A stretch of 64,000 nucleotides of DNA, taken from the NCBI GenBank assembly GCA_015062805.1, contig SUTQ01000003.1, forward strand, positions 1-64,000, in the 5' to 3' direction. A program made the position numbers and the translations under genes. Positions 1-64,000 of this stretch are shown here, in pieces; position 1 is the stretch's first letter; each line of letters begins with the position of its first letter. The notes below the pieces were generated by a model. It was given only the letters and a program-made list of their open reading frames with translations, searched no databases and had not been told where the DNA came from. Source of the stretch: Methanosphaera stadtmanae. Its GTDB lineage: Archaea > Methanobacteriota > Methanobacteria > Methanobacteriales > Methanobacteriaceae.

Positions 1-57
1 AGTGATACGCTTTTTGTAGCACATACTATGCTCAACAAACCAACCCAATCAACATAA
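1..57 (+). CDS. 3' end of an unidentified gene (partial)
   Basis: Frame 1 reads 18 codons ending LNKPTQST and then TAA at 55-57. The gene begins outside the window and cannot be identified. Support is indirect: the frame is open from the edge and a hairpin that looks like a terminator follows the stop directly. It converges with the minus-strand thiamine-binding protein gene. This could be chance. Confidence 0.4.
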   Translation, partial: SDTLFVAHTMLNKPTQST

Positions 58-63
58 ATAGAA

Positions 64-96
64 AATATTGCACAATATATTAATGAGACATTTTTC
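64..96 (+). terminator. Possible terminator after the partial first gene
   Basis: ATATTG (65-70) and CAATAT (73-78) form a short perfect inverted repeat with a two-base loop, followed by a T-rich stretch near 91-95. The stem is weak, so this is only suggestive. Confidence 0.3.
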
Positions 97-140
97 TAAT
101 TAAAAGAAATTAATTTTAAAAATTTAAAAAAAGAAGAGAA

Positions 141-446
141 TTATTTTAAGAGTTCTTGAACATCATCTACTTTTGCGTCCAAAGTTCTATTTTCTTTATC
201 ACGTCGATCATCTACTTTAATTATAGTATAAACTCTGTCTGTTCCAACTTCAAAAACTGCTTCTTGTGCTTTAGCTATTACATCATATAATTGTTTATAA
301 TTGTCAGCTTCAATTAAAGTAGACATTCCTGTTAATTGGTAATTTAATCCTGAATCCTTTACTACACGTACTGCTTTTGTTACATATTCTTTACATTCAG
401 TATTTTTAGTGCCTACAGGTACTATTGCAAAATCTGCTGTAATCAT
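141..446 (-). CDS. MTH1187/YkoF-type thiamine-binding protein
   Basis: About 101 residues starting MITADFAIVPVG. The N-terminal strand with AIVPVG, the central TGMSTLIEAD and the C-terminal TIIKVDDRRDK are typical of the small ferredoxin-like MTH1187 (DUF77) family, whose bacterial relative YkoF binds thiamine. The frame is open further upstream to 503, but the ATG at 446 is preferred: GAGGTGA lies just before it, and the family normally begins at MI-A-F. The start lies 11 bp past the stop of the upstream thiM gene and its Shine-Dalgarno sequence overlaps that stop, so the two are probably translated together. Role inferred: binding thiamine or a precursor in the cytoplasm, consistent with the thiM neighbour. 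Confidence 0.85.
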   Translation of the reverse strand: MITADFAIVPVGTKNTECKEYVTKAVRVVKDSGLNYQLTGMSTLIEADNYKQLYDVIAKAQEAVFEVGTDRVYTIIKVDDRRDKENRTLDAKVDDVQELLK

Positions 447-456
447 TTTATTCACC

Positions 457-1326
457 TCATATATTCTCATATAATTTTCCATATTTGATGATTTTTTTAT
501 CATTCATATTATATAGTTCATCTATTAAGTATGTTCTAAATGATCCTGAACCTTGTTTATTACGTAAGCATGTCTTATATGCTAATTCACCGGCAACTGC
601 CATAGATAAACTGCCTATAATTGCAGCATCCAATGGTTCAGCAATTGCTGAAAAAGCTCCGATAACACAACTTAACATACAGCCACTACCCGTTATTTTT
701 GACATTATTTCTTCACCATTATCAATATAGTAAATACTTTCTCCATTAGTTATTATATCTATTTTTCCAGAAACGGCTATTGTTGTATCTAATTTTTTAG
801 CTACTTGAGCAACTAATTCAGCATTATTTTCAACATTATCTATAGTGATGATATCACTTTCTGCCACGTCAACACCTTTAGCTACAGAGGTTTCATCCAA
901 AATACTATATAGATTAGCTATTGATTTTATTTCAGACATGTTTCCTCTAATAATATCAATATTTGAAAGATTTATGACTTCTTTTGTCATTTCATTTCTT
1001 AATTGTGAAACTCCTACTGCAACGGGATCTAAAACAAGAGGAGTCCCCGTATTTTTAGTTTCTATGGCGGCTTTTTTCATTGCTCCTATTTGGTTTTCCA
1101 ATAGATTTCCAAGGTTAATGATTGTTGCACCAGCCAAATTAACAAATTCGGCAATTTCTGGTTCTTCATTTGCCATTGCAGGTGAACCACCAATAGCCAG
1201 AACAGCATTTGCACAATCATTTATAGTAACATAATTTGTTATACAGTGAGTTAATGGACATTTATCCCTCAGTTTATCTATAATTGTACTAATTTCTTCC
1301 AATTTTTGATTACTTTCTTTTATCAT
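457..1326 (-). CDS. thiM: Hydroxyethylthiazole kinase (first copy)
   Basis: 289 residues, the usual length for ThiM, which phosphorylates 4-methyl-5-hydroxyethylthiazole in thiamine salvage. Visible family features are CPLTHCITNYVTINDCANA near the N-terminus, GGSPAMANEEPE, LDPVAVGVS, IIRGNMSEI and the C-terminal TGSGCMLSC, which holds the catalytic Cys and anion hole. The Shine-Dalgarno sequence (AAGAGAAAA) is weak. The downstream gene is the thiamine-binding protein, overlapping its signal with this stop. A second copy at 9077-9934 is clearly homologous but diverged throughout. The C-terminal tail MNDKKIIKYGKLYENI differs from the other copy. No TPP riboswitch is recognisable upstream. Confidence 0.95.
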   Translation of the reverse strand: MIKESNQKLEEISTIIDKLRDKCPLTHCITNYVTINDCANAVLAIGGSPAMANEEPEIAEFVNLAGATIINLGNLLENQIGAMKKAAIETKNTGTPLVLDPVAVGVSQLRNEMTKEVINLSNIDIIRGNMSEIKSIANLYSILDETSVAKGVDVAESDIITIDNVENNAELVAQVAKKLDTTIAVSGKIDIITNGESIYYIDNGEEIMSKITGSGCMLSCVIGAFSAIAEPLDAAIIGSLSMAVAGELAYKTCLRNKQGSGSFRTYLIDELYNMNDKKIIKYGKLYENI

Positions 1327-1470
1327 TTTATTTTTCTCTTAAAATTTGTTTAATAATAATATATTGAAATAAATTTTTATAATTTATTGAAATGTAAAAA
1401 AAATCTAGAATGATATTATATAATCTGAAAAAAAGATTAGAATTAATAAAAAAAGATTTAAATAAATTAC

Positions 1471-1908
1471 TTATTTTTTTAGGATTTTTTTATATATTTT
1501 TGTTAATCGTCCTTCAGTATTTGGCATTGCATCTGTTTCTTTAAGAAAACCATCTTCAATATTTTTGTGATATGCCTTTTCTGAATTTATACTACTTTTT
1601 TTATCATAGTAGTATTTAGCCATTATGAGAATTATTATCAGTAAAATATTCGCTATAACTATTCCCAAATAATTATTTATTTGATTCCATATTACTAATA
1701 ATACAACGATTAAAAGATATGATAATGCTCCTATTCCATATGTTGTTCCATGTGTCCATTTGCAATCTTGTTCAAATTTCCCAAAGAATTCATCTGGTTT
1801 TTCCATGTATATACCTTTTATTTCTCCGATTGCTTTTGGTAATATATATAAAGCATATATGAAAATTAAAAGAGTTATAAATCCATTTATCGTGTTAAAA
1901 GAATCCAC
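1471..1908 (-). CDS. Small three-helix membrane protein, unknown function
   Basis: About 145 residues from a GTG start (VDSFNTINGF), preferred because AGAGGT lies six bases before it; a TTG 15 bases upstream (1923) sits inside that Shine-Dalgarno sequence and is unlikely to be used. Three hydrophobic segments are visible: ITLLIFIYALYILPKAI near the N-terminus, GALSYLLIVVLLVIW in the middle and YLGIVIANILLIIILIMA after it, followed by a basic C-terminal tail rich in Lys. A conserved-looking loop EFFGKFEQDCKWTHGTTYG lies between the first and second helices. I do not recognise the family. The gene stands alone between thiM and the large adhesin-like gene. Confidence 0.6.
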   Translation of the reverse strand: MDSFNTINGFITLLIFIYALYILPKAIGEIKGIYMEKPDEFFGKFEQDCKWTHGTTYGIGALSYLLIVVLLVIWNQINNYLGIVIANILLIIILIMAKYYYDKKSSINSEKAYHKNIEDGFLKETDAMPNTEGRLTKIYKKILKK

Positions 1909-2025
1909 TTTTTTACCTCTCAATTTATAGTTAAATCTATGGTGGAAATGATAATTATATTTTTAGTCTTACCTTAACTTTTTAAATCTTAAAAAAAAAA
2001 AATAAAAAGAGAAAAAAAGATCATT

Positions 2026-3005
2026 TTAACTTTCTATCATCAAATTATTAATTGTGATTCTAGCAGCATTATATGCTTGTCTTTCTCCTGTGATTATTTC
2101 TACTGTCCTAATTGTATTGTTTTCTATATTAATACTGTCTATATCCAAAATTCCATCAGAAATTTGGAAATATTTATTTAGATTGTTTTCTTTATATGTT
2201 ACTCCATTTATTTTCACACAAACCTTATTTTCTCCAACTAGATTATATCCCAAATAATCTTTCAAAGATGCTTTAAGATGTAATAAATTGCCACTAACTT
2301 TAGCAGTGGTGACATTAATTGTCACATTTGATTTTTCTATATTGAAATATGTTGAATTTCTAACTGTTGGATAATAATTTGGATTTACATAGACTGCCGT
2401 TACGGTATAATTCCTTAAATTATTATCATTATCTACGGAAGCCATTATGTTTGTAGAATAATTATATTTTGCAGTTGAATTAACTACAGGAACATAAATA
2501 ATATTTCCTTTATCATCCCTAATTGATACATCATTAATTTTAAAGAATACTGATGCATTTTGATTTATGATATTCTCATTAAAAGAATTTTTAGTTATAT
2601 CTTCAATATTAACTATGAAAGTAATGTTTTCATGTTGTTTTGCAAGGTTATTTGATGTTGTTACTTGCAATTTAGCATCTCTTAATTTTATGCTGGCTAA
2701 TGCAATGTTTGATTTTGCACTTTCATACTTATATGATCCACTATATGATGCAGAAATGTTTTTTCCATTTCTTAAATATATGTCTGCCGGAATCGTGTAT
2801 TCCACAAGACCATTTATTACTGATAATTTACGTACTGCAGCAACATTTGTATCAAACCTATCATCCATTCTCAGACTTCTACCATTAAGTTTGAAAACTA
2901 AATTACCTCCATTGACATTATTTCCATATTCGTCTGTTACCCTTGCTTTTAGAGTAATGTTTTCTCCCACAACTGAAACTACATCTTCTACTACCAGATT
3001 AACTG
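2026..3005 (-). other. Shared C-terminal module of the two adhesin-like proteins (copy 1)
   Basis: This encodes residues about 1275-1599. It consists of three consecutive segments with landmarks NGGNLVFKLNGR, then YSGSYKYESAKSN with LRDAKLQVT, then a last segment from NVTINVTTAKV to the end with VKINGVT and ITGERQAY. The same landmarks in the same order close the protein at 58141-61254 (NGGTVVFKINGK, YSGSTNYLANSTK, LREAKLTLT, PVTITTTQLI, VKINGVT, VTGAKTAY). It is the only part the two proteins share, which points to a common surface-attachment or export role. Confidence 0.8.
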
Positions 3006-6000
3006 ATAACTTTGTAACATTTAGTGTTTTGCTTGAATTAGATGGCTCATAATTTGAGTCTTCAAATGTTACTTTAATATTATATGAACCTACTCTAGCA
3101 TTTTTTTCTGTGATATTAAACTGTCCGTTTTCATCACTATATGCTATATAATTTTTATTATTAACAGTAATATTTAGTTGCTTATCATTAATTGGGATAT
3201 TATTTATGTCAAATAATTGTCCTTTGATATTAATATCTTCTCCAGGAATTATTCTAGTGTTTTCATCCAGGAGTATTTTGGAAAACTGTTTATTTGCCGA
3301 AAATGTTGTATTGTACTCTGCTGAATAAATGTATTCTGTTTCAGGTACTTCTATGAAAATAGTATTCAATCCAGCTATAAAACTACCAATGGATTTCTTG
3401 AATATTCCTTCATTATCGGTGATTAAATTGTATGTTTCATCACCTATAATTATTAATAATTGAGTATTATTCAATGGTCGATTATATGAATCTGTAAGGT
3501 TACCTATAATTAATTGTTCAACAGAATACGTGGCATTTGTAATCTCTTTTAAACTAATTATTGGATTATCCTTTTTTATATGTATTGTAGTTAAATTTTG
3601 ATTGTAATAATCAAAGTATTCTGTTTGGTTAATTTCGATGCTTATTGGATAAGAACCGGGTGTCAATACATCACTTGTAACATTGAAAGTTCCGTTTTCA
3701 TTTATTTTAGCAACATAAGTTTCTTCTCCAATTTTTATAGTAATTTCAACGTTTTCTGTAGATATATTTTCTGGGTTGGATACTTCTCCTGTTATTGTCA
3801 CTGTTTTTTCTTTATCATCTACTGTTGTAGTGATGTTTTCCAAGTATAGTGTTGATCTTGTTGTGTTGAATTTTGATACGCTGTTTGATGAAATATAATG
3901 CAAGTCATCTCCTACATAGGAAATATTTACCGTGTATTCGGATACTTCTTGAGGTATGTATTCAAATGAAAATACACCGTTATTTGCTTTGATGAATTGG
4001 TTTAATTCTTCATCATTGATTTTTACTTTCAAATATGTTGTTAAATTTTCATCATTTTCATCTGTTATTGTTCCGGATATTGTTACTTTTGTGTTTACCC
4101 TGGTGTCATTTATTGGATGTATATTGATAGATGTTTGAAGTGCTGTAACGTTAAATAAACAAATCGTTTCTGATGGGTTATAAACCTCATTTTCTAGGAA
4201 TTCGATCAGAATAATGTTATTATTGCTAACTTCTTTAACTAAATAATCATATTGGAATGTTCCGTTTTCTAAGGATATTGTTTCAATTAGTTCATTGTTT
4301 ATTTTAATGGTAATGCTACCGTTTGCCGGAGAATTATCAAGTTTTTCTGTTACATTTCCTTTGATTGTAATTATGTTATTATATTTTATTGGAGTTTCCA
4401 ATAAATCAAGGCATGTGGTTGAATTATGTTTTATTACCTGAATTTCCGTTAGGTTATAATTACCATTGAATACATTACTTCCATTATAATTAACTCTGAT
4501 TGAAATATTTTCTGCAATAGTTTTTGGAGTGAAATTTGTAGCATATCTTCCTTGAGAATCTGTTTGAATTGATGTTAAATTAGTAGTGGTTGAATTATAT
4601 ATTTCTATAGATATATTTGCATGTGGAATAGGATTATTATGATTATCATTTAATATTCCTGAGATTATTATCGTATCGTTGACATATGTTGGATTTTTTA
4701 TTGGATTTAAATAGATTAATGTAGGATTTTTTTCTACACTTATTTCTAATTCATCTGTTGATGATGAATAAATGTTTTCTTTTCCATTATATTGTGTGAA
4801 TATGTAGTATACTCCTTCTTGTGCTGGTATGAAACTTATCGTTACTATTCCATTAGTTAATGGTAGATTTTGATTGTATTGCGGATTGAATTGTGAATCC
4901 CTAATACTCAACGAAACTGTTTCATTCAAGTTATTATTGTTTTCATCTTGTAATTTAACTGTGATTGTTATGTTATCTCCAACATTTGAATCGACTGATA
5001 TGATTTCTAGATTAGTTTTTAAAAGTTCATGTATTACTTCTGCATATTCAAATTTATCTGAGTAATATATTCCGTGATTTTCAGGGACAAATAATGTTTC
5101 AATGAATAATTTGGATTGACCTATGTAATCTTCATTGACATTTATACTTGCTATAAAATTTCCTTCAGGATTAATAGGAATTTGGGTTATTTCTTGACTA
5201 TTGATGAAAAGTTTCATATTACCAGAAGGTATTATGTTATTATCATGAGCATCTAAAACGCATCCTTGAATGTCAATTGTTTTATTGATTGTTACTGTTT
5301 CACTGGTGTTTAGAGTAATCTGAACGTTTCGTTTAGATAAATAATAACTAGATTCTTCGTATAGATATTCGTTATCATCAGTTTCTTCTATATAAAAGTA
5401 AACTGAAAAGAAATCATCATCAATTACTTCCTGGAAAATATAATCTGAAAAATTAATGTTTCCATTACTATCTGTTTTAATTGTTCCCAACATTTCATTG
5501 TCAGTTTGAATTATTATGGGAATATTGGATACGGGATTATTATTTTGATCTATTAATTGTGCATTTATTGAAACGTTATCTAAAACTAATGATTCATAAA
5601 CTTCTTCAAAATTTAAAGTAAATTGAGCTTTTTCAACATTAAATTCCAAATTTTTGTAAGATTCTAAAAAATATTCATTTTCTTCTATTAATAATGTTAA
5701 ATTATAGTTTAATGCTTTTTCAGGTGAGAAATTAAATGTAAAAACTCCTTTATTAATTACTACTGTATCATTAGAATAATAGATTTCTCCAGTTTCCTTA
5801 TCAATTATTTTAACTTTTAAAGTTCCAGTATATGGAACCTTATTTTCATCAATCACACTACCTCCTAATCTTTTTGGAGTTCTAACAGATAATGTACCGA
5901 TATCATCAATTGTAATTATACTTGAAATTTTTTCAATGTCAAAGTTTTTTTCGTTGAATGCATCGGTAAATTTTTCAGATGGAGATATAAATTCTACTTG

Positions 6001-6825
6001 AAGTTTTGCCATATCCTGTACCGGAAGATTTTCTAACTTATAACTTGTCGAATATTTTCCATCACTGTCTGTTGTTGCGGATGTAATCCGATTATTGTTG
6101 AGTGATATAAATATATTTGAATTTGGTATTGGAATGTTGTCTTTGTAGTACAATTTTCCAGTGATATTAATTGTTGAATTTATAGGTGAATTATCTATCT
6201 CATTCAATGTTAAGGATGTTTGATAAGCTTCTGAGTCAACGTATAATATCTGGCTGGATTGTGGGGAGTAATTTTCATTCCCCTCATACTCTGCATAGAT
6301 TGTTAATGATGAACCTGTTTTGTTTATGGTATATGTTTTTTGAATTTGTCCGGTATTATCTAGAATTATCTCTTCTGCAATAGGATTATCCAATAGATAT
6401 AAGTTAATTTTTCCGGTAATAGGTGTTTCATGCTCATCTTCTGTTAAAGAAATGTCTAATGTGTATTCTTCGTCAATGTGTGTAAATAGGTAGTTTTCTG
6501 TCGATATCTCATCTTCTTCATTGTTTAGAAATTTGATGGATAATGTTGTTTCAATTTTATCTTCACTTTTTCTGATGTTGTTAAATTTTTGTTTTTTGTT
6601 AATTTCCTGCTTTGTTACGTTATTCCTATTATTAACCGACTTTATAGTTTGTTCGTTGACTGCTTGTTGATTTTCTAAATGTGAATCTGCATTCTCTTGA
6701 TTAAGTGTTGAAGAATTATACATATCACATGTATTATTGTTATCCGATGCGTTAACTGCCGTCAAACTAACTAAAAGAAATACTAATGTTAATAATAAGA
6801 ACGTCTTGGTGATGTTCTGTTTCAT
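2026..6825 (-). CDS. Adhesin-like surface protein with tandem Ig-like domains
   Basis: 1599 residues, rich in Asn, Thr, Ser and Ile. It starts with a signal peptide (MKQNITKTFLLLTLVFLLVSLTAVNA, residues 1-26) preceded by AGAGGAA. The rest is about a dozen Ig-like modules of 90-110 residues built on the pattern I-x-G-x-L-x-D, (I/V)P(N/H)-x-x-I, and T-x-(D/N)-(S/E)-(D/Q)-G-x-(Y/F), as in bacterial Big-type domains. Residues from about 1275 to the end match, in order and spacing, the last 318 residues of the beta-helix adhesin at 58141-61254. There is no C-terminal membrane helix, so attachment must be by another route, possibly pseudomurein binding by the shared C-terminal region. Many N-x-S/T sites suggest N-glycosylation. 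An AGTAAT/ATTACT inverted repeat lies upstream. Confidence 0.9.
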   Translation of the reverse strand: MKQNITKTFLLLTLVFLLVSLTAVNASDNNNTCDMYNSSTLNQENADSHLENQQAVNEQTIKSVNNRNNVTKQEINKKQKFNNIRKSEDKIETTLSIKFLNNEEDEISTENYLFTHIDEEYTLDISLTEDEHETPITGKINLYLLDNPIAEEIILDNTGQIQKTYTINKTGSSLTIYAEYEGNENYSPQSSQILYVDSEAYQTSLTLNEIDNSPINSTINITGKLYYKDNIPIPNSNIFISLNNNRITSATTDSDGKYSTSYKLENLPVQDMAKLQVEFISPSEKFTDAFNEKNFDIEKISSIITIDDIGTLSVRTPKRLGGSVIDENKVPYTGTLKVKIIDKETGEIYYSNDTVVINKGVFTFNFSPEKALNYNLTLLIEENEYFLESYKNLEFNVEKAQFTLNFEEVYESLVLDNVSINAQLIDQNNNPVSNIPIIIQTDNEMLGTIKTDSNGNINFSDYIFQEVIDDDFFSVYFYIEETDDNEYLYEESSYYLSKRNVQITLNTSETVTINKTIDIQGCVLDAHDNNIIPSGNMKLFINSQEITQIPINPEGNFIASINVNEDYIGQSKLFIETLFVPENHGIYYSDKFEYAEVIHELLKTNLEIISVDSNVGDNITITVKLQDENNNNLNETVSLSIRDSQFNPQYNQNLPLTNGIVTISFIPAQEGVYYIFTQYNGKENIYSSSTDELEISVEKNPTLIYLNPIKNPTYVNDTIIISGILNDNHNNPIPHANISIEIYNSTTTNLTSIQTDSQGRYATNFTPKTIAENISIRVNYNGSNVFNGNYNLTEIQVIKHNSTTCLDLLETPIKYNNIITIKGNVTEKLDNSPANGSITIKINNELIETISLENGTFQYDYLVKEVSNNNIILIEFLENEVYNPSETICLFNVTALQTSINIHPINDTRVNTKVTISGTITDENDENLTTYLKVKINDEELNQFIKANNGVFSFEYIPQEVSEYTVNISYVGDDLHYISSNSVSKFNTTRSTLYLENITTTVDDKEKTVTITGEVSNPENISTENVEITIKIGEETYVAKINENGTFNVTSDVLTPGSYPISIEINQTEYFDYYNQNLTTIHIKKDNPIISLKEITNATYSVEQLIIGNLTDSYNRPLNNTQLLIIIGDETYNLITDNEGIFKKSIGSFIAGLNTIFIEVPETEYIYSAEYNTTFSANKQFSKILLDENTRIIPGEDINIKGQLFDINNIPINDKQLNITVNNKNYIAYSDENGQFNITEKNARVGSYNIKVTFEDSNYEPSNSSKTLNVTKLSVNLVVEDVVSVVGENITLKARVTDEYGNNVNGGNLVFKLNGRSLRMDDRFDTNVAAVRKLSVINGLVEYTIPADIYLRNGKNISASYSGSYKYESAKSNIALASIKLRDAKLQVTTSNNLAKQHENITFIVNIEDITKNSFNENIINQNASVFFKINDVSIRDDKGNIIYVPVVNSTAKYNYSTNIMASVDNDNNLRNYTVTAVYVNPNYYPTVRNSTYFNIEKSNVTINVTTAKVSGNLLHLKASLKDYLGYNLVGENKVCVKINGVTYKENNLNKYFQISDGILDIDSINIENNTIRTVEIITGERQAYNAARITINNLMIES

Positions 6826-7140
6826 AATATTCCTCTTGAATTATGTAATAAGAAATATAGTAATTTGTATTACTTTTCTTATCAATTATACTATTAAACA
6901 AAATACTATATAAAGTTATCAATAATTAAAATATGTATAATAAATTAAATATTAAATAGTATATTTTTTAAAAAAGATAATCAAATTTGATAAATTAATA
7001 AAACTAAATGTTAAGAATTTTTAAAACAGGACATAATTCATAGATTAAGAGAAATAACTTAAATTACTATCTAAAAATTTTTAATAGTAACTTAATTAAA
7101 AAATAATAATAGATAATATTGATTTTCGGGAGGTAAATAA
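6826..7140. promoter_or_regulatory. Divergent intergenic region between adhesin gene and barnase gene
   Basis: 315 bp, very AT-rich, with no gene seen on either strand. It must hold promoters for both flanking genes. The only distinct element is AGTAAT-TTGT-ATTACT at 6860-6875, 35 bp upstream of the adhesin start. I could not pick a convincing TATA box among the many AT runs. Confidence 0.5.
6860..6875. promoter_or_regulatory. Inverted repeat AGTAAT-N4-ATTACT
   Basis: A perfect 6-bp inverted repeat with a 4-base spacer, just upstream of the adhesin gene. The same core (AGTAAT-AC / GT-ATTACT) recurs in clusters before the metal ATPase gene (14654-14721) and before the small pilin-like genes (53085-53156). 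A regulator site is inferred. Confidence 0.35.
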
Positions 7141-7602
7141 TTGGATAAAAAAATAATATCTGCAATTGCTGTAATTTTAATAGCAATTCTTGGGTGTTTA
7201 TTTGGATCTGATGCTATTTCTGATTCAAATAGTTCAGATTTATCCACAAACAACATTACAAATGTTAGTGTTGTTGAAAGTGGTGAATATGTTAGTGCAT
7301 TTGAAGTTGCTGCTTATATCAAACAATTTCACAAGTTACCAAGCAATTATATAACTAAAAAAGAAGCACAAAGTTACGGTTGGCAAGGTGGTCCACTTAA
7401 AGAATACGCACCAGGTAAAAGTATTGGAGGAGATGTATTTACTAATAGACAAGGTATCTTACCTCATAGCAAAAAAAAATACATCGAATGTGACATTGAT
7501 GCAAACGGAACAAGTAGAGGACCTAAAAGAATAGTATATTCTACAGAAAACTATAGAGTATATTATACTGAAGACCATTATAACACATTTACCGAAATCT
7601 AA
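7141..7602 (+). CDS. Secreted or membrane-anchored barnase-type ribonuclease
   Basis: 153 residues from a TTG start with GGGAGG seven bases upstream. Residues 1-25 are a signal sequence (IISAIAVILIAILGCLFG); ILGC at 16-19 could be a lipobox, otherwise it is a cleaved or anchoring signal. Residues 50-153 match Bacillus barnase closely: HKLPSNYITKKEAQ, APGKSIGGDVFTNR-G-LP, and YTEDHYNTFTEI at the end. All known active-site residues are present: Lys73 (barnase Lys27), Glu116 (Glu73), Arg126 (Arg83), Arg130 (Arg87) and His146 (His102). It should therefore be an active guanyl-preferring RNase acting outside the membrane. The barstar gene follows after 12 bp. The pair is typical of Firmicutes, so transfer from a gut bacterium is the simple explanation. 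Confidence 0.93.
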   Translation: MDKKIISAIAVILIAILGCLFGSDAISDSNSSDLSTNNITNVSVVESGEYVSAFEVAAYIKQFHKLPSNYITKKEAQSYGWQGGPLKEYAPGKSIGGDVFTNRQGILPHSKKKYIECDIDANGTSRGPKRIVYSTENYRVYYTEDHYNTFTEI

Positions 7603-7614
7603 GGAAGTGTTAAT

Positions 7615-7860
7615 TTGAAATACATTAAATTAGATGGAAAAAAAATCAAAAAAGAGTCTCATGATTATTTAATTAAAAAACTGGATTTACCCGATTATTA
7701 CGGAAGAAATCTTGATGCACTTTACGATTGTTTAACGGATATTGGTGTTGAAACACAAATAGAATTAATCAATAGTGAATATGTTTCAATGGATTTAATT
7801 GACACTTTCTTTGATGCTGCATTAGAAAGTGATTTCCTATTTTTTGTATGTGATGAATAA
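7615..7860 (+). CDS. Barstar-type ribonuclease inhibitor
   Basis: 81 residues from a TTG start preceded by GGAAGTG; no signal peptide, so cytoplasmic. The match to barstar is clear: an N-terminal strand MKYIKLDGKKI, then LDLPDYYGRNLDALYDCLTD, corresponding to the barnase-binding helix and loop of barstar (LPEYYGENLDALWDCLTG). Tyr28, Tyr29, Asn32 and Asp38 match barstar Tyr29, Tyr30, Asn33 and Asp39; Trp38 of barstar is Tyr37 here. The second contact residue, barstar Glu76, is not clearly conserved. The length is a little short of the 90 residues of barstar. It lies 12 bp behind the RNase gene and presumably protects the cell from RNase that fails to be exported. Confidence 0.92.
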   Translation: MKYIKLDGKKIKKESHDYLIKKLDLPDYYGRNLDALYDCLTDIGVETQIELINSEYVSMDLIDTFFDAALESDFLFFVCDE

Positions 7861-7997
7861 ACATCATATTTTTTTAAAATTTTTTATCAATTGAAGAATT
7901 AAAAATCTTAAAAAAAATATATTCCTTTTATTAGATATAATAATTTCATTATATTTGAAAAAAAATTGAATTAAATTAAAAAAAATGACAATAGTAT

Positions 7998-8031
7998 TAT
8001 ATTAATAAAACTATAAAATATATTAATAAAA
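7998..8031. promoter_or_regulatory. 13-bp direct repeat upstream of the ArsR-type gene
   Basis: TATATTAATAAAA occurs exactly at 7998-8010 and 8019-8031. The copies start 21 bp apart, two helical turns, and the second ends 16 bp before the ATG at 8048. One copy may serve as the TATA box; together they could be an operator for the regulator's own product. Confidence 0.4.
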
Positions 8032-8047
8032 AAAATAGGTAATTAGA

Positions 8048-8314
8048 ATGAAAATTGAGGAAATATCTAAAATTTCAAAAGCTTTAAGTGAACCAAAAAG
8101 AGTTGAAATTACACTTTTAACTTCTAAAAAGAAAATGTGTGCAAACAATATTCTGGAAAAATTTGATATTACACAACCAACTTTATCCCATCACATGAAA
8201 CAATTAACTGATTGTAAATTGATGAACGTTAAAAGAGATGGAAAAATGTGTTATTATTCAATAAATCAAAATACATTAAATGAATATATAGAATTTCTTG
8301 AAAAAATGAAATAA
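8048..8314 (+). CDS. ArsR-family winged-helix regulator
   Basis: 88 residues, compact for the family. It opens with ISKALSEPKRVEITLLTS, the usual first helices of ArsR proteins, followed by the recognition region FDITQPTLSHHMKQL and the wing VKRDGKMCYYSIN. The classical ELCVCDL metal site of ArsR/SmtB is absent; the corresponding segment is KKKMCANNILEKF with one Cys, and a second Cys lies in DCKLM and a third in KMCYY. Metal, redox or no ligand are all possible. It stands alone with a perfect 13-bp direct repeat upstream, suggesting autoregulation. Its targets are not evident; the barnase genes are on the same strand upstream but 187 bp away. Confidence 0.85.
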   Translation: MKIEEISKISKALSEPKRVEITLLTSKKKMCANNILEKFDITQPTLSHHMKQLTDCKLMNVKRDGKMCYYSINQNTLNEYIEFLEKMK

Positions 8315-8445
8315 GAAATTAAATTATATATTCCCTTATTAAAAACTCTGATTTTTCTATATAAAAAAAACTAACTATCCAAACTAAATTATATCTAATT
8401 TTTAATTTCAATATTTCAAATTCAATAAAAACCATACACTGTTTA

Positions 8446-9066
8446 TTATTTTTGAATCTCTTTAAGTAATTTTTCAGAAGATTCACGTGGATTTTCACTC
8501 AACATTATTGCGGATACTACGGCAACACCATCAAAATCATAAGTATTTACAATTTCCTTAGCGTTTGATTCTTTAATTCCACCAATGGCAATTGTAGGTA
8601 TTTCAATACATTCTTTGATTTTTTGCAATTCGGCGGGTGTAGCTATATTTGCATCTTGTTTTGTGCTTGTTTCTATAATGGCACCAACCCCTAAATAATC
8701 TGCACCATCATTTTGTGCTTTTAATGCTTCTTCATAAGTACAGGCACTTATACCAATTGTTTTATCTGGTCCTAAAATACAACGAGCTATATCACAAGGC
8801 ATATCCTCCTGACCTAAGTGTACACCGGCAGCATCAACTGCTTGAGCTACATCAATTCTATCATTGATAATTAATGGAATATCATATTTATCAGTAATTT
8901 TTTTAGATTTTTTAGCCAAATCATAAAAATCCTTTGTAGTACTGGTCTTTTCCCTTATTTGAACAATGGATACTCCACCCAAAATAGATTGCTCTATAAC
9001 ATTTAAAAATTCATCTTCAGTCAAATCAAATTGGTCTGTAACTAGATATAATCCGAAATCTTTCAT
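8446..9066 (-). CDS. thiE: Thiamine-phosphate synthase
   Basis: 206 residues, standard length for ThiE, which joins hydroxymethylpyrimidine pyrophosphate and thiazole phosphate to give thiamine phosphate. A TIM-barrel is shown by LYLVTDQ at the N-terminus, VQIREKTSTTKDFYDLA, LIINDRIDVA, GVHLGQEDMPCD, IGISACTYEEAL, DYLGVGAII-T-TK, and IAIGGIKESNAKEI near the C-terminus; these hold the phosphate and pyrimidine sites. It starts 10 bp after the stop of the upstream thiM, so the two form an operon. With ThiM it completes salvage of the thiazole half. Confidence 0.96.
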   Translation of the reverse strand: MKDFGLYLVTDQFDLTEDEFLNVIEQSILGGVSIVQIREKTSTTKDFYDLAKKSKKITDKYDIPLIINDRIDVAQAVDAAGVHLGQEDMPCDIARCILGPDKTIGISACTYEEALKAQNDGADYLGVGAIIETSTKQDANIATPAELQKIKECIEIPTIAIGGIKESNAKEIVNTYDFDGVAVVSAIMLSENPRESSEKLLKEIQK

Positions 9067-9076
9067 ATTACCATTC

Positions 9077-9934
9077 CTATATTTTAATAATATTTACATA
9101 TTCTTTAAATGTTTCTGGATTCATCTTTGATAATTCATCAATTAGATATGTTCCAAATGAACCTGTTCCCTGATTGTTGAATTTAGTAGTTTGTGATGCT
9201 ATTTCTCCAGCAATTGCCATTACACTTGTTGCCGTAACTGCAGCTATTAATGGATCCCCTATCGCAACATAAGCTCCCATAATACAACCTAACATACATC
9301 CAGTTCCAGTAATATTTCCCATCATGGCATCCCCATTCTTAAGGAGATAAACTTCTTTACCATTTGAAACTATATCTATAGGACCTGATACTGCAATAGT
9401 TGTATCAAGTTTTTCAGCAATATTTTTAACTATTTGAGCATTGATTTCTAATGTTTCATCATTAATTATATCCGTTTCAGCTACATCGACTCCTTTTGCA
9501 GTTGTAAACTCCTCCAAAATTCCATAAAACATTGCAATAGCTTTAATTTCGGATAAGTTTCCCCTAATTATTGCAGGTTTTGATTCTTTAATAATGTTTA
9601 TTGGAGTCTCATTTCTGATTTTACTAATACCTACTCCCACCGGATCAAGTACAAATGGTTTTCCCATAATTGTTGCTTGTTTAGCTGATTTTTTCATTGT
9701 TTTAATTTGTTCAGTAGTTAATGTACCAATATTTATCACTAATGAATTTGCTAGGGTAACTATTTCCTCTGCTTCTTCAGGAGCATTAGCCATAATAGGT
9801 GATCCACCTACCGCAAGAACTGCATTTGCACAATCTTTTACTGTAACAACATTTGTAATACAATGTGTTAATGGATTATCTTGTCTTAATTTTTCTATTA
9901 AATCTGTTGATTTTTCTATAATTGAATCACTCAT
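9077..9934 (-). CDS. thiM: Hydroxyethylthiazole kinase (second copy)
   Basis: 285 residues. Family landmarks are NPLTHCITNVVTVKDCANA, GGSPIMANAPEE, FVLDPVGVGISKIRNE, IIRGNLSEIKAIA and NITGTGCMLGC with the catalytic Cys. Start ATG is supported by AAGGAGAA seven bases away. It is first in an operon with thiE and is probably the main salvage kinase; the diverged copy at 457-1326 sits instead with a thiamine-binding protein. The two copies share order and motifs but differ at many positions, so the duplication or second acquisition is not recent. Confidence 0.96.
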   Translation of the reverse strand: MSDSIIEKSTDLIEKLRQDNPLTHCITNVVTVKDCANAVLAVGGSPIMANAPEEAEEIVTLANSLVINIGTLTTEQIKTMKKSAKQATIMGKPFVLDPVGVGISKIRNETPINIIKESKPAIIRGNLSEIKAIAMFYGILEEFTTAKGVDVAETDIINDETLEINAQIVKNIAEKLDTTIAVSGPIDIVSNGKEVYLLKNGDAMMGNITGTGCMLGCIMGAYVAIGDPLIAAVTATSVMAIAGEIASQTTKFNNQGTGSFGTYLIDELSKMNPETFKEYVNIIKI

Positions 9935-10079
9935 AGATTAATTCTCCTTATAATTCTATATTTTAATTTATAATAGTTTAACTAAATAAATTTAAATATA
10001 TAAGTAAATATTGAAATTAATTAACATTAAAAAAAATTAAAATAAGGAGTGTGTATTTTAATAGTTTTATTATAAAACA

Positions 10080-10880
10080 TTATTTAAAATAACGATGCAA
10101 TTTATTATATATTTTCTCCGTCAGTGGTAATGAAATAAAAATATATACATATATACCAAATATAAGTGAAACTAAATTAGAGATTCCACTAAATGCCAAC
10201 AGATTTTCTGACAATTCCGGATAAAGTGAAGTGAGTGAAGAAATAGCTGCAACGTTCATACTCGTACTACCAATACCAGTCGCTAGTGCAAAACTGTAAG
10301 GATGTAATGGAATAACATAACACAAGAAATTAACCAAAAAAGTTATAAATACTGTCCCTAATACTATACCAATCAAATATACGATGAAAAAACCTTTAAC
10401 TTCATCTGAATCAAAGCCGTATTTTTCAATCAACACAGCCAATTGTGGTTCACGACAAATAGAACTAGTCATACCTATAGACTCACGTTTAAAACCCAAC
10501 AATAAAGCAATAGGCAAACCAATCAATACTGTTCCAATGCTTCCCAACTCTTTTAAAAATAATAAAGGTCCAACATTAAATAACAAAGAAATATTTTGTC
10601 CACTGGCAATTGCAAGTTTAACTAATAAAGGACCAATGAGTATTAATATTAAACTTGTACATTTTTTAGATTGATTATAGTTAACCCACTTAAATGGTTT
10701 TAAAATATAAAACAAAATTGCCAAAAATAATGAAATAATAAATGGGAAAATAATTAAATTTACATTTGAAAAGATAGGTAGTTTAATTGTTCCATAGGCT
10801 AATGAAAATATTGAAATTATTAAAATTGTTAAATATAATTTATAATCGTTTAAAAGACTTTTTTTAGAATCTTTAACCAA
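10080..10880 (-). CDS. DUF3100-like multi-pass membrane protein (second paralogue)
   Basis: 266 residues with about eight hydrophobic segments; the family assignment to DUF3100 is from recall. It begins at a TTG with AGGTTGG upstream. The core LLVKLAIASGQN, GLPIALLLGFKRESIGMTSSICREPQ, LHPYSFALATGIGSTSMN and the closing ITEKIYNKLH segments are shared with the paralogue at 11407-12264. The family resembles small-molecule carriers, but the substrate is unknown. It is the last gene of a three-gene minus-strand operon. A 95-bp stretch coding for the GLPIALLLGFKRESIGM region is nearly identical in DNA to its paralogue, far above the rest of the gene. Confidence 0.75.
   Translation of the reverse strand: MVKDSKKSLLNDYKLYLTILIISIFSLAYGTIKLPIFSNVNLIIFPFIISLFLAILFYILKPFKWVNYNQSKKCTSLILILIGPLLVKLAIASGQNISLLFNVGPLLFLKELGSIGTVLIGLPIALLLGFKRESIGMTSSICREPQLAVLIEKYGFDSDEVKGFFIVYLIGIVLGTVFITFLVNFLCYVIPLHPYSFALATGIGSTSMNVAAISSLTSLYPELSENLLAFSGISNLVSLIFGIYVYIFISLPLTEKIYNKLHRYFK
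10443..10537 (-). repeat. 95-bp near-identical segment shared by the two DUF3100-like genes (copy 1)
   Basis: Matches 11806-11900 at 93 of 95 positions (differences are single transitions), including synonymous codon positions, while flanking sequence is well diverged. Gene conversion is the likely cause. Confidence 0.85.
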
Positions 10881-10935
10881 TTTAAACCAACCTAATAGTT
10901 TTTTAAAAAAAAAATATTAAAAACAGAGATAATGA

Positions 10936-11406
10936 TTAAATCATTCCTGTATACATTAATGCAACTTGTGCAATAATTGCTGATCCTATATAAGTTCCAA
11001 AAATAACGGCAAAAGTCACTATAATACCCCTAATTCCAACTTTTTTGAAACTATCTAAATCTTTACCCATAGCAATTCCAGCATATGCTAATAAAACTGT
11101 TGTTAAAGAAATTAAATCAACTTTTGAAGTATAATAAATGATTGGTTCTGCTAATGGAAACCATGGCAATGCTACAAATAAACCTATTAAACTGATATAG
11201 ATAATAGCTGGAACATTTTCAAATGGAAATAGCTTTTCAACTATTAAACCCAATAATGAAATAAAACATAGAATAAACATTCCAATTAAAGATTCCTGAA
11301 ATGGATACTGGTATCCTACCCAATTTCCTATTGCAGCCATGACAGAAAATATCAAAAGAATTCCTATCCATTCACCAATCATTTTAAGTGATAAATTAGC
11401 TTTCAT
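10936..11406 (-). CDS. Five-helix membrane protein partner of DUF3100-like protein
   Basis: 156 residues with about five hydrophobic segments: IGILLIFSVMAAIGNWVGY, ESLIGMFILCFISLLGLIVE, VPAIIYISLIGLFVALPW, LISLTTVLLAYAGIAMGKD and IIVTFAVIFGTYIGSAIIAQVAL. I do not recognise a named family with certainty. Its ATG follows the TAA of the upstream DUF3100-like gene with no base between, so the two are translationally coupled and probably form one complex, perhaps a two-part carrier. The motif AGIAMGKDLDSFKKVGIRG in the fourth segment resembles the end of a carrier half with a charged loop. Confidence 0.7.
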   Translation of the reverse strand: MKANLSLKMIGEWIGILLIFSVMAAIGNWVGYQYPFQESLIGMFILCFISLLGLIVEKLFPFENVPAIIYISLIGLFVALPWFPLAEPIIYYTSKVDLISLTTVLLAYAGIAMGKDLDSFKKVGIRGIIVTFAVIFGTYIGSAIIAQVALMYTGMI

Positions 11407-12264
11407 TTAAATTTCCTCTTCATCGTAATTTCTTCCAGTTATCCTATCGCTTATAGGTTCAAGAATATCATATAATTTTTCAGTTATTGGAATAGCTGCA
11501 AAAATATAAACATACATTCCTGTTACCATAGCTATCAAATTAGCCATTCCACTAAATGCTTCTAATTGACCGGCATATTGTGGATATACTGCAGACAATG
11601 AAGCAACCGCTGCAGCATTCATACTTGCACTACCAATACCACATGCCATTCCATATGCAAATGGATGTAAAGGTATCAAATAAGCTAGAATACTAGTCAT
11701 AATACTAATAAATGGCGTTCCTAACACGGTTCCTATTAAGAAAACTGTAAAAAAACCCCTTGTTTCAGGTGAAGTAAACCCATACCTATCCATAACCACG
11801 GCCATTTGTGGTTCACGACAAATAGAACTAGTCATACCTATAGATTCACGTTTAAAACCCAACAATAAAGCAATAGGCAAACCAATCAATATTGTTCCAA
11901 AGTTTCCTAATTGTTCTAATAATATTGCTGCTCCAACATCAAAAATAATTGGTAAATTTTGACCACTTGCAATCGCTAATTTAACCAATAACGGACCAAC
12001 AAGTAACATCATAATAGCAGAAGATTCAGAAGATTGTTTTTTATCTATCCATTTAAATGGTTTTGTTATATAAAATGCTATTGCCAATACTAATGCATAT
12101 AATAAAGGCATGAGAACAATATTTACTCCAGCAATTTCTAATGCTATCACACCTATATATTCTGAAATGATTACACAAAGCAAAATAGTTAAATGTAACT
12201 TATAATCCTTAAATGCTTCATCCAAATCTTCCATTCCTGAATTATACTTATTTTTAATAGGCAT
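11407..12264 (-). CDS. DUF3100-like multi-pass membrane protein (first paralogue)
   Basis: 285 residues, first gene of the operon, with GGAGATT seven bases before the ATG. After a short hydrophilic N-terminus it shows about eight hydrophobic segments. Conserved core as in the paralogue at 10080-10880: LLVGPLLVKLAIASGQN, GLPIALLLGFKRESIGMTSSICREPQMAV and IPLHPFAYGMACGIGSASMN. The Ser/Gly-rich helices with a paired inverted look suggest a transporter; substrate unknown. The stop codon touches the start of the five-helix partner gene. Confidence 0.75.
   Translation of the reverse strand: MPIKNKYNSGMEDLDEAFKDYKLHLTILLCVIISEYIGVIALEIAGVNIVLMPLLYALVLAIAFYITKPFKWIDKKQSSESSAIMMLLVGPLLVKLAIASGQNLPIIFDVGAAILLEQLGNFGTILIGLPIALLLGFKRESIGMTSSICREPQMAVVMDRYGFTSPETRGFFTVFLIGTVLGTPFISIMTSILAYLIPLHPFAYGMACGIGSASMNAAAVASLSAVYPQYAGQLEAFSGMANLIAMVTGMYVYIFAAIPITEKLYDILEPISDRITGRNYDEEEI
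11806..11900 (-). repeat. 95-bp near-identical segment shared by the two DUF3100-like genes (copy 2)
   Basis: Partner of 10443-10537; 93 of 95 bases identical, offset 1363 bp in direct orientation. Confidence 0.85.
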
Positions 12265-12697
12265 AATTTAATCTCCGAATAATTATATATCATAAACAAA
12301 AAAAAAATTCATAATTCCTAACTATTAAAAAAAATATAGCTGAAATAAAATTTTTAATTAATATTAATATTTTTTAAAAAACTTATATAAAAACATTTGA
12401 TAAAAAAATAGAATAATTATTTATACAATGAATATTATATAACAGATATTCATAAAAAATTATAAATAATATAATTATTGCCATTTACTTATTTTATAAT
12501 TAATACAATTTTAATTTACAAAAAAATAATCAGAATTATTTCAGATTTAATAACTACAAAATCGTTCTCTAATGTCTTACAACAAAAAAATCTTTTCGAA
12601 CAATATGAAAAACATAATACTGTTCATAATATAGATATTAAATTCTTAAAAAAGAGTTCTAAAAAGCAAAAAAAATATTAAAAATATTTAAAATAAT
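12265..12697. other. AT-rich intergenic region without a convincing gene
   Basis: About 430 bp between the divergent-facing ends of the DUF3100-like operon start and the metal ATPase stop. It must contain the promoter of the DUF3100-like operon. A 67-codon frame from a TTG at 12478 has no Shine-Dalgarno sequence and a composition expected by chance here. Nothing else is seen except the orphan start signal listed separately. Confidence 0.5.
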
Positions 12698-12721
12698 AAG
12701 GAGGAAAAAATGAAATTATGA
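12698..12721 (+). other. Orphan Shine-Dalgarno sequence with a three-codon frame
   Basis: AAGGAGG (12698-12704) followed five bases later by ATG-AAA-TTA-TGA. The signal is as strong as any in the window, but the frame stops after three codons and runs into the 3' end of the oppositely oriented ATPase gene. It may be what remains of a lost gene, or a minimal leader. Confidence 0.45.
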
Positions 12722-14620
12722 ACTAATTACATACTTTGAAAAGTCTCGATCATATAATGATGCAGCTAACATTACAACAGCACAAGATCCTACATTATGT
12801 ACTAAAGCCCCCGTAATTGGATTTAACCATCCTAACACCGAACATATTATTGCTATGGCATTAATAATCATTGAAATTGTTATACTTAAATGAATAGTAA
12901 ATAAAGTTGCATTTGATAATTTTTTTAAATATGGTAATTTTTCTATATCATCACCCAATAATGCCATGTCAGCAGCATCAATAGCAATATCACTACCCAT
13001 ACCACCCATAGCTACACTTACATCTGCTGTTTTTAATGCAGGAGCATCATTTACTCCATCACCAACCATACAAACTTTTTTATTGGATGATTTTAATTGC
13101 TCTACAATTTCTACTTTATTTTCTGGTAATAATTCCGAATGAACATCAGTTATTCCAACTTTTGAAGCAAAATAATTTGCTGCTTTATAATTATCACCAG
13201 TCAATAATTCAACATTTGTTTCAAGATCATTTTTAAGTGTACTTACTACAGCTTCTGCATTTTCTCTTAAAACATCTGATAAACCTATTACCCCAATTAT
13301 TCTATTATTTAATGCTACAACAATTGAAGCTTTACCTTCATTTCTTAATAAGTCTAATTCTTTATGACATGAATCTATTATATCAATATTATTATCTTCC
13401 ATAAATCTTGTCGTACCAGATAATATAACATCATCTTTATACTGCACTTTAACTCCTTTACCTGGAATCATTTCAAATGTATCGGGTTCATCATATTCTT
13501 TACCATTTTCTTTACTATGATTAACTATTGCCTTACCTATTGGATGTTCTGATTTAACTTCAGAAATAGTTACATATTTAGTTAACTCTTCTTCTGTAAT
13601 ATCTTTTGCTAATGATACAATATCAGAAACTTCTAAATTTCCAAAGGTCAATGTTCCAGTTTTATCAAAAGTTATAGTATCAACATTTCCCATTATTTCT
13701 AAAGCTTCTCCAGACTTAATTAACACTCCCTGTTTAGTTGCCTGACCAATTGCAGCCATAATAGCAGTTGGAGTAGCCAAAATTAATGCACAAGGACAAA
13801 ATACTACCAAAATAGTAACTCCCCTTTCAAGGTTACCAGTAATCAAATAAGTAACTATTGCTATAGCTAATGCAACAGGAACTAACCAAGTTGCCCATTT
13901 ATCTGCAATTCTCTGAGTAGGTGCCTGTTTTTCATCAGCTTCCTGTACTAACCGGATAAGTTTTTCAAGTGATGAATCTGTTCCAACTTTAGTAGCTTTA
14001 ATATCTATAGAACCATGTAAATTCAAAGTTCCGGAAAATACCTCGTCATCTATTGTTTTGTCTAAAGGTAAAGATTCACCCGTCATAACTGATTGATCTA
14101 CAGACGTATCCCCATCAATTATTACCCCATCCACAGGTATTTTTTCTCCAGGCAATACTCTTAAAATATCACCGATTTGAATATCTGTAGCTTGTACTTC
14201 TTTTTCAATTGTTTGACCATTTTCATTAATTAATAGTCTACCTTTTTCAGGTTTGAGATTGATTAAATCTGTTAATCCACGTTTAGATCTTTCAACAGTA
14301 TAATCTTCAAGTAATGCACCTAGTGCCATAATGAATGTTACTTCTCCTGCAGCAAATATTTCTCCAATATAAATTGAAGCAACCATTGCCATTACAATTA
14401 ATAGTGCAGAAGAAATCCAATGTTCGTTTATTAATCTTGTTAATGCCAGATACACCAATGGTATACCACAAATGAATACTGTCACCCAAGCAGGATCCAT
14501 GTAAGATGGTATAGATGTTCCTGTTAAAACAAAATATAAACTTATTAAAAGGAATATTCCCCCCACTATCGTCATTTTGAGTCCTTCCAATATTCCAATA
14601 AAACGTTCAAGTTGTTCCAT
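12716..14620 (-). CDS. P1B-type heavy-metal-transporting ATPase
   Basis: 634 residues with all P1B landmarks: TGES in the actuator domain, FCPCALI with the transmembrane Cys-Pro-Cys (about residue 275), DKTGTLTFG with the phosphorylated Asp (about 318), SEHPIGKAI with the His-Pro of the nucleotide domain, TGDN and MVGDGVNDAPALK. There is no N-terminal heavy-metal-associated domain and no His-rich tail. The last helices carry HNVGSCAVVM instead of the Asp-Gly of typical Zn/Cd pumps, so the metal cannot be named. It should export a soft or transition metal across the membrane. AAGGAGGT precedes the ATG, and a cluster of AGTAATAC motifs lies upstream, suggesting metal-responsive control. Confidence 0.93.
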   Translation of the reverse strand: MEQLERFIGILEGLKMTIVGGIFLLISLYFVLTGTSIPSYMDPAWVTVFICGIPLVYLALTRLINEHWISSALLIVMAMVASIYIGEIFAAGEVTFIMALGALLEDYTVERSKRGLTDLINLKPEKGRLLINENGQTIEKEVQATDIQIGDILRVLPGEKIPVDGVIIDGDTSVDQSVMTGESLPLDKTIDDEVFSGTLNLHGSIDIKATKVGTDSSLEKLIRLVQEADEKQAPTQRIADKWATWLVPVALAIAIVTYLITGNLERGVTILVVFCPCALILATPTAIMAAIGQATKQGVLIKSGEALEIMGNVDTITFDKTGTLTFGNLEVSDIVSLAKDITEEELTKYVTISEVKSEHPIGKAIVNHSKENGKEYDEPDTFEMIPGKGVKVQYKDDVILSGTTRFMEDNNIDIIDSCHKELDLLRNEGKASIVVALNNRIIGVIGLSDVLRENAEAVVSTLKNDLETNVELLTGDNYKAANYFASKVGITDVHSELLPENKVEIVEQLKSSNKKVCMVGDGVNDAPALKTADVSVAMGGMGSDIAIDAADMALLGDDIEKLPYLKKLSNATLFTIHLSITISMIINAIAIICSVLGWLNPITGALVHNVGSCAVVMLAASLYDRDFSKYVISS

Positions 14621-14653
14621 AAGTAATACCTCCTTATAAATAAATAATCTTAC

Positions 14654-14721
14654 AAGTAATAATTTAGTAATACTAGTATATAAATAAATTTACTAAAAAG
14701 TATTACAAAGGTATTACTAAA
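14654..14721. promoter_or_regulatory. Cluster of AGTAATAC-type repeats upstream of the metal ATPase
   Basis: TTTAGTAATAC (14663-14673) and GTATTACTAAA (14711-14721) form a perfect 11-bp inverted repeat; AGTATTAC at 14699-14706 and AAGTAATAA at 14654-14662 add further half-sites. The cluster is 34-100 bp before the ATPase start. An operator is inferred. Confidence 0.5.
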
Positions 14722-14788
14722 GGGGATATATATGTAATAATAACTAAAAAAAATATCAAATATATAATAAAAAATAGTGTTAAAAAGG

Positions 14789-14986
14789 TTAAAAACCTTT
14801 ATATTCATACTTAAGAGTTGCTTTCTTTTGATTTTTACAATTAATAAAATAAGTCCATTCTACTTGATCGCCATCACGAATTCCATAACCATCAACAATT
14901 ACACTAGGAATTTCAACCATCATAGGACTATCAGGATCATCCTTATCTTTTCTTCTAGCAACTTTTTTAATAGACAATTCTACCAT
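14789..14986 (-). CDS. Small AbrB-fold-like protein
   Basis: 65 residues. The centre, MVEIPSVIVDGYGIRDGDQVEW, has the pattern of AbrB/MazE swapped-hairpin proteins (I-P-x-x-(I/V)-x-x-x-x-G-I-x-x-G-D-x-V-x-W). The N-terminus is basic (VELSIKKVARRKDKDD) and the C-terminus is a short strand pair. It could bind DNA, but the family is not certain. It follows the coiled-coil gene after 2 bp, with GGTGAT from the end of that gene as its Shine-Dalgarno sequence, so they are co-expressed. Confidence 0.55.
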   Translation of the reverse strand: MVELSIKKVARRKDKDDPDSPMMVEIPSVIVDGYGIRDGDQVEWTYFINCKNQKKATLKYEYKGF

Positions 14987-14988
14987 AA

Positions 14989-15261
14989 CTAATCACCACT
15001 TAAATTACTCAATTCTATATTAATTTCATCAATAGATTTTTGCTTTTTATCTATACTATTTTTTAAATCAGATACCTGTTTTTCTAAATCTTTTATTTCC
15101 TGTTGTAAAATGAATTTTTGTATTTCTAACTTACCTTCTTCAGTTTTACCCCAATCTTTTGCTTGTTCAATAAATGATTCTTTTGACATCCCTATTTCTT
15201 TTAATGTATCTTCGTGAGAATTTGCAAAATTAGTAAATATATTTTCTAGTTTATCATTCAT
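14989..15261 (-). CDS. Small coiled-coil protein, unknown function
   Basis: 90 residues, no signal or membrane segment. Residues 1-45 are acidic and helical (NDKLENIFTNFANSHEDTLKEIGMSKESF), and residues 45-88 form a heptad-patterned coiled coil (KFILQQEIKDLEKQVSDLKN and following). The gene lies directly before the AbrB-like gene in one transcription unit. No family recognised. A partnership with the AbrB-like protein is possible but only inferred from the coupling. Confidence 0.6.
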   Translation of the reverse strand: MNDKLENIFTNFANSHEDTLKEIGMSKESFIEQAKDWGKTEEGKLEIQKFILQQEIKDLEKQVSDLKNSIDKKQKSIDEINIELSNLSGD

Positions 15262-15385
15262 TTTATTATCACTAAAATTATTTATATAATAATATATGTT
15301 TAATTAAAGTATAAATTTATCAATCAGAAAATAGATATCTTAATAAAATTAAAAATAAAGTTAAGGAAAAGTAGGAGGGAAAAAA

Positions 15386-15847
15386 ATGAAACGAATACAT
15401 ATGATTGGAATAGTAATTGTTCTAATTCTATTAGCTGGAGCATATCTCTTCAGTCCTATTTCACCTTTAAATAAAATAAATTTCAATGGAGAAACAATTA
15501 AGTTATCTTCGGGATATACTGTTCAAAACTCTGATGGAAATAGTTTAACAATATCTAATGGCACTAATGTACTAATTATCGCTTCTACCAACATAAAAAG
15601 TGATTTAGAGGCTGCTGTAAAAGGATATGAAGAAAAAATTGCTGATAATTATAATGTTACAACATCAAAATTTGAAATGAACAATGACAAAGATGTAATT
15701 AAAACAGTAGCTGTGTCTAAAAATAGCACAATGAACATTACTAAATACTGGTTTGTTAAAGATGACACTATTTATGAAATCCAAACAAGCAATGCTCAAA
15801 ACGGTACTGATGATGTTGTAAGAGACTTAATAAACTCCATGAAATAA
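15386..15847 (+). CDS. Membrane-anchored small extracytoplasmic protein, PsbP-like
   Basis: 153 residues with AGGAGGG seven bases before the ATG. Residues 6-26 (MIGIVIVLILLAGAYLFSP) form an uncleaved anchor. The rest is an alternating strand/helix domain with FNGETIKLSSGYTVQNSDG, an Asn/Thr-rich centre and KYWFVKDDTIYEIQTSN, the arrangement seen in PsbP/DUF1795-like domains that read profile [short strand pair]-[helix]-[sheet]. The assignment is loose. Function unknown. It faces a second protein of similar general style at 15895-16539, and the two end tail to tail. Confidence 0.6.
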   Translation: MKRIHMIGIVIVLILLAGAYLFSPISPLNKINFNGETIKLSSGYTVQNSDGNSLTISNGTNVLIIASTNIKSDLEAAVKGYEEKIADNYNVTTSKFEMNNDKDVIKTVAVSKNSTMNITKYWFVKDDTIYEIQTSNAQNGTDDVVRDLINSMK

Positions 15848-15894
15848 AAAAAAAATACTTTTTTTAATTTTTTTTAAAATAAAAAGAAAATAGA

Positions 15895-16539
15895 TTATTT
15901 TACTTTAAACGTGTTAAGTAAAAAATCAAATTGTGGCACTGCATTTTCATAAACAGAATTTGGTGCTTGACTTAATATTCGTATATACTGTCCATTATCT
16001 TCAATCCAGGTATCTTGATATGTAACATAACTAACTCTATAATTAAATTGATGAGCATTTTTACCATCAATGGTCATAACTGAATCATTAACCATATCAA
16101 ATTTTCCAGAATCGTACATCAATGAATATAAACTATCAGATTTATATGCATCATCTAATGTTATTCCATTTGGAAGTGAACTATGTTTTGTAATCTCAGT
16201 TTTAACAATCACCACATCAGTTGCATTAGTTGTACTAGTATTAAGAATTGTACCATTTGCCGTCAAATCTTCTACACTACCATTATAATATTTAAATTGA
16301 TTACTATCCACTGGATTTACAATAATAGAATTTGGACTACTAGATAAAAAAGGTGTTTTTAATAAGTCATCATATTCATTTACAGTCCAAGCTTTTGACA
16401 TGTCAAAAGAATAATCATTATCTTCAAAATGTTTTACATCAGCATTTTCTGTAATAAAACTTGGCGTTACTACAAAAAATAACCCAATTAAAACAATAGA
16501 TAAAATACCCATAAATAATACCATCGTTCTTTCTCTCAA
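15895..16539 (-). CDS. Membrane-anchored extracytoplasmic protein, unknown function
   Basis: About 214 residues from a TTG at 16539 (LRERTMVLFMGILSIV), chosen because GAGG lies eight bases before it and because it starts 10 bp after the stop of the fumarase gene. The frame is open to 16599, but that start would overlap fumarase by 50 bp and has no signal. One hydrophobic segment (MVLFMGILSIVLIGLFFVVTPSF) anchors the protein; the remainder is soluble and outside, with FEDNDYSFDMSKAWTVNEY and DGKNAHQFNYRVSYVTYQDTW, again PsbP-like in layout. Function unknown. Confidence 0.6.
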   Translation of the reverse strand: MRERTMVLFMGILSIVLIGLFFVVTPSFITENADVKHFEDNDYSFDMSKAWTVNEYDDLLKTPFLSSSPNSIIVNPVDSNQFKYYNGSVEDLTANGTILNTSTTNATDVVIVKTEITKHSSLPNGITLDDAYKSDSLYSLMYDSGKFDMVNDSVMTIDGKNAHQFNYRVSYVTYQDTWIEDNGQYIRILSQAPNSVYENAVPQFDFLLNTFKVK

Positions 16540-16549
16540 AGGAATAACC

Positions 16550-17080
16550 TCATTTATTTTTTTTATACAAATTTTCATTGTTTGAATCCATAGTAACAAT
16601 CAATGGACCAAAATGCTTTACATCCAATTCCCAGATAGCTTCGGGCATACCTAAATCCAACCATTTAACAGAATCAACTTTGTTAATTCCATTCACATAT
16701 AACGCTGCACAACCACCTACAGCTGTTAAGAAAACAGCATTATTTCGTACTAAAGCATCTTGAGTTTTTTCATCCATTCCACCTTTACCAATTACTGCTT
16801 TAACACCCATATCCAATACATCGGCTTCATAAGGGTTCATACGCATACTTGTTGTAGGGCCGACAGCTACAATTTCATATTCATCATCTTTTTGTTTAAT
16901 AATTGGACCTGCATGGAATAATACTACACCTTCCAAATCCATTGGTGCACCAGATTCAATAATTCGTTTATGTGCACTATCACGAGCTGTAAAAATTTTA
17001 CCTGATAAATAAACAGTATCTCCAGCTTTAAGCTTATTAATATCTTCATCATTTAATGGCGTATTTAATTCATATTCCAA
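16550..17080 (-). CDS. fumB-like: Fumarate hydratase (class I) beta subunit
   Basis: 176 residues, matching the C-terminal half of class I Fe-S hydro-lyases (fumarase or L-tartrate dehydratase), which in methanogens is a separate subunit. Landmarks: [59 protein letters not shown] and [12 protein letters not shown], ending [12 protein letters not shown]. The start is a TTG with GGGGAA upstream. The alpha subunit with the iron-sulfur cluster ligands is not in this window. Role: fumarate/malate interconversion in the partial reductive citric acid pathway. Confidence 0.88.
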
Positions 17081-17204
17081 AATTATTCCCCATAAAAAAT
17101 TATTATATATAACTTTGTAATTTATTCATTAAATAATTATAATAAAAAAATTTAATATTGTTAATAATTATATAATTATGTATATATAATCAGGAGAAGT
17201 AACA

Positions 17205-19007
17205 ATGGGGTTATCTGAAAGAATAATAGGATTAACAAAATACTTGGTAACCTTACCTAAAACAAAGATTTCCGTATTTCTAATATTGGTTGTGAGTATT
17301 GTAACTGGAGGAATAGTTAATTGTTTACAACCAGGCATGAGTATGGACTCTGTAGTTTATTCATTCCTCGACGGTGCTGCGACAACATTTTTCCTTTTTG
17401 GATTAACCACTATCGCATCAGGAGGATTAATACATACAACTGTGAATAAACTTAAAGGAAGGCACGTTAAGTTAAAACAGGCAATGTTCTTAGCATTTGT
17501 ATTTCTGTTAGTGACATGTTTCTTCTACATACTTGGAGCAATTATTTCATTATTTATTAAGGTTGACATTACATCCAACAGTTTAATGCTGGGAATGTTA
17601 TTTGGTTTTGCTGTTGAAACTTTAGTATTATGGTCAACCTCCAACATTAAATACATTGAAGGTGTCTTAATATCTGCAATACAACCTATTTTAACAATTA
17701 GTATGTGGATATTAATTAATAATTTGACATTAGCGACACCTGAAAATGTATATTCAATTTATATGAAAGCTATAATTGGAGCATTAGTACTTGCTATTGC
17801 AGTATATGCATTTGTAGCCATAATTGAATCACCTATTAAAAGTAACCTTGGTGTTGGTGGATTGGAATTACTTAGTTTATTTATTGCTCAAGTAACTGAA
17901 GGATCCATAGCTATGGAAGAAGTATTTAGTGAAATGGGAGAAAATATTGATACCATAGTATCATTAATTAGTTTTAAAACACAAAAAGGAATTAAAGCAA
18001 ATTATATTTCACCTTGTGTTCATCCAGGCCCTGTGGGAAATATTGGAGGAGGAAACTTACCAACAATAATGGCAAATCAATTAGATGACTTCTCAATTAT
18101 TGCACACGGAGCGGCTACACACGATTTTAATCCAGTCGCTTCAAAAGAAGTATCTAAGATTACAGAAGCAATTAATGAGGTATTACCTACATTAAACTAT
18201 TCAAATAAAGCAACAAAATTCCAGAGAGTTCAATATCAAGATTCAAAAATTGGAGTACAATTCTTTGATGAAGGAGCAATATTATTAAGTACATTCGCAC
18301 CAAAACCTGGAGATGATATTGATTATGGTGTAGGTTTATCCATGATTTATCAAACCAAATATGTTACTAACGTAAAAGATGTTGTACTGGTAGATTGTCA
18401 TAATTGTTTAAATGGTAATTATGAACGATTACTACCTGGACATAATAGAGTTCTTCAAATAGAAAACGCAATTGATAAAATAGAAAAACCAGAGATGTAT
18501 CCTATTAAAATGGGATATGCTTATAATCCACTAGATGAAATTCCAATAAAAGACGGAATTGGAGAAAGTGGAGTAAAAATAATGATTACAGAAGTAGATA
18601 ATCAAAAAATGTTGTATATAGTATTTGATGGAAATAATATGCAAACAGGATTTAGAGAAAAACTATTTGAAGCAGTATACAATGAATATCCTGACATTGA
18701 TATGATAGAAACAATGACAACAGACACACACATGGTTAACACCATCTCAGGTGGTGGATTAACAGTTGGATACAAACATTCGGATGAAATTATACAATCC
18801 GTTTTAGAACTAATACCAGAAGCATTGAATGATATGGAAGAAGTTAGCGTAGCATCTGCAACAGCAAGAGTAAACATTAAAACTCTTGGTCCCAACAACT
18901 CAACAGAGTTAGTAACTACTATATCATCAGTAGTTTCAGTGAGTAAATTATTAGCACCATTAGTATTTATAATTGCAGCTATAATTACCATTCTTTGGAT
19001 ATTTTAA
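17205..19007 (+). CDS. DUF2070 family membrane protein
   Basis: 600 residues; GGAGAAG lies seven bases before the ATG. About seven hydrophobic segments fill residues 20-215, followed by a soluble domain of about 350 residues and a last hydrophobic segment at the C-terminus (LLAPLVFIIAAIITILWIF). The soluble part has the family signatures SPCVHPGPVGNIGGGNLP, ATHDFNP, VDCHNC and TMTTDTHMVNT. These His/Asp/Cys positions look like a metal or hydrolase site. The family is known from archaea and is of unknown function. It is a single-gene unit. Confidence 0.88.
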   Translation: MGLSERIIGLTKYLVTLPKTKISVFLILVVSIVTGGIVNCLQPGMSMDSVVYSFLDGAATTFFLFGLTTIASGGLIHTTVNKLKGRHVKLKQAMFLAFVFLLVTCFFYILGAIISLFIKVDITSNSLMLGMLFGFAVETLVLWSTSNIKYIEGVLISAIQPILTISMWILINNLTLATPENVYSIYMKAIIGALVLAIAVYAFVAIIESPIKSNLGVGGLELLSLFIAQVTEGSIAMEEVFSEMGENIDTIVSLISFKTQKGIKANYISPCVHPGPVGNIGGGNLPTIMANQLDDFSIIAHGAATHDFNPVASKEVSKITEAINEVLPTLNYSNKATKFQRVQYQDSKIGVQFFDEGAILLSTFAPKPGDDIDYGVGLSMIYQTKYVTNVKDVVLVDCHNCLNGNYERLLPGHNRVLQIENAIDKIEKPEMYPIKMGYAYNPLDEIPIKDGIGESGVKIMITEVDNQKMLYIVFDGNNMQTGFREKLFEAVYNEYPDIDMIETMTTDTHMVNTISGGGLTVGYKHSDEIIQSVLELIPEALNDMEEVSVASATARVNIKTLGPNNSTELVTTISSVVSVSKLLAPLVFIIAAIITILWIF

Positions 19008-19087
19008 ATAACCTCCCACATTATTTACCTTTTAAAAAGCTTTTTTACTTAATAAAATTAAAATTCAAATAAAATAAAAATTTATAT

Positions 19088-19101
19088 ATATTTGAAAAAA
19101 A
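19088..19101 (+). promoter_or_regulatory. ATATTTGAAAAAAA motif upstream of rubrerythrin
   Basis: The same 14-mer, or longer, appears at 7951-7964 before the ArsR gene and 20256-20269 after the superoxide reductase gene; a variant with two more T bases is at 58054-58070 before an adhesin gene. Meaning unknown. Confidence 0.3.
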
Positions 19102-19173
19102 GATAAATAAAAACATATTGCATTAAAATAATTAAATTTTAATATAATATAATTTAATATAGGTGATTTTAAA

Positions 19174-19746
19174 ATGGTTAAAACATTAGAAAATTTATCC
19201 AAAGCATTTGTTGGCGAAAGTCAAGCAAGAAACAGATACACAATGTATTCAAAAATAGCAAAAAAAGAAGGATTTGAAAAAATTGCTGAAATTTTCCTTT
19301 TAACAGCAGACAACGAATTCCAACACGCAAAAGTATTATTCAAAATGATACAAGAATTAAAAGAAGATGTTGACTGCATAGATATCCCAACAAGTGTAGG
19401 ATTCACTTACGGAACCACAGCAGAAAATTTAAAAGCAGCTGCTGAAGGTGAAAATGAAGAAGCAACATCAATGTACCCTGAATTTGCAGATATAGCTGAT
19501 GAAGAAGGATTCCCTGTTATTGCAACCAGATTAAGAAATATCGGATTAGTAGAAGCACACCACGAAGAAAGATACCGAAAATTATTAGCTATGGTTGAAG
19601 GAGATACATTCTTCAACAGATCAGAAGAAATTACATGGGTATGTAGAAAATGTGGTTTCGTATACAAAGGAGAAAAACCACCTGAAGTATGTCCTATTTG
19701 TGAACATCCATCAGCATACTTCGAATTATCACAAGAAGATTTCTAG
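19174..19746 (+). CDS. rbr: Rubrerythrin
   Basis: 190 residues, normal length. The N-terminal ferritin-like di-iron domain shows LSKAFVGESQARNRYTMYSKIA, DNEFQHAKVLFKM, and the second Glu/His helix IGLVEAHHEERYRKLL; the C-terminal rubredoxin-like domain has WVCRKCGFVYKG and EVCPICEHP, giving four Cys for one iron. It reduces hydrogen peroxide to water in the cytoplasm of anaerobes. AGGTGAT precedes the ATG. The superoxide reductase gene follows after 50 bp, with a hairpin between, and a rubredoxin gene lies 1.8 kb away. Confidence 0.96.
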   Translation: MVKTLENLSKAFVGESQARNRYTMYSKIAKKEGFEKIAEIFLLTADNEFQHAKVLFKMIQELKEDVDCIDIPTSVGFTYGTTAENLKAAAEGENEEATSMYPEFADIADEEGFPVIATRLRNIGLVEAHHEERYRKLLAMVEGDTFFNRSEEITWVCRKCGFVYKGEKPPEVCPICEHPSAYFELSQEDF

Positions 19747-19762
19747 ATTGTTAAAAACAATC
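19746..19762 (+). terminator. Hairpin between rubrerythrin and superoxide reductase genes
   Basis: GATTGTT-AAA-AACAATC, a perfect 7-bp stem beginning at the rubrerythrin stop codon, followed by A-rich then T-rich sequence. It could end or reduce transcription before the next gene. Confidence 0.45.
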
Positions 19763-19796
19763 AAAAATACTTTTTATAATTCATGGAGTTGATAAA

Positions 19797-20171
19797 ATGG
19801 CAGATTTTGATAAAACAAGTATCGTACTATGTAAAAACAGCGGTAATGTAATAGAAATTATTAAACCAGGAAATGATGTTGATGTTTCTGAATTAAATGT
19901 TATAGAAGCAAAAACAGAAGGTGAAGGTGCTCCTAAACACGTACCTATTGTTACAAGATTAGAATGTGGATACCATGTAAAAGTTGGAGAAGTAGAACAT
20001 CCAATGGATGAAGATCACTACATCGCAATGATTGAATTAATTGCCGATGGTCAAATCCACAAACAATACTTAAATCCTGGAGATAAACCTGAAGCTTATT
20101 TCCAAATCCCTGAAGCAAAATGTGTAGAAGCAAGAGAATTCTGTACCCTCCACGGACTTTGGAAAGCTTAA
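19797..20171 (+). CDS. sor: Superoxide reductase (neelaredoxin type)
   Basis: 124 residues. It has the single-iron centre of superoxide reductase: His48 in KHVP, His68 in EHPM, His74 in DHY, and Cys116 with His119 in FCTLHGLW. The N-terminus lacks the four-Cys desulforedoxin domain (only Cys12 is present), so this is the one-iron form. GGAGTTGAT precedes the ATG. It reduces superoxide to peroxide, which the upstream rubrerythrin can then remove; rubredoxin is the usual electron donor. Confidence 0.95.
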   Translation: MADFDKTSIVLCKNSGNVIEIIKPGNDVDVSELNVIEAKTEGEGAPKHVPIVTRLECGYHVKVGEVEHPMDEDHYIAMIELIADGQIHKQYLNPGDKPEAYFQIPEAKCVEAREFCTLHGLWKA

Positions 20172-20408
20172 ATACTTTCTATTTTCTTTTTTTTTATAAT
20201 ATTTATTTAATATTCTATTTTTAAATAATTCTGATTTTAGATGAAAATTTAATATATATTTGAAAAAAAATGATTATAATAAATTAATTACACTAAAAAT
20301 AAATCTATTTTTAAAAAGAAATGAATTGAAAATGATATGATTAACAAAGTTTGAATATGATTTAAAAAAAAAATAGCTGAAGAAAAAAAGTAGTTTTTTT
20401 TGTAATTC
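20172..20408. other. AT-rich gap between convergent genes
   Basis: 237 bp with no gene seen. It contains one copy of the ATATTTGAAAAAAA motif (20256-20269). Either strand could contain terminators, but no good hairpin was found. Confidence 0.4.
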
Positions 20409-21311
20409 TTATTCTAGTTGTTCTTTTTCTTTAACTGTAATGATATATTCTAACATTTCATCAATAGTTGTTGTTACACCAATATTTTCGATAACTGGAA
20501 TATTATTCTTTTTAGCAACTCCAACTATGTAATCATGGGTTTTTCTAATTGATGTAAAGTGCTTTAAATATCTTTTTAATGGTCTTCTTGCCCATAATCG
20601 TCTACATCTTGAATAGAATCTTCCTTTATGAATTTCTTCATCACTTAATGCCAGTACAAACATGTAAACATTTGGTCTTTCCAATAATTCTTCATCAATA
20701 AATCCAGGTACAATATGAACTCCTTCAATTACAATACTGATACCTTCTTTAATTGAACGTTCAATTACTCCAGTTAACCCCACATTAACTGTTTCTACAT
20801 GATCTTTAAAACCAAGCAATGTTTTATCAAATTCTGGTGGTGCTGGAGTTTTTAATGCTTCTTCTGCAGTATAACTTGATTCAAATAATGTGGGACATAA
20901 TTCTTTTGAAACCATTTTACGCATTACTTCACGAATCATATCTGTACTTAGCATGTTTTTTATACCAAGTTTACTTGCAAGTTCAAAGGAAATTGAAGAT
21001 GTTCCTATTCCTGATGCCCCACCGATTAATATAATTAATGGATCTTTTGATCTTCTGATTTGTTTCCATACCACATATTTTTTTGCAAGTACAGGATCTT
21101 CTTTTTCTAACCTTAATCTAACAGTTCTAATTAAATCAGATATTGAAATGATTTCCGTGCCGTCTTTTTGAATTGATTCTTCTATTTCGGATGCTATCTC
21201 ATATGCTTTGGTTGGGTCTACTTCTGATCGAATCAAAGATTTTGAAAGTATACCTTTTGAAAATGGCTCTCTATATTTTTTTCCACCTACTTCTCCTTCA
21301 ACTATTAACAT
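20409..21311 (-). CDS. pgk2: 2-phosphoglycerate kinase
   Basis: 300 residues. Residues 1-85 form an ATP-cone-like regulatory domain ([24 protein letters not shown]); a P-loop [10 protein letters not shown] follows at about residue 98, then [13 protein letters not shown] and [11 protein letters not shown]. This order is that of archaeal 2-phosphoglycerate kinase, which makes 2,3-diphosphoglycerate, precursor of cyclic 2,3-diphosphoglycerate in Methanobacteriales. The start has GGTGGTGA upstream. The phosphoglycerate mutase gene at 30175 acts on the same substrate, but is 9 kb away. Confidence 0.92.
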
Positions 21312-21534
21312 ATTTTTTCACCACCTTTAATGTTGTTAAAAATAATAAAAACTATAATCAAATAGTTATTTGTATATTATTAAATATATCTTTATGTTAA
21401 TATATAATTTTTTAAAAATAATTACAATTAAAATGATAAATATTATTAATTATTTCATAATTATTAGATTTTAAATATACAAAAATAGTTAAAAAGAAGG
21501 TTATGGTTAGTAATTTTAAAATTTACTAAATTAT

Positions 21535-21693
21535 TTAAGCTTCTTGGAACATGTCTTTTGTTGCACCACATAATGGGCATTTCCAATCATCAGGTAAATC
21601 TTCAAATAAAGTTCCTGGCTCAATACCATGAGCTGCATCACCTTTTTCTGAATCGTATACCCAACCACATAACATACATTTATATTTTGCCAT
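21535..21693 (-). CDS. rub: Rubredoxin
   Basis: 52 residues, too short for many gene finders. The protein begins [19 protein letters not shown] and continues with the typical [21 protein letters not shown], giving the two CxxC pairs that bind one iron. GGAGTGAT precedes the ATG. It starts 69 bp after the stop of the DtxR-type regulator gene, so both may be on one transcript. It is the likely electron donor to the rubrerythrin and superoxide reductase encoded 1.4-2.5 kb away. Confidence 0.97.
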
Positions 21694-21762
21694 AAAATCA
21701 CTCCATATTTATTAATATTAATTATTTATTTTCTTAATTAATATAGTTATCATTAATGCATT

Positions 21763-22479
21763 TTATTCTAAAAGTACAAAAAGATTATTGGTTGATTCTT
21801 TATTTAGAAGTAATTCTTTACCATCGACTAAGACTTTAACAGGACCATTTAATGGAGAAGAACTAATTAATGTAATTTCAGTTTCTAATGTAATCCCATT
21901 ATCTAAAAATTCTTTGAGATCTTCATTACTACCCCGAATAAATTTAATTTTTCCAACTTGATTAGGCACCATATTTCCTACAGCCACTAAGTTTTCTATT
22001 CTTTTTGGAATTTCCTCTATATTATGAATTTTTGAACATTCATAACAAGTTGGTATATCCAAACTACATATTGGTATTATATTATGATCATCCGGGCATT
22101 CATCAGGATAATTTAACAATTGACACATTTTTCTTTCGGCTTCATCGGATAATGAATGTTCCATTGCACAAGCTTGTTCATGTAAATCTTCTACGTCGAT
22201 ACCTAAAGTATTATACAAAAATGTTTCAAGTAATCTGTGTTTACGAACTATGCTCCTAGCTATTTTAAAACCTTTATCAGTTAATTTAACTCCTTTGTAT
22301 TGATAGTAATTAACATAACCTTCTTCTTCTAATTTTTTAAGCATTTGTGTTACACTACCTGGAGCTATTCCTAAATCCTTAGAAATTTCTGTAGTCTTAG
22401 CCATACCCTCTGAAAGACTTTTTTTGTATATTGTTTCCAAATATTCCTCAACATTTTCACTAATAGTTTTTCCATGCAT
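21763..22479 (-). CDS. DtxR/MntR-family metal-dependent regulator with FeoA-like domain
   Basis: 238 residues. Residues 1-65 are a winged helix (ENVEEYLETIYKKS, DLGIAPGSVTQMLKKLEEEGYVNY, GVKLTDKG); residues 70-125 are the dimerisation/metal domain (IVRKHRLLETFL-LGID, HEQACAMEHSLSDEAERKM) with the expected Cys/Glu/His ligands; the last 70 residues look like an SH3-like FeoA domain. Between them is an insert with four Cys (CPDDHNIIPICSLDIPTCYEC), also seen in other archaeal relatives as I recall, which may bind metal. It probably senses Fe(II) or Mn(II). A palindrome ATAGT-A-ACTAT lies 25 bp before the start. Confidence 0.9.
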   Translation of the reverse strand: MHGKTISENVEEYLETIYKKSLSEGMAKTTEISKDLGIAPGSVTQMLKKLEEEGYVNYYQYKGVKLTDKGFKIARSIVRKHRLLETFLYNTLGIDVEDLHEQACAMEHSLSDEAERKMCQLLNYPDECPDDHNIIPICSLDIPTCYECSKIHNIEEIPKRIENLVAVGNMVPNQVGKIKFIRGSNEDLKEFLDNGITLETEITLISSSPLNGPVKVLVDGKELLLNKESTNNLFVLLE

Positions 22480-22503
22480 TTTAAAACACTCAAATAATAT
22501 TTG

Positions 22504-22514
22504 ATAGTAACTAT
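22504..22514. promoter_or_regulatory. Palindrome ATAGT-A-ACTAT before the DtxR-type gene
   Basis: An 11-bp palindrome 25 bp upstream of the start, between the acyl-CoA synthetase stop and this gene. Position suits autoregulation. Confidence 0.35.
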
Positions 22515-22568
22515 TTATATTTATAGAATCAAATTATATAAATTTATTTTCATTATTAACAGAAAAAA

Positions 22569-24038
22569 TCATAACAATTTAGATTTTAAATCTCTTCTAA
22601 GTAACTTCCAATTGTTTACACGTGGCAATTCCTTAACTGTGAATATTTTTCTAGGAATTTTATATCTGGCCAGGTTTTCCTTTGCATATTCTATCAAACC
22701 ATCTTCATCTTCACCATCTTTCCAGATAACTGCTGCTGCAGGAATTTCACCCCTGTGTTCATGAGGAATACTGAATATTGCTATTTCATCCACTGAATCA
22801 TAAGCTATCAAAACTTCTTCAACTTCAGTAGGATATATTTTCCATCCAGACATGATTATCATATCTTTTTTACGATCTGTAATAAATAATCTTTTATTAT
22901 CATCCAAATAACCAATATCACCTGATAAATACCATCCATCAGAAGTGAATGTTTCTTTATTAGCTTCAGGTTTATTCCAATATCCTTTGGCAGTTGATGG
23001 TCCTCTTAATGCAATCTCTCCCTGTTCGTTTAAACCAAGTTCTATTTTAGGATTTTCCGTGTCAACAATTTTTATTTCTGTAAAACAAACTGGATGTCCA
23101 ACACTTTCATATCTATCTGCTGAAGCATAATCTTCTGGCCTTATGACTGTTCCAGTTCCAATAACTATTGTTTCTGATGATCCATAAGCATTTAGAATAG
23201 GTATTCCATATTTTTTATAAAATTTTTTCCAAGTATCTTGATGTAATGGACCCCCACCAGATATCATGCTTTTAACCGAGTATAACTTATTTGAAACTAA
23301 CTTTGGATTTGATACAATTGAATGTATAACCGGTGGCATTCCTGTTGCATGTGTAACTTTATTTTCAAAAATTATGTCAAGATATTCTGGAAAAGTGTAT
23401 GAATTTTTAGTAATGCACAATGCTGCAGTTCTCAAAGCTGCAATTGCCCATGAAATACCCACATGTGCCATAGGATATATACAAAACATTACACTATCCT
23501 GTGTCATCTTAAGAACATCGCATTCATTTTGTATTGCACTAAACCAGTTACCATGAGTTAACATAGCACCTTTCGGTTTTCCAGTTGTACCACTAGTATA
23601 TTGTAACTGACATAAATCATCCCAAGAAGTATTTGCTGCTTCCAGTATCTCCTCATCTTTATATTGGTCAAGTTCAGGTATAATATAACAATCAACATTC
23701 AATTCTGGAATTTTTTCATCTGTAATTATTAATTTTGCTCCAGAATCTTCAAGATAATATCTTAGTTCAGGAATAGTATAAATTCTATTAGTTGGTACTG
23801 CAACTGCTCCTATCCTCCATAATGCCAGGAAAGAAAACAAGTATTCCGGAGAATTATTTAAATAAATTAGAACTCTATCTCCTTTTTCAATTCCCAAATC
23901 AATTAATGTTCTACCCAAATGAGAAATAATTCCGAGGATATCCCTTGAATTATATCTCATTCCACGGTCTATTGAGTAGTACACTGGTTTATCTAACCGA
24001 CATGAATTTGCATCTAAAAATGTTGTTACATTAATCAT
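22569..24038 (-). CDS. AMP-forming acyl-CoA synthetase family protein
   Basis: 489 residues. ANL-superfamily motifs occur in order: QYTSGTTGKPKGAMLTHGN (phosphate loop), AYGSSET, GWYLSGDIGYLDD, ITDRKKDMIIMSGWKIYPTEVEE (hinge), and near the end LPRVNNWKLLRRDL, where the catalytic Lys is kept although the usual T-G before it is N-W. It activates a carboxylic acid to an acyl-AMP and acyl-CoA; which acid cannot be told. It is slightly shorter than bacterial long-chain enzymes. AAAGGAT precedes the ATG. Confidence 0.88.
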   Translation of the reverse strand: MINVTTFLDANSCRLDKPVYYSIDRGMRYNSRDILGIISHLGRTLIDLGIEKGDRVLIYLNNSPEYLFSFLALWRIGAVAVPTNRIYTIPELRYYLEDSGAKLIITDEKIPELNVDCYIIPELDQYKDEEILEAANTSWDDLCQLQYTSGTTGKPKGAMLTHGNWFSAIQNECDVLKMTQDSVMFCIYPMAHVGISWAIAALRTAALCITKNSYTFPEYLDIIFENKVTHATGMPPVIHSIVSNPKLVSNKLYSVKSMISGGGPLHQDTWKKFYKKYGIPILNAYGSSETIVIGTGTVIRPEDYASADRYESVGHPVCFTEIKIVDTENPKIELGLNEQGEIALRGPSTAKGYWNKPEANKETFTSDGWYLSGDIGYLDDNKRLFITDRKKDMIIMSGWKIYPTEVEEVLIAYDSVDEIAIFSIPHEHRGEIPAAAVIWKDGEDEDGLIEYAKENLARYKIPRKIFTVKELPRVNNWKLLRRDLKSKLL

Positions 24039-24137
24039 AGTTTTTAATCCTTTGTTGTATTAGCTATAATTAATCTTTGTAATTTTTAGTATAAGTTTTT
24101 TAAAATTAAATGTTAAAAAAAAGTTTAAAAAAATTTT

Positions 24138-24157
24138 TAATTCTACGGAGAGAATTA
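24138..24157 (-). terminator. Terminator after cysK
   Basis: On the minus strand TAATTCT-CTCCGT-AGAATTA forms a perfect 7-bp stem with a 6-base loop, 29 bp after the cysK stop, followed by a T-rich run. Confidence 0.6.
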
Positions 24158-24185
24158 ATAAAAAAAAATAAAGTAATAAAATTGA

Positions 24186-25148
24186 TTAGTAATATAATTC
24201 TGCCAACCAATCAACACTAAGATACCTTTCACCAGTATCTGGCAATATTGCTACAATTGTTTTTCCTTTATTTTCAGGTCGTTTTGCTAATTCAATAGCT
24301 GCATGTATTGCAGCACCAGATGAAATTCCTGCAAGTATTCCTTCTTTTTGTGCTAGATTTATTGTTCCTTGTCCGGCATCTTCATCTTCAACTGTAATTA
24401 CTTCATCTACCAAATCCAAATCCAAATTATCTGCTACAAATCCGGGACTGATTCCTTGGATTTTATGAGGACCTTTTAGACCTTTTGAAATTATAGGGGA
24501 AGAAGCTGCTTCAACAACCACTAATTTAAAGTCTTCTTTTTTAGGTTTTATTGCTCTTGCTATTCCTGTAGCTGTTCCACCAGTTCCTGCTGCTGAAACA
24601 ACAATATCAACATTTCCATCAGTATCCCAATATATTTCTTCTCCAGTTAATATTTCATGCACTTTTGGATTTGCTTTGTTTTCAAACTGTTGTAATATGA
24701 ATGAATTTTCAATTTCTTCATGTATTCTGTTTGCTTCTTCAATTGCTCCTGGTATCCCTTTGGAAGCCGGTGTTTCAATTAATTCTGCTCCAAATATTTT
24801 TATTAATTTTTTTCTTTCTTCTGAAAAATTTTCGGGTAATAAAATTTTTAATTTATACCCTTTTGCAGCTGCAGCAAACGCTAAACCTATTCCAGTATTT
24901 CCACTTGTAGGTTCTATCAACACGGTATCCTTATTAATTTTTCCTTCTTTCTCTGCCTCTTCTATTAATGATACTGCAACTCTATCCTTAACACTGCTCA
25001 CAGGGTTAAATGATTCAACCTTTACAAGTACTTCAGCATCCAAACCTTCAGTTAATTTGTTGATTCTTACCAAAGGGGTATTTCCTATTGTTTCAGTAAT
25101 ATCATTTGCTATAGGTTTTTTAATTACTTTTATATTTTCAATTGCCAT
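24186..25148 (-). CDS. cysK: Cysteine synthase (O-acetylserine sulfhydrylase)
   Basis: 320 residues. PLP-fold type II: IGNTPLVRIN, NPVSSVKDRVA with the Schiff-base Lys, EPTSGNTGIGLAF, AAGTGGTATGIARA for the phosphate, GISPGFV and the closing GISSGAAIHAA and PDTGERYLS. This is the bacterial-type route from O-acetylserine and sulfide to cysteine, not the tRNA-dependent route of many methanogens. GGAAGTGAAAG precedes the ATG. It is divergent from cysE, which supplies O-acetylserine; matched palindromes lie between them. Confidence 0.96.
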   Translation of the reverse strand: MAIENIKVIKKPIANDITETIGNTPLVRINKLTEGLDAEVLVKVESFNPVSSVKDRVAVSLIEEAEKEGKINKDTVLIEPTSGNTGIGLAFAAAAKGYKLKILLPENFSEERKKLIKIFGAELIETPASKGIPGAIEEANRIHEEIENSFILQQFENKANPKVHEILTGEEIYWDTDGNVDIVVSAAGTGGTATGIARAIKPKKEDFKLVVVEAASSPIISKGLKGPHKIQGISPGFVADNLDLDLVDEVITVEDEDAGQGTINLAQKEGILAGISSGAAIHAAIELAKRPENKGKTIVAILPDTGERYLSVDWLAELYY

Positions 25149-25246
25149 TCTTTCACTTCCATATTATTATTCATAGCTATTATTAGTTTATTGTTCATCA
25201 TTTAAGTAATAAATTAAATTCATTCTTTTTTAAAAAAATAAAAAAC

Positions 25247-25259
25247 ATAACATTGTTAT
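25247..25259. promoter_or_regulatory. Palindrome ATAACA-T-TGTTAT
   Basis: Perfect 6-bp arms around one central base, 98 bp from the cysK start. Same half-sites as the palindrome at 25354-25369. Confidence 0.55.
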
Positions 25260-25353
25260 ATATTTTTTGTAAAAAAAAAACAAACACAATCATTATACTA
25301 TTATAATCAATTTATTAGTCTACAATAAAAATTTAGTCATCAACATATATAAA

Positions 25354-25369
25354 TATAACGATTGTTATA
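25354..25369. promoter_or_regulatory. Palindrome TATAAC-GATT-GTTATA
   Basis: Perfect 6-bp arms with a 4-base spacer, 88 bp from the cysE start; its AT-rich left arm could overlap a TATA box. The half-site ATAAC matches that of 25247-25259. A shared sulfur- or cysteine-responsive repressor is inferred. Confidence 0.55.
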
Positions 25370-25457
25370 TTATTAACTATAGTCATAAAATAAATAGAAT
25401 TAAATATAAAAATATATAAAGAAAAGAATTTTAAAACAATTAAAAGGGATTAAATAC

Positions 25458-26168
25458 ATGTTTGAAGGAATGAAAGAAGACATAAAAACCGTTTTCTCAA
25501 ATGATCCTGCTGCAAAAAGCACTATAGAAGTAATATTATGTTATCCAGGATTACATGCTATTTGGTTACATAAATTAGCACATTGGTTTTGGAAAAAAAA
25601 TCATCTTCTAATTGGACGATACATCTCACACATTAACCGTTTTTTAACAGGAATTGAAATACATCCTGGTGCAACAATAGGAAGAAGATTCTTTATTGAT
25701 CATGGAATGGGAGTAGTTATCGGTGAAACGACAATAGTAGGAGATGATGTGCTTCTTTACAAAGGTGTAGTATTGGGTGGAACTAGTCTTGAAAGTAAAA
25801 AAAGACATCCAACTATAGGAAACAATGTAGTAGTCGGAACAAATGCAATAGTTCTTGGTGATATCGAAATAGGAGAAAACTGTAAAATAGGTGCAGGTTC
25901 AGTAGTTACAAAACCAGCACCACCAGGTTCAACTATTGTTGGAATTCCGGGAAGAACATTAGAATCTATAAAAGAACAAAGCAAAAATACTCACGACTTA
26001 GAACACGGAAAAATACCGGACCCAATTACAGACATACTTAATACAATTATTAGAAGACAAGAAGAACTTGAAGAAATCGTTTACCATGAAAATCGTTCTG
26101 AGGAAGATAGAGAAATAATGTATAAGGAATTAAAAGAATTAACAAAAAAATATGATAAAGATGAGTAA
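25458..26168 (+). CDS. cysE: Serine O-acetyltransferase
   Basis: 236 residues. The N-terminal helical part has [19 protein letters not shown]; the rest is a left-handed beta-helix with hexapeptide repeats, including [20 protein letters not shown] with the catalytic His, [21 protein letters not shown] and GAGSVV. It makes O-acetylserine from serine and acetyl-CoA. The C-terminal tail after the helix is long and charged ([21 protein letters not shown]). GGGATT precedes the ATG. It is divergent from cysK and both probably came from bacteria. Confidence 0.95.
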
Positions 26169-26171
26169 ACT

Positions 26172-26639
26172 TTATTTAAAATTTACATTTATACTTCTTG
26201 TACCATTAGAAGAAGTATACCACTTCACCTCCGTATTATAATACCACGATTTTTTTAAAGAAACATAATGATTGTTAATATATCCATTAAAACTTACATC
26301 AAAAGGAATTTCTATTTTAATTGTTTTCTTTGTATTATCTGACAAAGTTAAAGTTGTAGAAAGATAATGTTTTCCAAAATCATAATTGTAATATAATCTC
26401 AAATCACAGGGAACATATATACTTAATGTACGCTTAGATCCTACATCTAATGAATATATTATTTTAATGTTTTTTTGAACTTCAGATAAAAAGCTCTTTA
26501 CTTCAATAGCATTGGTAACATCCTCAGTAGTTTCCAAAGAACTTATCAACAGAGGAATAGAAATGACTGACAGAATAACTATTAAAACAAAAAATATTAA
26601 AAGATATTCCAAGGCTATCTGTCCTTTAATATCCATCAT
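26172..26639 (-). CDS. Class III (archaeal) pilin-like protein
   Basis: 155 residues. The start MMDIKGQIALEYLLIFFVLIVIL is a class III signal peptide: a short charged leader, Gly-Gln cleavage site, the E-Y pair at +4/+5, and a hydrophobic helix. Peptidase cleavage would fall between Gly6 and Gln7. The rest is a beta-rich domain with Tyr and Ser. It overlaps the upstream prepilin peptidase stop by 4 bp (ATGA), so the two are coupled. Role inferred: component of an archaeal type IV-like pilus. It ends tail to tail with cysE, 3 bp away. Confidence 0.85.
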   Translation of the reverse strand: MMDIKGQIALEYLLIFFVLIVILSVISIPLLISSLETTEDVTNAIEVKSFLSEVQKNIKIIYSLDVGSKRTLSIYVPCDLRLYYNYDFGKHYLSTTLTLSDNTKKTIKIEIPFDVSFNGYINNHYVSLKKSWYYNTEVKWYTSSNGTRSINVNFK

Positions 26640-27751
26640 ATCATCTCCACCAACATAATTATTAAATCAAAGGTATTTCCAATTGAAAATGTTATAAATA
26701 AACCTACAAGAATAAATGGAGCAAAGGATAATCCTTCCTTTATTTGTATAACCTCTTGATTAAGATTATTTTTAATTAAATGTACATCTTGCAATGATAA
26801 TCCAGAAGATTTAATTCCACATACCAATTTTCCTTTATCTTTCTTTGATATAATATTTTTAAAATCAGATAAAAAAGAAGTTTTATCAAAATAATATTCA
26901 TTGTTTAGGTAATATAATGGGTATGCCAAAATCATTCCTTCTTTAATATCCTTTTTATAAACATCCCTTGTTAAAGCTTTTTTAACTATTCCTTTTGTAT
27001 ATATATTCTTTAAAGTTAAAATAAATAATAAAATAACAAAATCATAGAAATAAAACATTATATTATTTGTTAAAATCTGTTTAGCAAATATTAATATAGA
27101 TATTACACTAAAAATAACCTCTTTTTTCATTATTTGTGATAGCAAATAACTAAAAATCATTAAAATGATTATTTTTAATATAGTATGATATACATTTAAT
27201 TCTACAATAATATTATATGAAATTATCAATGAATTTAATGATAGGAATACTTCTTTAAAATCAAATGTTTCTATTAAATCACCAATTAAATTACGTTTAT
27301 CTGTAAATATTTTCACAACAACCATACAGATTACCAAAGGAATTATTGCTAAAACGCTATTAAATATTAATAAAAACGTTGGGATTTTAAATGAGACTAA
27401 CTTAAAAGGTAATTGCATATTAAATATATAGAAACTTGGAATTACATCAAAAAATTCCGGTATCAGTAAAGTGGATATTGCCGTAAATAACTTTACATCT
27501 CCACCAGCCCATACTCCAAAATACCATAATGCATATGAAAAAGAATAAACTATGATAATCGAAGAATAATAAAAAACATTGAAATTATTCAACTGATAAA
27601 AATAAATTGTTACAATAGATATTCCCATCAAAAACGAAGAAAAAGTTAACCAGTTTGGTATAATTTGACGTTTAACATCAGTATATGTTGCTATTATACA
27701 ACACATAGTTACTAATAATAATCCTAAAATTTTAATTAAATTTAAATTCAT
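26636..27751 (-). CDS. eppA-like: A24-family prepilin peptidase (EppA-like)
   Basis: 371 residues, almost all hydrophobic, with about ten membrane segments. It carries both catalytic Asp motifs of aspartic prepilin peptidases: TDVKRQIIPNWLT near residue 25 and WAGGDVKLFTAIS near residue 90. The C-terminal segment with DVYKKDIKEGMILAYPLYYL is typical of longer archaeal EppA-like enzymes. It processes class III signal peptides such as those of the pilin-like genes at 26172, 53170 and 53355. There is no Shine-Dalgarno sequence before the ATG; it may depend on a leaderless or read-through transcript. Confidence 0.88.
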   Translation of the reverse strand: MNLNLIKILGLLLVTMCCIIATYTDVKRQIIPNWLTFSSFLMGISIVTIYFYQLNNFNVFYYSSIIIVYSFSYALWYFGVWAGGDVKLFTAISTLLIPEFFDVIPSFYIFNMQLPFKLVSFKIPTFLLIFNSVLAIIPLVICMVVVKIFTDKRNLIGDLIETFDFKEVFLSLNSLIISYNIIVELNVYHTILKIIILMIFSYLLSQIMKKEVIFSVISILIFAKQILTNNIMFYFYDFVILLFILTLKNIYTKGIVKKALTRDVYKKDIKEGMILAYPLYYLNNEYYFDKTSFLSDFKNIISKKDKGKLVCGIKSSGLSLQDVHLIKNNLNQEVIQIKEGLSFAPFILVGLFITFSIGNTFDLIIMLVEMI

Positions 27752-27781
27752 AATGTATTTCTAAAAAAAAGGGAAGAAGGA

Positions 27782-29383
27782 TTAAATATTGTTATTTTTA
27801 TTATCTTTAGCTGCTTTAATGAAAGATTTGAATATTGGATGAGGAGAATTTGGTCTTGATTTGAATTCTGGATGGAATTGACAACCTAAGAACCATGGAT
27901 GATCTTTTAATTCTATCATTTCAACTAAGAAATCATCAGGAGAAGTACCCGAAATTATTGCACCATAACCTGTTAAAACATCACGATATTCATTGTTAAC
28001 TTCATATCTATGTCTATGTCTTTCAGAAACTTGTTCTTCTTTATATGCTTCATAAGCAATTGTTCCTTCTTTGATTTTACATGGATATGCACCTAATCTC
28101 ATAGTTCCACCCATATTTTTGATTTTCTTTTGTTCTTCCATCATATCTATTACTGGACATGGACAATTCTCATCAAACTCGGTACTGTTAGCTTCGGGAT
28201 TACCATTTAATTGTGCAATTGCTATAGACATTGCATGTAAACCTAGACAGATACCAAATATTGGAATATTGTTTTGTATAGCATATTTTACTGTTTCAAT
28301 TTTTCCACTAATACCTCTTTCACCAAATCCACCCGGTATTAATAATCCATCATATTTTGAAAGTGTTTCTAAATTAAATTCATTGTCTGCTTTAATCCAA
28401 TCAATTTCTACTTTAACTTTATTTGCAGCTCCAGCATGTTTTAATGCTTCTCTAATACTGATATATGCATCTTCCAATTCTATATACTTACCAACTACAG
28501 CGATTTTAACTTTAGGAGATTCGATTTTTAAATCTTCAACTATTTGACTCCATTCATATAAATCTGCTTTATCTGGAATTTCTAATCCTAAACGGTTAAG
28601 GACAATTTGACCAACATTTTCAGCATACATGGTTAATGGAACTTCATAGATTGAATGAGCATCAGGGGTATTAATTACTGCCTCTTTAGGTACATCACAG
28701 AAATGTGCAATTTTTTCTTTAAGATGATCATCAAGTAATAATTCAGATCTACATACTATCATATCTGGATTGATTCCTAAACCTCTAAGTTCTTTGGTAC
28801 TATGTTGTGTTGGTTTAGTTTTAAATTCCTTAGCTGCTTTAAGATATGGAACATATGTTACATGTACAAACATACAGTTTTCATGTCCTTCTTCATTTTT
28901 AAGTTGACGAACAGCTTCTATAAATGGTTGGCTTTCAATATCTCCTACTGTTCCACCAACTTCCACCATTACAACCTCGGCTCTTGTTTTATCTGCAACA
29001 GTTCTAATCATTAATTTAATTTCATCAGTAATATGAGGAATAATTTGAACACAAGACCCTAAATATTCTCCTTTTCTTTCTTTTTCAATGACAGATGAGT
29101 AAACTTTACCTGTTGTAATGTTAGCTTTTCCAGAAAGTTCTGTATCAAGGAATCTTTCATAATGACCCAAATCCAAGTCACATTCCATTCCATCCTCAGT
29201 TACGTAAACTTCCCCATGTTGATATGGATTTAATGTTCCAGAATCCCAATTTAAATACGGATCTATCTTAATTGCGGTTACATTTACTCCATATGATCTT
29301 AATATTCTTCCTATTGATGCTGAAGTAATTCCTTTACCTATGGAACTAACAACACCACCAGTTACTACAATATATTTTGACAA
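27782..29383 (-). CDS. pyrG: CTP synthase
   Basis: 533 residues, full length. Amidoligase domain: [23 protein letters not shown] (P-loop), [37 protein letters not shown]. Glutaminase domain: [20 protein letters not shown] with the nucleophile Cys, and HPEFKSRP. It converts UTP to CTP using glutamine. The start is a TTG, with GGGAAGAATGGT upstream. The T-run at 27765-27773 after its stop lies just before eppA. Confidence 0.98.
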
Positions 29384-29723
29384 TTTACCATTCTTCCCTT
29401 AAAATGTTATAAAATTATCAACATAATTATTATATTTTAAACAATATGATAATTATTATTATATAATTTGTTTATTTTACAATATAAAATTTTATAAATT
29501 TTATAAAATATTTAATATAATATTAATTATATTTTTAATCTTATTTAGAGTTTTCATTCAGAAAGATAGAAGAATATTTACAAAAATACAATTAACAATT
29601 TTTTTATTTATTTTTAATAAATTTTTAGATGAAATACAAGGAAAATAATAAAAAAACATTATTATAAAGAAAAAATGAAAATTATAGTAAAAATATATAA
29701 ATAGTTAAAACATATAGTATACT
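29384..29723. promoter_or_regulatory. Divergent region between pyrG and padR-like gene
   Basis: 340 bp with no gene. TATATAA at 29694-29700 lies 24-30 bp before the ATG at 29724, the right distance for an archaeal promoter with a leaderless message. The palindrome at 29714-29725 is separate. Nothing else recognised. Confidence 0.5.
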
Positions 29724-29725
29724 AT
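29714..29725. promoter_or_regulatory. Perfect 12-bp palindrome over the PadR-type start codon
   Basis: ATAGTATACTAT overlaps the first two bases of the ATG at 29724 and sits at the expected transcription start. A regulator bound here would block its own promoter. This resembles PadR operators, which are often short palindromes rich in AT. Confidence 0.55.
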
Positions 29726-30164
29726 GAATGATATAACTAACAATGAACATATCAGCAAAAAATATGAAGAAACATTATTTTTGCTAAAAGATAAAGGTAT
29801 TGTATTTAAAGGCGTTAGCAAGGCATTTTCTAGTTTTTTAGTTTTATGGTTTTTATCTAAACAAGATATGCACGGATATTTACTTATGAAAAAAATTGAT
29901 GAATTCTTTAGTCCACAAATAGATATAGGACTAATGAAATCTACAAAAGCAAATAAAATTTATCCCTTATTAAAAAATATGAAAAATCAAGGATTAATTG
30001 AATCCTATGCTGGAGTTCATAAAAAAAAAGAAGTCAAAATTTACAGACTAACTCCAGAAGGAAAACATGTTTATGAATTGATTGTAGATGAATTTTCTCA
30101 CAATAGAAAAAGAGAAATTTGGAAAGAATTAATGAACGATTTAAACTTAGAAACAAAAGAATAA
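29724..30164 (+). CDS. PadR-family transcriptional regulator
   Basis: 146 residues. A winged helix (residues 35-120) shows FLVLWFLSKQDMHGYLLMKKIDEF, KIYPLLKNMKNQGLIESYAG and KIYRLTPEGKHVYELI, the PadR signature. A 30-residue N-terminal extension (EHISKKYEETLFLLKDKGIVFKG) is unusual, and the C-terminal dimerisation helix is short. No Shine-Dalgarno sequence; the message is probably leaderless. The start overlaps a perfect palindrome. Ends 10 bp from the convergent apgM stop. Confidence 0.85.
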   Translation: MNDITNNEHISKKYEETLFLLKDKGIVFKGVSKAFSSFLVLWFLSKQDMHGYLLMKKIDEFFSPQIDIGLMKSTKANKIYPLLKNMKNQGLIESYAGVHKKKEVKIYRLTPEGKHVYELIVDEFSHNRKREIWKELMNDLNLETKE

Positions 30165-30174
30165 ATAAAATTTT

Positions 30175-31374
30175 TTATTCTTTACTGATTTTTATCATTT
30201 CGCTTAACAAAGTATGTCCAATAATAGTACCATACTTACCCTTTGACATGTCTTCAGAATAAAATTCTGTTGCATCCGGTTCCTTAATATTTGTAGAGTA
30301 AATTGCAAATGGTATTGGAGTCATTGTATGTGTTTTAATGTTAATTGGAGTTGGATGATCTGGTAAAACAGCAATTGTATACTCCGGATCAATTTCAGGT
30401 AATTCTTTTAATAATTTTTCTAAAATGATGCTATCAATGTTTTCAATAGCCCTAATTTTTTCTGGTAAATTACCTTCATGACCTGCTTCATCTGGAGCTT
30501 CAATATGAATAAACTGAACATCATGTGTTTTTAAAGATTCTAATGCATAATCTACTTTATTTTCATAGTTTGTATCAAAATATGCAGTTGCACCAGGAAC
30601 TTCTATTACATCCAAATCAATATAAGTACTTATTCCTTTTAATAAATCAACACCAGTAATTGTTGCCCCACTCATATTATATTTTTCTGGGAAGTTTCCT
30701 ATAACTGGTTTTGCACCTTGTCCCCATAACCATATCATGTTTGCAGGTAATTTACCTTCTTCAATTCTTTTTTTGTTTACAGGATGATTTTCAAGTACTT
30801 CTACTGAATCTTTCATTAATTTATTTATTAATTGTGATTTTTCATTATCTGGTTTTAAATTATTTTCTTCAGCAGATTGACCTACCACATCATGCGGTGG
30901 AGTTGACTTTAATTCTTCCATAGCCAAATCATCTATAACAAACAAGTTTCTATAACTTACACCTGGATAAAATTTACCTATGTCACCAAATTCTTCGTTT
31001 AAAGTTTCAATAAGTTCAGCCGCTTCTTCTGTTGAAATATGATCCGCTGTAAAATCATTGATTTTTCCATCTTTAACATTTATGAAGTTTAATCTGAATG
31101 CTACATCATTATCTCCTAATGATACACCCACACTAGGTGCTTCTAATGGTCCTCTTCCTTTTAACATTGAAGGATCAAATCCCATAATAGAAGTGTTTGC
31201 CACATCTGAACCAGGAGTCATCCCATCAGGAACATTTTTTGCCAAACCTGTATATCCATTTTTTGCAATAAAATCCATATTAGGAGTATTTGCTTCAACA
31301 ACTGGAGTACTTCCATTTAATTCATCCAATGGCTCATCAGCCATCCCATCTGCTATTACTATTACATATTTCAT
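30175..31374 (-). CDS. apgM: Cofactor-independent phosphoglycerate mutase (archaeal type)
   Basis: About 399 residues from [16 protein letters not shown]; the start is set at the ATG at 31374 because GTGAT precedes it and the family starts there. A GTG nine bases upstream is inside that signal. Alkaline-phosphatase fold: metal-binding IADGMAD, the nucleophile Ser in [22 protein letters not shown] and LPDHPTPI near the C-terminus. It interconverts 3- and 2-phosphoglycerate. Last gene of the run hom, NADAR-like, apgM on this strand. Confidence 0.95.
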
Positions 31375-31456
31375 ATTAATCACAATCTTTTTAATATTTT
31401 TTATTTTATCGTTAATACTTTATAATAATTTCTAAATTTTTAGGTTAACTTAAAAA

Positions 31457-32224
31457 TTAATAGTGAACATGTCCACACATGCAATGTTCTTCACTATCAG
31501 GGTCACCTGATAATTCCCAATCAATATCATCATAATTAGCATATACTTCTTTTAAAACATCCCTTAATTCCATAGTTGCTAGACCCAACAAATTATTTCC
31601 GACATATTTCCCATCGTCAGTTTCTTGAACACCCAATTCTAAATTATTACTTTTATAAACAATTACATTATCTTTTGTCTTGATGACTTCTTTGGTAAAG
31701 TTAATATCACTAACAAATTTATAATATATTGCGTTTAAAATAACAGTATATTTCAATTCATCCCATAATTGTGAAGATTCTTTTCTTAATTCAGATTCAA
31801 CAAGTTCTACTATCTCATTTGCTGAAGAATAACCTTTTGTTCCAATATGAAAATGTTTTGAATCATCATAAAACAACTTGTCAAACATGAAAATTATATC
31901 TTCTCGTTCATTAATGTCAAATTCATATTTGGGTTTTGCATCTTCTTTCCATAATCTAATTAATAATGGTTTTGAAGAAGAACCTAAAAAATCTTTTACT
32001 TCCTGACTTAGAGATTCGGAAGGGGTTAATTCTTTAGTAAATGTAGGAGCTTTTGGAAAAATTTTCAAATATTCCTCTTCATTTTTTACATTTTCTTTAA
32101 ATTTTAATAGATATTCTGCACCGGATCCTGATTTCCAAAATAATGATTGTTCTGGGTAAGTTGGATATTTTATCCATGGAGGTGCTATATATTTTCCTTC
32201 CCTAATAGTCATTGAAATTACCAT
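31457..32224 (-). CDS. Protein with NADAR-like C-terminal region
   Basis: 255 residues, GAGGGG before the ATG. The region from about 165 to 240 (LKYTVILNAIYYKF ... GNNLLGLATMELRDVL) has the closing pattern of NADAR/YbiA N-glycosidases (AL-x-AKF ... G-x-N-x-LG-x-x-x-MELR), which act on ADP-ribose-type or riboflavin-pathway compounds. The usual N-terminal S-N-F and E-H-Y motifs are not obvious, and the N-terminal 140 residues (APPWIKYPTYPEQSLFWKSGSG) do not match it. The protein ends EEHCMCGHVHY, a Cys/His group that could bind metal. The function is not known; the likeness is my inference from motifs. Confidence 0.5.
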   Translation of the reverse strand: MVISMTIREGKYIAPPWIKYPTYPEQSLFWKSGSGAEYLLKFKENVKNEEEYLKIFPKAPTFTKELTPSESLSQEVKDFLGSSSKPLLIRLWKEDAKPKYEFDINEREDIIFMFDKLFYDDSKHFHIGTKGYSSANEIVELVESELRKESSQLWDELKYTVILNAIYYKFVSDINFTKEVIKTKDNVIVYKSNNLELGVQETDDGKYVGNNLLGLATMELRDVLKEVYANYDDIDWELSGDPDSEEHCMCGHVHY

Positions 32225-32287
32225 AATATCCCCTCAATAATTAAATAAATAATTTTTTAAAAAAAAAGTGAAGCAGAAAACTAATAC

Positions 32288-33319
32288 TTAATTTGCATTA
32301 GCCTTTCCAATACTAATAATATCACTAAGAATTGCAGATGCTGTTTCTATTGAGCCTGCACCTACCCCTACTACTGTAACATCATCAGATAAATCGGTTT
32401 TGAAATTAATAACATTTAATGTTCCATTTACTGCAAATGGTGATCCTTGTTTAACTAACATCGGAGCTACTGTAAGTTTTCCATCTTTTGCTTCTGCAAC
32501 TAATTTAACTAGATATCCATCTTTTAATGCTAATTGAACAGCGTTGGATGTTATGTCAGATATTCCATGTAATGAAACATCATTTAAAGTTACATCCCAA
32601 CCCATTAAAGCATTTGCAATAATAACTATTTTACATGCTGCATCTAATCCTTCAACATCTTGATAAGGATTTGTTTCTGCTATACCTAACTCTTGAGCTT
32701 CTTTTAAGGTTGGTTCATATTCAGTTCCTTCATTTGCCATACGTGATAATATATAATTTGTTGTACCGTTTAAAATTCCCTGTACAGATTCAATATTATT
32801 ACCAGCTAATGATTGGCGTGCAGTATTAATAACAGGCATTGCTCCACCAACAGATGCTTCAAATCTAAATTTAACATTATTTTCTTTTGCTGCATTAATT
32901 AATGTTTTAAAATTCAAAGCTAATGGACCTTTATTAGATGTGACCACATCTTTTTTATCATTCATTGCTTTTAAAATATTAGATTGTGTTGGTTCTCCAT
33001 CATCAATATTTGTTGGTGTTGCTTCTACCAAACAATCATATTCAGCTAAATCCATTACTTCTAAACCATCAACATCACTTATCCCATGTTCAGGATAATC
33101 TTTAATTTTTCCACTTTCTTTCTTGGTATCTAAAGCTAATTGTAAGTTTAAACCATCAGAATTAACTGCAGCTCCAGATCTATCTGCAATAGCAGTAATT
33201 TGAAGGTCTAAACCATATCTTTCAATTAATTCATCATGTTTTCTTAATACAACATTAGCAACTCCTTGACCTACTGCTCCAAAACCAAGAAGACATAATC
33301 TCATTTTATTTATAGCCAT
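32288..33319 (-). CDS. hom: Homoserine dehydrogenase
   Basis: 343 residues without an ACT domain, as in archaea. [14 protein letters not shown] is the NAD(P) fold; [10 protein letters not shown] and [14 protein letters not shown] are the catalytic signatures; [17 protein letters not shown] follows. It reduces aspartate semialdehyde to homoserine for threonine, isoleucine and methionine synthesis. GGGAGATT precedes the ATG. The separate ACT-domain gene starts the same operon 14 bp upstream and probably supplies feedback control. Confidence 0.96.
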
Positions 33320-33333
33320 TGAACTAATCTCCC

Positions 33334-33822
33334 TTAAATCTCTTTAATTAATAATAATTCGTCATTATCCGCAATTTCTTGAATTTTTTGTGTAGCTTCT
33401 AAGCTTTTATTTACACTTGTTTCAATGACTATTTTACATACTGATTCCTGAAGGTTATTTCCAATGTTTAAATCAACACTAGAAATTTTTACATCATCTA
33501 ATTCATCAATTTTATGAACTGTTTGCATGATGTCACTAGTTGGAAGATTACCTAATAATAAGAAAGTCTGTTTTTCTTTTTCCAATATTCCATCTATCTC
33601 AATGATATCAACATCTTGTTGACGAATAAACTCTATTCCTTTTTCAAGAATATCTTTTGAACCATCTAAAGTGAAATGTACAGGTATTTTACCATCAGCT
33701 GTTTTATTATCATGTTCATGGATAATAGTTGATACATTTGCACCAAAACTGGAAATTGGTTGTAATATATTCACCAATTGTCCAGGAGTATCTGGAATTT
33801 CTATTAATAATTTTAATCTCAT
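33334..33822 (-). CDS. Stand-alone ACT-domain protein
   Basis: About 162 residues from [16 protein letters not shown]; this ATG overlaps the TGA of the upstream gatC-like gene (ATGA), whereas an ATG nine bases earlier would be too close to its GGG. Two ACT-like halves are visible: residues 1-80 ([25 protein letters not shown]) and 85-160 ([22 protein letters not shown]). It probably binds an amino acid such as threonine and regulates homoserine dehydrogenase, encoded next. No catalytic domain is attached. Confidence 0.85.
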
Positions 33823-34034
33823 TTCGTCCATTTCCCTTTTTCTGCTACTACGCTACCCTGTTTATCTAAATGTGCATTTCTCAAAATCTTTTCTGGATTT
33901 TTTTCTTCCATAACATCTTCCCTTGTTCTATTAAGGTTATCCACAATGTAACGTGTTTCTTCTGAATCAGGTATTTTATCTAATACTTCTGAAAATTTAT
34001 TCAATATATTTTCTGCTTCTTTTTCAATTTCCAT
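33819..34034 (-). CDS. gatC: GatC-like small subunit of amidotransferase
   Basis: 71 residues, short. The part TREDVMEEKNPEKILRNA followed by a short tail with VVAEKGKW resembles the end of GatC (LREDE-x-x-x-EEILKNAP), the subunit that stabilises the aminoacyl-tRNA amidotransferase. The first half (EKEAENILNKFSEVLDKIP) is a helix as in GatC. AGGAGC precedes the ATG, and the stop overlaps the next start. The order asnB, gatC-like, ACT, hom matches what I recall from Methanothermobacter, but I cannot check it here. Confidence 0.6.
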   Translation of the reverse strand: MEIEKEAENILNKFSEVLDKIPDSEETRYIVDNLNRTREDVMEEKNPEKILRNAHLDKQGSVVAEKGKWTK

Positions 34035-34148
34035 AATAATAAGCTCCTAAGTATTTTTTTATTAATACACATTATTTTGTTAATGTTATTTATTATGTTT
34101 ATTTTAACTTAAATATCTTTAGAATATGATAGAAGAGTTATTTTTTGT

Positions 34149-35582
34149 TTAATAATTATCTAACAATTTTTTAAATTCATTTTTCTTCAAAATTTTCTTT
34201 TTGATAATCTTATCTATACCAGTCCCATACTGTGCAGCTTTTTTTGGTCTAAATGCAATGTCTTCCGGAACACCCATTTCATAAGCCACTTCCCTTAAGA
34301 TATGTTTCCTAATTTTATCTTCATTAGAATGCAACATGTATTTAATTGGTATTTTTGTAGCTGTTTCAATTACATTTTTATCAAGGAAGGGAACTCTTAA
34401 TTCTATAGAATTTCTCATAGTAGCTTTATCATCCCGTTCTAGGTTTACATGATACATATTATTAAGATCATGTGTTAATTCTTCTAATAATTCAGATGGC
34501 ACATCATGTTTATTTTTATATCTGTTATATCCACAGAACAATTCATCGGCACCTTGACCAGATAGAATAACTTTTTGATTGTCTTTACTTGCTAATTGAC
34601 TAGTTAATTTAATTGTCATTCCCACTCCTATTTTCATTAGATTAGTGTCTTCAATAGTATTTATTGTATCTTCAAAATGATTTTCGATAATTTCTTGATT
34701 TATTATCCATGTTTTTAGAGGCATATCTATCTCTTTAGCAACATGTTTAGCAAATTTTAAATCTTGACTATTTTCTGTACCTACAGTATATAATGTTGTA
34801 TTTACACCTAATTTTTTTAATAATATTGCTATCAAAGTACTATCTACACCAGCAGAAAATAATAACGCAACTTGACTTAACCCTTCTGTTCTTTTTTTTG
34901 TTGATTCCAACAAGTTTGTTTTAAGTTCTGTCTTTAATTCTTCATAGGATTCTTTTGATTCACATCGAGTAAAATCATCCCGGATTCTTATTAATGTATC
35001 ATTATATATTGCATATCGTGGATTTAATGAAGAAATATTGTACTTATTAATTATTTCCAATGCCTTTGATTCACTTGCAAAAGAAAATACCTTTTCATCA
35101 AAAGTGTAATGTAATGGTTTTACACCTACTTCATCCCTTAAAGCTAAGTAATCTTTATTATCATAAACACAGAATGCATAATCTCCATCCAACAAAGGAA
35201 TAGTTTTAATAACTGCTTCTTTTAAGTCATTTTCATAAAAATATTCAATCAATTTCAGAATAATTTCACAATCGGAATTAGTCTTAAAATTTTCTAAATT
35301 ATACTCAGTGATTAATTGTTTATAATTATATATTTCTGCATTTGCAACTAATACTAAATTATCACTTTTGATAGGCTGAATTTCAGTATTTCCTACAATA
35401 GATAATAAGTTATGAGCCAACATAAAGTTTGATTCATCAATATTATTAATATTATCATTAAAAAATAACTCACCATTAGCATAAATTCCTTTAGCATCCG
35501 GTCCTCTATGATTCAAAATATTTAACATTTCAAATAGTAAATTGTTAACGTTTTGTCCATTTATTCCAATTATAGAACACAT
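34149..35582 (-). CDS. asnB: Asparagine synthetase (glutamine-hydrolysing)
   Basis: 477 residues. Class II amidotransferase domain with nucleophile Cys2 (MCSIIGINGQ), LNHRGPDAKGIY and ANAEIYNY; then the PP-loop LFSAGVDSTLIAIL, GQGADELFCGYNRY and LRVPFLDKNVIE. It makes asparagine from aspartate, ATP and glutamine. It is a compact version. AAGGAATAA precedes the ATG. With hom and the ACT gene it forms an aspartate-family amino-acid group. Confidence 0.95.
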   Translation of the reverse strand: MCSIIGINGQNVNNLLFEMLNILNHRGPDAKGIYANGELFFNDNINNIDESNFMLAHNLLSIVGNTEIQPIKSDNLVLVANAEIYNYKQLITEYNLENFKTNSDCEIILKLIEYFYENDLKEAVIKTIPLLDGDYAFCVYDNKDYLALRDEVGVKPLHYTFDEKVFSFASESKALEIINKYNISSLNPRYAIYNDTLIRIRDDFTRCESKESYEELKTELKTNLLESTKKRTEGLSQVALLFSAGVDSTLIAILLKKLGVNTTLYTVGTENSQDLKFAKHVAKEIDMPLKTWIINQEIIENHFEDTINTIEDTNLMKIGVGMTIKLTSQLASKDNQKVILSGQGADELFCGYNRYKNKHDVPSELLEELTHDLNNMYHVNLERDDKATMRNSIELRVPFLDKNVIETATKIPIKYMLHSNEDKIRKHILREVAYEMGVPEDIAFRPKKAAQYGTGIDKIIKKKILKKNEFKKLLDNY

Positions 35583-35632
35583 GATAAATTATTCCTTAAA
35601 GTTTAGAAAAAAAGTTATTTTTGGGAGTTTAT

Positions 35633-35914
35633 TTAAATTACTACATAATTTAGTAACATAATCCATACCGTCATCCACATAAAGTAGAATGGTAAAACTC
35701 CATTGGATATCCATGAACCTAAACTAATTTGATCTCTTCCATATTTCTTTTCTGCATACTTTCCAAGTCCATATACAATAATAAGTGATATTAAAACTCC
35801 AAGCATTTCATTTGAAATTGGTAACAATCCTTTTATTGTAAACAAGAATGAAATTATACCTGCAATTATTCCACCTATAATGTGTTCGTAAGACATAATA
35901 CTTATTGCTTCCAT
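35633..35914 (-). CDS. Small membrane protein, EMC6/DUF5379-like
   Basis: 93 residues with three hydrophobic segments: HIIGGIIAGIISFLFTI, MLGVLISLIIVYGLGKYA and LPFYFMWMTVWIMLLNYVVI. The layout with a cytoplasmic loop EKKYGRDQISLGSWISNG resembles small archaeal proteins related to EMC6, a subunit of a membrane insertase. This is recalled, not demonstrated. GGTTGAT precedes the ATG. First gene of the run that continues with asnB. Confidence 0.5.
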   Translation of the reverse strand: MEAISIMSYEHIIGGIIAGIISFLFTIKGLLPISNEMLGVLISLIIVYGLGKYAEKKYGRDQISLGSWISNGVLPFYFMWMTVWIMLLNYVVI

Positions 35915-36333
35915 TATATCAACCGTAATTTTTTTCCATTAGTTTATATTATTATAGTATATCTTTAAGATTATTAATAAATCTTGTTATGATTAAGAGT
36001 TTTTAAAAAAGAAAAATTTAAAAAAAATAAGGGATATGATTAAATATTTCTACAAAAAACTATTATTTTCCGTTAAAATAATGAAACTAATAAATTAAAG
36101 AATATTACTCCCTAAATAAAAAATATATATAAAAAAAAAATTAAAAGTATACTTAAATAAAGTTTTATTCTTTATATTTCTTAATATTAATGAACCAATA
36201 AAAAGAATAATATGAAAGTATACATATCTACTTAAAAAATTATTTAGGTTTAAATCTTAACATTTATTAAACACACTAAATAAAATTTTTCAATCAAATC
36301 CCCTAATTATTGAACTAGAACTGAGGAACATTT
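35915..36333. other. AT-rich intergenic region before the glycosyltransferase cluster
   Basis: 419 bp, divergent promoters expected. A 20-codon frame at 36036-36098 follows AAGGGAT but looks random. No repeat or RNA structure seen. Confidence 0.45.
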
Positions 36334-37530
36334 ATGGTTAAAATATCTGTAATCTTATCAATTCATTCCACAAATTTTGAAGAATCATTAAAAAGTATAT
36401 TAGATCAGACAATTGATGAGATTGAAATAATATGTATTAATAATACAGAAAGGAACATTTCAAATGTACTAAAAAGATATAACAAGAAAAATATTTCAGT
36501 TCTAAATCAGAATGAATCAGAAAACTTACTAAACAAAAGTATTGAATTATCCAAAGGAGAATATTTAGCGTTTTTAGATGAACCAAATTATTTTTTAGAA
36601 AAAAATGCTTTGTCAAAGATGTATTCTTTTGCTAAAGAAAAAAATACAACAATAGTGGGATCAAATTACAAAATTTTAAACGACTTATCCACTATGAACG
36701 AATTTGAAGAGATTTGTTTAATAGATAATGATAAAGAAATGACAAATATTCCCTCCGATGAATATAAAATAAATACTCCCCTATCTACCATCATTATTAA
36801 AAAAAGCTTTTTAGAAGAAAATAATATTAAGTTTTCTAATTTAGACATCAAACTAGATAAAATCTTTTTTGCAAGAATTATATCAAAATTAAAAGATATT
36901 ACAATTATAAATACCTTTTTGTATTGTAAAAAGATTTCAACTGAATATTTAGATTGTTTGGAATTAAATTCAATTGAAAACAAGGAAGAGTACATTAAAC
37001 AATATGTAGATATCTTTGAAATTTTTAAAAATCATAAATTATTAAACGAATATAAAAAAGAATTCGTTGATTACATGTCTTTTAAAGAAAATCTTGACAA
37101 TGAAGATATTAGGAACATTTTTAATGTACATCAAATTGATAATTATTTTAATGAAAAGGATTATGGCTATTTAATAATTGATTCAATAAATAATCCACTG
37201 AAAACAAAAAATGAAGATTATTTTATAATAAAAGAATGCTTATTTGAGCAAAACATGTTAGAAAACAATGTTATTGAAGTGAATTTATTAAAAGAATACC
37301 TTAATATTTCTAAAAAGAATAATAAGTATAATTCATCCAGATATTCCATGAAAAAACTCAAATCAATGAATGATTTTAATTATAAGAATAATATCAAAAT
37401 AGTATCCAAAATAAATCAATTAAATAATGACAATAAACGTTATTTAAATATTAACAAAGCCGTATTATCATCAAATAGTTGGAGATTTACAAAACCATTA
37501 CGTTTAATTAAAAAACTCATACATCGGTGA
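36334..37530 (+). CDS. GT2-like glycosyltransferase (degenerate)
   Basis: 398 residues. The start MVKISVILSIHSTNFEESLKSILDQ is a GT-A (GT2) N-terminal strand and helix, and ELSKGEYLAFLDEPNYFLE is at the place of the D-x-D motif, here L-D-E-P, so the metal-binding Asp pair is incomplete. The central part is Asn/Lys-rich and poorly conserved. The tail NKAVLSSNSWRFTKPLRLIKKL is the Ser-x-Ser-Trp-Arg-x-Thr motif found at the end of many surface glycosyltransferases. GAGGAA lies before the ATG. It may be inactive or have a changed donor. The next gene begins 4 bp later. Confidence 0.7.
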   Translation: MVKISVILSIHSTNFEESLKSILDQTIDEIEIICINNTERNISNVLKRYNKKNISVLNQNESENLLNKSIELSKGEYLAFLDEPNYFLEKNALSKMYSFAKEKNTTIVGSNYKILNDLSTMNEFEEICLIDNDKEMTNIPSDEYKINTPLSTIIIKKSFLEENNIKFSNLDIKLDKIFFARIISKLKDITIINTFLYCKKISTEYLDCLELNSIENKEEYIKQYVDIFEIFKNHKLLNEYKKEFVDYMSFKENLDNEDIRNIFNVHQIDNYFNEKDYGYLIIDSINNPLKTKNEDYFIIKECLFEQNMLENNVIEVNLLKEYLNISKKNNKYNSSRYSMKKLKSMNDFNYKNNIKIVSKINQLNNDNKRYLNINKAVLSSNSWRFTKPLRLIKKLIHR

Positions 37531-37534
37531 AACA

Positions 37535-38017
37535 ATGGATAAAACAAATACCGCATTAATTTCTAAAAAGGATGATTATGAAAATTTTTCTGATATTAAA
37601 AATATTCTATTGGTTATTAATCTTAAAAGTATATCCAATTTAAATCAGAATATTAACCAAATATATGAAAAATTTGAAAACTTAACTATTGATTTTAAAG
37701 TAGAATCATTTAATTTAATTAAAACTTTTTTCTTAAATATGATTAAAAAGGAGAATTCCGAAGAACTAATAAACTCTTTGAATTCCAAAAATAGAAAATT
37801 CTTTGAAAAAATGATTATTTGTGAAAATTTAGATGAATATATTTTATTAAACCACGTAAATGAAACAAAGAAACAGAATTCAGAATTAAATAAATATGCA
37901 ATTTCTATTGAAGAAGAATATGAAAAAAATAAGATGATAAATGAATGTTTGTTATCATCACATAGTTGGAAATTAACTAGATTTTTAAGAATAAAAGATT
38001 TGTTAAGAAGAATATAG
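37535..38017 (+). CDS. Small protein sharing the glycosyltransferase C-terminal tail
   Basis: 160 residues, no GT catalytic part. Only the last 35 residues are informative: NECLLSSHSWKLTRFLRIKDLLRR is the same tail as in the preceding protein (SS-x-SW-(R/K)-x-T-x-x-LR). The remainder is a helical Lys/Glu/Asn-rich region. It begins 4 bp after the upstream stop and 17 bp before the next gene. It may be a decayed paralogue that kept the tail, or a partner held by it. Function unknown. Confidence 0.6.
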   Translation: MDKTNTALISKKDDYENFSDIKNILLVINLKSISNLNQNINQIYEKFENLTIDFKVESFNLIKTFFLNMIKKENSEELINSLNSKNRKFFEKMIICENLDEYILLNHVNETKKQNSELNKYAISIEEEYEKNKMINECLLSSHSWKLTRFLRIKDLLRRI

Positions 38018-38034
38018 AAATTAGGAGAACTATT

Positions 38035-38988
38035 ATGCAACAACCATCTGTTTCAATTATTTTACCATTAAAAAATGATGAAAAGAGAGTATCAGATATA
38101 ATAAAAAACATATTAAATCAAAAATTACCTCTTTTTGAATTATTATGTATTGATGGTGATAGTGATGACAAAACAATTGAAATCGCAAAGTCATATGCAA
38201 AAATAGACAATCGCGTTAAGATATTTTTATCTTATAAAAAAACTATGGGTGGCTTAATAAACCACGGATTGACTATTGCTAAAGGTAGATATATTACTGT
38301 AATAAACAAAAACGAGACCTTAAAAAGTAATTCTTTGAAGTATTTATATGATTTAACTCAAAAAAATTACATTGATATTGTTCAGGGAAATATAGTAAAA
38401 AATAATTCAAATACTGAATTTAATAGTTTACCCAATGAAAAAGCTTTTAAAGTAATTAATTATCCTGAATTTTTAGATACTTCTTCCATTCATGGTGCAA
38501 TCTATAAAAAAAGTTTTTTAATCCATAAAAAAATAAGTTTTTTAGAAGATGACAATTCCAATTATGAAAAACAATTCTGTATAGAAGCTGCTCTAAAATC
38601 AGATACTATAAAATATTCTAAAAAAAGATGTTACAAATATAATAGTTCAAAAGAAGATGCTAATAAATTAAATATATCCGCTGAAGGTATGTTAAATTTA
38701 TTAAAAATTAGAAATACTAATTCAAACGATCCAAATATCAAAGAAAAATTATGGGATATCTTATTTGACAACTTAAATTTAATTAATGAAAATGAGTTTA
38801 ATTCAGAAAATAATTTAAGTTTTGAAACTTGTAAAGCACTTCAAGAAAGTCTAAAATATGTTGATAAAGAATATATTTTCAATACTTTAAATGATGATGA
38901 CAAATATTTATACTATAAATATAAATCTCCTTTAATTTTATCAATATCTAAAAGAAATGAAGAGGAAATGAAATTATCTTTAAATTAA
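38035..38988 (+). CDS. GT2-family glycosyltransferase
   Basis: 317 residues. VSIILPLKNDEKRVSDIIKNILNQ, LLCIDGDSDDKTIEIAKSYA and MGGLINHGLTIAKGRYITVIN show a GT-A fold. The D-x-D position reads NKNE, so the metal-binding pair is changed. HGAIYKKSF fits the acceptor end of the core. AGGAGAA precedes the ATG. Together with the two genes before it, it forms a small plus-strand operon that converges with the giant glycosyltransferase gene. Acceptor unknown; surface glycans are likely. Confidence 0.8.
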   Translation: MQQPSVSIILPLKNDEKRVSDIIKNILNQKLPLFELLCIDGDSDDKTIEIAKSYAKIDNRVKIFLSYKKTMGGLINHGLTIAKGRYITVINKNETLKSNSLKYLYDLTQKNYIDIVQGNIVKNNSNTEFNSLPNEKAFKVINYPEFLDTSSIHGAIYKKSFLIHKKISFLEDDNSNYEKQFCIEAALKSDTIKYSKKRCYKYNSSKEDANKLNISAEGMLNLLKIRNTNSNDPNIKEKLWDILFDNLNLINENEFNSENNLSFETCKALQESLKYVDKEYIFNTLNDDDKYLYYKYKSPLILSISKRNEEEMKLSLN

Positions 38989-39020
38989 AAATATTTGTCT
39001 AACCTCATTCAACATATTTC

Positions 39021-42000
39021 TTAACCTTCCAACCATTTATTATATATTTCCATATATTCCTCAGACATTTTTTTAGTTGATTTAAATGTAATATTACATA
39101 TTTCTTGAGTAGTTTTGTTGTATTTATCAGGATTTCTTGAGATTTCAATTATTTTTTCAAAAGCTTTTTTAGCATCGTTTTCGATAAAGAAACCACCACC
39201 ACATTTCTGAACTCTTTCCCCTAAAGCACCTATATTTATAACCAATACTGGAACTCCACAGCTCCAAGCTTCAGTTAAAGTATGACAATACGTTTCAGGC
39301 CATATGGACAATATTCCTATATAATGCGGATTGATTTTGTGTATGATTTTACAGAAATCACTACGATTATAATAACCATGGTGAATGCCTACCTTATCTA
39401 ATTCAAAATCTTCTCTTAAATTACCCATATAATGGAATTCTAAGTTATTTTCTTTATCCAACTCTTTTATCGATTTAATTAACAATCCACCCTTATTATA
39501 ATTTATATGTCCCGGAAATACGATTTTTATTGGTTTATCTATTGATTCTATATTATCAATTTTAGATGGAGTGGTTAAATCTCTTCCATGTTCAATAATA
39601 TCAAATGGTTTTTCTTTTAATTCTGGATAAAATTCAACATACAAATCATAAGCAGACTTTGAGGTAGTTACAAATTCAGAACAATATTCAATCATTTCAC
39701 GAACATAATCACGCCATTTATATACGAATGTTTTTAGTAAAGGAACATTTAATCCACTTGTAACCGAACATTGTTCATCAGGTTCATCTGGATATTGTGT
39801 ACAATGACCGGCACAATAATTGTGTTTATCATCAATTAAACAATGGGATGGGCAAATATAATAAAAATCATGGAATGATAATATAATTGGTATACCTAAT
39901 GTTTTAGCTATTTTTGGTAAATCAAATGTATGTCTGATTAAATGTCTGATGTGTATAAGATCAATTTTTAAATTATGAAGAACATTAAAGTATACTCTTG
40001 AAAAACACTCATTGTATGGTTCTTTCAAGGTATAATCCTTAATTTTCCATTTTGCAAGTTCATATAAATTTGTTTTAAATTCTTCATCATTAATAGCTTC
40101 TGATTTTGATTCCGAATTATTGATATAATCATAATATCTAAATAATTTTAAGTGTGATTTACCTGCTGTTAAAACGTAAACATCATACTTTTCATTAACA
40201 TGTTTCATTAATTCTATACTTGTGTGTAAAGTTCCTCCAGTTCCTTCATGTATAACATACAACAATCTTTGTTTATTATACTGTTGAAGTTTTTTAGAAT
40301 CCAAAATTCTTCTAATTTTTCTTCTTTGATCATAATATTCCTTAGAATTTATGAAAGCATTTATTTCTTCTTTATAATTTGGATATTTTTCATTTAATAA
40401 TTCCCTATTCTTATTAATCAATTTTTCTTTTTCATCTGAAAAAGATACGCTTCCTTTATGGTAAATGTATGTAGACATGTCCACAATATGTTTCCATTGT
40501 TTGTTTAATAATCTCATTGAGAAATCATTTTCTTCACCATAACCTTTTCCAAATGCCAAATCAAATAAACCTACGGAATAAATTGCATCTCGTTTAATAT
40601 ACATACAATACCCATTTGCCGTTGGGGCATATAATTCATTATGTGAAATAACTTTTTCAATTATGTTTGCTGTACCACATAACCCTAATTCTTCATTTAT
40701 ATCATTTTCTTGATTAATTAACGGAACACTAAATGCTCCCGCATTATTTGATACTGGAGTAACTGTAGCTATATCTGGACTAGAATATGCTGATATTTTT
40801 AATTTCTGTAACCATTTATGTGTAACAATTGTATCACTATTTAATAATACTACATCATTACTAGTCTTCTTAAATGATAAATTTACATTTCTTACAAATC
40901 CCATATTTTCTTCATTATTAATTACTTTGACATTTTCGATTTTTGAATAAGAATCCAATAATGGTAAGATTCTATCATCAGTACTACAATCATTAATTAA
41001 TAATAATTCATATGGAACATTAGTATTATTTATTACACTATCAATGCACTGTTTGGTTTCTTCAAGAGCATTATAAATTGGAATAACTATTGAAACTTTT
41101 TCTTCAAATGAATCCAATATTGTTCTAATTTGATTTTTATGGTATTTTAACTCTTGATATTTATTGAAAGTGTGTTTTACTCGTTGGAAATACTCATTTT
41201 TAAAGTAAAATAATGGTGCTTCATCATATTTAAAATTATTTCTCCAACAAACATAATTAAAACTCAGTTGATCTCGTCTACTATAATTAGTTACCTCATC
41301 AAACCAGTCTTCACATAATTTGATTACTTTATCATCATGATGATCTCGGAATAGAATTCCACTAGCTATTAACCCATTATGTTCTGGATAGTCCAATTGC
41401 CTATATTTTTCTATTTGTAAATTTATGATATCCTCTGAATCTTTTTGCATTTCTATACAAGTTTCTGCTTCTTCATAAATACAATCTCTTAAATCATGCT
41501 TAATGGCCAAAAATTTATTCGTTTTGGAATATTTGGTAATATATTGTTTTAAACTACCTATAATATCAAAATTTGCATCAATCCATATTGAATAATCATA
41601 TTCTTTAAGATATTTGTGAGGCAATAATTTATAGTATCTTGCTTTACGAATTCCATCCAAATCCAATTCTTCCATATAACGAATATCCCAGAATTCTGAT
41701 TTCAAATCAGGATTATCTGTGAAACATATATAATCAAAATCTTCTTCAATCACTTGTGGTGTAATAATTTCATCATAACTACCTGTAATAGCTGTGTAAA
41801 CAACAATTTTTTTATCAGAGAAGTTAAGATAGTCTTTTTTAAGTGAAATAAGATCTTCTAAAGATTTAATTGGATTTAATTTTGTATCAACTTCATCCAA
41901 TATATTTCCTGTTAATGTTGCTTCATAAATGACAGATATTTCTAAGAAAGGTATCAACTGTATAAATGAAGATAAATACTCTAAAGCAGGTTGATAGAAG

Positions 42001-45000
42001 TTCCTAATATATTTAACATATATTAAATCTATTTTAAGATTATTTAATATGTTGAAATATAGTGTCAAATATACATATGCAGACCAATCTCTCCGAATAT
42101 TCCATTTTTTATATAATGAAGTGATGTTGTTATCATTTTGATACAAATATATCATATTAGATTCTATTACTAAAATATATACATTATATTTAGAAGACAA
42201 TTCATCAAATCTTTCATCTAAGTTTGGAACCCCATCGGTAGAATCAGTAACATACAAAATACGCTCAGCATTATCCCCACCAACAACAGAACTCCTAATC
42301 CTATCAAGAGACTTAGTCAAACGAACATCACCAACAAAAGCATCCCACTCATCAAAAATATTAGGATGCTTCAAAGCCAAATACTCCTTATTCCTAACCT
42401 TAAGCTCACTACGAACATCATCACCAAAAGAAGCATTCCTCTTATGATAAACAAACACAGAATCATTACGAATATTACGCCAACCAGCCTCTACAGCACG
42501 ATAAGTAAAATCAGACTCCTCACCATAACCAACACCAAACTTCTCATCAAACAAACCAATATCATCAATAACAGCACGCTTAATAAACAAACAAAAACCA
42601 TTACCCGTAGGAGAAGAAAAATATCCATAATCACTAAGCTTATTAACCAGATAAGCATTCCTATTCAAAGACAACTGATCAACAGAAGCACCCAACTCCT
42701 CAACACAAATATCACTAGCATTACTCAAAGGAGTAACAGTAGCAACATCATCAAAACTATAAGCAGAAACAACCAAATGACTCAACCAACGAGGAGTAAC
42801 AACAGTATCACTATTCAACAACACAACATCAAAATCAGACTCACAAATACCCTTATTAACATTCTTCACAAAACCCTGATTAACCTCATTACGAATAACA
42901 CGAACAAACGGAAGAACCTCAAGAGAATCCAACAAAGAACCTATACGCTCATCAGTACTACAATCATCAATCAAAATCAACTCATAATCAACACCAGTAT
43001 TCAAAAGAACACTACGAATACACTCACTAGTCTCCTCAAAAGCATTAAAAATAGGAACAATAATAGAAACTTTCCTATTCAAAGCATTTAAAATGGTTGT
43101 AACATCTTCATCAGATTGTAAAGTATCAAAATCACCAAGTATGTCATCAGTTACTGCAAATAATTCCCTTTCTTCTATTAAACCATTGTTTATATAATGA
43201 ACCAATGGATTTAAACCTGAATTTGCAACATCAACATATGTTTTTTTATATCTTCTTGTTGAAAAGGAATAAGAAGGATTATAATCTTTTTTATATCCAT
43301 AAACTATATAATGAAGAATTGGATTCATTTCCATACGTTTTATTTCCGGATATTTTTCAATATAATACCCTTTATCAAAGAGAGGGGAGTTCTTTATAAT
43401 GGTATAATTATTTAATAACGAGACATAACTATCTTCATCATAGAAAAATTGGTTCATTGAAGAGAATATCTCCGATTCATCCAAATAATCAAGAGATGAA
43501 CTAATATAATTAAAAGATAAAGAATCTTTGATATTATATTTTGTAACTTCTTCAAACCAATCATTAGATAATCCGATTACTTCCTCATCATTATGATTTC
43601 TAAAAAGTACATTAGTTGAAATTAATCCATTTTCAAACAAACCTTTAAGTTTATATTCGTTAATCCGGATTTTTGAATCTTGTCCCGAATTATCATCCAA
43701 ATTACTGTAAAATTCTCTTTCTTCAAATACTGTGTTAATATTATCCTGTTTTAATGCTAAAAACTTATTATTTTTGAAAAATTTTCCAACAAATTTTTTT
43801 AAATCATCTATGATATCAAATGTATAATCTATCCAAAGGGAATAGTCATATTCTTTAAGATACTTATGAGGTTGTAATTTGATAGAATTATACAAGACTT
43901 CAATTGCTAAATTAGAATTTTCAATAAGTTTTATATTCCAAAAATCTGATTTCAAATTAGGATTATTTGTAAAACATATATAATCAAAATTATCATTTAC
44001 TACAGTTGGCCTTTTTAAATAATCTTTTTCATCGAAGATTGCTGTATAAACCACTATTTTTTTATCATTCAAAATTAGTTCCTGTTTTTTATCTTCAATC
44101 AAATCATTTAACTCTTTTACTGGATTTAAGTTTTCTTCAACTAATTTTAAAATATCTTCATAAAGAGTTGTTTCATAAAGGACTCCTATTTCTAAAGGGG
44201 CAGCTAATGAAACAATAGATGAAATGTAATCTACAATCGGATCATAGAAAATGTTAAAAAATCTAATATACATTAAGTCAATTTTTACATTATACAAAAC
44301 TTTAAAGTAAATATTTAAATAATTAGTTAATGTCCATTCTTCTTCAACTGACCATAATTTAATTACTGATAATATTCCATCAACATAATGATATAAATGT
44401 ATATCATGTACTGCTAATAAAAGAATGTAAACATCATATCTTGAAGACAATTTGCTTAATTGGTCATCTAAGTTTGCAATACCATCGGTAGAATCAGTAA
44501 CATACAAAATACGCTCAGCATTATCCCCACCAACAACAGAACTCCTAATCCTATCAAGAGACTTAGTCAAACGAACATCACCAACAAAAGCATCCCACTC
44601 ATCAAAAATATTAGGATGCTTCAAAGCCAAATACTCCTTATTCCTAACCTTAAGCTCACTACGAACATCATCACCAAAAGAAGCATTCCTCTTATGATAA
44701 ACAAACACAGAATCATTACGAATATTACGCCAACCAGCCTCTACAGCACGATAAGTAAAATCAGACTCCTCACCATAACCAACACCAAACTTCTCATCAA
44801 ACAAACCAATATCATCAATAACAGCACGCTTAATAAACAAACAAAAACCATTACCCGTAGGAGAAGAAAAATATCCATAATCACTAAGCTTATTAACCAG
44901 ATAAGCATTCCTATTCAAAGACAACTGATCAACAGAAGCACCCAACTCCTCAACACAAATATCACTAGCATTACTCAAAGGAGTAACAGTAGCAACATCA

Positions 45001-45740
45001 TCAAAACTATAAGCAGAAACAACCAAATGACTCAACCAACGAGGAGTAACAACAGTATCACTATTCAACAACACAACATCAAAATCAGACTCACAAATAC
45101 CCTTATTAACATTCTTCACAAAACCCTGATTAACCTCATTACGAATAACACGAACAAACGGAAGAACCTCAAGAGAATCCAACAAAGAACCTATACGCTC
45201 ATCAGTACTACAATCATCAATCAAAATCAACTCATAATCAACACCAGTATTCAAAAGAACACTACGAATACACTCACTAGTCTCCTCAAAAGCATTAAAA
45301 ATAGGAACAATAATAGAAACCTTCCTATTCAAAGCATCAAGTACAATATCTTTATCAATATTATTTTTTGAAATATATTCACAAGTTGAAAAAGCTTTCC
45401 TACCCTCTTTTTGACCATTTTTAAGAAAATGATATAATGGATTTAAACCAGCATTTTCTACATCAGGATAATTTTCATAGTATTTTTTTGTTGAAAAATC
45501 TTTAGAAGGATTATATCCTTTTTTAGCACCATATTCCAAATAATGTAAAATAGGATCTAATTCCATTTCCAAAACTTCAGGATAATTGTCCAAATAATAA
45601 TTTTCATCAAATAAAACTGATTTTTTAATTATTTCATATTCATTTTTATAAGTATTTGAAAGAGTTTCAGATGTTTCAACTGATTTTTTTTGTTTTTCAA
45701 AATTATCTGATGTGTTTTGAATATGATTATTTCCATCCAT
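39021..45740 (-). CDS. Giant multidomain glycosyltransferase with duplicated modules
   Basis: 2239 residues. Unit 1: paired Y-Y-x-x-Y-P-(D/E)-V repeats with NPL-H-L-x-x-G (about 45-120), GT2 domain (135-390), a shortened GT4-like Rossmann part (to about 560), and a DUF616-like part (KKIVVYTAIFDEKDY, HKYLKEYDYSLWID). Unit 2 repeats all four from about 790 to 1500. Unit 3 has a third, diverged GT2 (1545-1790) and a complete GT4 domain (1825-2239; GHINYNKGGLLI, ILSIWPETYCHTLTEAWSCGVPVLV). The unit 1 and unit 2 GT2 parts are coded by almost identical 856-bp DNA. GGGATGAT precedes the ATG. It probably builds a repeating surface glycan. No signal peptide; cytoplasmic or membrane-associated. Confidence 0.88.
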   Translation of the reverse strand: MDGNNHIQNTSDNFEKQKKSVETSETLSNTYKNEYEIIKKSVLFDENYYLDNYPEVLEMELDPILHYLEYGAKKGYNPSKDFSTKKYYENYPDVENAGLNPLYHFLKNGQKEGRKAFSTCEYISKNNIDKDIVLDALNRKVSIIVPIFNAFEETSECIRSVLLNTGVDYELILIDDCSTDERIGSLLDSLEVLPFVRVIRNEVNQGFVKNVNKGICESDFDVVLLNSDTVVTPRWLSHLVVSAYSFDDVATVTPLSNASDICVEELGASVDQLSLNRNAYLVNKLSDYGYFSSPTGNGFCLFIKRAVIDDIGLFDEKFGVGYGEESDFTYRAVEAGWRNIRNDSVFVYHKRNASFGDDVRSELKVRNKEYLALKHPNIFDEWDAFVGDVRLTKSLDRIRSSVVGGDNAERILYVTDSTDGIANLDDQLSKLSSRYDVYILLLAVHDIHLYHYVDGILSVIKLWSVEEEWTLTNYLNIYFKVLYNVKIDLMYIRFFNIFYDPIVDYISSIVSLAAPLEIGVLYETTLYEDILKLVEENLNPVKELNDLIEDKKQELILNDKKIVVYTAIFDEKDYLKRPTVVNDNFDYICFTNNPNLKSDFWNIKLIENSNLAIEVLYNSIKLQPHKYLKEYDYSLWIDYTFDIIDDLKKFVGKFFKNNKFLALKQDNINTVFEEREFYSNLDDNSGQDSKIRINEYKLKGLFENGLISTNVLFRNHNDEEVIGLSNDWFEEVTKYNIKDSLSFNYISSSLDYLDESEIFSSMNQFFYDEDSYVSLLNNYTIIKNSPLFDKGYYIEKYPEIKRMEMNPILHYIVYGYKKDYNPSYSFSTRRYKKTYVDVANSGLNPLVHYINNGLIEERELFAVTDDILGDFDTLQSDEDVTTILNALNRKVSIIVPIFNAFEETSECIRSVLLNTGVDYELILIDDCSTDERIGSLLDSLEVLPFVRVIRNEVNQGFVKNVNKGICESDFDVVLLNSDTVVTPRWLSHLVVSAYSFDDVATVTPLSNASDICVEELGASVDQLSLNRNAYLVNKLSDYGYFSSPTGNGFCLFIKRAVIDDIGLFDEKFGVGYGEESDFTYRAVEAGWRNIRNDSVFVYHKRNASFGDDVRSELKVRNKEYLALKHPNIFDEWDAFVGDVRLTKSLDRIRSSVVGGDNAERILYVTDSTDGVPNLDERFDELSSKYNVYILVIESNMIYLYQNDNNITSLYKKWNIRRDWSAYVYLTLYFNILNNLKIDLIYVKYIRNFYQPALEYLSSFIQLIPFLEISVIYEATLTGNILDEVDTKLNPIKSLEDLISLKKDYLNFSDKKIVVYTAITGSYDEIITPQVIEEDFDYICFTDNPDLKSEFWDIRYMEELDLDGIRKARYYKLLPHKYLKEYDYSIWIDANFDIIGSLKQYITKYSKTNKFLAIKHDLRDCIYEEAETCIEMQKDSEDIINLQIEKYRQLDYPEHNGLIASGILFRDHHDDKVIKLCEDWFDEVTNYSRRDQLSFNYVCWRNNFKYDEAPLFYFKNEYFQRVKHTFNKYQELKYHKNQIRTILDSFEEKVSIVIPIYNALEETKQCIDSVINNTNVPYELLLINDCSTDDRILPLLDSYSKIENVKVINNEENMGFVRNVNLSFKKTSNDVVLLNSDTIVTHKWLQKLKISAYSSPDIATVTPVSNNAGAFSVPLINQENDINEELGLCGTANIIEKVISHNELYAPTANGYCMYIKRDAIYSVGLFDLAFGKGYGEENDFSMRLLNKQWKHIVDMSTYIYHKGSVSFSDEKEKLINKNRELLNEKYPNYKEEINAFINSKEYYDQRRKIRRILDSKKLQQYNKQRLLYVIHEGTGGTLHTSIELMKHVNEKYDVYVLTAGKSHLKLFRYYDYINNSESKSEAINDEEFKTNLYELAKWKIKDYTLKEPYNECFSRVYFNVLHNLKIDLIHIRHLIRHTFDLPKIAKTLGIPIILSFHDFYYICPSHCLIDDKHNYCAGHCTQYPDEPDEQCSVTSGLNVPLLKTFVYKWRDYVREMIEYCSEFVTTSKSAYDLYVEFYPELKEKPFDIIEHGRDLTTPSKIDNIESIDKPIKIVFPGHINYNKGGLLIKSIKELDKENNLEFHYMGNLREDFELDKVGIHHGYYNRSDFCKIIHKINPHYIGILSIWPETYCHTLTEAWSCGVPVLVINIGALGERVQKCGGGFFIENDAKKAFEKIIEISRNPDKYNKTTQEICNITFKSTKKMSEEYMEIYNKWLEG
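42232..43087 (-). repeat. 856-bp direct repeat inside the giant glycosyltransferase gene (copy 1)
   Basis: Identical to 44482-45337 apart from one base I could find (T at 43071, C at 45321). The offset is 2250 bp, exactly 750 codons. It codes for residues about 885-1170 (GT2 module). Codon use on the coding strand is almost entirely GAG, AAG, TTG, CGT and NNT, unlike the GAA, AAA, TTA and AGA of the flanks. Confidence 0.97.
44482..45337 (-). repeat. 856-bp direct repeat inside the giant glycosyltransferase gene (copy 2)
   Basis: Codes for residues about 135-420. See the partner at 42232-43087. Both edges are sharp: identity ends at the same codon position in each copy and the flanks are clearly diverged. 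Confidence 0.97.
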
Positions 45741-45807
45741 AATATCATCCCATATCCTTTTAATTAAAATGATTATTAAATTAACTATTCTTAAATTATG
45801 TTAAATT

Positions 45808-48669
45808 TTAATTATTTAGTTTTGAGTTTTCCTCGATTAGTTTAATGAAAGTCTTTACTCTATCTTCATATGTATGACCTGATACATCATTTATTATCTT
45901 TTCAGATTTATTTAAATTATCTTCAATAATCTGATCTAATTCTTCTTTCGTATTATAAGTGAATATTCTATTAGGGAATAATTCATTTATTCCTTCTACA
46001 TTATCTGAAATAACTATAGAACCACAAGCTATAGCATCGAATATTCTGTTTGATATAAAACCAAGTTCTCTCATATCTTCCCAATGGTCATTTAATAGTA
46101 TTTTACATGATGAATATGCTTGACGCAACATGTTATTAGGTATGTTTTCTCCTTTAATATATTCAGAATCGATTATTCCCGTCCAACCAGCACCATATAC
46201 TGATAAGTCATATTCAGTTGGGAGAAGATCCTTGATAATTTTTCGGTACTCATTTCTAGAATTTCCTACAAATAACAATTCTGATTCATATTTTTCATTG
46301 AAATCTGGATAAAATCTATTAATATCTGTACATTGGAACATACAATCAACTGGCTTATCCACATATTTTTTTATTTTATTTGTCCAAATTTTTGACGCTA
46401 TAAAAACATAGTCGTATAACTCATATTCCAATAAGGATACTGCTTCTGGATGTGATATATTCCACATAATATTGAAATGTTGGATTTTTGGCTCATAATA
46501 AGACAATCCTCTTAAAACGATTACTGTATCTACGAGCACATCCTCTGAATTGTTCCATTCTGGCAATAGTTGTATTTTTGTTGAATAACCTTTTTTTTCA
46601 AATCCCTTTTTTAATCCTTCAGCAACAAAATAATCTCCCCATTGATGTATTTGATCCCATGAAGGAACAGGTACTTTAATTGCTACTTTTGGTGTTTTAT
46701 AATATTTTTGCAATATCTTTTTAAGAAAATCAGCCCTATGTTTGTATGTGTGATTATCTAAAACTATTTTTTGAAGTAATTTAATTTTTTCAGCTCTTTT
46801 TTCAGGATTTTCCATATAATATTTGATTAATCCCATTAAATCTTCTTCAGAATGATATTCCGGAATTTGACCCCCAAATAATTCATTATTCCCATCAGTA
46901 CCATTTGTAATAACCAATTTTCCTGAAGAAAGTGTATCAAATACTCTGCTATTTACAGAAGCCCATTCCTTTGTAACATGATTTGCATCATCTATTACAA
47001 TTTTACAAGAGGAATAAACTTGGGGCATATCCAAATAATTTACGAACCCTTTATAATAATTAGATAATTTTGGTATTTTTTCCCAGTTAACACCATATAA
47101 ATTAAAAAGGTAATCCGTTGAATCAGGATTTAAGTAATCAATTATTTCACGTTTAGCATCCCAATAACTTCCTGTAAAACAATAATCACACAAATATTCC
47201 TTATCTTCTGGAATTTCAGCATTAAACATTGTATTATCTGATGCTAAAGGATATAATAAAGCTTCCATTCCTGTTTTTTCTTTTATAAAATCACATGCTT
47301 TTTGACTACTTGCAAGGATTATATCATATTTAATAAATGAAGGATTTTCTAACCATCTTTCAAACCAATTTCTTAACCAAGCTATTTTAACTAATAACCC
47401 ATTTTTACATTTTACTTTACTTAAATCATATGCATCAAGCAATGATATTAAAATATCAACATCTTCATCAACGACATACCAATCATTTTCTTCATCAGAG
47501 GATATTCTTGATTGATATTTAATCTCCCAACCAAATTTTTTTAATTGATTTGCTAGAGTTAATGCAGTGAAATAGTCTCCTGCCGTAGTGTTTTCGTCTG
47601 ATTGAGTTACAACAAAAGATACCGTGAAGTTTTTATCAGAGAAAATATGTTCATTTTTTAATTTATCATCTATAAGTTTTTTTCTTAACCACTTATTCCA
47701 TTTTTTGATAAAAATATTTTGATTATTTAAACGTCTTTCTATAACATCCTTTCTATCATTTTTTTCTTGAGTTCCAAACTCATAATGATATAATACAGAT
47801 TGAGGATTGTATATGTTTTTATAACCCTTTTTATATAATTTTAAACATAAATCAACATCTTCATATCCATAAATATAACCTTCATCAAATCCACCAACTT
47901 CAATATAAACAGATTTTTTTATCAATAGACATGCAGCTGTTACTGCAATAATTTCTTCTTCTGTAAATTTGTTAGTTAAATCAGAATAATTTACACCATT
48001 ATCCCTATTAAATGGTTTTATATAACCATTACCCTCTTTAAATATTATTCCAGAATGTTGTATTGTATAGGATTTATCTTTATTTAATGTTGAAGATTCA
48101 CAATTGGGGTATATTAATTTAGAACCTACTGCACCTACATTTTCATTTGACAACATTGTATTTAAAAGATGATTTAACCAACCATCCAATGGTTTAATAT
48201 CGTTATTTAAAAATAAAAGATAGTCTCCTTTAGAAATTTCAACTGCTTGATTATTGGCATGTGAAAAACTATGATTTTGATTATTTTGAATCAATGAAAT
48301 AGGTAATTTAGTAAAACTTTTAATTAATTCTATGGAATTATCAGTTGAATCATTATCTACTATAATTAGCTCATAATTTAAATGAATTGTCTCATCAATA
48401 ACACTTAATAATCGTTTTAAATGAGTTTCACCATTTCTATTAATAATTATTATCGATACTAAAGGAGAATTTTCAAATAAGGGAATATCATTATTCTGAT
48501 TATCAAAATTTATTAAATCAATAACATTTGTTTCATCATCAATAACCATAGTACTATTATCTGATAATAGAGTTCCATTAAACTCAACATTTTCATCTAA
48601 ATTATTGACTAAAAATTCTTTTGAATTATTATTATGAACGTTTTTATTATTTAAATTAAAAATTCCCAT
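45808..48669 (-). CDS. Multidomain glycosyltransferase: GT2 plus two CgeB-like GT-B parts
   Basis: 953 residues. An Asn-rich N-terminus of about 60 residues leads into a GT2 domain (about 65-330) with VSIIIINRNGETHLKRLL, LIIVDNDSTDNSIELI, GDYLLFLNNDIKPLDGWL and GYEDVDLCLKLYKKGYKN, all key residues intact. Next comes a GT-B-like part (about 345-660) and another (about 680-950), each ending with a similar acceptor/donor motif: NSRVFDTLSSGKLVITN and SNRIFDAIACGSIVISD, as in CgeB-like proteins. GAGGGAA precedes the ATG. It lies 67 bp upstream of the giant gene on the same strand and they are probably co-transcribed. Confidence 0.88.
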   Translation of the reverse strand: MGIFNLNNKNVHNNNSKEFLVNNLDENVEFNGTLLSDNSTMVIDDETNVIDLINFDNQNNDIPLFENSPLVSIIIINRNGETHLKRLLSVIDETIHLNYELIIVDNDSTDNSIELIKSFTKLPISLIQNNQNHSFSHANNQAVEISKGDYLLFLNNDIKPLDGWLNHLLNTMLSNENVGAVGSKLIYPNCESSTLNKDKSYTIQHSGIIFKEGNGYIKPFNRDNGVNYSDLTNKFTEEEIIAVTAACLLIKKSVYIEVGGFDEGYIYGYEDVDLCLKLYKKGYKNIYNPQSVLYHYEFGTQEKNDRKDVIERRLNNQNIFIKKWNKWLRKKLIDDKLKNEHIFSDKNFTVSFVVTQSDENTTAGDYFTALTLANQLKKFGWEIKYQSRISSDEENDWYVVDEDVDILISLLDAYDLSKVKCKNGLLVKIAWLRNWFERWLENPSFIKYDIILASSQKACDFIKEKTGMEALLYPLASDNTMFNAEIPEDKEYLCDYCFTGSYWDAKREIIDYLNPDSTDYLFNLYGVNWEKIPKLSNYYKGFVNYLDMPQVYSSCKIVIDDANHVTKEWASVNSRVFDTLSSGKLVITNGTDGNNELFGGQIPEYHSEEDLMGLIKYYMENPEKRAEKIKLLQKIVLDNHTYKHRADFLKKILQKYYKTPKVAIKVPVPSWDQIHQWGDYFVAEGLKKGFEKKGYSTKIQLLPEWNNSEDVLVDTVIVLRGLSYYEPKIQHFNIMWNISHPEAVSLLEYELYDYVFIASKIWTNKIKKYVDKPVDCMFQCTDINRFYPDFNEKYESELLFVGNSRNEYRKIIKDLLPTEYDLSVYGAGWTGIIDSEYIKGENIPNNMLRQAYSSCKILLNDHWEDMRELGFISNRIFDAIACGSIVISDNVEGINELFPNRIFTYNTKEELDQIIEDNLNKSEKIINDVSGHTYEDRVKTFIKLIEENSKLNN

Positions 48670-48996
48670 TATAATTCCCTCATTTATCTAAGAAAATATC
48701 AATTGATAATATATTTTAACCTATTAATTAAAAAAGTTTCTTAAATTTAAGTCTTTATAATAAGTAACTATATTAAAATTTTTTAAATACTATCCTATCA
48801 CTAATTATTCAGTTAAAAAACATTCAAATAAGTTTTAACGATACATTAAAAAGGATATATAACTTCAGAGAAAAAAATAATATAGAGTTATATTTGAATA
48901 AAAAATATGGTTTATATCGGGGTTACCCCATTTTTTATTAGAATACTATTTAAATATAACAATTTAAAATTACATTTTTTTTAAGAGGGTGTTAGT
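48670..48996. other. Divergent promoter region between glycosyltransferase and NFACT genes
   Basis: 327 bp, no gene. Contains the Shine-Dalgarno sequence GAGGGTG (48985-48991) of the NFACT gene. No clear palindrome beyond short AT runs; GGGGTTACCCC (48919-48929) is a GC-rich short palindrome that stands out from its surroundings. Confidence 0.5.
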
Positions 48997-51012
48997 ATTA
49001 AATCAATGTCTAATGTGGATATTTACAGAATCGTTAAAGAATTAAATGAAGAAATTATTGGTACACGAATTGACAAGTCTTATCAACCAACTTATGATAC
49101 TATTCGTATAAAACTTAGAAAAGCTGGTGAAGGACGTAAAGATTTAGTTATGCAAGCAGGTGTTCGCATACATCTCACCGACTACCCTCAACCTAACCCA
49201 ACTATTCCACCAAACTTTCCTATGTTATTAAGAAAACATCTTAGTGGTGGAACTATTACTGAAATCAAACAACATAATTTTGATAGAATCGTTGAAATTA
49301 CTGTTCAAAAGAATGTATTATACACAATTATTGTAGAACTTTTTAGTAAAGGAAATGTTATCCTTCTTGATGAAAATAGAAACATTATCTCCCCTCTAAA
49401 ACATAGAAAATGGCAAGATCGTAAAGTTACTTCACATGAAGAATACAAATATCCTCCAGAAAAAGGAATTAATATTAATGATACAAATCCTAATGAAATT
49501 AAGGAAGTTCTTGAATCATCTGATGCTGATGTAACTCGTACAATTGCTATGAATGGTTTAGGTGGTCTTTATGCAGAAGAAGTTATCAGTTTCACCAACA
49601 TCGAAAAAACTAAACTTGCTAAAGAGTTAACAAATGATGAAATTGTTGAACTTGATAATGCGATAAAAGAATTATTCAAAAGAATAGAAAACGAACCGAA
49701 TCCTCAGATAATTCTAGATAAAAATGATAACACAAAAAATAAAGATTTAGTCCCAATTAATCTAAACAAATATAAGGAAAATGAATCCAAACCTTTTGAA
49801 AACTTCAATATTGCTGCAGATGAATTTTATAGTAAAAAAATTGTTAATGATATAAAAAGTCAAGAGGAAGATGCTTGGGCAAAACGTATTGGAAAATTCG
49901 AAAAACGTTTAAAAATGCAGGAAGAATCCTTGCAAGGTTTTTATAAGACAATTGAAGATACCCAACATAAAGGTGATACAATATATGCACATTATAATGA
50001 TATTCAAGGAATTCTTGATGTTATATCAAAAGCTAGATTAAAGTATTCCTGGAAAGAAATCAGCAGTATAATCAAAAAATCAAAGAAAGAAAAAAATGTT
50101 CCAGAACTTAGTATGATTGAAACTGTTGATAAAATGGGTGTATTAAGTCTTAAACTTGATGATGTTGTTGTACAGATTGATAGCAACATAGGTATTCCAG
50201 AAAGTGCTGAAAAATATTATAATAAGGGTAAAAAAGCTAAACGAAAAATAAATGGAGTAACTGAAGCTATAAAAAACACAAAAAAAGAGATTACACGACT
50301 TGAAAATAAAAAAGAAATAGCTATCGAAGAATTAAAAGAGAAACAAAAACCTAAAGAAAAACGTGAATTGAAATGGTATGAAAAAATTAGATGGTTTATT
50401 AGTCGTGACGGTTATCTTGTAATAGGTGGAAGAGATGCTAATAGTAATGAACAAGTAGTGAAGAAATACTCTAAAAATAATGATATTTATCTTCACTGTG
50501 ACATCCATGGAGCTCCATCCACAATTATACAAAATAACGGTGATGCAGAGATTCCTGAAAGTACTCTATATGATGCTGCTTGTTTTGCCAGTAGTTACAG
50601 TAGTGCCTGGAGTGAAGGCTTTAGCAGTTATGATTCATATTGGGTAACTTTGGATCAAGTATCTAAAACCCCTGAAACTGGAGAATATCTTAAAAAAGGT
50701 TCTTTTGTAATCCGAGGACGAAAAAACTTTATTAGAAATGTTCCGGTGTTAATAGCAATAGGTATTGTGGATTATGATAACGATAAACGAATCATGGCAG
50801 GTCCTGTTCAGTGTGTAGAACAGATGAGTGAAAATTTTGTTATAGTTAAACCAGGATTTACTAAAAAAGAGCGCATATCCAAAGAAATATTAAACAAAAT
50901 TGATAAAAATAAAGTATTTGGCGTGGATGATATCGTACGCAATTTACCAAGTGGTAAATGTGATTTACTTGACATACGAGAGTATAAACAAAAATACGGA
51001 AAGATTAGATAA
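48997..51012 (+). CDS. NFACT family protein (Rqc2/NEMF homologue), likely ATT start
   Basis: 671 residues if started at ATT (48997): ATT-AAA-TCA-ATG gives (M)KSMSNVDIYRIVKEL, the usual archaeal NFACT beginning (MKxMSxxD). GAGGGTG lies five bases before the ATT; the ATG at 49006 would be 14 bases away. Residues 1-240 are the NFACT-N domain (LRKHLSGGTITEIKQHNFDRI), followed by a long coiled coil (about 280-470) and NFACT-R (WFISRDGYLVIGGRDANSNE, DIYLHCDIHGAPS). Homologues act in ribosome-associated quality control, binding the 50S subunit with peptidyl-tRNA. Confidence 0.93.
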   Translation: MKSMSNVDIYRIVKELNEEIIGTRIDKSYQPTYDTIRIKLRKAGEGRKDLVMQAGVRIHLTDYPQPNPTIPPNFPMLLRKHLSGGTITEIKQHNFDRIVEITVQKNVLYTIIVELFSKGNVILLDENRNIISPLKHRKWQDRKVTSHEEYKYPPEKGININDTNPNEIKEVLESSDADVTRTIAMNGLGGLYAEEVISFTNIEKTKLAKELTNDEIVELDNAIKELFKRIENEPNPQIILDKNDNTKNKDLVPINLNKYKENESKPFENFNIAADEFYSKKIVNDIKSQEEDAWAKRIGKFEKRLKMQEESLQGFYKTIEDTQHKGDTIYAHYNDIQGILDVISKARLKYSWKEISSIIKKSKKEKNVPELSMIETVDKMGVLSLKLDDVVVQIDSNIGIPESAEKYYNKGKKAKRKINGVTEAIKNTKKEITRLENKKEIAIEELKEKQKPKEKRELKWYEKIRWFISRDGYLVIGGRDANSNEQVVKKYSKNNDIYLHCDIHGAPSTIIQNNGDAEIPESTLYDAACFASSYSSAWSEGFSSYDSYWVTLDQVSKTPETGEYLKKGSFVIRGRKNFIRNVPVLIAIGIVDYDNDKRIMAGPVQCVEQMSENFVIVKPGFTKKERISKEILNKIDKNKVFGVDDIVRNLPSGKCDLLDIREYKQKYGKIR

Positions 51013-51120
51013 GAAATCGTTAACAAAAAACATATTTCTTAATTTTTTAAATAGGATATAATTTGTCAAATCTTTCCATCTAATTATTTCTTTATAAAAA
51101 TTAATATATAAATATTTCAA

Positions 51121-51825
51121 TTATTCCTCTTCGTATTCTTCACCAGGTTGTAAGATTACAGTAAATGTTCCTATACTTTCATCTTCAACAAATTTTGCAA
51201 ATAAATTTGCATCCTGTTCTATTGCTTCAAATGTATTATAATGCATTGGAATAACTATCCTTGATTGTAACCAAGAAGCTGCTATTGCTGCATCTTCAAT
51301 TCCCATTGTGAATTTATCACCGATTGGTAACAATGAAATATCTGGTTGATATATGTCACCTATAACCATTTTCATATCACCAAAGAGTCCTGTATCTCCG
51401 GCATGATAAATTTTTTTACCACTTTCCAAAGTTACAACAAAGCCTGTTGCTACTCCACCCTCTTCCATATCTTCCAAAAAGTCCATACCAGAGGAATGTC
51501 TTGCATCAGTCATTGTTACACTTACAAGTTCATTTATTGATACTGTTCCACCAATATTCATACCAATAGCATTTAATCCTTGTTTTTGTACAAATGTTGC
51601 TATTTCATGTGTTGCTATAACTGTTGCACCAGAATTATTTGCTATTTCTAATGCATCCCCAAAGTGGTCTACATGTCCATGAGTAACTAATATCACATCA
51701 GGATTCATTGTTTCAACAGCTGTAGTACATACAGGATTTCCACTTATAAACGGATCTATTAAAATTTTCATTCCTTCTTCAGAAGTAATTTGAAATGCAG
51801 AATGTCCAAAATATTCTATTTTCAC
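51121..51825 (-). CDS. UPF0173 metal-dependent hydrolase (metallo-beta-lactamase fold)
   Basis: About 234 residues from GTG at 51825; GGTGAT lies four bases before it, and the protein then begins KIEYFGHSAFQI as in its family. A GTG nine bases upstream is part of that signal. Motifs: FGHSAF, LIDPFISGNP, VTHGHVDHFGDA (metal-binding HxHxDH), DARHSSG, YHAGDTG and PMHYNTF. The family is unassigned metal hydrolases. Convergent with NFACT, 108 bp away. Confidence 0.93.
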   Translation of the reverse strand: MKIEYFGHSAFQITSEEGMKILIDPFISGNPVCTTAVETMNPDVILVTHGHVDHFGDALEIANNSGATVIATHEIATFVQKQGLNAIGMNIGGTVSINELVSVTMTDARHSSGMDFLEDMEEGGVATGFVVTLESGKKIYHAGDTGLFGDMKMVIGDIYQPDISLLPIGDKFTMGIEDAAIAASWLQSRIVIPMHYNTFEAIEQDANLFAKFVEDESIGTFTVILQPGEEYEEE

Positions 51826-51851
51826 TAAAATCACCTTGGTTATAATTAAAA

Positions 51852-53000
51852 TTATATTTGTTTGATTTGCTTTATATTATTTTGAATAGTATTCAATGCA
51901 TTTTTTTTACCGTCATATAATAAGAACTTACTGTATAATTCATCATTTATTTTTATTGTATTTATGTTCTTCAAAGAATCATTAATTATTTCTAATAACT
52001 TTTCAGTATTGTTTATTTCAACAACTTGAGTTATTCCTGTTTTTTCCATTCTTTTTGAGTTTCGTTCTTGTTCAATATGATTTAAAATTGGCATCATTAT
52101 GTTAGGTTGCTTAATGGATAATAATTCCATGCTAGTTGTATGACCTGCCAACGTTATTGTTAAATCCGATAATTTCATCCATTCCACTAAATTATGCGTA
52201 AATTCATAGATTATTACTTTAGAATCATAATCATCAAATGAAGAGGTTTCAACTTCCAATCCAGTGAATATAATAATTTTATCAGCTTCAATACTTTTGG
52301 AAATATCACAAATATTCTTTATCATAATTTTTCCAAATTCACTTCCACCAATTGTAACGACCAATATCTTATCCTCATCATTTATATTATATTTTTGACG
52401 AATTTCATGTTTTGTTCCCAGTTCATTCGCATTATAATGTAATAATGGACCAATAAATTCTGTTTTATTTTTTAATTCTTCTGGTATTTCTATTACTCCT
52501 GGAATATCAGGAATCATTATTTTTTTACAACTCTTGGTTATTTCAATTATAAAACGTCTTATGCTTTTTTCAAAATATTTAATACTTTTCATTTGAGTAC
52601 TTTTTGAAAATCCAAATGTCAAATCATTAGTAATAATATAACAAGGAATGTTGAGAAATTTAGCTATAATTGGCATGGAATAATGTGAATCACATATAAT
52701 TACATTAGGTTTAGATTTTTTTATAATTCTTGATTCTTTATACATACTTTTTATAAAAGTAAAAGGAATATCTTTAGATTGTTTAATTGATTCTTCTATA
52801 TTTATTTCTCCATCATGACCTTCGAAATTCATTTTAGGTAATGAATACGTTTTGAAATTATATTTTTGTAAATATTTTAGTCCAGAACCGTAACTTGCAA
52901 ATTCTATATTGTGGCCATATTTTTTCAAATAGTTAGCTAACGCCAAATCCCTAGAAGAATGACCAATACCTACACCACAAGTTGTTATCAATATTTTCAT
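51852..53000 (-). CDS. GT-B glycosyltransferase, MJ1255-like
   Basis: 382 residues. MKILITTCGVGIGHSSRDLALANYL at the start and VTIGGSEFGK, NLVEWMKLSDLTITLAGHTTSMELLSIKQPNIMMP in the C-terminal half give the MurG/GT28-like GT-B fold; the last motif binds the nucleotide sugar. It resembles an archaeal family I recall as MJ1255. Donor and acceptor unknown. No signal or membrane helix, but a basic stretch (KSIKYFEKSIRRFIIEITK) could touch the membrane. Separate from the GT cluster by the NFACT gene; GTGAAA precedes the ATG. Confidence 0.82.
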   Translation of the reverse strand: MKILITTCGVGIGHSSRDLALANYLKKYGHNIEFASYGSGLKYLQKYNFKTYSLPKMNFEGHDGEINIEESIKQSKDIPFTFIKSMYKESRIIKKSKPNVIICDSHYSMPIIAKFLNIPCYIITNDLTFGFSKSTQMKSIKYFEKSIRRFIIEITKSCKKIMIPDIPGVIEIPEELKNKTEFIGPLLHYNANELGTKHEIRQKYNINDEDKILVVTIGGSEFGKIMIKNICDISKSIEADKIIIFTGLEVETSSFDDYDSKVIIYEFTHNLVEWMKLSDLTITLAGHTTSMELLSIKQPNIMMPILNHIEQERNSKRMEKTGITQVVEINNTEKLLEIINDSLKNINTIKINDELYSKFLLYDGKKNALNTIQNNIKQIKQI

Positions 53001-53084
53001 ATATATTTCACATTTTACTTGATTAAAAAAAATAAATCTTATAATTATTTTATTTCATTTATTTAAAATAATTTTATCTAAAAA

Positions 53085-53156
53085 AAGTATTACAAAATAT
53101 CGTAATCAGTAATACTTATATTGAAGTAATACATAAATATTAAATAAGTAATACAT
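53085..53156 (+). promoter_or_regulatory. Cluster of AGTAATAC motifs before the small pilin-like genes
   Basis: Line of similar sites: AGTATTAC, then GTAATC, then AGTAATACT, AAGTAATACAT and AAGTAATACAT, in both orientations, between the glycosyltransferase start and the pilin-like gene. One AT-rich part can serve as TATA box. Same core as upstream of the metal ATPase and adhesin genes. Confidence 0.5.
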
Positions 53157-53169
53157 AGGAGGTGTAAAT

Positions 53170-53352
53170 ATTAATATCATTAACGATGAACATGGACAAG
53201 GTGCTGCAGAATATATTTTATTATTTGGTGGAGTAATCATCATAGCTCTAGTAGCTATGAACATATATTCAAATTATTTCTCAGATACTAATACATTCAG
53301 TGCAAAAGATGATGCAGAACAGATACGATCCAATTTAACAAATAAAACTTAA
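53170..53352 (+). CDS. Very small class III pilin-like protein, likely ATT start
   Basis: 60 residues if it begins at ATT (53170), which is five bases after AGGAGGTG; no ATG, GTG or TTG is available in frame between the Shine-Dalgarno sequence and the signal. The sequence reads INIINDEHGQGAAEYILL and continues FGGVIIIALVAMNIYSNYFSD, a textbook class III signal peptide (Gly-Gln cleavage, E-Y at +4/+5) followed by a helix and a short polar tail. After processing only about 50 residues remain, enough for a pilin helix core. The next pilin-like gene starts 2 bp after the stop. Confidence 0.85.
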   Translation: MNIINDEHGQGAAEYILLFGGVIIIALVAMNIYSNYFSDTNTFSAKDDAEQIRSNLTNKT

Positions 53353-53354
53353 TT

Positions 53355-53534
53355 ATGAAAATTATAGCAGACAACAATGGACAGATAAGTGCTGAATTAA
53401 TCTTAATATTATCAACAATGATTATGATAGTTCTTATAACTGCATATTACACAACAAATATTTTAAATGATATAACAAATCATACACAAATAGTAATAAA
53501 AAAAGGTAGAGAAATGATTTTAAGTCAATTATAA
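53355..53534 (+). CDS. Second very small class III pilin-like protein
   Basis: 59 residues. MKIIADNNGQISAELILILS is again a class III signal peptide with Gly-Gln and a Glu at +5, but it has E-L instead of E-Y. The helix continues TMIMIVLITAYYTTNIL and a basic tail (KKGREMILSQL) ends the protein. The ATG is 2 bp after the upstream stop. Its last 6 bp overlap the end of coaD on the other strand. It is likely a minor pilin and a substrate of the peptidase encoded at 26636. Confidence 0.85.
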   Translation: MKIIADNNGQISAELILILSTMIMIVLITAYYTTNILNDITNHTQIVIKKGREMILSQL

Positions 53535-53987
53535 CGTTTTACCAACACTGTCAATCTCACCTTTTCTGATACGTGTTGAAGAAATAGGGATTCCATCACT
53601 AGCTAAAACCCATTCTATAACAATTATATCCAATAACTTAAAATTTTTTTGAAAACGAACTTCATTAATTTTCAAAGCGGTTTTTTCAGTTTCTTTACTT
53701 ACAACTATAGCATCAATAGTAGAATCTTTATCTGCAGTCCCATAAGCATCAAAAATCTCTTTAATTTCATAAGGAACCTTATATTTTCTTACAAAACTAT
53801 TAATTCTATTTACTCTAATAGAATATAATTCAATTTCATGATTTTTATTTGATGCGAAACGATCTGATGTAACTCCAATAAGAACTTCTTCACCCATTTT
53901 AAAAGCAGTACTTAATAATTTTTCATGTCCCCTATGGAACTTATCAAAAGTTCCACCAACTGCTATTTTTTTATATTTCTTATCCAA
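53529..53987 (-). CDS. coaD: Phosphopantetheine adenylyltransferase (archaeal type)
   Basis: 152 residues. VGGTFDKFHRGHEKLL is the nucleotidyl-transferase motif with HxGH; SSTRIRKG ends the active site; IDAIVVSKET is the middle. It converts phosphopantetheine and ATP to dephospho-CoA. The start is a TTG with GGTGGGG upstream. Convergent 6-bp overlap with the small pilin-like gene. Confidence 0.94.
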   Translation of the reverse strand: MDKKYKKIAVGGTFDKFHRGHEKLLSTAFKMGEEVLIGVTSDRFASNKNHEIELYSIRVNRINSFVRKYKVPYEIKEIFDAYGTADKDSTIDAIVVSKETEKTALKINEVRFQKNFKLLDIIVIEWVLASDGIPISSTRIRKGEIDSVGKTL

Positions 53988-54120
53988 AATACATCCCCAC
54001 CAGATTATATATGAAATTATATTAGTAATGATTATTAAAAATAATGTAATTTAAACACTTCTTAAAAAAATAATAATTATTAAATACAATATAATTATTA
54101 CAGAATAATGGAATAAAAAA

Positions 54121-55680
54121 ATGATTGAAGAATTTAATACTGTTATAAAAAATCCTCGAAAGGTAATAACTCGTTTTGCATCTTGCTATCCTAATATTTA
54201 TAGGGTGGCAATGTCTTCCCTTGGTTATCAAATTATCTATGATTATCTTAATGCCCGTGAAGATATTTACTGCGAACGCGTAATATACCCTCAGACCAAA
54301 AGTATAGAAACAAGATCTGAACTTGGAGATTTCGATATAGTAGGATTTACTCTTCAATTTGAACAAGACTATTTTAACATGATTGATATGTTAAAACGAA
54401 GCAATATTCCATTAGAAAGCAAAGATAGAAGACCAAGTGACCCCTTAGTTATTGCAGGAGGCCCATGTGCTGCATCAAATCCATTACCAATATCTAATTT
54501 TATAGATTTATTTGTTGTTGGAGATGCAGAAATGATTATAGATGAAATCATAGATGTCCGAAGTGATACAAATAATCCCCGTGAAGACATATACGATTTT
54601 TTAGATATTCCCGGAGTATATAAACCTGGTGAAAAAGTAAAAATTCAACAAGTTAAAAATATGAAAGATGCTTGGAGACCAATTTACCAGATTGTAACTA
54701 AAACGGATAATAAAAAATTTATTCCAGCATTTGGTACTGATGCATTCCTTATGGAAGTATCTCGTGGATGCACTCGAGGTTGTAGGTTTTGTATGAGTGG
54801 ATGTATGTACAGACCTAGACGTGAAGTACCACTAAATACACTTCTGGATACTGCTATTAAAACTCGTCAAGCAACTGGTCATAATAAAGTTGCATTAATA
54901 GGTGAAGCTGTAAGTGACTATTCAAGAATTGAAGAGTTATGTTGGCAATTATATGAAGAAGATTTTCAAATAGCAACTCCATCACTACGGGTTGAATCTA
55001 TTTCAGATGAACTCCTAGAAATATTTAAAACAAGTGGTATGAAAACCATTACTATAGCTCCCGAAACGATATATAAACAAAGATTAAAACTCAACAAACC
55101 CATGACTGATAATGACATATACCATACAATTGACAGAGCCACTGCTTTAAAATTAAAAATTAAAATGTATTTACTTTTGGGTACTCCTGGAGAAACAAAT
55201 GACGATGTTTTAGAACTAGTCAATTTTCTTAGAAGTATAACTAGTCGTGGGATACGTTATAATGCCATTACCACTAGTGTTAATCCATTAATTCCTAAAC
55301 CACATACTCCATTGCAATATATGGGTTTCGACTATGATGTTTTATATGATAGGTTTAAGAAGTATAGTGTACGTTTAAGATTTAAAAATAAACAAGAAAA
55401 TCTAAAAAAAGCCACTATTCAATATGTTTTGACAAACAGTGGTGTTGAATTAAATGAACTCCTTAAATTTGGTCATAAAATTTCATTTAAAGATTGGTAT
55501 AAACTTGCAAATAGCATTAATGAAGCTAAAACAAAAGATTATTATAATGTTCCATGGTATGAAATTGATGTTGGAATTAAAGAATCATTCTTGAAAAAGG
55601 AATATGAAAAAGTTAACGATGGAATTATAACTCCATGGTGTGAAAGTGATGGATGTTATGATTGTGGAAGTTGTAATTAA
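54121..55680 (+). CDS. Radical SAM protein with B12-binding-like N-terminal part
   Basis: 519 residues. Residues 1-170 look like a Rossmann, B12-binding-like domain (RVAMSSLGYQIIYDYLN, GFTLQFEQDYFNM, VIAGGPCAASNPLP, FVVGDAE). The radical SAM core follows with CTRGCRFC (CxxxCxxC) at about residue 218, then LIGEAVSDYSRI, IAPETI and LLGTPGETNDD. The C-terminus ends with CESDGCYDCGSCN, a possible extra metal site. The family is common in methanogens and of unknown reaction. No Shine-Dalgarno sequence before the ATG; the message may be leaderless. The aminotransferase gene follows after 17 bp. Confidence 0.87.
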   Translation: MIEEFNTVIKNPRKVITRFASCYPNIYRVAMSSLGYQIIYDYLNAREDIYCERVIYPQTKSIETRSELGDFDIVGFTLQFEQDYFNMIDMLKRSNIPLESKDRRPSDPLVIAGGPCAASNPLPISNFIDLFVVGDAEMIIDEIIDVRSDTNNPREDIYDFLDIPGVYKPGEKVKIQQVKNMKDAWRPIYQIVTKTDNKKFIPAFGTDAFLMEVSRGCTRGCRFCMSGCMYRPRREVPLNTLLDTAIKTRQATGHNKVALIGEAVSDYSRIEELCWQLYEEDFQIATPSLRVESISDELLEIFKTSGMKTITIAPETIYKQRLKLNKPMTDNDIYHTIDRATALKLKIKMYLLLGTPGETNDDVLELVNFLRSITSRGIRYNAITTSVNPLIPKPHTPLQYMGFDYDVLYDRFKKYSVRLRFKNKQENLKKATIQYVLTNSGVELNELLKFGHKISFKDWYKLANSINEAKTKDYYNVPWYEIDVGIKESFLKKEYEKVNDGIITPWCESDGCYDCGSCN

Positions 55681-55697
55681 ATTAGAGGTAATTTATT

Positions 55698-56810
55698 ATG
55701 AATTATGGAGCCGAAAGAGTATCTAAAATAAATTTATCACAAGTAAGAAAAATGTTTGAACAAGCAAGCCCTTCCGCTATTAATTTAGCATTAGGTGAAC
55801 CTGATTTTGATACTCCAAAACATATTTTAGAATCATTGAAAAACGCACTTGATGAAAATCGCACTCATTACTCCCAAAATAAGGGAGAACCTATTTTACG
55901 TGAAAGTATTGCTAAAAAATTAGATAAAGACAATAACATCAAAGTTTCAAGTGACGACGTGATTGTAACAGTTGGTGCTAGTGAAGCATTATATTCAAGT
56001 ATACAAGCATTAATCAATCCGAAAGATGATGTTTTAATTCCGGATCCTGGATTTTTATCTTATGCAGAATGTGTTCGTTTAGCTGGTGCTAATAGCATAC
56101 CTGTTAAAAGCAGCTACGAAAATGGATTTAAAACTACAATTGATGATGTTGAAAATGCTTTAACGGAAAATACAAAAGCAATTATTATTAATTCACCATG
56201 TAATCCTACGGGTGCGGTAATGGAAAAAGAAGACATAAAAGCAATAGCAGATTTAGCCACAGATAAGGAATTTATCATATTATCTGATGAAATTTATGAA
56301 AAAATTATTTATGATAAAAAACATTACAGTTTTCAAACATACACAGAAAATGCAGTGACCATTAATGGATTTAGTAAAGCATATGCTATGACTGGCCTAA
56401 GAGTTGGATACTGTGCATCCAATCCAGAAATAATCGATGAAATACTTAAAGTTCATCAATATAATGTTGCATGCATAGATACGGCAACACAAATTGCATG
56501 TAATACTGCATTAACTTCTTCACAGGATTGTGTAATTGAAATGACTAATGAATTTAAGAAAAGAAGAGATTTAGTTGTAAATTCATTGAATGATATGGGA
56601 TTGGATTGTGTTATGCCTGATGGAGCATTTTATGTATTTTTCCATGCAAATAATCCTGAAGAATTTGTCAAAAAGGCTGTGAAAGAAGATGTAATTTTAG
56701 TTCCTGGTGGAGCGTTTGGTGAAGAAGGAAAAGAATTTATTAGATTATCTTATGCACAAAGTTATGATAATTTAGCAGAAGCTATGAAAAGATTAGAAAA
56801 AATTGTATGA
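55698..56810 (+). CDS. Class I/II aminotransferase
   Basis: 370 residues. PLP fold type I: INLALGEPDFDTPKHI, VTVGASEALYSSIQALI, NSPCNPTGAVM, LSDEIYEKIIY, and INGFSKAYAMTGLRVGY with the Schiff-base Lys. Near the aspartate aminotransferase group, but the substrate cannot be fixed from sequence. AGAGGTAATT precedes the ATG. It is co-transcribed with the radical SAM gene and touches the end of the convergent coiled-coil gene. Confidence 0.9.
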   Translation: MNYGAERVSKINLSQVRKMFEQASPSAINLALGEPDFDTPKHILESLKNALDENRTHYSQNKGEPILRESIAKKLDKDNNIKVSSDDVIVTVGASEALYSSIQALINPKDDVLIPDPGFLSYAECVRLAGANSIPVKSSYENGFKTTIDDVENALTENTKAIIINSPCNPTGAVMEKEDIKAIADLATDKEFIILSDEIYEKIIYDKKHYSFQTYTENAVTINGFSKAYAMTGLRVGYCASNPEIIDEILKVHQYNVACIDTATQIACNTALTSSQDCVIEMTNEFKKRRDLVVNSLNDMGLDCVMPDGAFYVFFHANNPEEFVKKAVKEDVILVPGGAFGEEGKEFIRLSYAQSYDNLAEAMKRLEKIV

Positions 56811-57329
56811 TTAAACCCAATTTTCTAATTTTTTTGTTATTTTTTGAAGTTTTTCTATTGTATTCTCAGTTAATTTTATATTTTCAATATATAAATCTAT
56901 TTTTTCTTGGTATATTTCTACTAATGGTAAACATTCATCAAAGAAATCACTGTCCATATACTGTGAACGATAGAATTTTAATGTTCTTTTATTACTATTT
57001 ACTTGACGTTTACAGTGATCAATATATTTTGATAAAGCATTAATTTCATTTAATGCATCCTTCCTAATTTGTACATATTCTTGATATGTTCCATTAATAT
57101 GACTTTTAAAATATTTTGGAAGATCTTCTTCAGCGGTCGTAAATTCTTGCATACTTTCAATTATAAAATGATTTAAATTTTGATAATAATTTTCATAGCC
57201 TTCAATAGCATTTAAAAGTTCATTTTTTTCCTTTTTTAAATCATCCAATGCATTTGTTTCAGTTTTAATTCTTTGTTGAATCTCTTTTTTGGCTTTGGAT
57301 ATAAATTCTTTTTGAGCTTTGTCTGGCAT
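56811..57329 (-). CDS. Coiled-coil protein, unknown function
   Basis: 172 residues, mostly helical with heptad patterns at both ends (RIKTETNALDDLKKEKNELLNAIEG; YQEKIDLYIENIKLTENTI). No signal, membrane segment or recognised motif. GGGGATT precedes the ATG. Its stop directly abuts the stop of the aminotransferase gene on the other strand. Confidence 0.7.
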   Translation of the reverse strand: MPDKAQKEFISKAKKEIQQRIKTETNALDDLKKEKNELLNAIEGYENYYQNLNHFIIESMQEFTTAEEDLPKYFKSHINGTYQEYVQIRKDALNEINALSKYIDHCKRQVNSNKRTLKFYRSQYMDSDFFDECLPLVEIYQEKIDLYIENIKLTENTIEKLQKITKKLENWV

Positions 57330-57457
57330 AAATAATCCCCAATTTATTAGATAAATTACAATAGAATATTATATGATATATTTCTTTAAAATTATTTAAA
57401 AAGTTATTCTTAAAAAAATAGTAGTACATTATTAAAATATTTTAAAAATAAAGTAAG

Positions 57458-57541
57458 CGCCGAGACCGGGATTCGAACCCGGGTGGACATCTGTCCAGTG
57501 GCTTAGCAGGCCACCGCCGTACCAGGCTGGGCCATCTCGAC
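57458..57541 (-). tRNA. tRNA-Ser (GCT anticodon)
   Basis: 84-nt class II tRNA. The acceptor strands GTCGAGA and TCTCGGC pair; the T arm has GGTTCGAATCC; the anticodon loop is CTGCTAA with GCT at 57505-57507; a long variable arm (TGGACAGATGTCCA) marks a serine tRNA. Discriminator G. The CCA end is not encoded. It reads AGC and AGT codons. Confidence 0.97.
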
Positions 57542-57610
57542 AATTATAAAAGAGTTATATTAGATTATGTTTCTTATTACATTTAAACATTTCTATACAA
57601 ATATATTTTT

Positions 57611-57921
57611 AGCGGCATGTAATTGGATGGACATACCTCATAAGAATAAGTGATCTAATTTCATAACTCCATCCCGCTAATCCGTAAACATCAGTTGTCT
57701 AAAACAGAGCTGCTTCTTTCCAGACCTGACCCATTCAATTAATTAATATAGTTTAATTCAGCCCTCCAGCTGAACCCCTATAACCGCTAATCCTACGGGG
57801 CGAAACTTCGACATCACAAAAAAAGGCTTATAAATATTTAATATGCCTCTCCAAAAACTTCGGTCGCTCCATATAGAGGATTTGAGCTTACAAGAGACCA
57901 CTAACCTCCCAACCTAGCCTA
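57611..57921 (-). ncRNA. Signal recognition particle (7S) RNA
   Basis: About 311 nt. The S-domain helix 8 is clear: on the minus strand GGGTCAGGTCTGGAAAGAAG runs on to CAGCTC (57707-57731), with a GGAA tetraloop closed by U-A and the symmetric loop that binds SRP54. The 5' end TAGGCTAGGTTGGGAGGTTAG is typical of archaeal 7S RNA and pairs with the 3' end near CCAATTACATGCCGCTA. The ends are set by this pairing and by a TATA box 25 bp upstream; they may be off by a few bases. Confidence 0.93.
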
Positions 57922-57941
57922 TTAATATTTATGTAACAAAG

Positions 57942-57951
57942 TATTAATAAA
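57942..57951 (-). promoter_or_regulatory. TATA box for SRP RNA
   Basis: TTTATTAATA on the minus strand, centred about 25 bp before the 5' end of the 7S RNA, the expected archaeal distance. Confidence 0.55.
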
Positions 57952-58140
57952 TGTTTTTATTAAAAATACATTTTTTTGACATATTAAAAAAAAAAATCTA
58001 AAAAAAAATTTATACTTAATTATCTAAAAAAATCTAAAACAACTAAAAATTCCATATTTTTGAAAAAAAAAGTCAACTATATAATCAATTAAGAATAAAA
58101 TTATAAATGTTAAATAATTTAATTATTAGGAGACATTATA

Positions 58141-61100
58141 ATGATAAATAAAAAGAATATTTTACTTCTTTTTATTAGTTTAACAGTTATATGTTTGACT
58201 GTATCTGTAGTCTCTGCAACAGATGAAAATGTTGTCTCAGATACTCAAACTACAACTGAAATAACAAAGGTAGTTGATAATTCAATTACAAATGATGTTA
58301 TGACTAATGAAAAAATTAAAAAAACTGAACATTCAGTTACTAATAGTAAAGAAGCATCTGGTTCTACATATTATGTTTCAACTACTGGAAAATCTACCAA
58401 TGATGGTAGTAAAGCTAATCCAGTTGATTTAACAACCGCAGTAAATAAGGTTAAAAGAGAACAGGGTGGGAACATTATTATAACTGCAGGAAATTATCCA
58501 ATAACCAGTTATTTAGGACTCACTACTGCTGGAACATACTCCGTAAGTGGTGAAACAGGTCAGACTATTACTCTAAATGGACAAGACAAATCAAAAATTA
58601 TGTGGATAACTGATGGAGTTAATGTAGAACTTAAAAACATTGTATTTTCAAATGGAAAAGACGCAGGAGTAGCTGGTGCAATCCGTAAAGATGGAAATGG
58701 TTATTTGAAAATTACCAATTGTACCTTTAAAAATAACAATGCAGCAAACGGTGGTGCTATATATTCCGCTACCAATGCATTAGAAATTACTAACTGTAAT
58801 TTTGACAGTAATGTAGCAACTGCTTCTGGAGGAGCAATCAATAACCTTGGTGTAAATACAAAAATTTCTAACAGCATCTTTACAAACAATAAAGCAACTG
58901 CACTTGGTGGAGCTATTCTTAATAAAGCAGATGGTTTAACCATCTCAAACAGTGAATTTACACAGAATTCAGCAAAAATTGGTGGTTCATTATATAATGA
59001 TGGTGGTAACAGTTTAACAATTTCTAAAAACAAATTTACAAAAGACACTGCTACTGAATCATCCGGTTCAATATATACTAAAGGAACATCAAAAATATTA
59101 GAAAACACATTCACTGGAACTAACTCCAAACAAGCTGGAACAATATTAGTACTTCAAAATACTGGAACAGTTATTTCCAAAAACCAGTTCATAAAAAATT
59201 CAGCTACAGATACTGGTGGGGTAATTACCAATAATGGTGCTAAAAATACTGAAATTTCTTACAACAACTTTAAAGAAAACTCAGCTAAAAGTGGAATGAT
59301 TGTGGACTATGAATCAAGTACAGGAACCTCAATCAAATATAACAATTTCACCAAAAATACTGCAACATTATCTGGTGGAGCTATCAGTATAAGTTCCATA
59401 TCTTCTTCAATAACAAATAATTTATTTGAAGAAAATAAAGCTGCAAACGGTTCTGGTGCAATATATGTAGAAGGAAATAATTTAAACATTGATAACAACA
59501 TATTCAAAAAACAAACTACTGATGGTTCTGGAGCAGCAATATTCGTTCGTGCAAGTAATGCTAAAATAACAAACAATGAAATAACAGATAGTTACTGTCA
59601 TTCAGGTACTATTTACCTTGATAGAGATGGAAATAGTGTTTTAAACAACATTATTAAAAATAACAAAGTAAAAGAAAGTGGATCTGCAATATTAATCAAT
59701 GCAAATGCAAACTCCATAATTACTGGAAACACCATTTCTAATAACCAAGCACTTAGTGGTGGAGCAGTAGTTAGTATTAATACCAAAAAAACAACCATAA
59801 ACAATAATAAATTCATCAACAATTCAGCTAAACTTGGTGGAGCAATTGTAAACAACAATGGTATCGGTACAACTATACAAAATAATGAATTTACATCAAA
59901 TACTGCACAAACTAATGGTGGAGCTATAATGGTTTACAAACCAAGTTCCCAAGTTACTATAAAAAATAACAAATTCACATCAAATGTTGCAGCAGCAAAT
60001 GCTGGAGCAATTATGATGGATGGAAATAATAACATTATTTCATACAATTCATTCACTTCTAACGTTGCTACAAATAATCTTGGTGGAGCTATATCCAATT
60101 ATGGAACTAGCACACAAATAATATACAACAACTTTACTGCAAATAAAGCAAATTACGACAAAGAAGCTATTAGAGATAATGCTAATGCTAAAAAAGAAAA
60201 TAACAAAAACGCTGATACTTCAAAATGTTCAGCAACAATCTATAATGGTGGAGCAAGTTCCACTATATCAAACAACATCTTTGAAGATACAGTTCCAGTC
60301 GTAAAAGTTGCTACAATAGTTACAGTCAGTCCAGCTTCTGCTACTGCAGAAGATAATATGACATTAACTGCAAATATTAAAGGAGTTGACGGTACATCAG
60401 TAAATGGTGGTACTGTAGTATTTAAAATTAATGGAAAAACTATTTCTGACAAGATAAGTGTCAAAAATGGTAAAGTTACTGCAACAGTCGTAGCAGTAAA
60501 AGGATTTAACAATGGAAATATTACTGCATCTTATAGTGGTTCAACAAATTACTTAGCAAATAGTACTAAAACACCTGCTAAAGCAACTGTTAACCTTAGA
60601 GAAGCAAAATTAACCCTGACTGTTACACCTACAACTCAAAAACAATATGAAACTATCCAATTCACCGCAAAAGTTACAGATTCTGTTACGAATAAAGCAC
60701 CTGCTGATAATACAAAATCATATGTAATATTTAAAATAAACGGTGTTACCCTTAAAGATAGTTCCAATAATGTAATAAGAGTTAAAGTTAACAATGGTGT
60801 TGCAACTTACAATTATGTTGTTCCAGCAGGTATGGCTGGATACACAGCAGATAATCAAGTTAGGTATTATAATGCATCAACCAGCTTTTTCCACCCTGAC
60901 TACAATACACCTGCAAGACCTATAGCTAAATTTACTGTTCAAAGAAGTCCTGTTACAATCACAACAACCCAACTTATAGCAAATATGACTTCCAAAAAAT
61001 TAATCATTAAAGGAAACATTAAAGACTATAAAAACAATAATGTGATAGGAACAAGTAAGTTAAATGTAAAAATAAATGGTGTAACTTTAAAAATTAATAA

Positions 61101-61254
61101 TGCTAATACCGTTACATTAGAAAATGGTATAATAAACTTAGTAATTGATATTCCAGCAAATGTAAATAATATTAAAAATATTACCTTAGTAACTGGTGCA
61201 AAAACCGCATATGAAGGTTATAGAACTACAATTACAAGTTTTACAAGAGCATAA
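58141..61254 (+). CDS. Adhesin-like surface protein with right-handed beta-helix
   Basis: 1037 residues. Signal peptide at 1-26 (MINKKNILLLFISLTVICLTVSVVSA), a linker to about 75, then many parallel beta-helix rungs to about 715, with repeated patterns such as ITNCTFKNNNAANGGAIYS and SIFTNNKATALGGAI (NN-x-A-x-x-GGAI). Residues about 720-1037 are the three-part C-terminal module shared with the adhesin at 2026-6825. AGGAGAC precedes the ATG. There is no C-terminal membrane helix. Likely secreted and wall-attached; the beta-helix could bind or cut polysaccharide, but no catalytic residues were identified. A terminator hairpin follows. Confidence 0.9.
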   Translation: MINKKNILLLFISLTVICLTVSVVSATDENVVSDTQTTTEITKVVDNSITNDVMTNEKIKKTEHSVTNSKEASGSTYYVSTTGKSTNDGSKANPVDLTTAVNKVKREQGGNIIITAGNYPITSYLGLTTAGTYSVSGETGQTITLNGQDKSKIMWITDGVNVELKNIVFSNGKDAGVAGAIRKDGNGYLKITNCTFKNNNAANGGAIYSATNALEITNCNFDSNVATASGGAINNLGVNTKISNSIFTNNKATALGGAILNKADGLTISNSEFTQNSAKIGGSLYNDGGNSLTISKNKFTKDTATESSGSIYTKGTSKILENTFTGTNSKQAGTILVLQNTGTVISKNQFIKNSATDTGGVITNNGAKNTEISYNNFKENSAKSGMIVDYESSTGTSIKYNNFTKNTATLSGGAISISSISSSITNNLFEENKAANGSGAIYVEGNNLNIDNNIFKKQTTDGSGAAIFVRASNAKITNNEITDSYCHSGTIYLDRDGNSVLNNIIKNNKVKESGSAILINANANSIITGNTISNNQALSGGAVVSINTKKTTINNNKFINNSAKLGGAIVNNNGIGTTIQNNEFTSNTAQTNGGAIMVYKPSSQVTIKNNKFTSNVAAANAGAIMMDGNNNIISYNSFTSNVATNNLGGAISNYGTSTQIIYNNFTANKANYDKEAIRDNANAKKENNKNADTSKCSATIYNGGASSTISNNIFEDTVPVVKVATIVTVSPASATAEDNMTLTANIKGVDGTSVNGGTVVFKINGKTISDKISVKNGKVTATVVAVKGFNNGNITASYSGSTNYLANSTKTPAKATVNLREAKLTLTVTPTTQKQYETIQFTAKVTDSVTNKAPADNTKSYVIFKINGVTLKDSSNNVIRVKVNNGVATYNYVVPAGMAGYTADNQVRYYNASTSFFHPDYNTPARPIAKFTVQRSPVTITTTQLIANMTSKKLIIKGNIKDYKNNNVIGTSKLNVKINGVTLKINNANTVTLENGIINLVIDIPANVNNIKNITLVTGAKTAYEGYRTTITSFTRA
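60298..61254 (+). other. Shared C-terminal module of the two adhesin-like proteins (copy 2)
   Basis: Codes for residues about 720-1037. Contains ITASYSGSTNYLANS, LREAKLTLTV, YNASTSFFHPDYN, SPVTITTTQLI and ITLVTGAKTAYEGYRTTI, which line up one by one with the end of the protein at 2026-6825. Confidence 0.8.
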
Positions 61255-61263
61255 ATAAATAAT

Positions 61264-61301
61264 GAGTATAATTTCAATTTATACTCTTCAACTCCCTTTT
61301 T
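61264..61301 (+). terminator. Terminator after the beta-helix adhesin gene
   Basis: GAGTATAA (61264-61271) and TTATACTC (61279-61286) form a perfect 8-bp stem with a 7-base loop, followed by a TTTTT run at 61297-61301. Confidence 0.65.
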
Positions 61302-61418
61302 AAATAAATTATTTGAAAAATATACTATTTTTAAATTAAAAATAATTTAATACATCCAAGTATTTAAACTAAAAAAGACATAAATACATATTGTTTTATA
61401 AATGATGGAATACGTTAT

Positions 61419-61916
61419 ATGAATAAAAAATTAATAATAGGAATAATTATCATTTTATTAATAATTATAATAGGTTATGTAACTATTAATGAATTTAATA
61501 AAGCAGATACCAAAGTTCCATACATTAATTCACATATACAAAAAGCAAACGATGAATATAATCAAGCAGTGGATTTTTTAAACAAAAAAAACTATACGAA
61601 TACCATACAACATATTAATGAATCATACAAAGAATATATGCTAGCTAAAGAAAACACAGAAGAAGCAATGGCCAAATCAATTAAAACTAACCAATCATTA
61701 CAAGTACAATACTTTAATTACACAATTACAGAATTAGATTATAAAATAAATGCTACTGTCGAAATGTATAACGGATTAGACTATGTTAAAAGTAATCCAA
61801 GCAAAGCATTATCCCTTTTCAGAAATTCAGAAAAAAATATGGAAAATGCTAAAGAATATTCAGATAAACGTAGCCTACTAGAAGAACAATATCCTGACAA
61901 TTTTTTAAAAGAATAG
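61419..61916 (+). CDS. Membrane-anchored helical extracytoplasmic protein
   Basis: 165 residues. Residues 4-24 (KLIIGIIIILLIIIIGYVTI) are an N-terminal anchor. The outer part is helical and charged, with YNQAVDFLNKKNYTNTIQHI and LDYVKSNPSKALSLFRNSEKN suggesting two TPR-like helix pairs. There are few conserved residues. No clear Shine-Dalgarno sequence before the ATG. It is followed after 40 bp by the RecJ-like gene, probably on the same transcript. Function unknown. Confidence 0.65.
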   Translation: MNKKLIIGIIIILLIIIIGYVTINEFNKADTKVPYINSHIQKANDEYNQAVDFLNKKNYTNTIQHINESYKEYMLAKENTEEAMAKSIKTNQSLQVQYFNYTITELDYKINATVEMYNGLDYVKSNPSKALSLFRNSEKNMENAKEYSDKRSLLEEQYPDNFLKE

Positions 61917-61956
61917 TCAGTTTGATTTTTGTTTTATAGTAATAGGAGTTTTAAAT

Positions 61957-63864
61957 ATGACTAATGAACAAAATACATCACAAAGGAATAATAAACCAAT
62001 AGTGAATGTATTAAATCCTTCATGTCAAATAGAAGACCTAGAAATAGGTAGTGATTATGAAGGAGTCATTACCAGAGTAGAAAAATATGGATTCTTTGTA
62101 AGTCTTAGTAAAAGTGTATACGGTTTACTTAGATCAAGAAATCCTAAAGAAAAAGTTGGAGATAAAATAGTTGTTAAAATTTCAGAAATTAAACCTCATA
62201 AAGGTAAAATGGACGTTGATTTAACTTATTCTAAAACTAAATATGGTAGTGACTACGAAATTATAAAAGTTAAAAGAAATGTTAAACGAACAAGAATTGC
62301 TGACCTTTCTGAAGACAACCTTGGAAGAAATGTTGCAATTCAAGGTGAAATTATTCAAATACAACAAACAAGTGGACCAACAATATTTACCGTTCGTGAT
62401 GAAACAGATGTTACCTGGGCTGCAGCATTCAATGAACCTGGAGTAAGAATGTATCCTGATTTAGAAGTTGAAGATGTTGTTGAAATTTTAGGAGAAGTTT
62501 CATTACATGGTGGAAAAATTCAGATAGAATCTGAAAATATTGAAAAACTTGAAGATGAAGAAGAAGAAAACTTCAAAAAAATTGTATCTGATGCAATGGA
62601 TAAAAAAGCAGAACCTGAAGATACATCTGTTATGGTAGAAAGTGAAATATTGGATTTATTAAGACCAAAACTTGCATTAGCTGCAAAAGCTATTAGAAAA
62701 GCTATTCTTGATGGTAGAAGTATCCTTGTACGTCACCATGCTGATGCAGATGGTATTTGTGCAGGAGTTGCAGTAGAACAAGCAGTACTTCCATTACTAA
62801 GAGAAGAAAGCAATGATGCTGATGCTGAATGGCACTTCTTTAAACGTTCACCAAGTAAAGCCCCATTCTATGAATTAGAAGATGTTGTAAAAGACTTATC
62901 TTATGCATTAGAAGATGCAGAACGCCATGGTCAAAAATTACCATTACTTGTATTATTAGATAATGGTTCTACCGAAGAAGATGTGGCTGCTTTAAGACAT
63001 TCAAAAGTTTACGGAATTGAATCTATTGTTGTAGACCACCATTATCCTGGGGAAGTAGAAAATGGTAGGGCTTTAATAGATGATTATGTAGATATTCACG
63101 TTAATCCTTATCTTGTAGGTGGAGATTCACAACTAACTGCTGGAGCATTAGCAGTTGAACTTGCAGGAATGATAAATCCTGATGTTAGACCTCAAATAAG
63201 ACATTTCCCTGGTATTGCAGCAGTTGGAGATCATGCAGAATGTGATGAAGTAGACCAATATCTTGCAATCGCTGAAGAAGAAGGTTATTCTCGTGACGAT
63301 TTAGATAAAATTGCTACATGTGTTGATTTTGAAGCTTATTTCTTAAGATTCATGAATGGTAGAGGTGTTATGAATACTATTCTTGGTTTAGAAGATAAAG
63401 AACGTCAACAAGAATTACTCGATGTGTTGATGAGTGAATCTGATAAACGTGTAGAAACGCAACTTAAAGCAGCAATGCCTAATGTTGAAACAGTTTACTT
63501 CGATAACGGAATTCAACTCAACAGATTAGATGTTGAAAAATATGCTCATAAATTCACTTATCCGGCACCTGGTAAAACAACTGGATATGTACATGATAAA
63601 TTAGTACAGGAAAAAAGTGAAGATGAACCTATTATGACATTAGCAAATGGGCCTGATTTTGCAGTACTTAGAGCTACAGAAGTAATTAAAAATGAGTTTG
63701 AATTTAATTTAAACAATGTGATTACTAAAATACAAGAAGAAATTCCACAAGCAGGTGCTGATGGTGGAGGACACGAAGTAGCAGGTTCTTTAAAATTCGT
63801 TGAAGGATTACAGGAAGAAGTATTAAACTTATTTATTGAAGAGGTTAAAAATCTTAAAAGATAA
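61957..63864 (+). CDS. recJ-like: S1-OB-DHH protein (archaeal RecJ-like)
   Basis: 635 residues. S1 RNA-binding-like domain at about 25-95 (GSDYEGVITRVEKYGFFVSLS), an OB-fold at about 105-190 (GRNVAIQGEIIQIQQTSGP, FTVRDETDVTWAAAF), then a DHH phosphoesterase core with RHHADADGICAGVA at about 259, LLVLLDNGSTEED, VVDHHYPGEVENG at about 359, and DHAE; the DHHA1 end has GADGGGHEVAGS at about 600. Homologues are archaeal RecJ-type nucleases linked to replication (GINS-associated) or to RNA decay. AGGAG precedes the ATG. Confidence 0.92.
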   Translation: MTNEQNTSQRNNKPIVNVLNPSCQIEDLEIGSDYEGVITRVEKYGFFVSLSKSVYGLLRSRNPKEKVGDKIVVKISEIKPHKGKMDVDLTYSKTKYGSDYEIIKVKRNVKRTRIADLSEDNLGRNVAIQGEIIQIQQTSGPTIFTVRDETDVTWAAAFNEPGVRMYPDLEVEDVVEILGEVSLHGGKIQIESENIEKLEDEEEENFKKIVSDAMDKKAEPEDTSVMVESEILDLLRPKLALAAKAIRKAILDGRSILVRHHADADGICAGVAVEQAVLPLLREESNDADAEWHFFKRSPSKAPFYELEDVVKDLSYALEDAERHGQKLPLLVLLDNGSTEEDVAALRHSKVYGIESIVVDHHYPGEVENGRALIDDYVDIHVNPYLVGGDSQLTAGALAVELAGMINPDVRPQIRHFPGIAAVGDHAECDEVDQYLAIAEEEGYSRDDLDKIATCVDFEAYFLRFMNGRGVMNTILGLEDKERQQELLDVLMSESDKRVETQLKAAMPNVETVYFDNGIQLNRLDVEKYAHKFTYPAPGKTTGYVHDKLVQEKSEDEPIMTLANGPDFAVLRATEVIKNEFEFNLNNVITKIQEEIPQAGADGGGHEVAGSLKFVEGLQEEVLNLFIEEVKNLKR

Positions 63865-63880
63865 ACCACAACCTCATTAA

Positions 63881-63904
63881 ATTTCTCTATTATCTTAGAG
63901 AAAT
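63881..63904 (+). terminator. Terminator after the RecJ-like gene
   Basis: ATTTCTCTA-TTATCT-TAGAGAAAT, a perfect 9-bp stem 17 bp after the stop, with T-rich sequence starting at about 63917. Confidence 0.65.
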
Positions 63905-63957
63905 ATGAATATCCACCTTTTTTTATTATTAATTACTATTTTTAAATTATACATTCT

Positions 63958-63985
63958 AAAAAAAAGAATTGAAATTTATTCAATT
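63958..63985 (-). terminator. Minus-strand terminator at the window end
   Basis: On the minus strand AATTGAA-TAAAT-TTCAATT forms a 7-bp stem followed by CTTTTTTTT (63958-63965). It starts at the stop codon of the partial gene at the edge. Confidence 0.6.
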
Positions 63986-64000
63986 TCAGAATTATACAAT
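63976..64000 (-). CDS. 3' end of an unidentified minus-strand gene (partial)
   Basis: The last codons read LYNSEIE followed by TAA (63978-63976). Support is the intrinsic-type terminator overlapping the stop. The rest lies beyond the window, so the product is unknown. Confidence 0.45.

What the first reader, a model, noticed from the sequence alone, without database searches (positions are those of the whole stretch)
42232..45337. Two almost identical 856-bp modules inside one gene, predicted to recombine in frame
Copies at 42232-43087 and 44482-45337 differ by one base in my comparison. They are direct repeats exactly 2250 bp apart, so recombination between them would remove 750 codons in frame and leave a 1489-residue protein with one unit. 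That makes the gene a natural candidate for length variation of a surface-glycan enzyme. Sharp borders and strong divergence of the flanks indicate gene conversion or a recent cassette insertion.
Basis: partly seen in the sequence, partly recalled or inferred. Interest (0 to 1): 0.85.

Follow-up and report, generated by a model that had tools for sequence, protein, structure and literature searches.

The report
Gene-converted enzyme module with strand-biased codons
A gut archaeon's sugar-transferring enzyme carries the same 856-base module twice, kept identical by the two copies overwriting each other, and that overwriting appears to have removed nearly every A and C from the third letter of its codons, which may be the fingerprint of an unusual archaeal mismatch-repair enzyme.

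Summary
Confirmed: window 42232-43087 and 44482-45337 differ by 1 base in 856, lie 2250 bp apart, in frame, in a 2239-aa multidomain glycosyltransferase gene of a Methanosphaera species. All about 20 orthologues and close paralogues read in the genus have one D-GT2-TOD1/MUCI70 unit; only this gene has two. The units are sister copies (100/99), so this is a lineage-specific tandem duplication, not an inserted cassette. Outside the module they have diverged to 45% amino-acid identity, and the first TOD1 domain has lost 39 of 98 conserved positions. The GT2 module has been homogenised by gene conversion (839-nt identical run; permutation maximum 48).

New: the module's codons end in T or G (282/286; rest of gene 880/1665), switching at the identity borders. 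The bias separates keto from amino bases, not GC from AT. Other homogenised repeats show it too: tandem ilvH pairs in 8 species and two adhesin-like genes. Local keto/amino strand patches occur genome-wide in M. stadtmanae. My leading mechanism is strand-polar biased gene conversion by EndoMS/NucS, which repairs only G-T, G-G and T-T mismatches and is present in all 20 genomes. That mechanism is inferred. Length variation between strains was not testable.

The parts
39021..45740 (-). Multidomain glycosyltransferase gene, 2239 aa, order D-D-G-X-M1-D-D-G-X-M2-H-R
   Evidence: ORF and translation; Pfam: 3 x PF00535, 2 x PF04765, PF00534/PF13439
44482..45337 (-). Module copy 1: GT2 domain (aa 135-420), codons ending in T or G (282/286)
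   Evidence: 1 mismatch in 856 against copy 2; composition
42232..43087 (-). Module copy 2: the same GT2 domain (aa 885-1170)
   Evidence: K3 280/285
45387..45608 (-). D repeat of unit 1 ('YYLDNYPEV...NPLYHFLKNG' type)
   Evidence: Segment blastp against orthologues
43155..43376 (-). D repeat of unit 2; 54% aa identity to unit 1; sister in the D tree
43416..44051 (-). M1: TOD1/MUCI70-like domain of unit 1, fast evolving; 39 of 98 conserved columns of X-M changed
41187..41801 (-). M2: TOD1/MUCI70-like domain of unit 2, conserved (5 of 98 columns changed)
40341..41102 (-). H: second, distinct GT2 domain, normal third-position composition
39033..40340 (-). R: C-terminal GT4-type (Glycos_transf_1) domain, normal composition
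44616..45371 (+). Antisense ORF of 251 aa over copy 1: a by-product of the missing third-position A (no antisense stops), not a gene
   Evidence: inference
42366..43091 (+). Antisense ORF of 241 aa over copy 2: same by-product
   Evidence: inference

Best explanation
Shown by sequence: in this Methanosphaera lineage the D-D-GT2-X-TOD1 part of a conserved glycosyltransferase gene was duplicated in tandem. The first TOD1 domain then diverged fast while the GT2 domains stayed identical, so the GT2 domain has been homogenised by gene conversion between the two copies in the same gene. Inferred (about 0.65): conversion was repeated and long-lasting, and each round was biased by base class on one DNA strand. 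One strand drifted to keto bases (G/T) and the other to amino bases (A/C) wherever the protein allowed. Inferred (about 0.35): the cause is EndoMS/NucS. It attacks keto-keto mismatches (G-T, G-G, T-T) and ignores A-C, A-A and C-C. If the invading strand at a locus always has the same polarity, a heteroduplex that would write a keto base over an amino base is destroyed, while the reverse passes. A crossover between the copies should occasionally delete 750 codons and restore the single-unit form (untested).
For: Single-unit architecture in all relatives. Units sister 100/99, branches 1.42 versus 0.14. M1 degraded, M2 conserved. 839-nt identical run, permutation maximum 48; synonymous identity 1.00 inside, 0.64 outside. 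K3 (third position G/T) 282/286 inside, 880/1665 in the rest, Fisher p 8e-64, borders coincide. Orthologous GT2 modules in six other species have normal composition. Fourfold sites T107 G7 A2 C1 inside, A193 T186 G26 C25 outside: T/(T+G) .94 versus .88, so only the keto/amino class moved. Tandem ilvBH: ilvH copies identical with K3 0.00-0.07 in this genome, ilvB 54-89% identical with K3 mostly 0.2-0.57. ilvH K3 0.05-0.31 in all 8 species, identity-K3 rho -0.51, p 2e-4. The only three of 29 loci plus the window with internal repeats of at least 85% identity found are all skewed (.99.88.81). DNA-level patches: neighbours on opposite strands r .19, spacers r .31. NucS in 20/20 genomes; NucS mismatch specificity (PMC11551767; PMC8228993); nucS deletion severely impairs gene conversion in Haloferax (PMC11276520). 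A toy simulation of the veto reproduces 98% one class, unchanged within-class ratio and high identity; without the veto composition stays put.
Against: In M. stadtmanae only about 10% of intragenic repeat windows of at least 97% identity are skewed, against about 1% elsewhere, and there is no rank correlation there. Skewed patches also occur in single-copy genes, so paralogous conversion is not the only route. The direction (coding strand keto in the GT gene, amino in ilvH) is not predicted. NucS is present in nearly the whole phylum; the one genome without it has 0 long NNK runs, but so do three NucS-bearing genomes. Most other skewed loci of this genome were found by composition, so they are ascertained. 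The sister species G015 shows the signature at a contig end, but its second copy is not assembled, and the D tree weakly (88/78) puts G015 outside the pair.
Confidence: 0.6

Rival explanations
1. Homogenisation by ordinary, unbiased gene conversion; the keto/amino patch has an independent local cause (for example a strand-asymmetric mutational process) and merely coincides with it.
For: Patches also occur in single-copy regions, e.g. G017 1648000-1652976. Many near-identical repeats of M. stadtmanae are not skewed.
Against: Patch and identity borders coincide in the GT module and in ilvH, and ilvH skew tracks identity across species. Deamination-type mutation cannot turn fourfold A into T, yet T/(T+G) is unchanged while A vanishes.
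Confidence: 0.25
2. The GT2 module is a foreign cassette with odd codon usage, recently copied into both units.
For: Composition differs sharply from the flanks; the module's terminal branch (0.64) is long in the GT2 tree.
Against: Flanking domains of the two units are sisters, so the duplication spans far more than the module. The same signature sits in ilvH, a core gene duplicated in situ in many species of the genus, and in orthologue G015 at the same border. Genome-scale patches exist in M. stadtmanae.
Confidence: 0.06
3. Assembly artefact: short reads collapsed two diverged modules into one sequence.
For: 50-contig draft genome; an 856-bp repeat exceeds short reads.
Against: Collapse cannot merge modules as different as the flanks (third-position identity 0.50), and the loop topology forces two occurrences. 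The closed M. stadtmanae genome shows the same pattern at ilvH. It could hide a few differences or extra loop copies.
Confidence: 0.04
4. Diversity-generating retroelement or other adenine-directed mutagenesis of one copy from the other.
For: Two near-identical copies; A almost absent from third positions.
Against: C is lost too; in ilvH the coding strand loses G/T instead. The only reverse transcriptases found are Ty3/gypsy-like polyproteins on other contigs.
Confidence: 0.01
5. Selection for codon usage or RNA properties in this domain.
For: Strict T-else-G codon choice.
Against: Only the duplicated domain of one gene is affected, orthologous modules are normal, and patches ignore coding strand (opposite-strand neighbours and spacers correlate).
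Confidence: 0.03

Closest known systems
mtrA-1/mtrA-2 long-lasting domain-limited gene conversion in methanogens (PMC4632066)
   Same: One domain homogenised while the rest of the two copies diverges; methanogenic archaea; long-lasting
   Different: Two separate genes; no keto/amino strand signature was reported in the passages read. Here both copies lie in one polypeptide and the tract has switched base class
GC-biased gene conversion
   Same: Recombination with biased mismatch handling that shifts composition in hotspots
   Different: Here the axis is keto versus amino on one strand; G+C at fourfold sites is not raised (8/117 versus 51/430)
EndoMS/NucS non-canonical mismatch repair (PMC8228993, PMC11551767)
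   Same: Its substrate set (G-T, G-G, T-T; not A-C, A-A, C-C) is exactly the keto/amino axis; it limits homeologous recombination, and nucS deletion impairs gene conversion in Haloferax (PMC11276520)
   Different: No source I found links it to strand-asymmetric composition. A 2026 M. tuberculosis preprint (PMC13061034) only suggests that repair asymmetry in recombination could reshape composition of paralogous regions
GT2 / TOD1-MUCI70 / GT4 multidomain glycosyltransferases of Methanosphaera
   Same: Same domain order as all orthologues
   Different: Extra D-D-GT2-X-TOD1 unit with a degraded first TOD1 domain

Membership tests
Concerted evolution by gene conversion | Copies in one genome more alike than to orthologues | tested here: met
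   GT2 modules 99.9% nt identical versus about 57-65% aa identity to orthologues; ilvH within species .78-.99, between .68-.88
Concerted evolution by gene conversion | Tract with borders inside an older, diverged duplication | tested here: met
   Identical run 839 versus permutation maximum 48; flanks 45% aa identity; units sister
Concerted evolution by gene conversion | Conversion seen in strains or cultures | not testable with these tools
   One genome per species held
GC-biased gene conversion | Rise of G+C at neutral sites | tested here: not met
   Fourfold G+C 8/117 inside, 51/430 outside
GC-biased gene conversion | Strand symmetry | tested here: not met
   Coding strand third positions T/G only in the GT module, A/C only in ilvH
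Strand-polar keto/amino-biased conversion by NucS (proposed here) | NucS present | tested here: met
   20/20 genomes; MutS_V hits weak, absent in M. stadtmanae
Strand-polar keto/amino-biased conversion by NucS (proposed here) | Within-class base ratio unchanged | tested here: met
   T/(T+G) .94 versus .88
Strand-polar keto/amino-biased conversion by NucS (proposed here) | Absent where NucS is absent | tested here: inconclusive
   One NucS-less genome, 0 runs; some NucS+ genomes also 0
Strand-polar keto/amino-biased conversion by NucS (proposed here) | Skew rises with homogenisation | tested here: inconclusive
   Yes for ilvH (rho -.51) and repeats found by identity; weak or absent for most intragenic repeats of M. 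stadtmanae
Diversity-generating retroelement | DGR reverse transcriptase with template repeat | tested here: not met
   Only Ty3/gypsy-like RTs on other contigs
Multidomain glycosyltransferase (GT2, PF04765, GT4) | Domain hits above curated cut-offs | tested here: met
   PF00535 191 bits, PF04765 82 bits, PF00534 39 bits
Length-variable repeat gene | Different repeat number in strains | not testable with these tools
   No second genome of the species

The most novel reading that the evidence does not exclude
Methanosphaera, and perhaps other archaea that rely on NucS, undergo a strand-asymmetric biased gene conversion: NucS vetoes keto-keto mismatches, so recombining DNA drifts to T/G on one strand and A/C on the other. 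Composition patches would then record where, and with which strand polarity, recombination has happened.
Probability: 0.35. Interest if true: 0.9.

Novelty: new variant of a known kind. Interest (0 to 1): 0.76.

Why it matters
Biased gene conversion is known as a GC effect. Here the bias separates keto from amino bases on one strand, which is the mismatch specificity of the archaeal repair enzyme NucS. If correct, synonymous composition can be read as a map of recombination tracts and their strand polarity in NucS-using archaea, a missing link between NucS biochemistry and genome evolution becomes testable, and codon-based inferences (selection, lateral transfer, antisense ORFs) in these genomes need correction. 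The GT gene also shows one domain locked by conversion while its partner domain decays or changes function.

Tried and rejected
Recurrent conversion between the G and H GT2 domains of the same gene: same-gene identity does not exceed cross-species identity. DGR: rejected. Close relatives in plasmid records: none. First genome-contig scan with the whole protein: no relative; the second, with alignment A1, gave named loci. NNK in 50-codon runs across the genus was swamped by overlapping and low-complexity hits; the run-start pattern worked. Sense-strand translational selection: rejected by opposite-strand and spacer correlations. A replication-arm explanation looks unlikely: correlation is gone by two genes and directions look mixed along the chromosome by eye. 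Proof of duplication in sister species G015: not possible; the contig ends 29 codons into the module, 88 nt, close to the maximum k of 87 in the MEGAHIT co-assemblies of that study, which hints at a repeat but is not proof.

Full report
THE OBSERVATION. The two 856-bp copies differ at one base and lie 2250 bp apart in one frame. They are in ORF 39021-45740 (-), 2239 aa. Pfam gives three GT2 domains, two TOD1/MUCI70 (PF04765) domains and a C-terminal GT4-type domain. The order is D-D-G-X-M1, D-D-G-X-M2, H, R, where G is the repeated GT2 module, M the TOD1/MUCI70 domain, H another GT2 and R the GT4 domain. Self-comparison shows the module lies inside a diverged repeat of about 2250 bp.

ORGANISM. 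Contig lengths and organism names of related loci place the genus as Methanosphaera. G017 has the length I remember for M. stadtmanae DSM 3091 (own knowledge). The window lies in contig C11 (169945 bp) of a 2.1-Mb, 50-contig genome.

ORIGIN. About 20 orthologues and close paralogues in the genus have one G-X-M unit behind a variable number of D repeats; only the window's gene has two. In a tree of X-M the two window units are sisters with 100/99 support and branches of 1.42 (unit 1) and 0.14 (unit 2); the D parts are sisters with 94/88. So the unit was duplicated in tandem in this lineage. Unit 1's X-M then evolved fast: it departs at 39 of 98 conserved columns, including invariant R, H and D/Q positions, while unit 2 departs at 5. 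M1 is probably inactive or altered (inference).

GENE CONVERSION. Inside the module 280 of 280 aligned codons are identical; outside, 45% of amino acids agree and 64% of codons among identical residues. The longest identical run is 839 nt, against at most 48 in 2000 permutations. That is conversion confined to one domain. G and H of the same gene show no sign of conversion with each other.

THE CODON SIGNATURE. In the module codons end in T (75%) or G (24%), almost never A or C; elsewhere in the gene A3 is about 40%. T/G at third positions: 282/286 and 280/285 in the modules, 880/1665 in the rest, 16-25 of 38 in each adjoining stretch. Orthologous modules in six other species are normal. At fourfold sites the module has T107 G7 A2 C1, the rest A193 T186 G26 C25: the T:G ratio is kept and only the class changes, so this is not GC bias. 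The sister species G015 has the same switch at the same border (29/29 codons) before its contig ends. That contig stops 88 nt in, near the largest k-mer (87) of the MEGAHIT co-assemblies reported for those MAGs (PMC6785717); this suggests, but does not show, a repeat there.

OTHER LOCI. A search for long T/G-third runs in the same genome found about 15 islands; most lie in repeat-bearing genes. This set is selected by composition. The best is the tandem ilvBH duplication: ilvH copies are 100% identical over about 100 codons with third positions nearly all A/C, while ilvB copies are mostly 54-89% identical with K3 mostly 0.2-0.57. The other species were not selected by composition: in all 8 species with both copies read, ilvH has K3 0.05-0.31 (genome mean 0.47), within-species identity .78-.99, and lower K3 with higher identity (rho -0.51, p 2e-4). 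In the first self-repeat scan, chosen without regard to composition, only the GT gene and two adhesin-like genes (L073, L089) had long internal repeats of at least 85% identity, and all three are skewed (.99.88.81).

GENOME SCALE. In the closed genome G017, windows far from mean K3 make up 2.0% of unique, 8.2% of 80-95% repeat and 11.9% of at least 95% repeat windows, with few families behind the last figure. Within its intragenic repeats of at least 97% identity about 10% of windows are extreme, against about 1%, but rank correlation is nil: recent expansion gives identity without skew. Patches belong to DNA strands, not genes: opposite-strand neighbours correlate (r .19, p 5e-4), spacers follow (r .31, p 2e-18), and the effect fades within about two genes. 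The keto/amino axis is the most over-dispersed third-position axis in Methanosphaera and relatives (2.8-3.2, against 1.3 for GC); in the bacterial loci at hand it is GC (2.1-4.3, against 1.4).

MECHANISM. NucS is present in 20/20 genomes. MutS-type hits are weak and absent in M. stadtmanae. NucS repairs G-G, G-T and T-T mismatches in vivo and no others tested; the Thermococcus enzyme does not bind C-C, A-C or A-A (PMC11551767; PMC8228993). In Haloferax a nucS deletion has a severe gene-conversion defect (PMC11276520). With a fixed invading strand, replacing an amino by a keto base makes a keto-keto mismatch (attacked) and the reverse makes an amino-amino mismatch (ignored). A toy simulation gives 98% one class, unchanged within-class ratio and high identity; without the veto identity rises with no composition change. 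What fixes the polarity is unknown, and nothing here tests NucS directly. Long runs are absent in the one NucS-less genome but also in three NucS-bearing ones.

PRIOR WORK. Domain-limited long-lasting conversion is known for mtrA in methanogens (PMC4632066). A 2026 M. tuberculosis preprint suggests that recombination repair asymmetry may reshape paralogous regions (PMC13061034). I found no report of a keto/amino strand bias tied to conversion in two targeted searches of the open library.

VERDICT. Observation confirmed; gene conversion supported; cassette insertion not supported; length variation untested. The codon signature is the more surprising result and has a testable candidate cause.

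Noticed in passing
L358 (G000:C39) and L359 (G000:C5): Ty3/gypsy-like retrotransposon polyproteins on other contigs of this archaeal assembly; likely eukaryotic contamination of the draft genome (inference).
   Followed up: partly
G017 1648000-1652976: A 5-kb patch over single-copy genes on both strands with A/C at third positions on the + strand: strand skew without any repeat.
   Followed up: partly
G021 (same order, 1.5 Mb): 50 runs of at least 41 codons ending in G/T (or A/C on the other strand), many apparently in housekeeping genes: keto/amino patches are not limited to Methanosphaera.
   Followed up: no
window 45808-48669 and L071 11767-14625 (G000:C46): The gene upstream of the GT gene (953 aa, GT2 + Glyco_trans_1_2) has a 71% identical paralogue of the same length on another contig.
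   Followed up: no
L313 5899-10462 (G000:C9:47898-52461) and orthologues: Tandem ilvBH duplication in many Methanosphaera with ilvH under concerted evolution; contigs of several MAGs break inside it.
   Followed up: yes
window 10103-10742 / 11466-12106: Two 72% identical stretches in neighbouring 266- and 285-aa genes, without codon skew.
   Followed up: no
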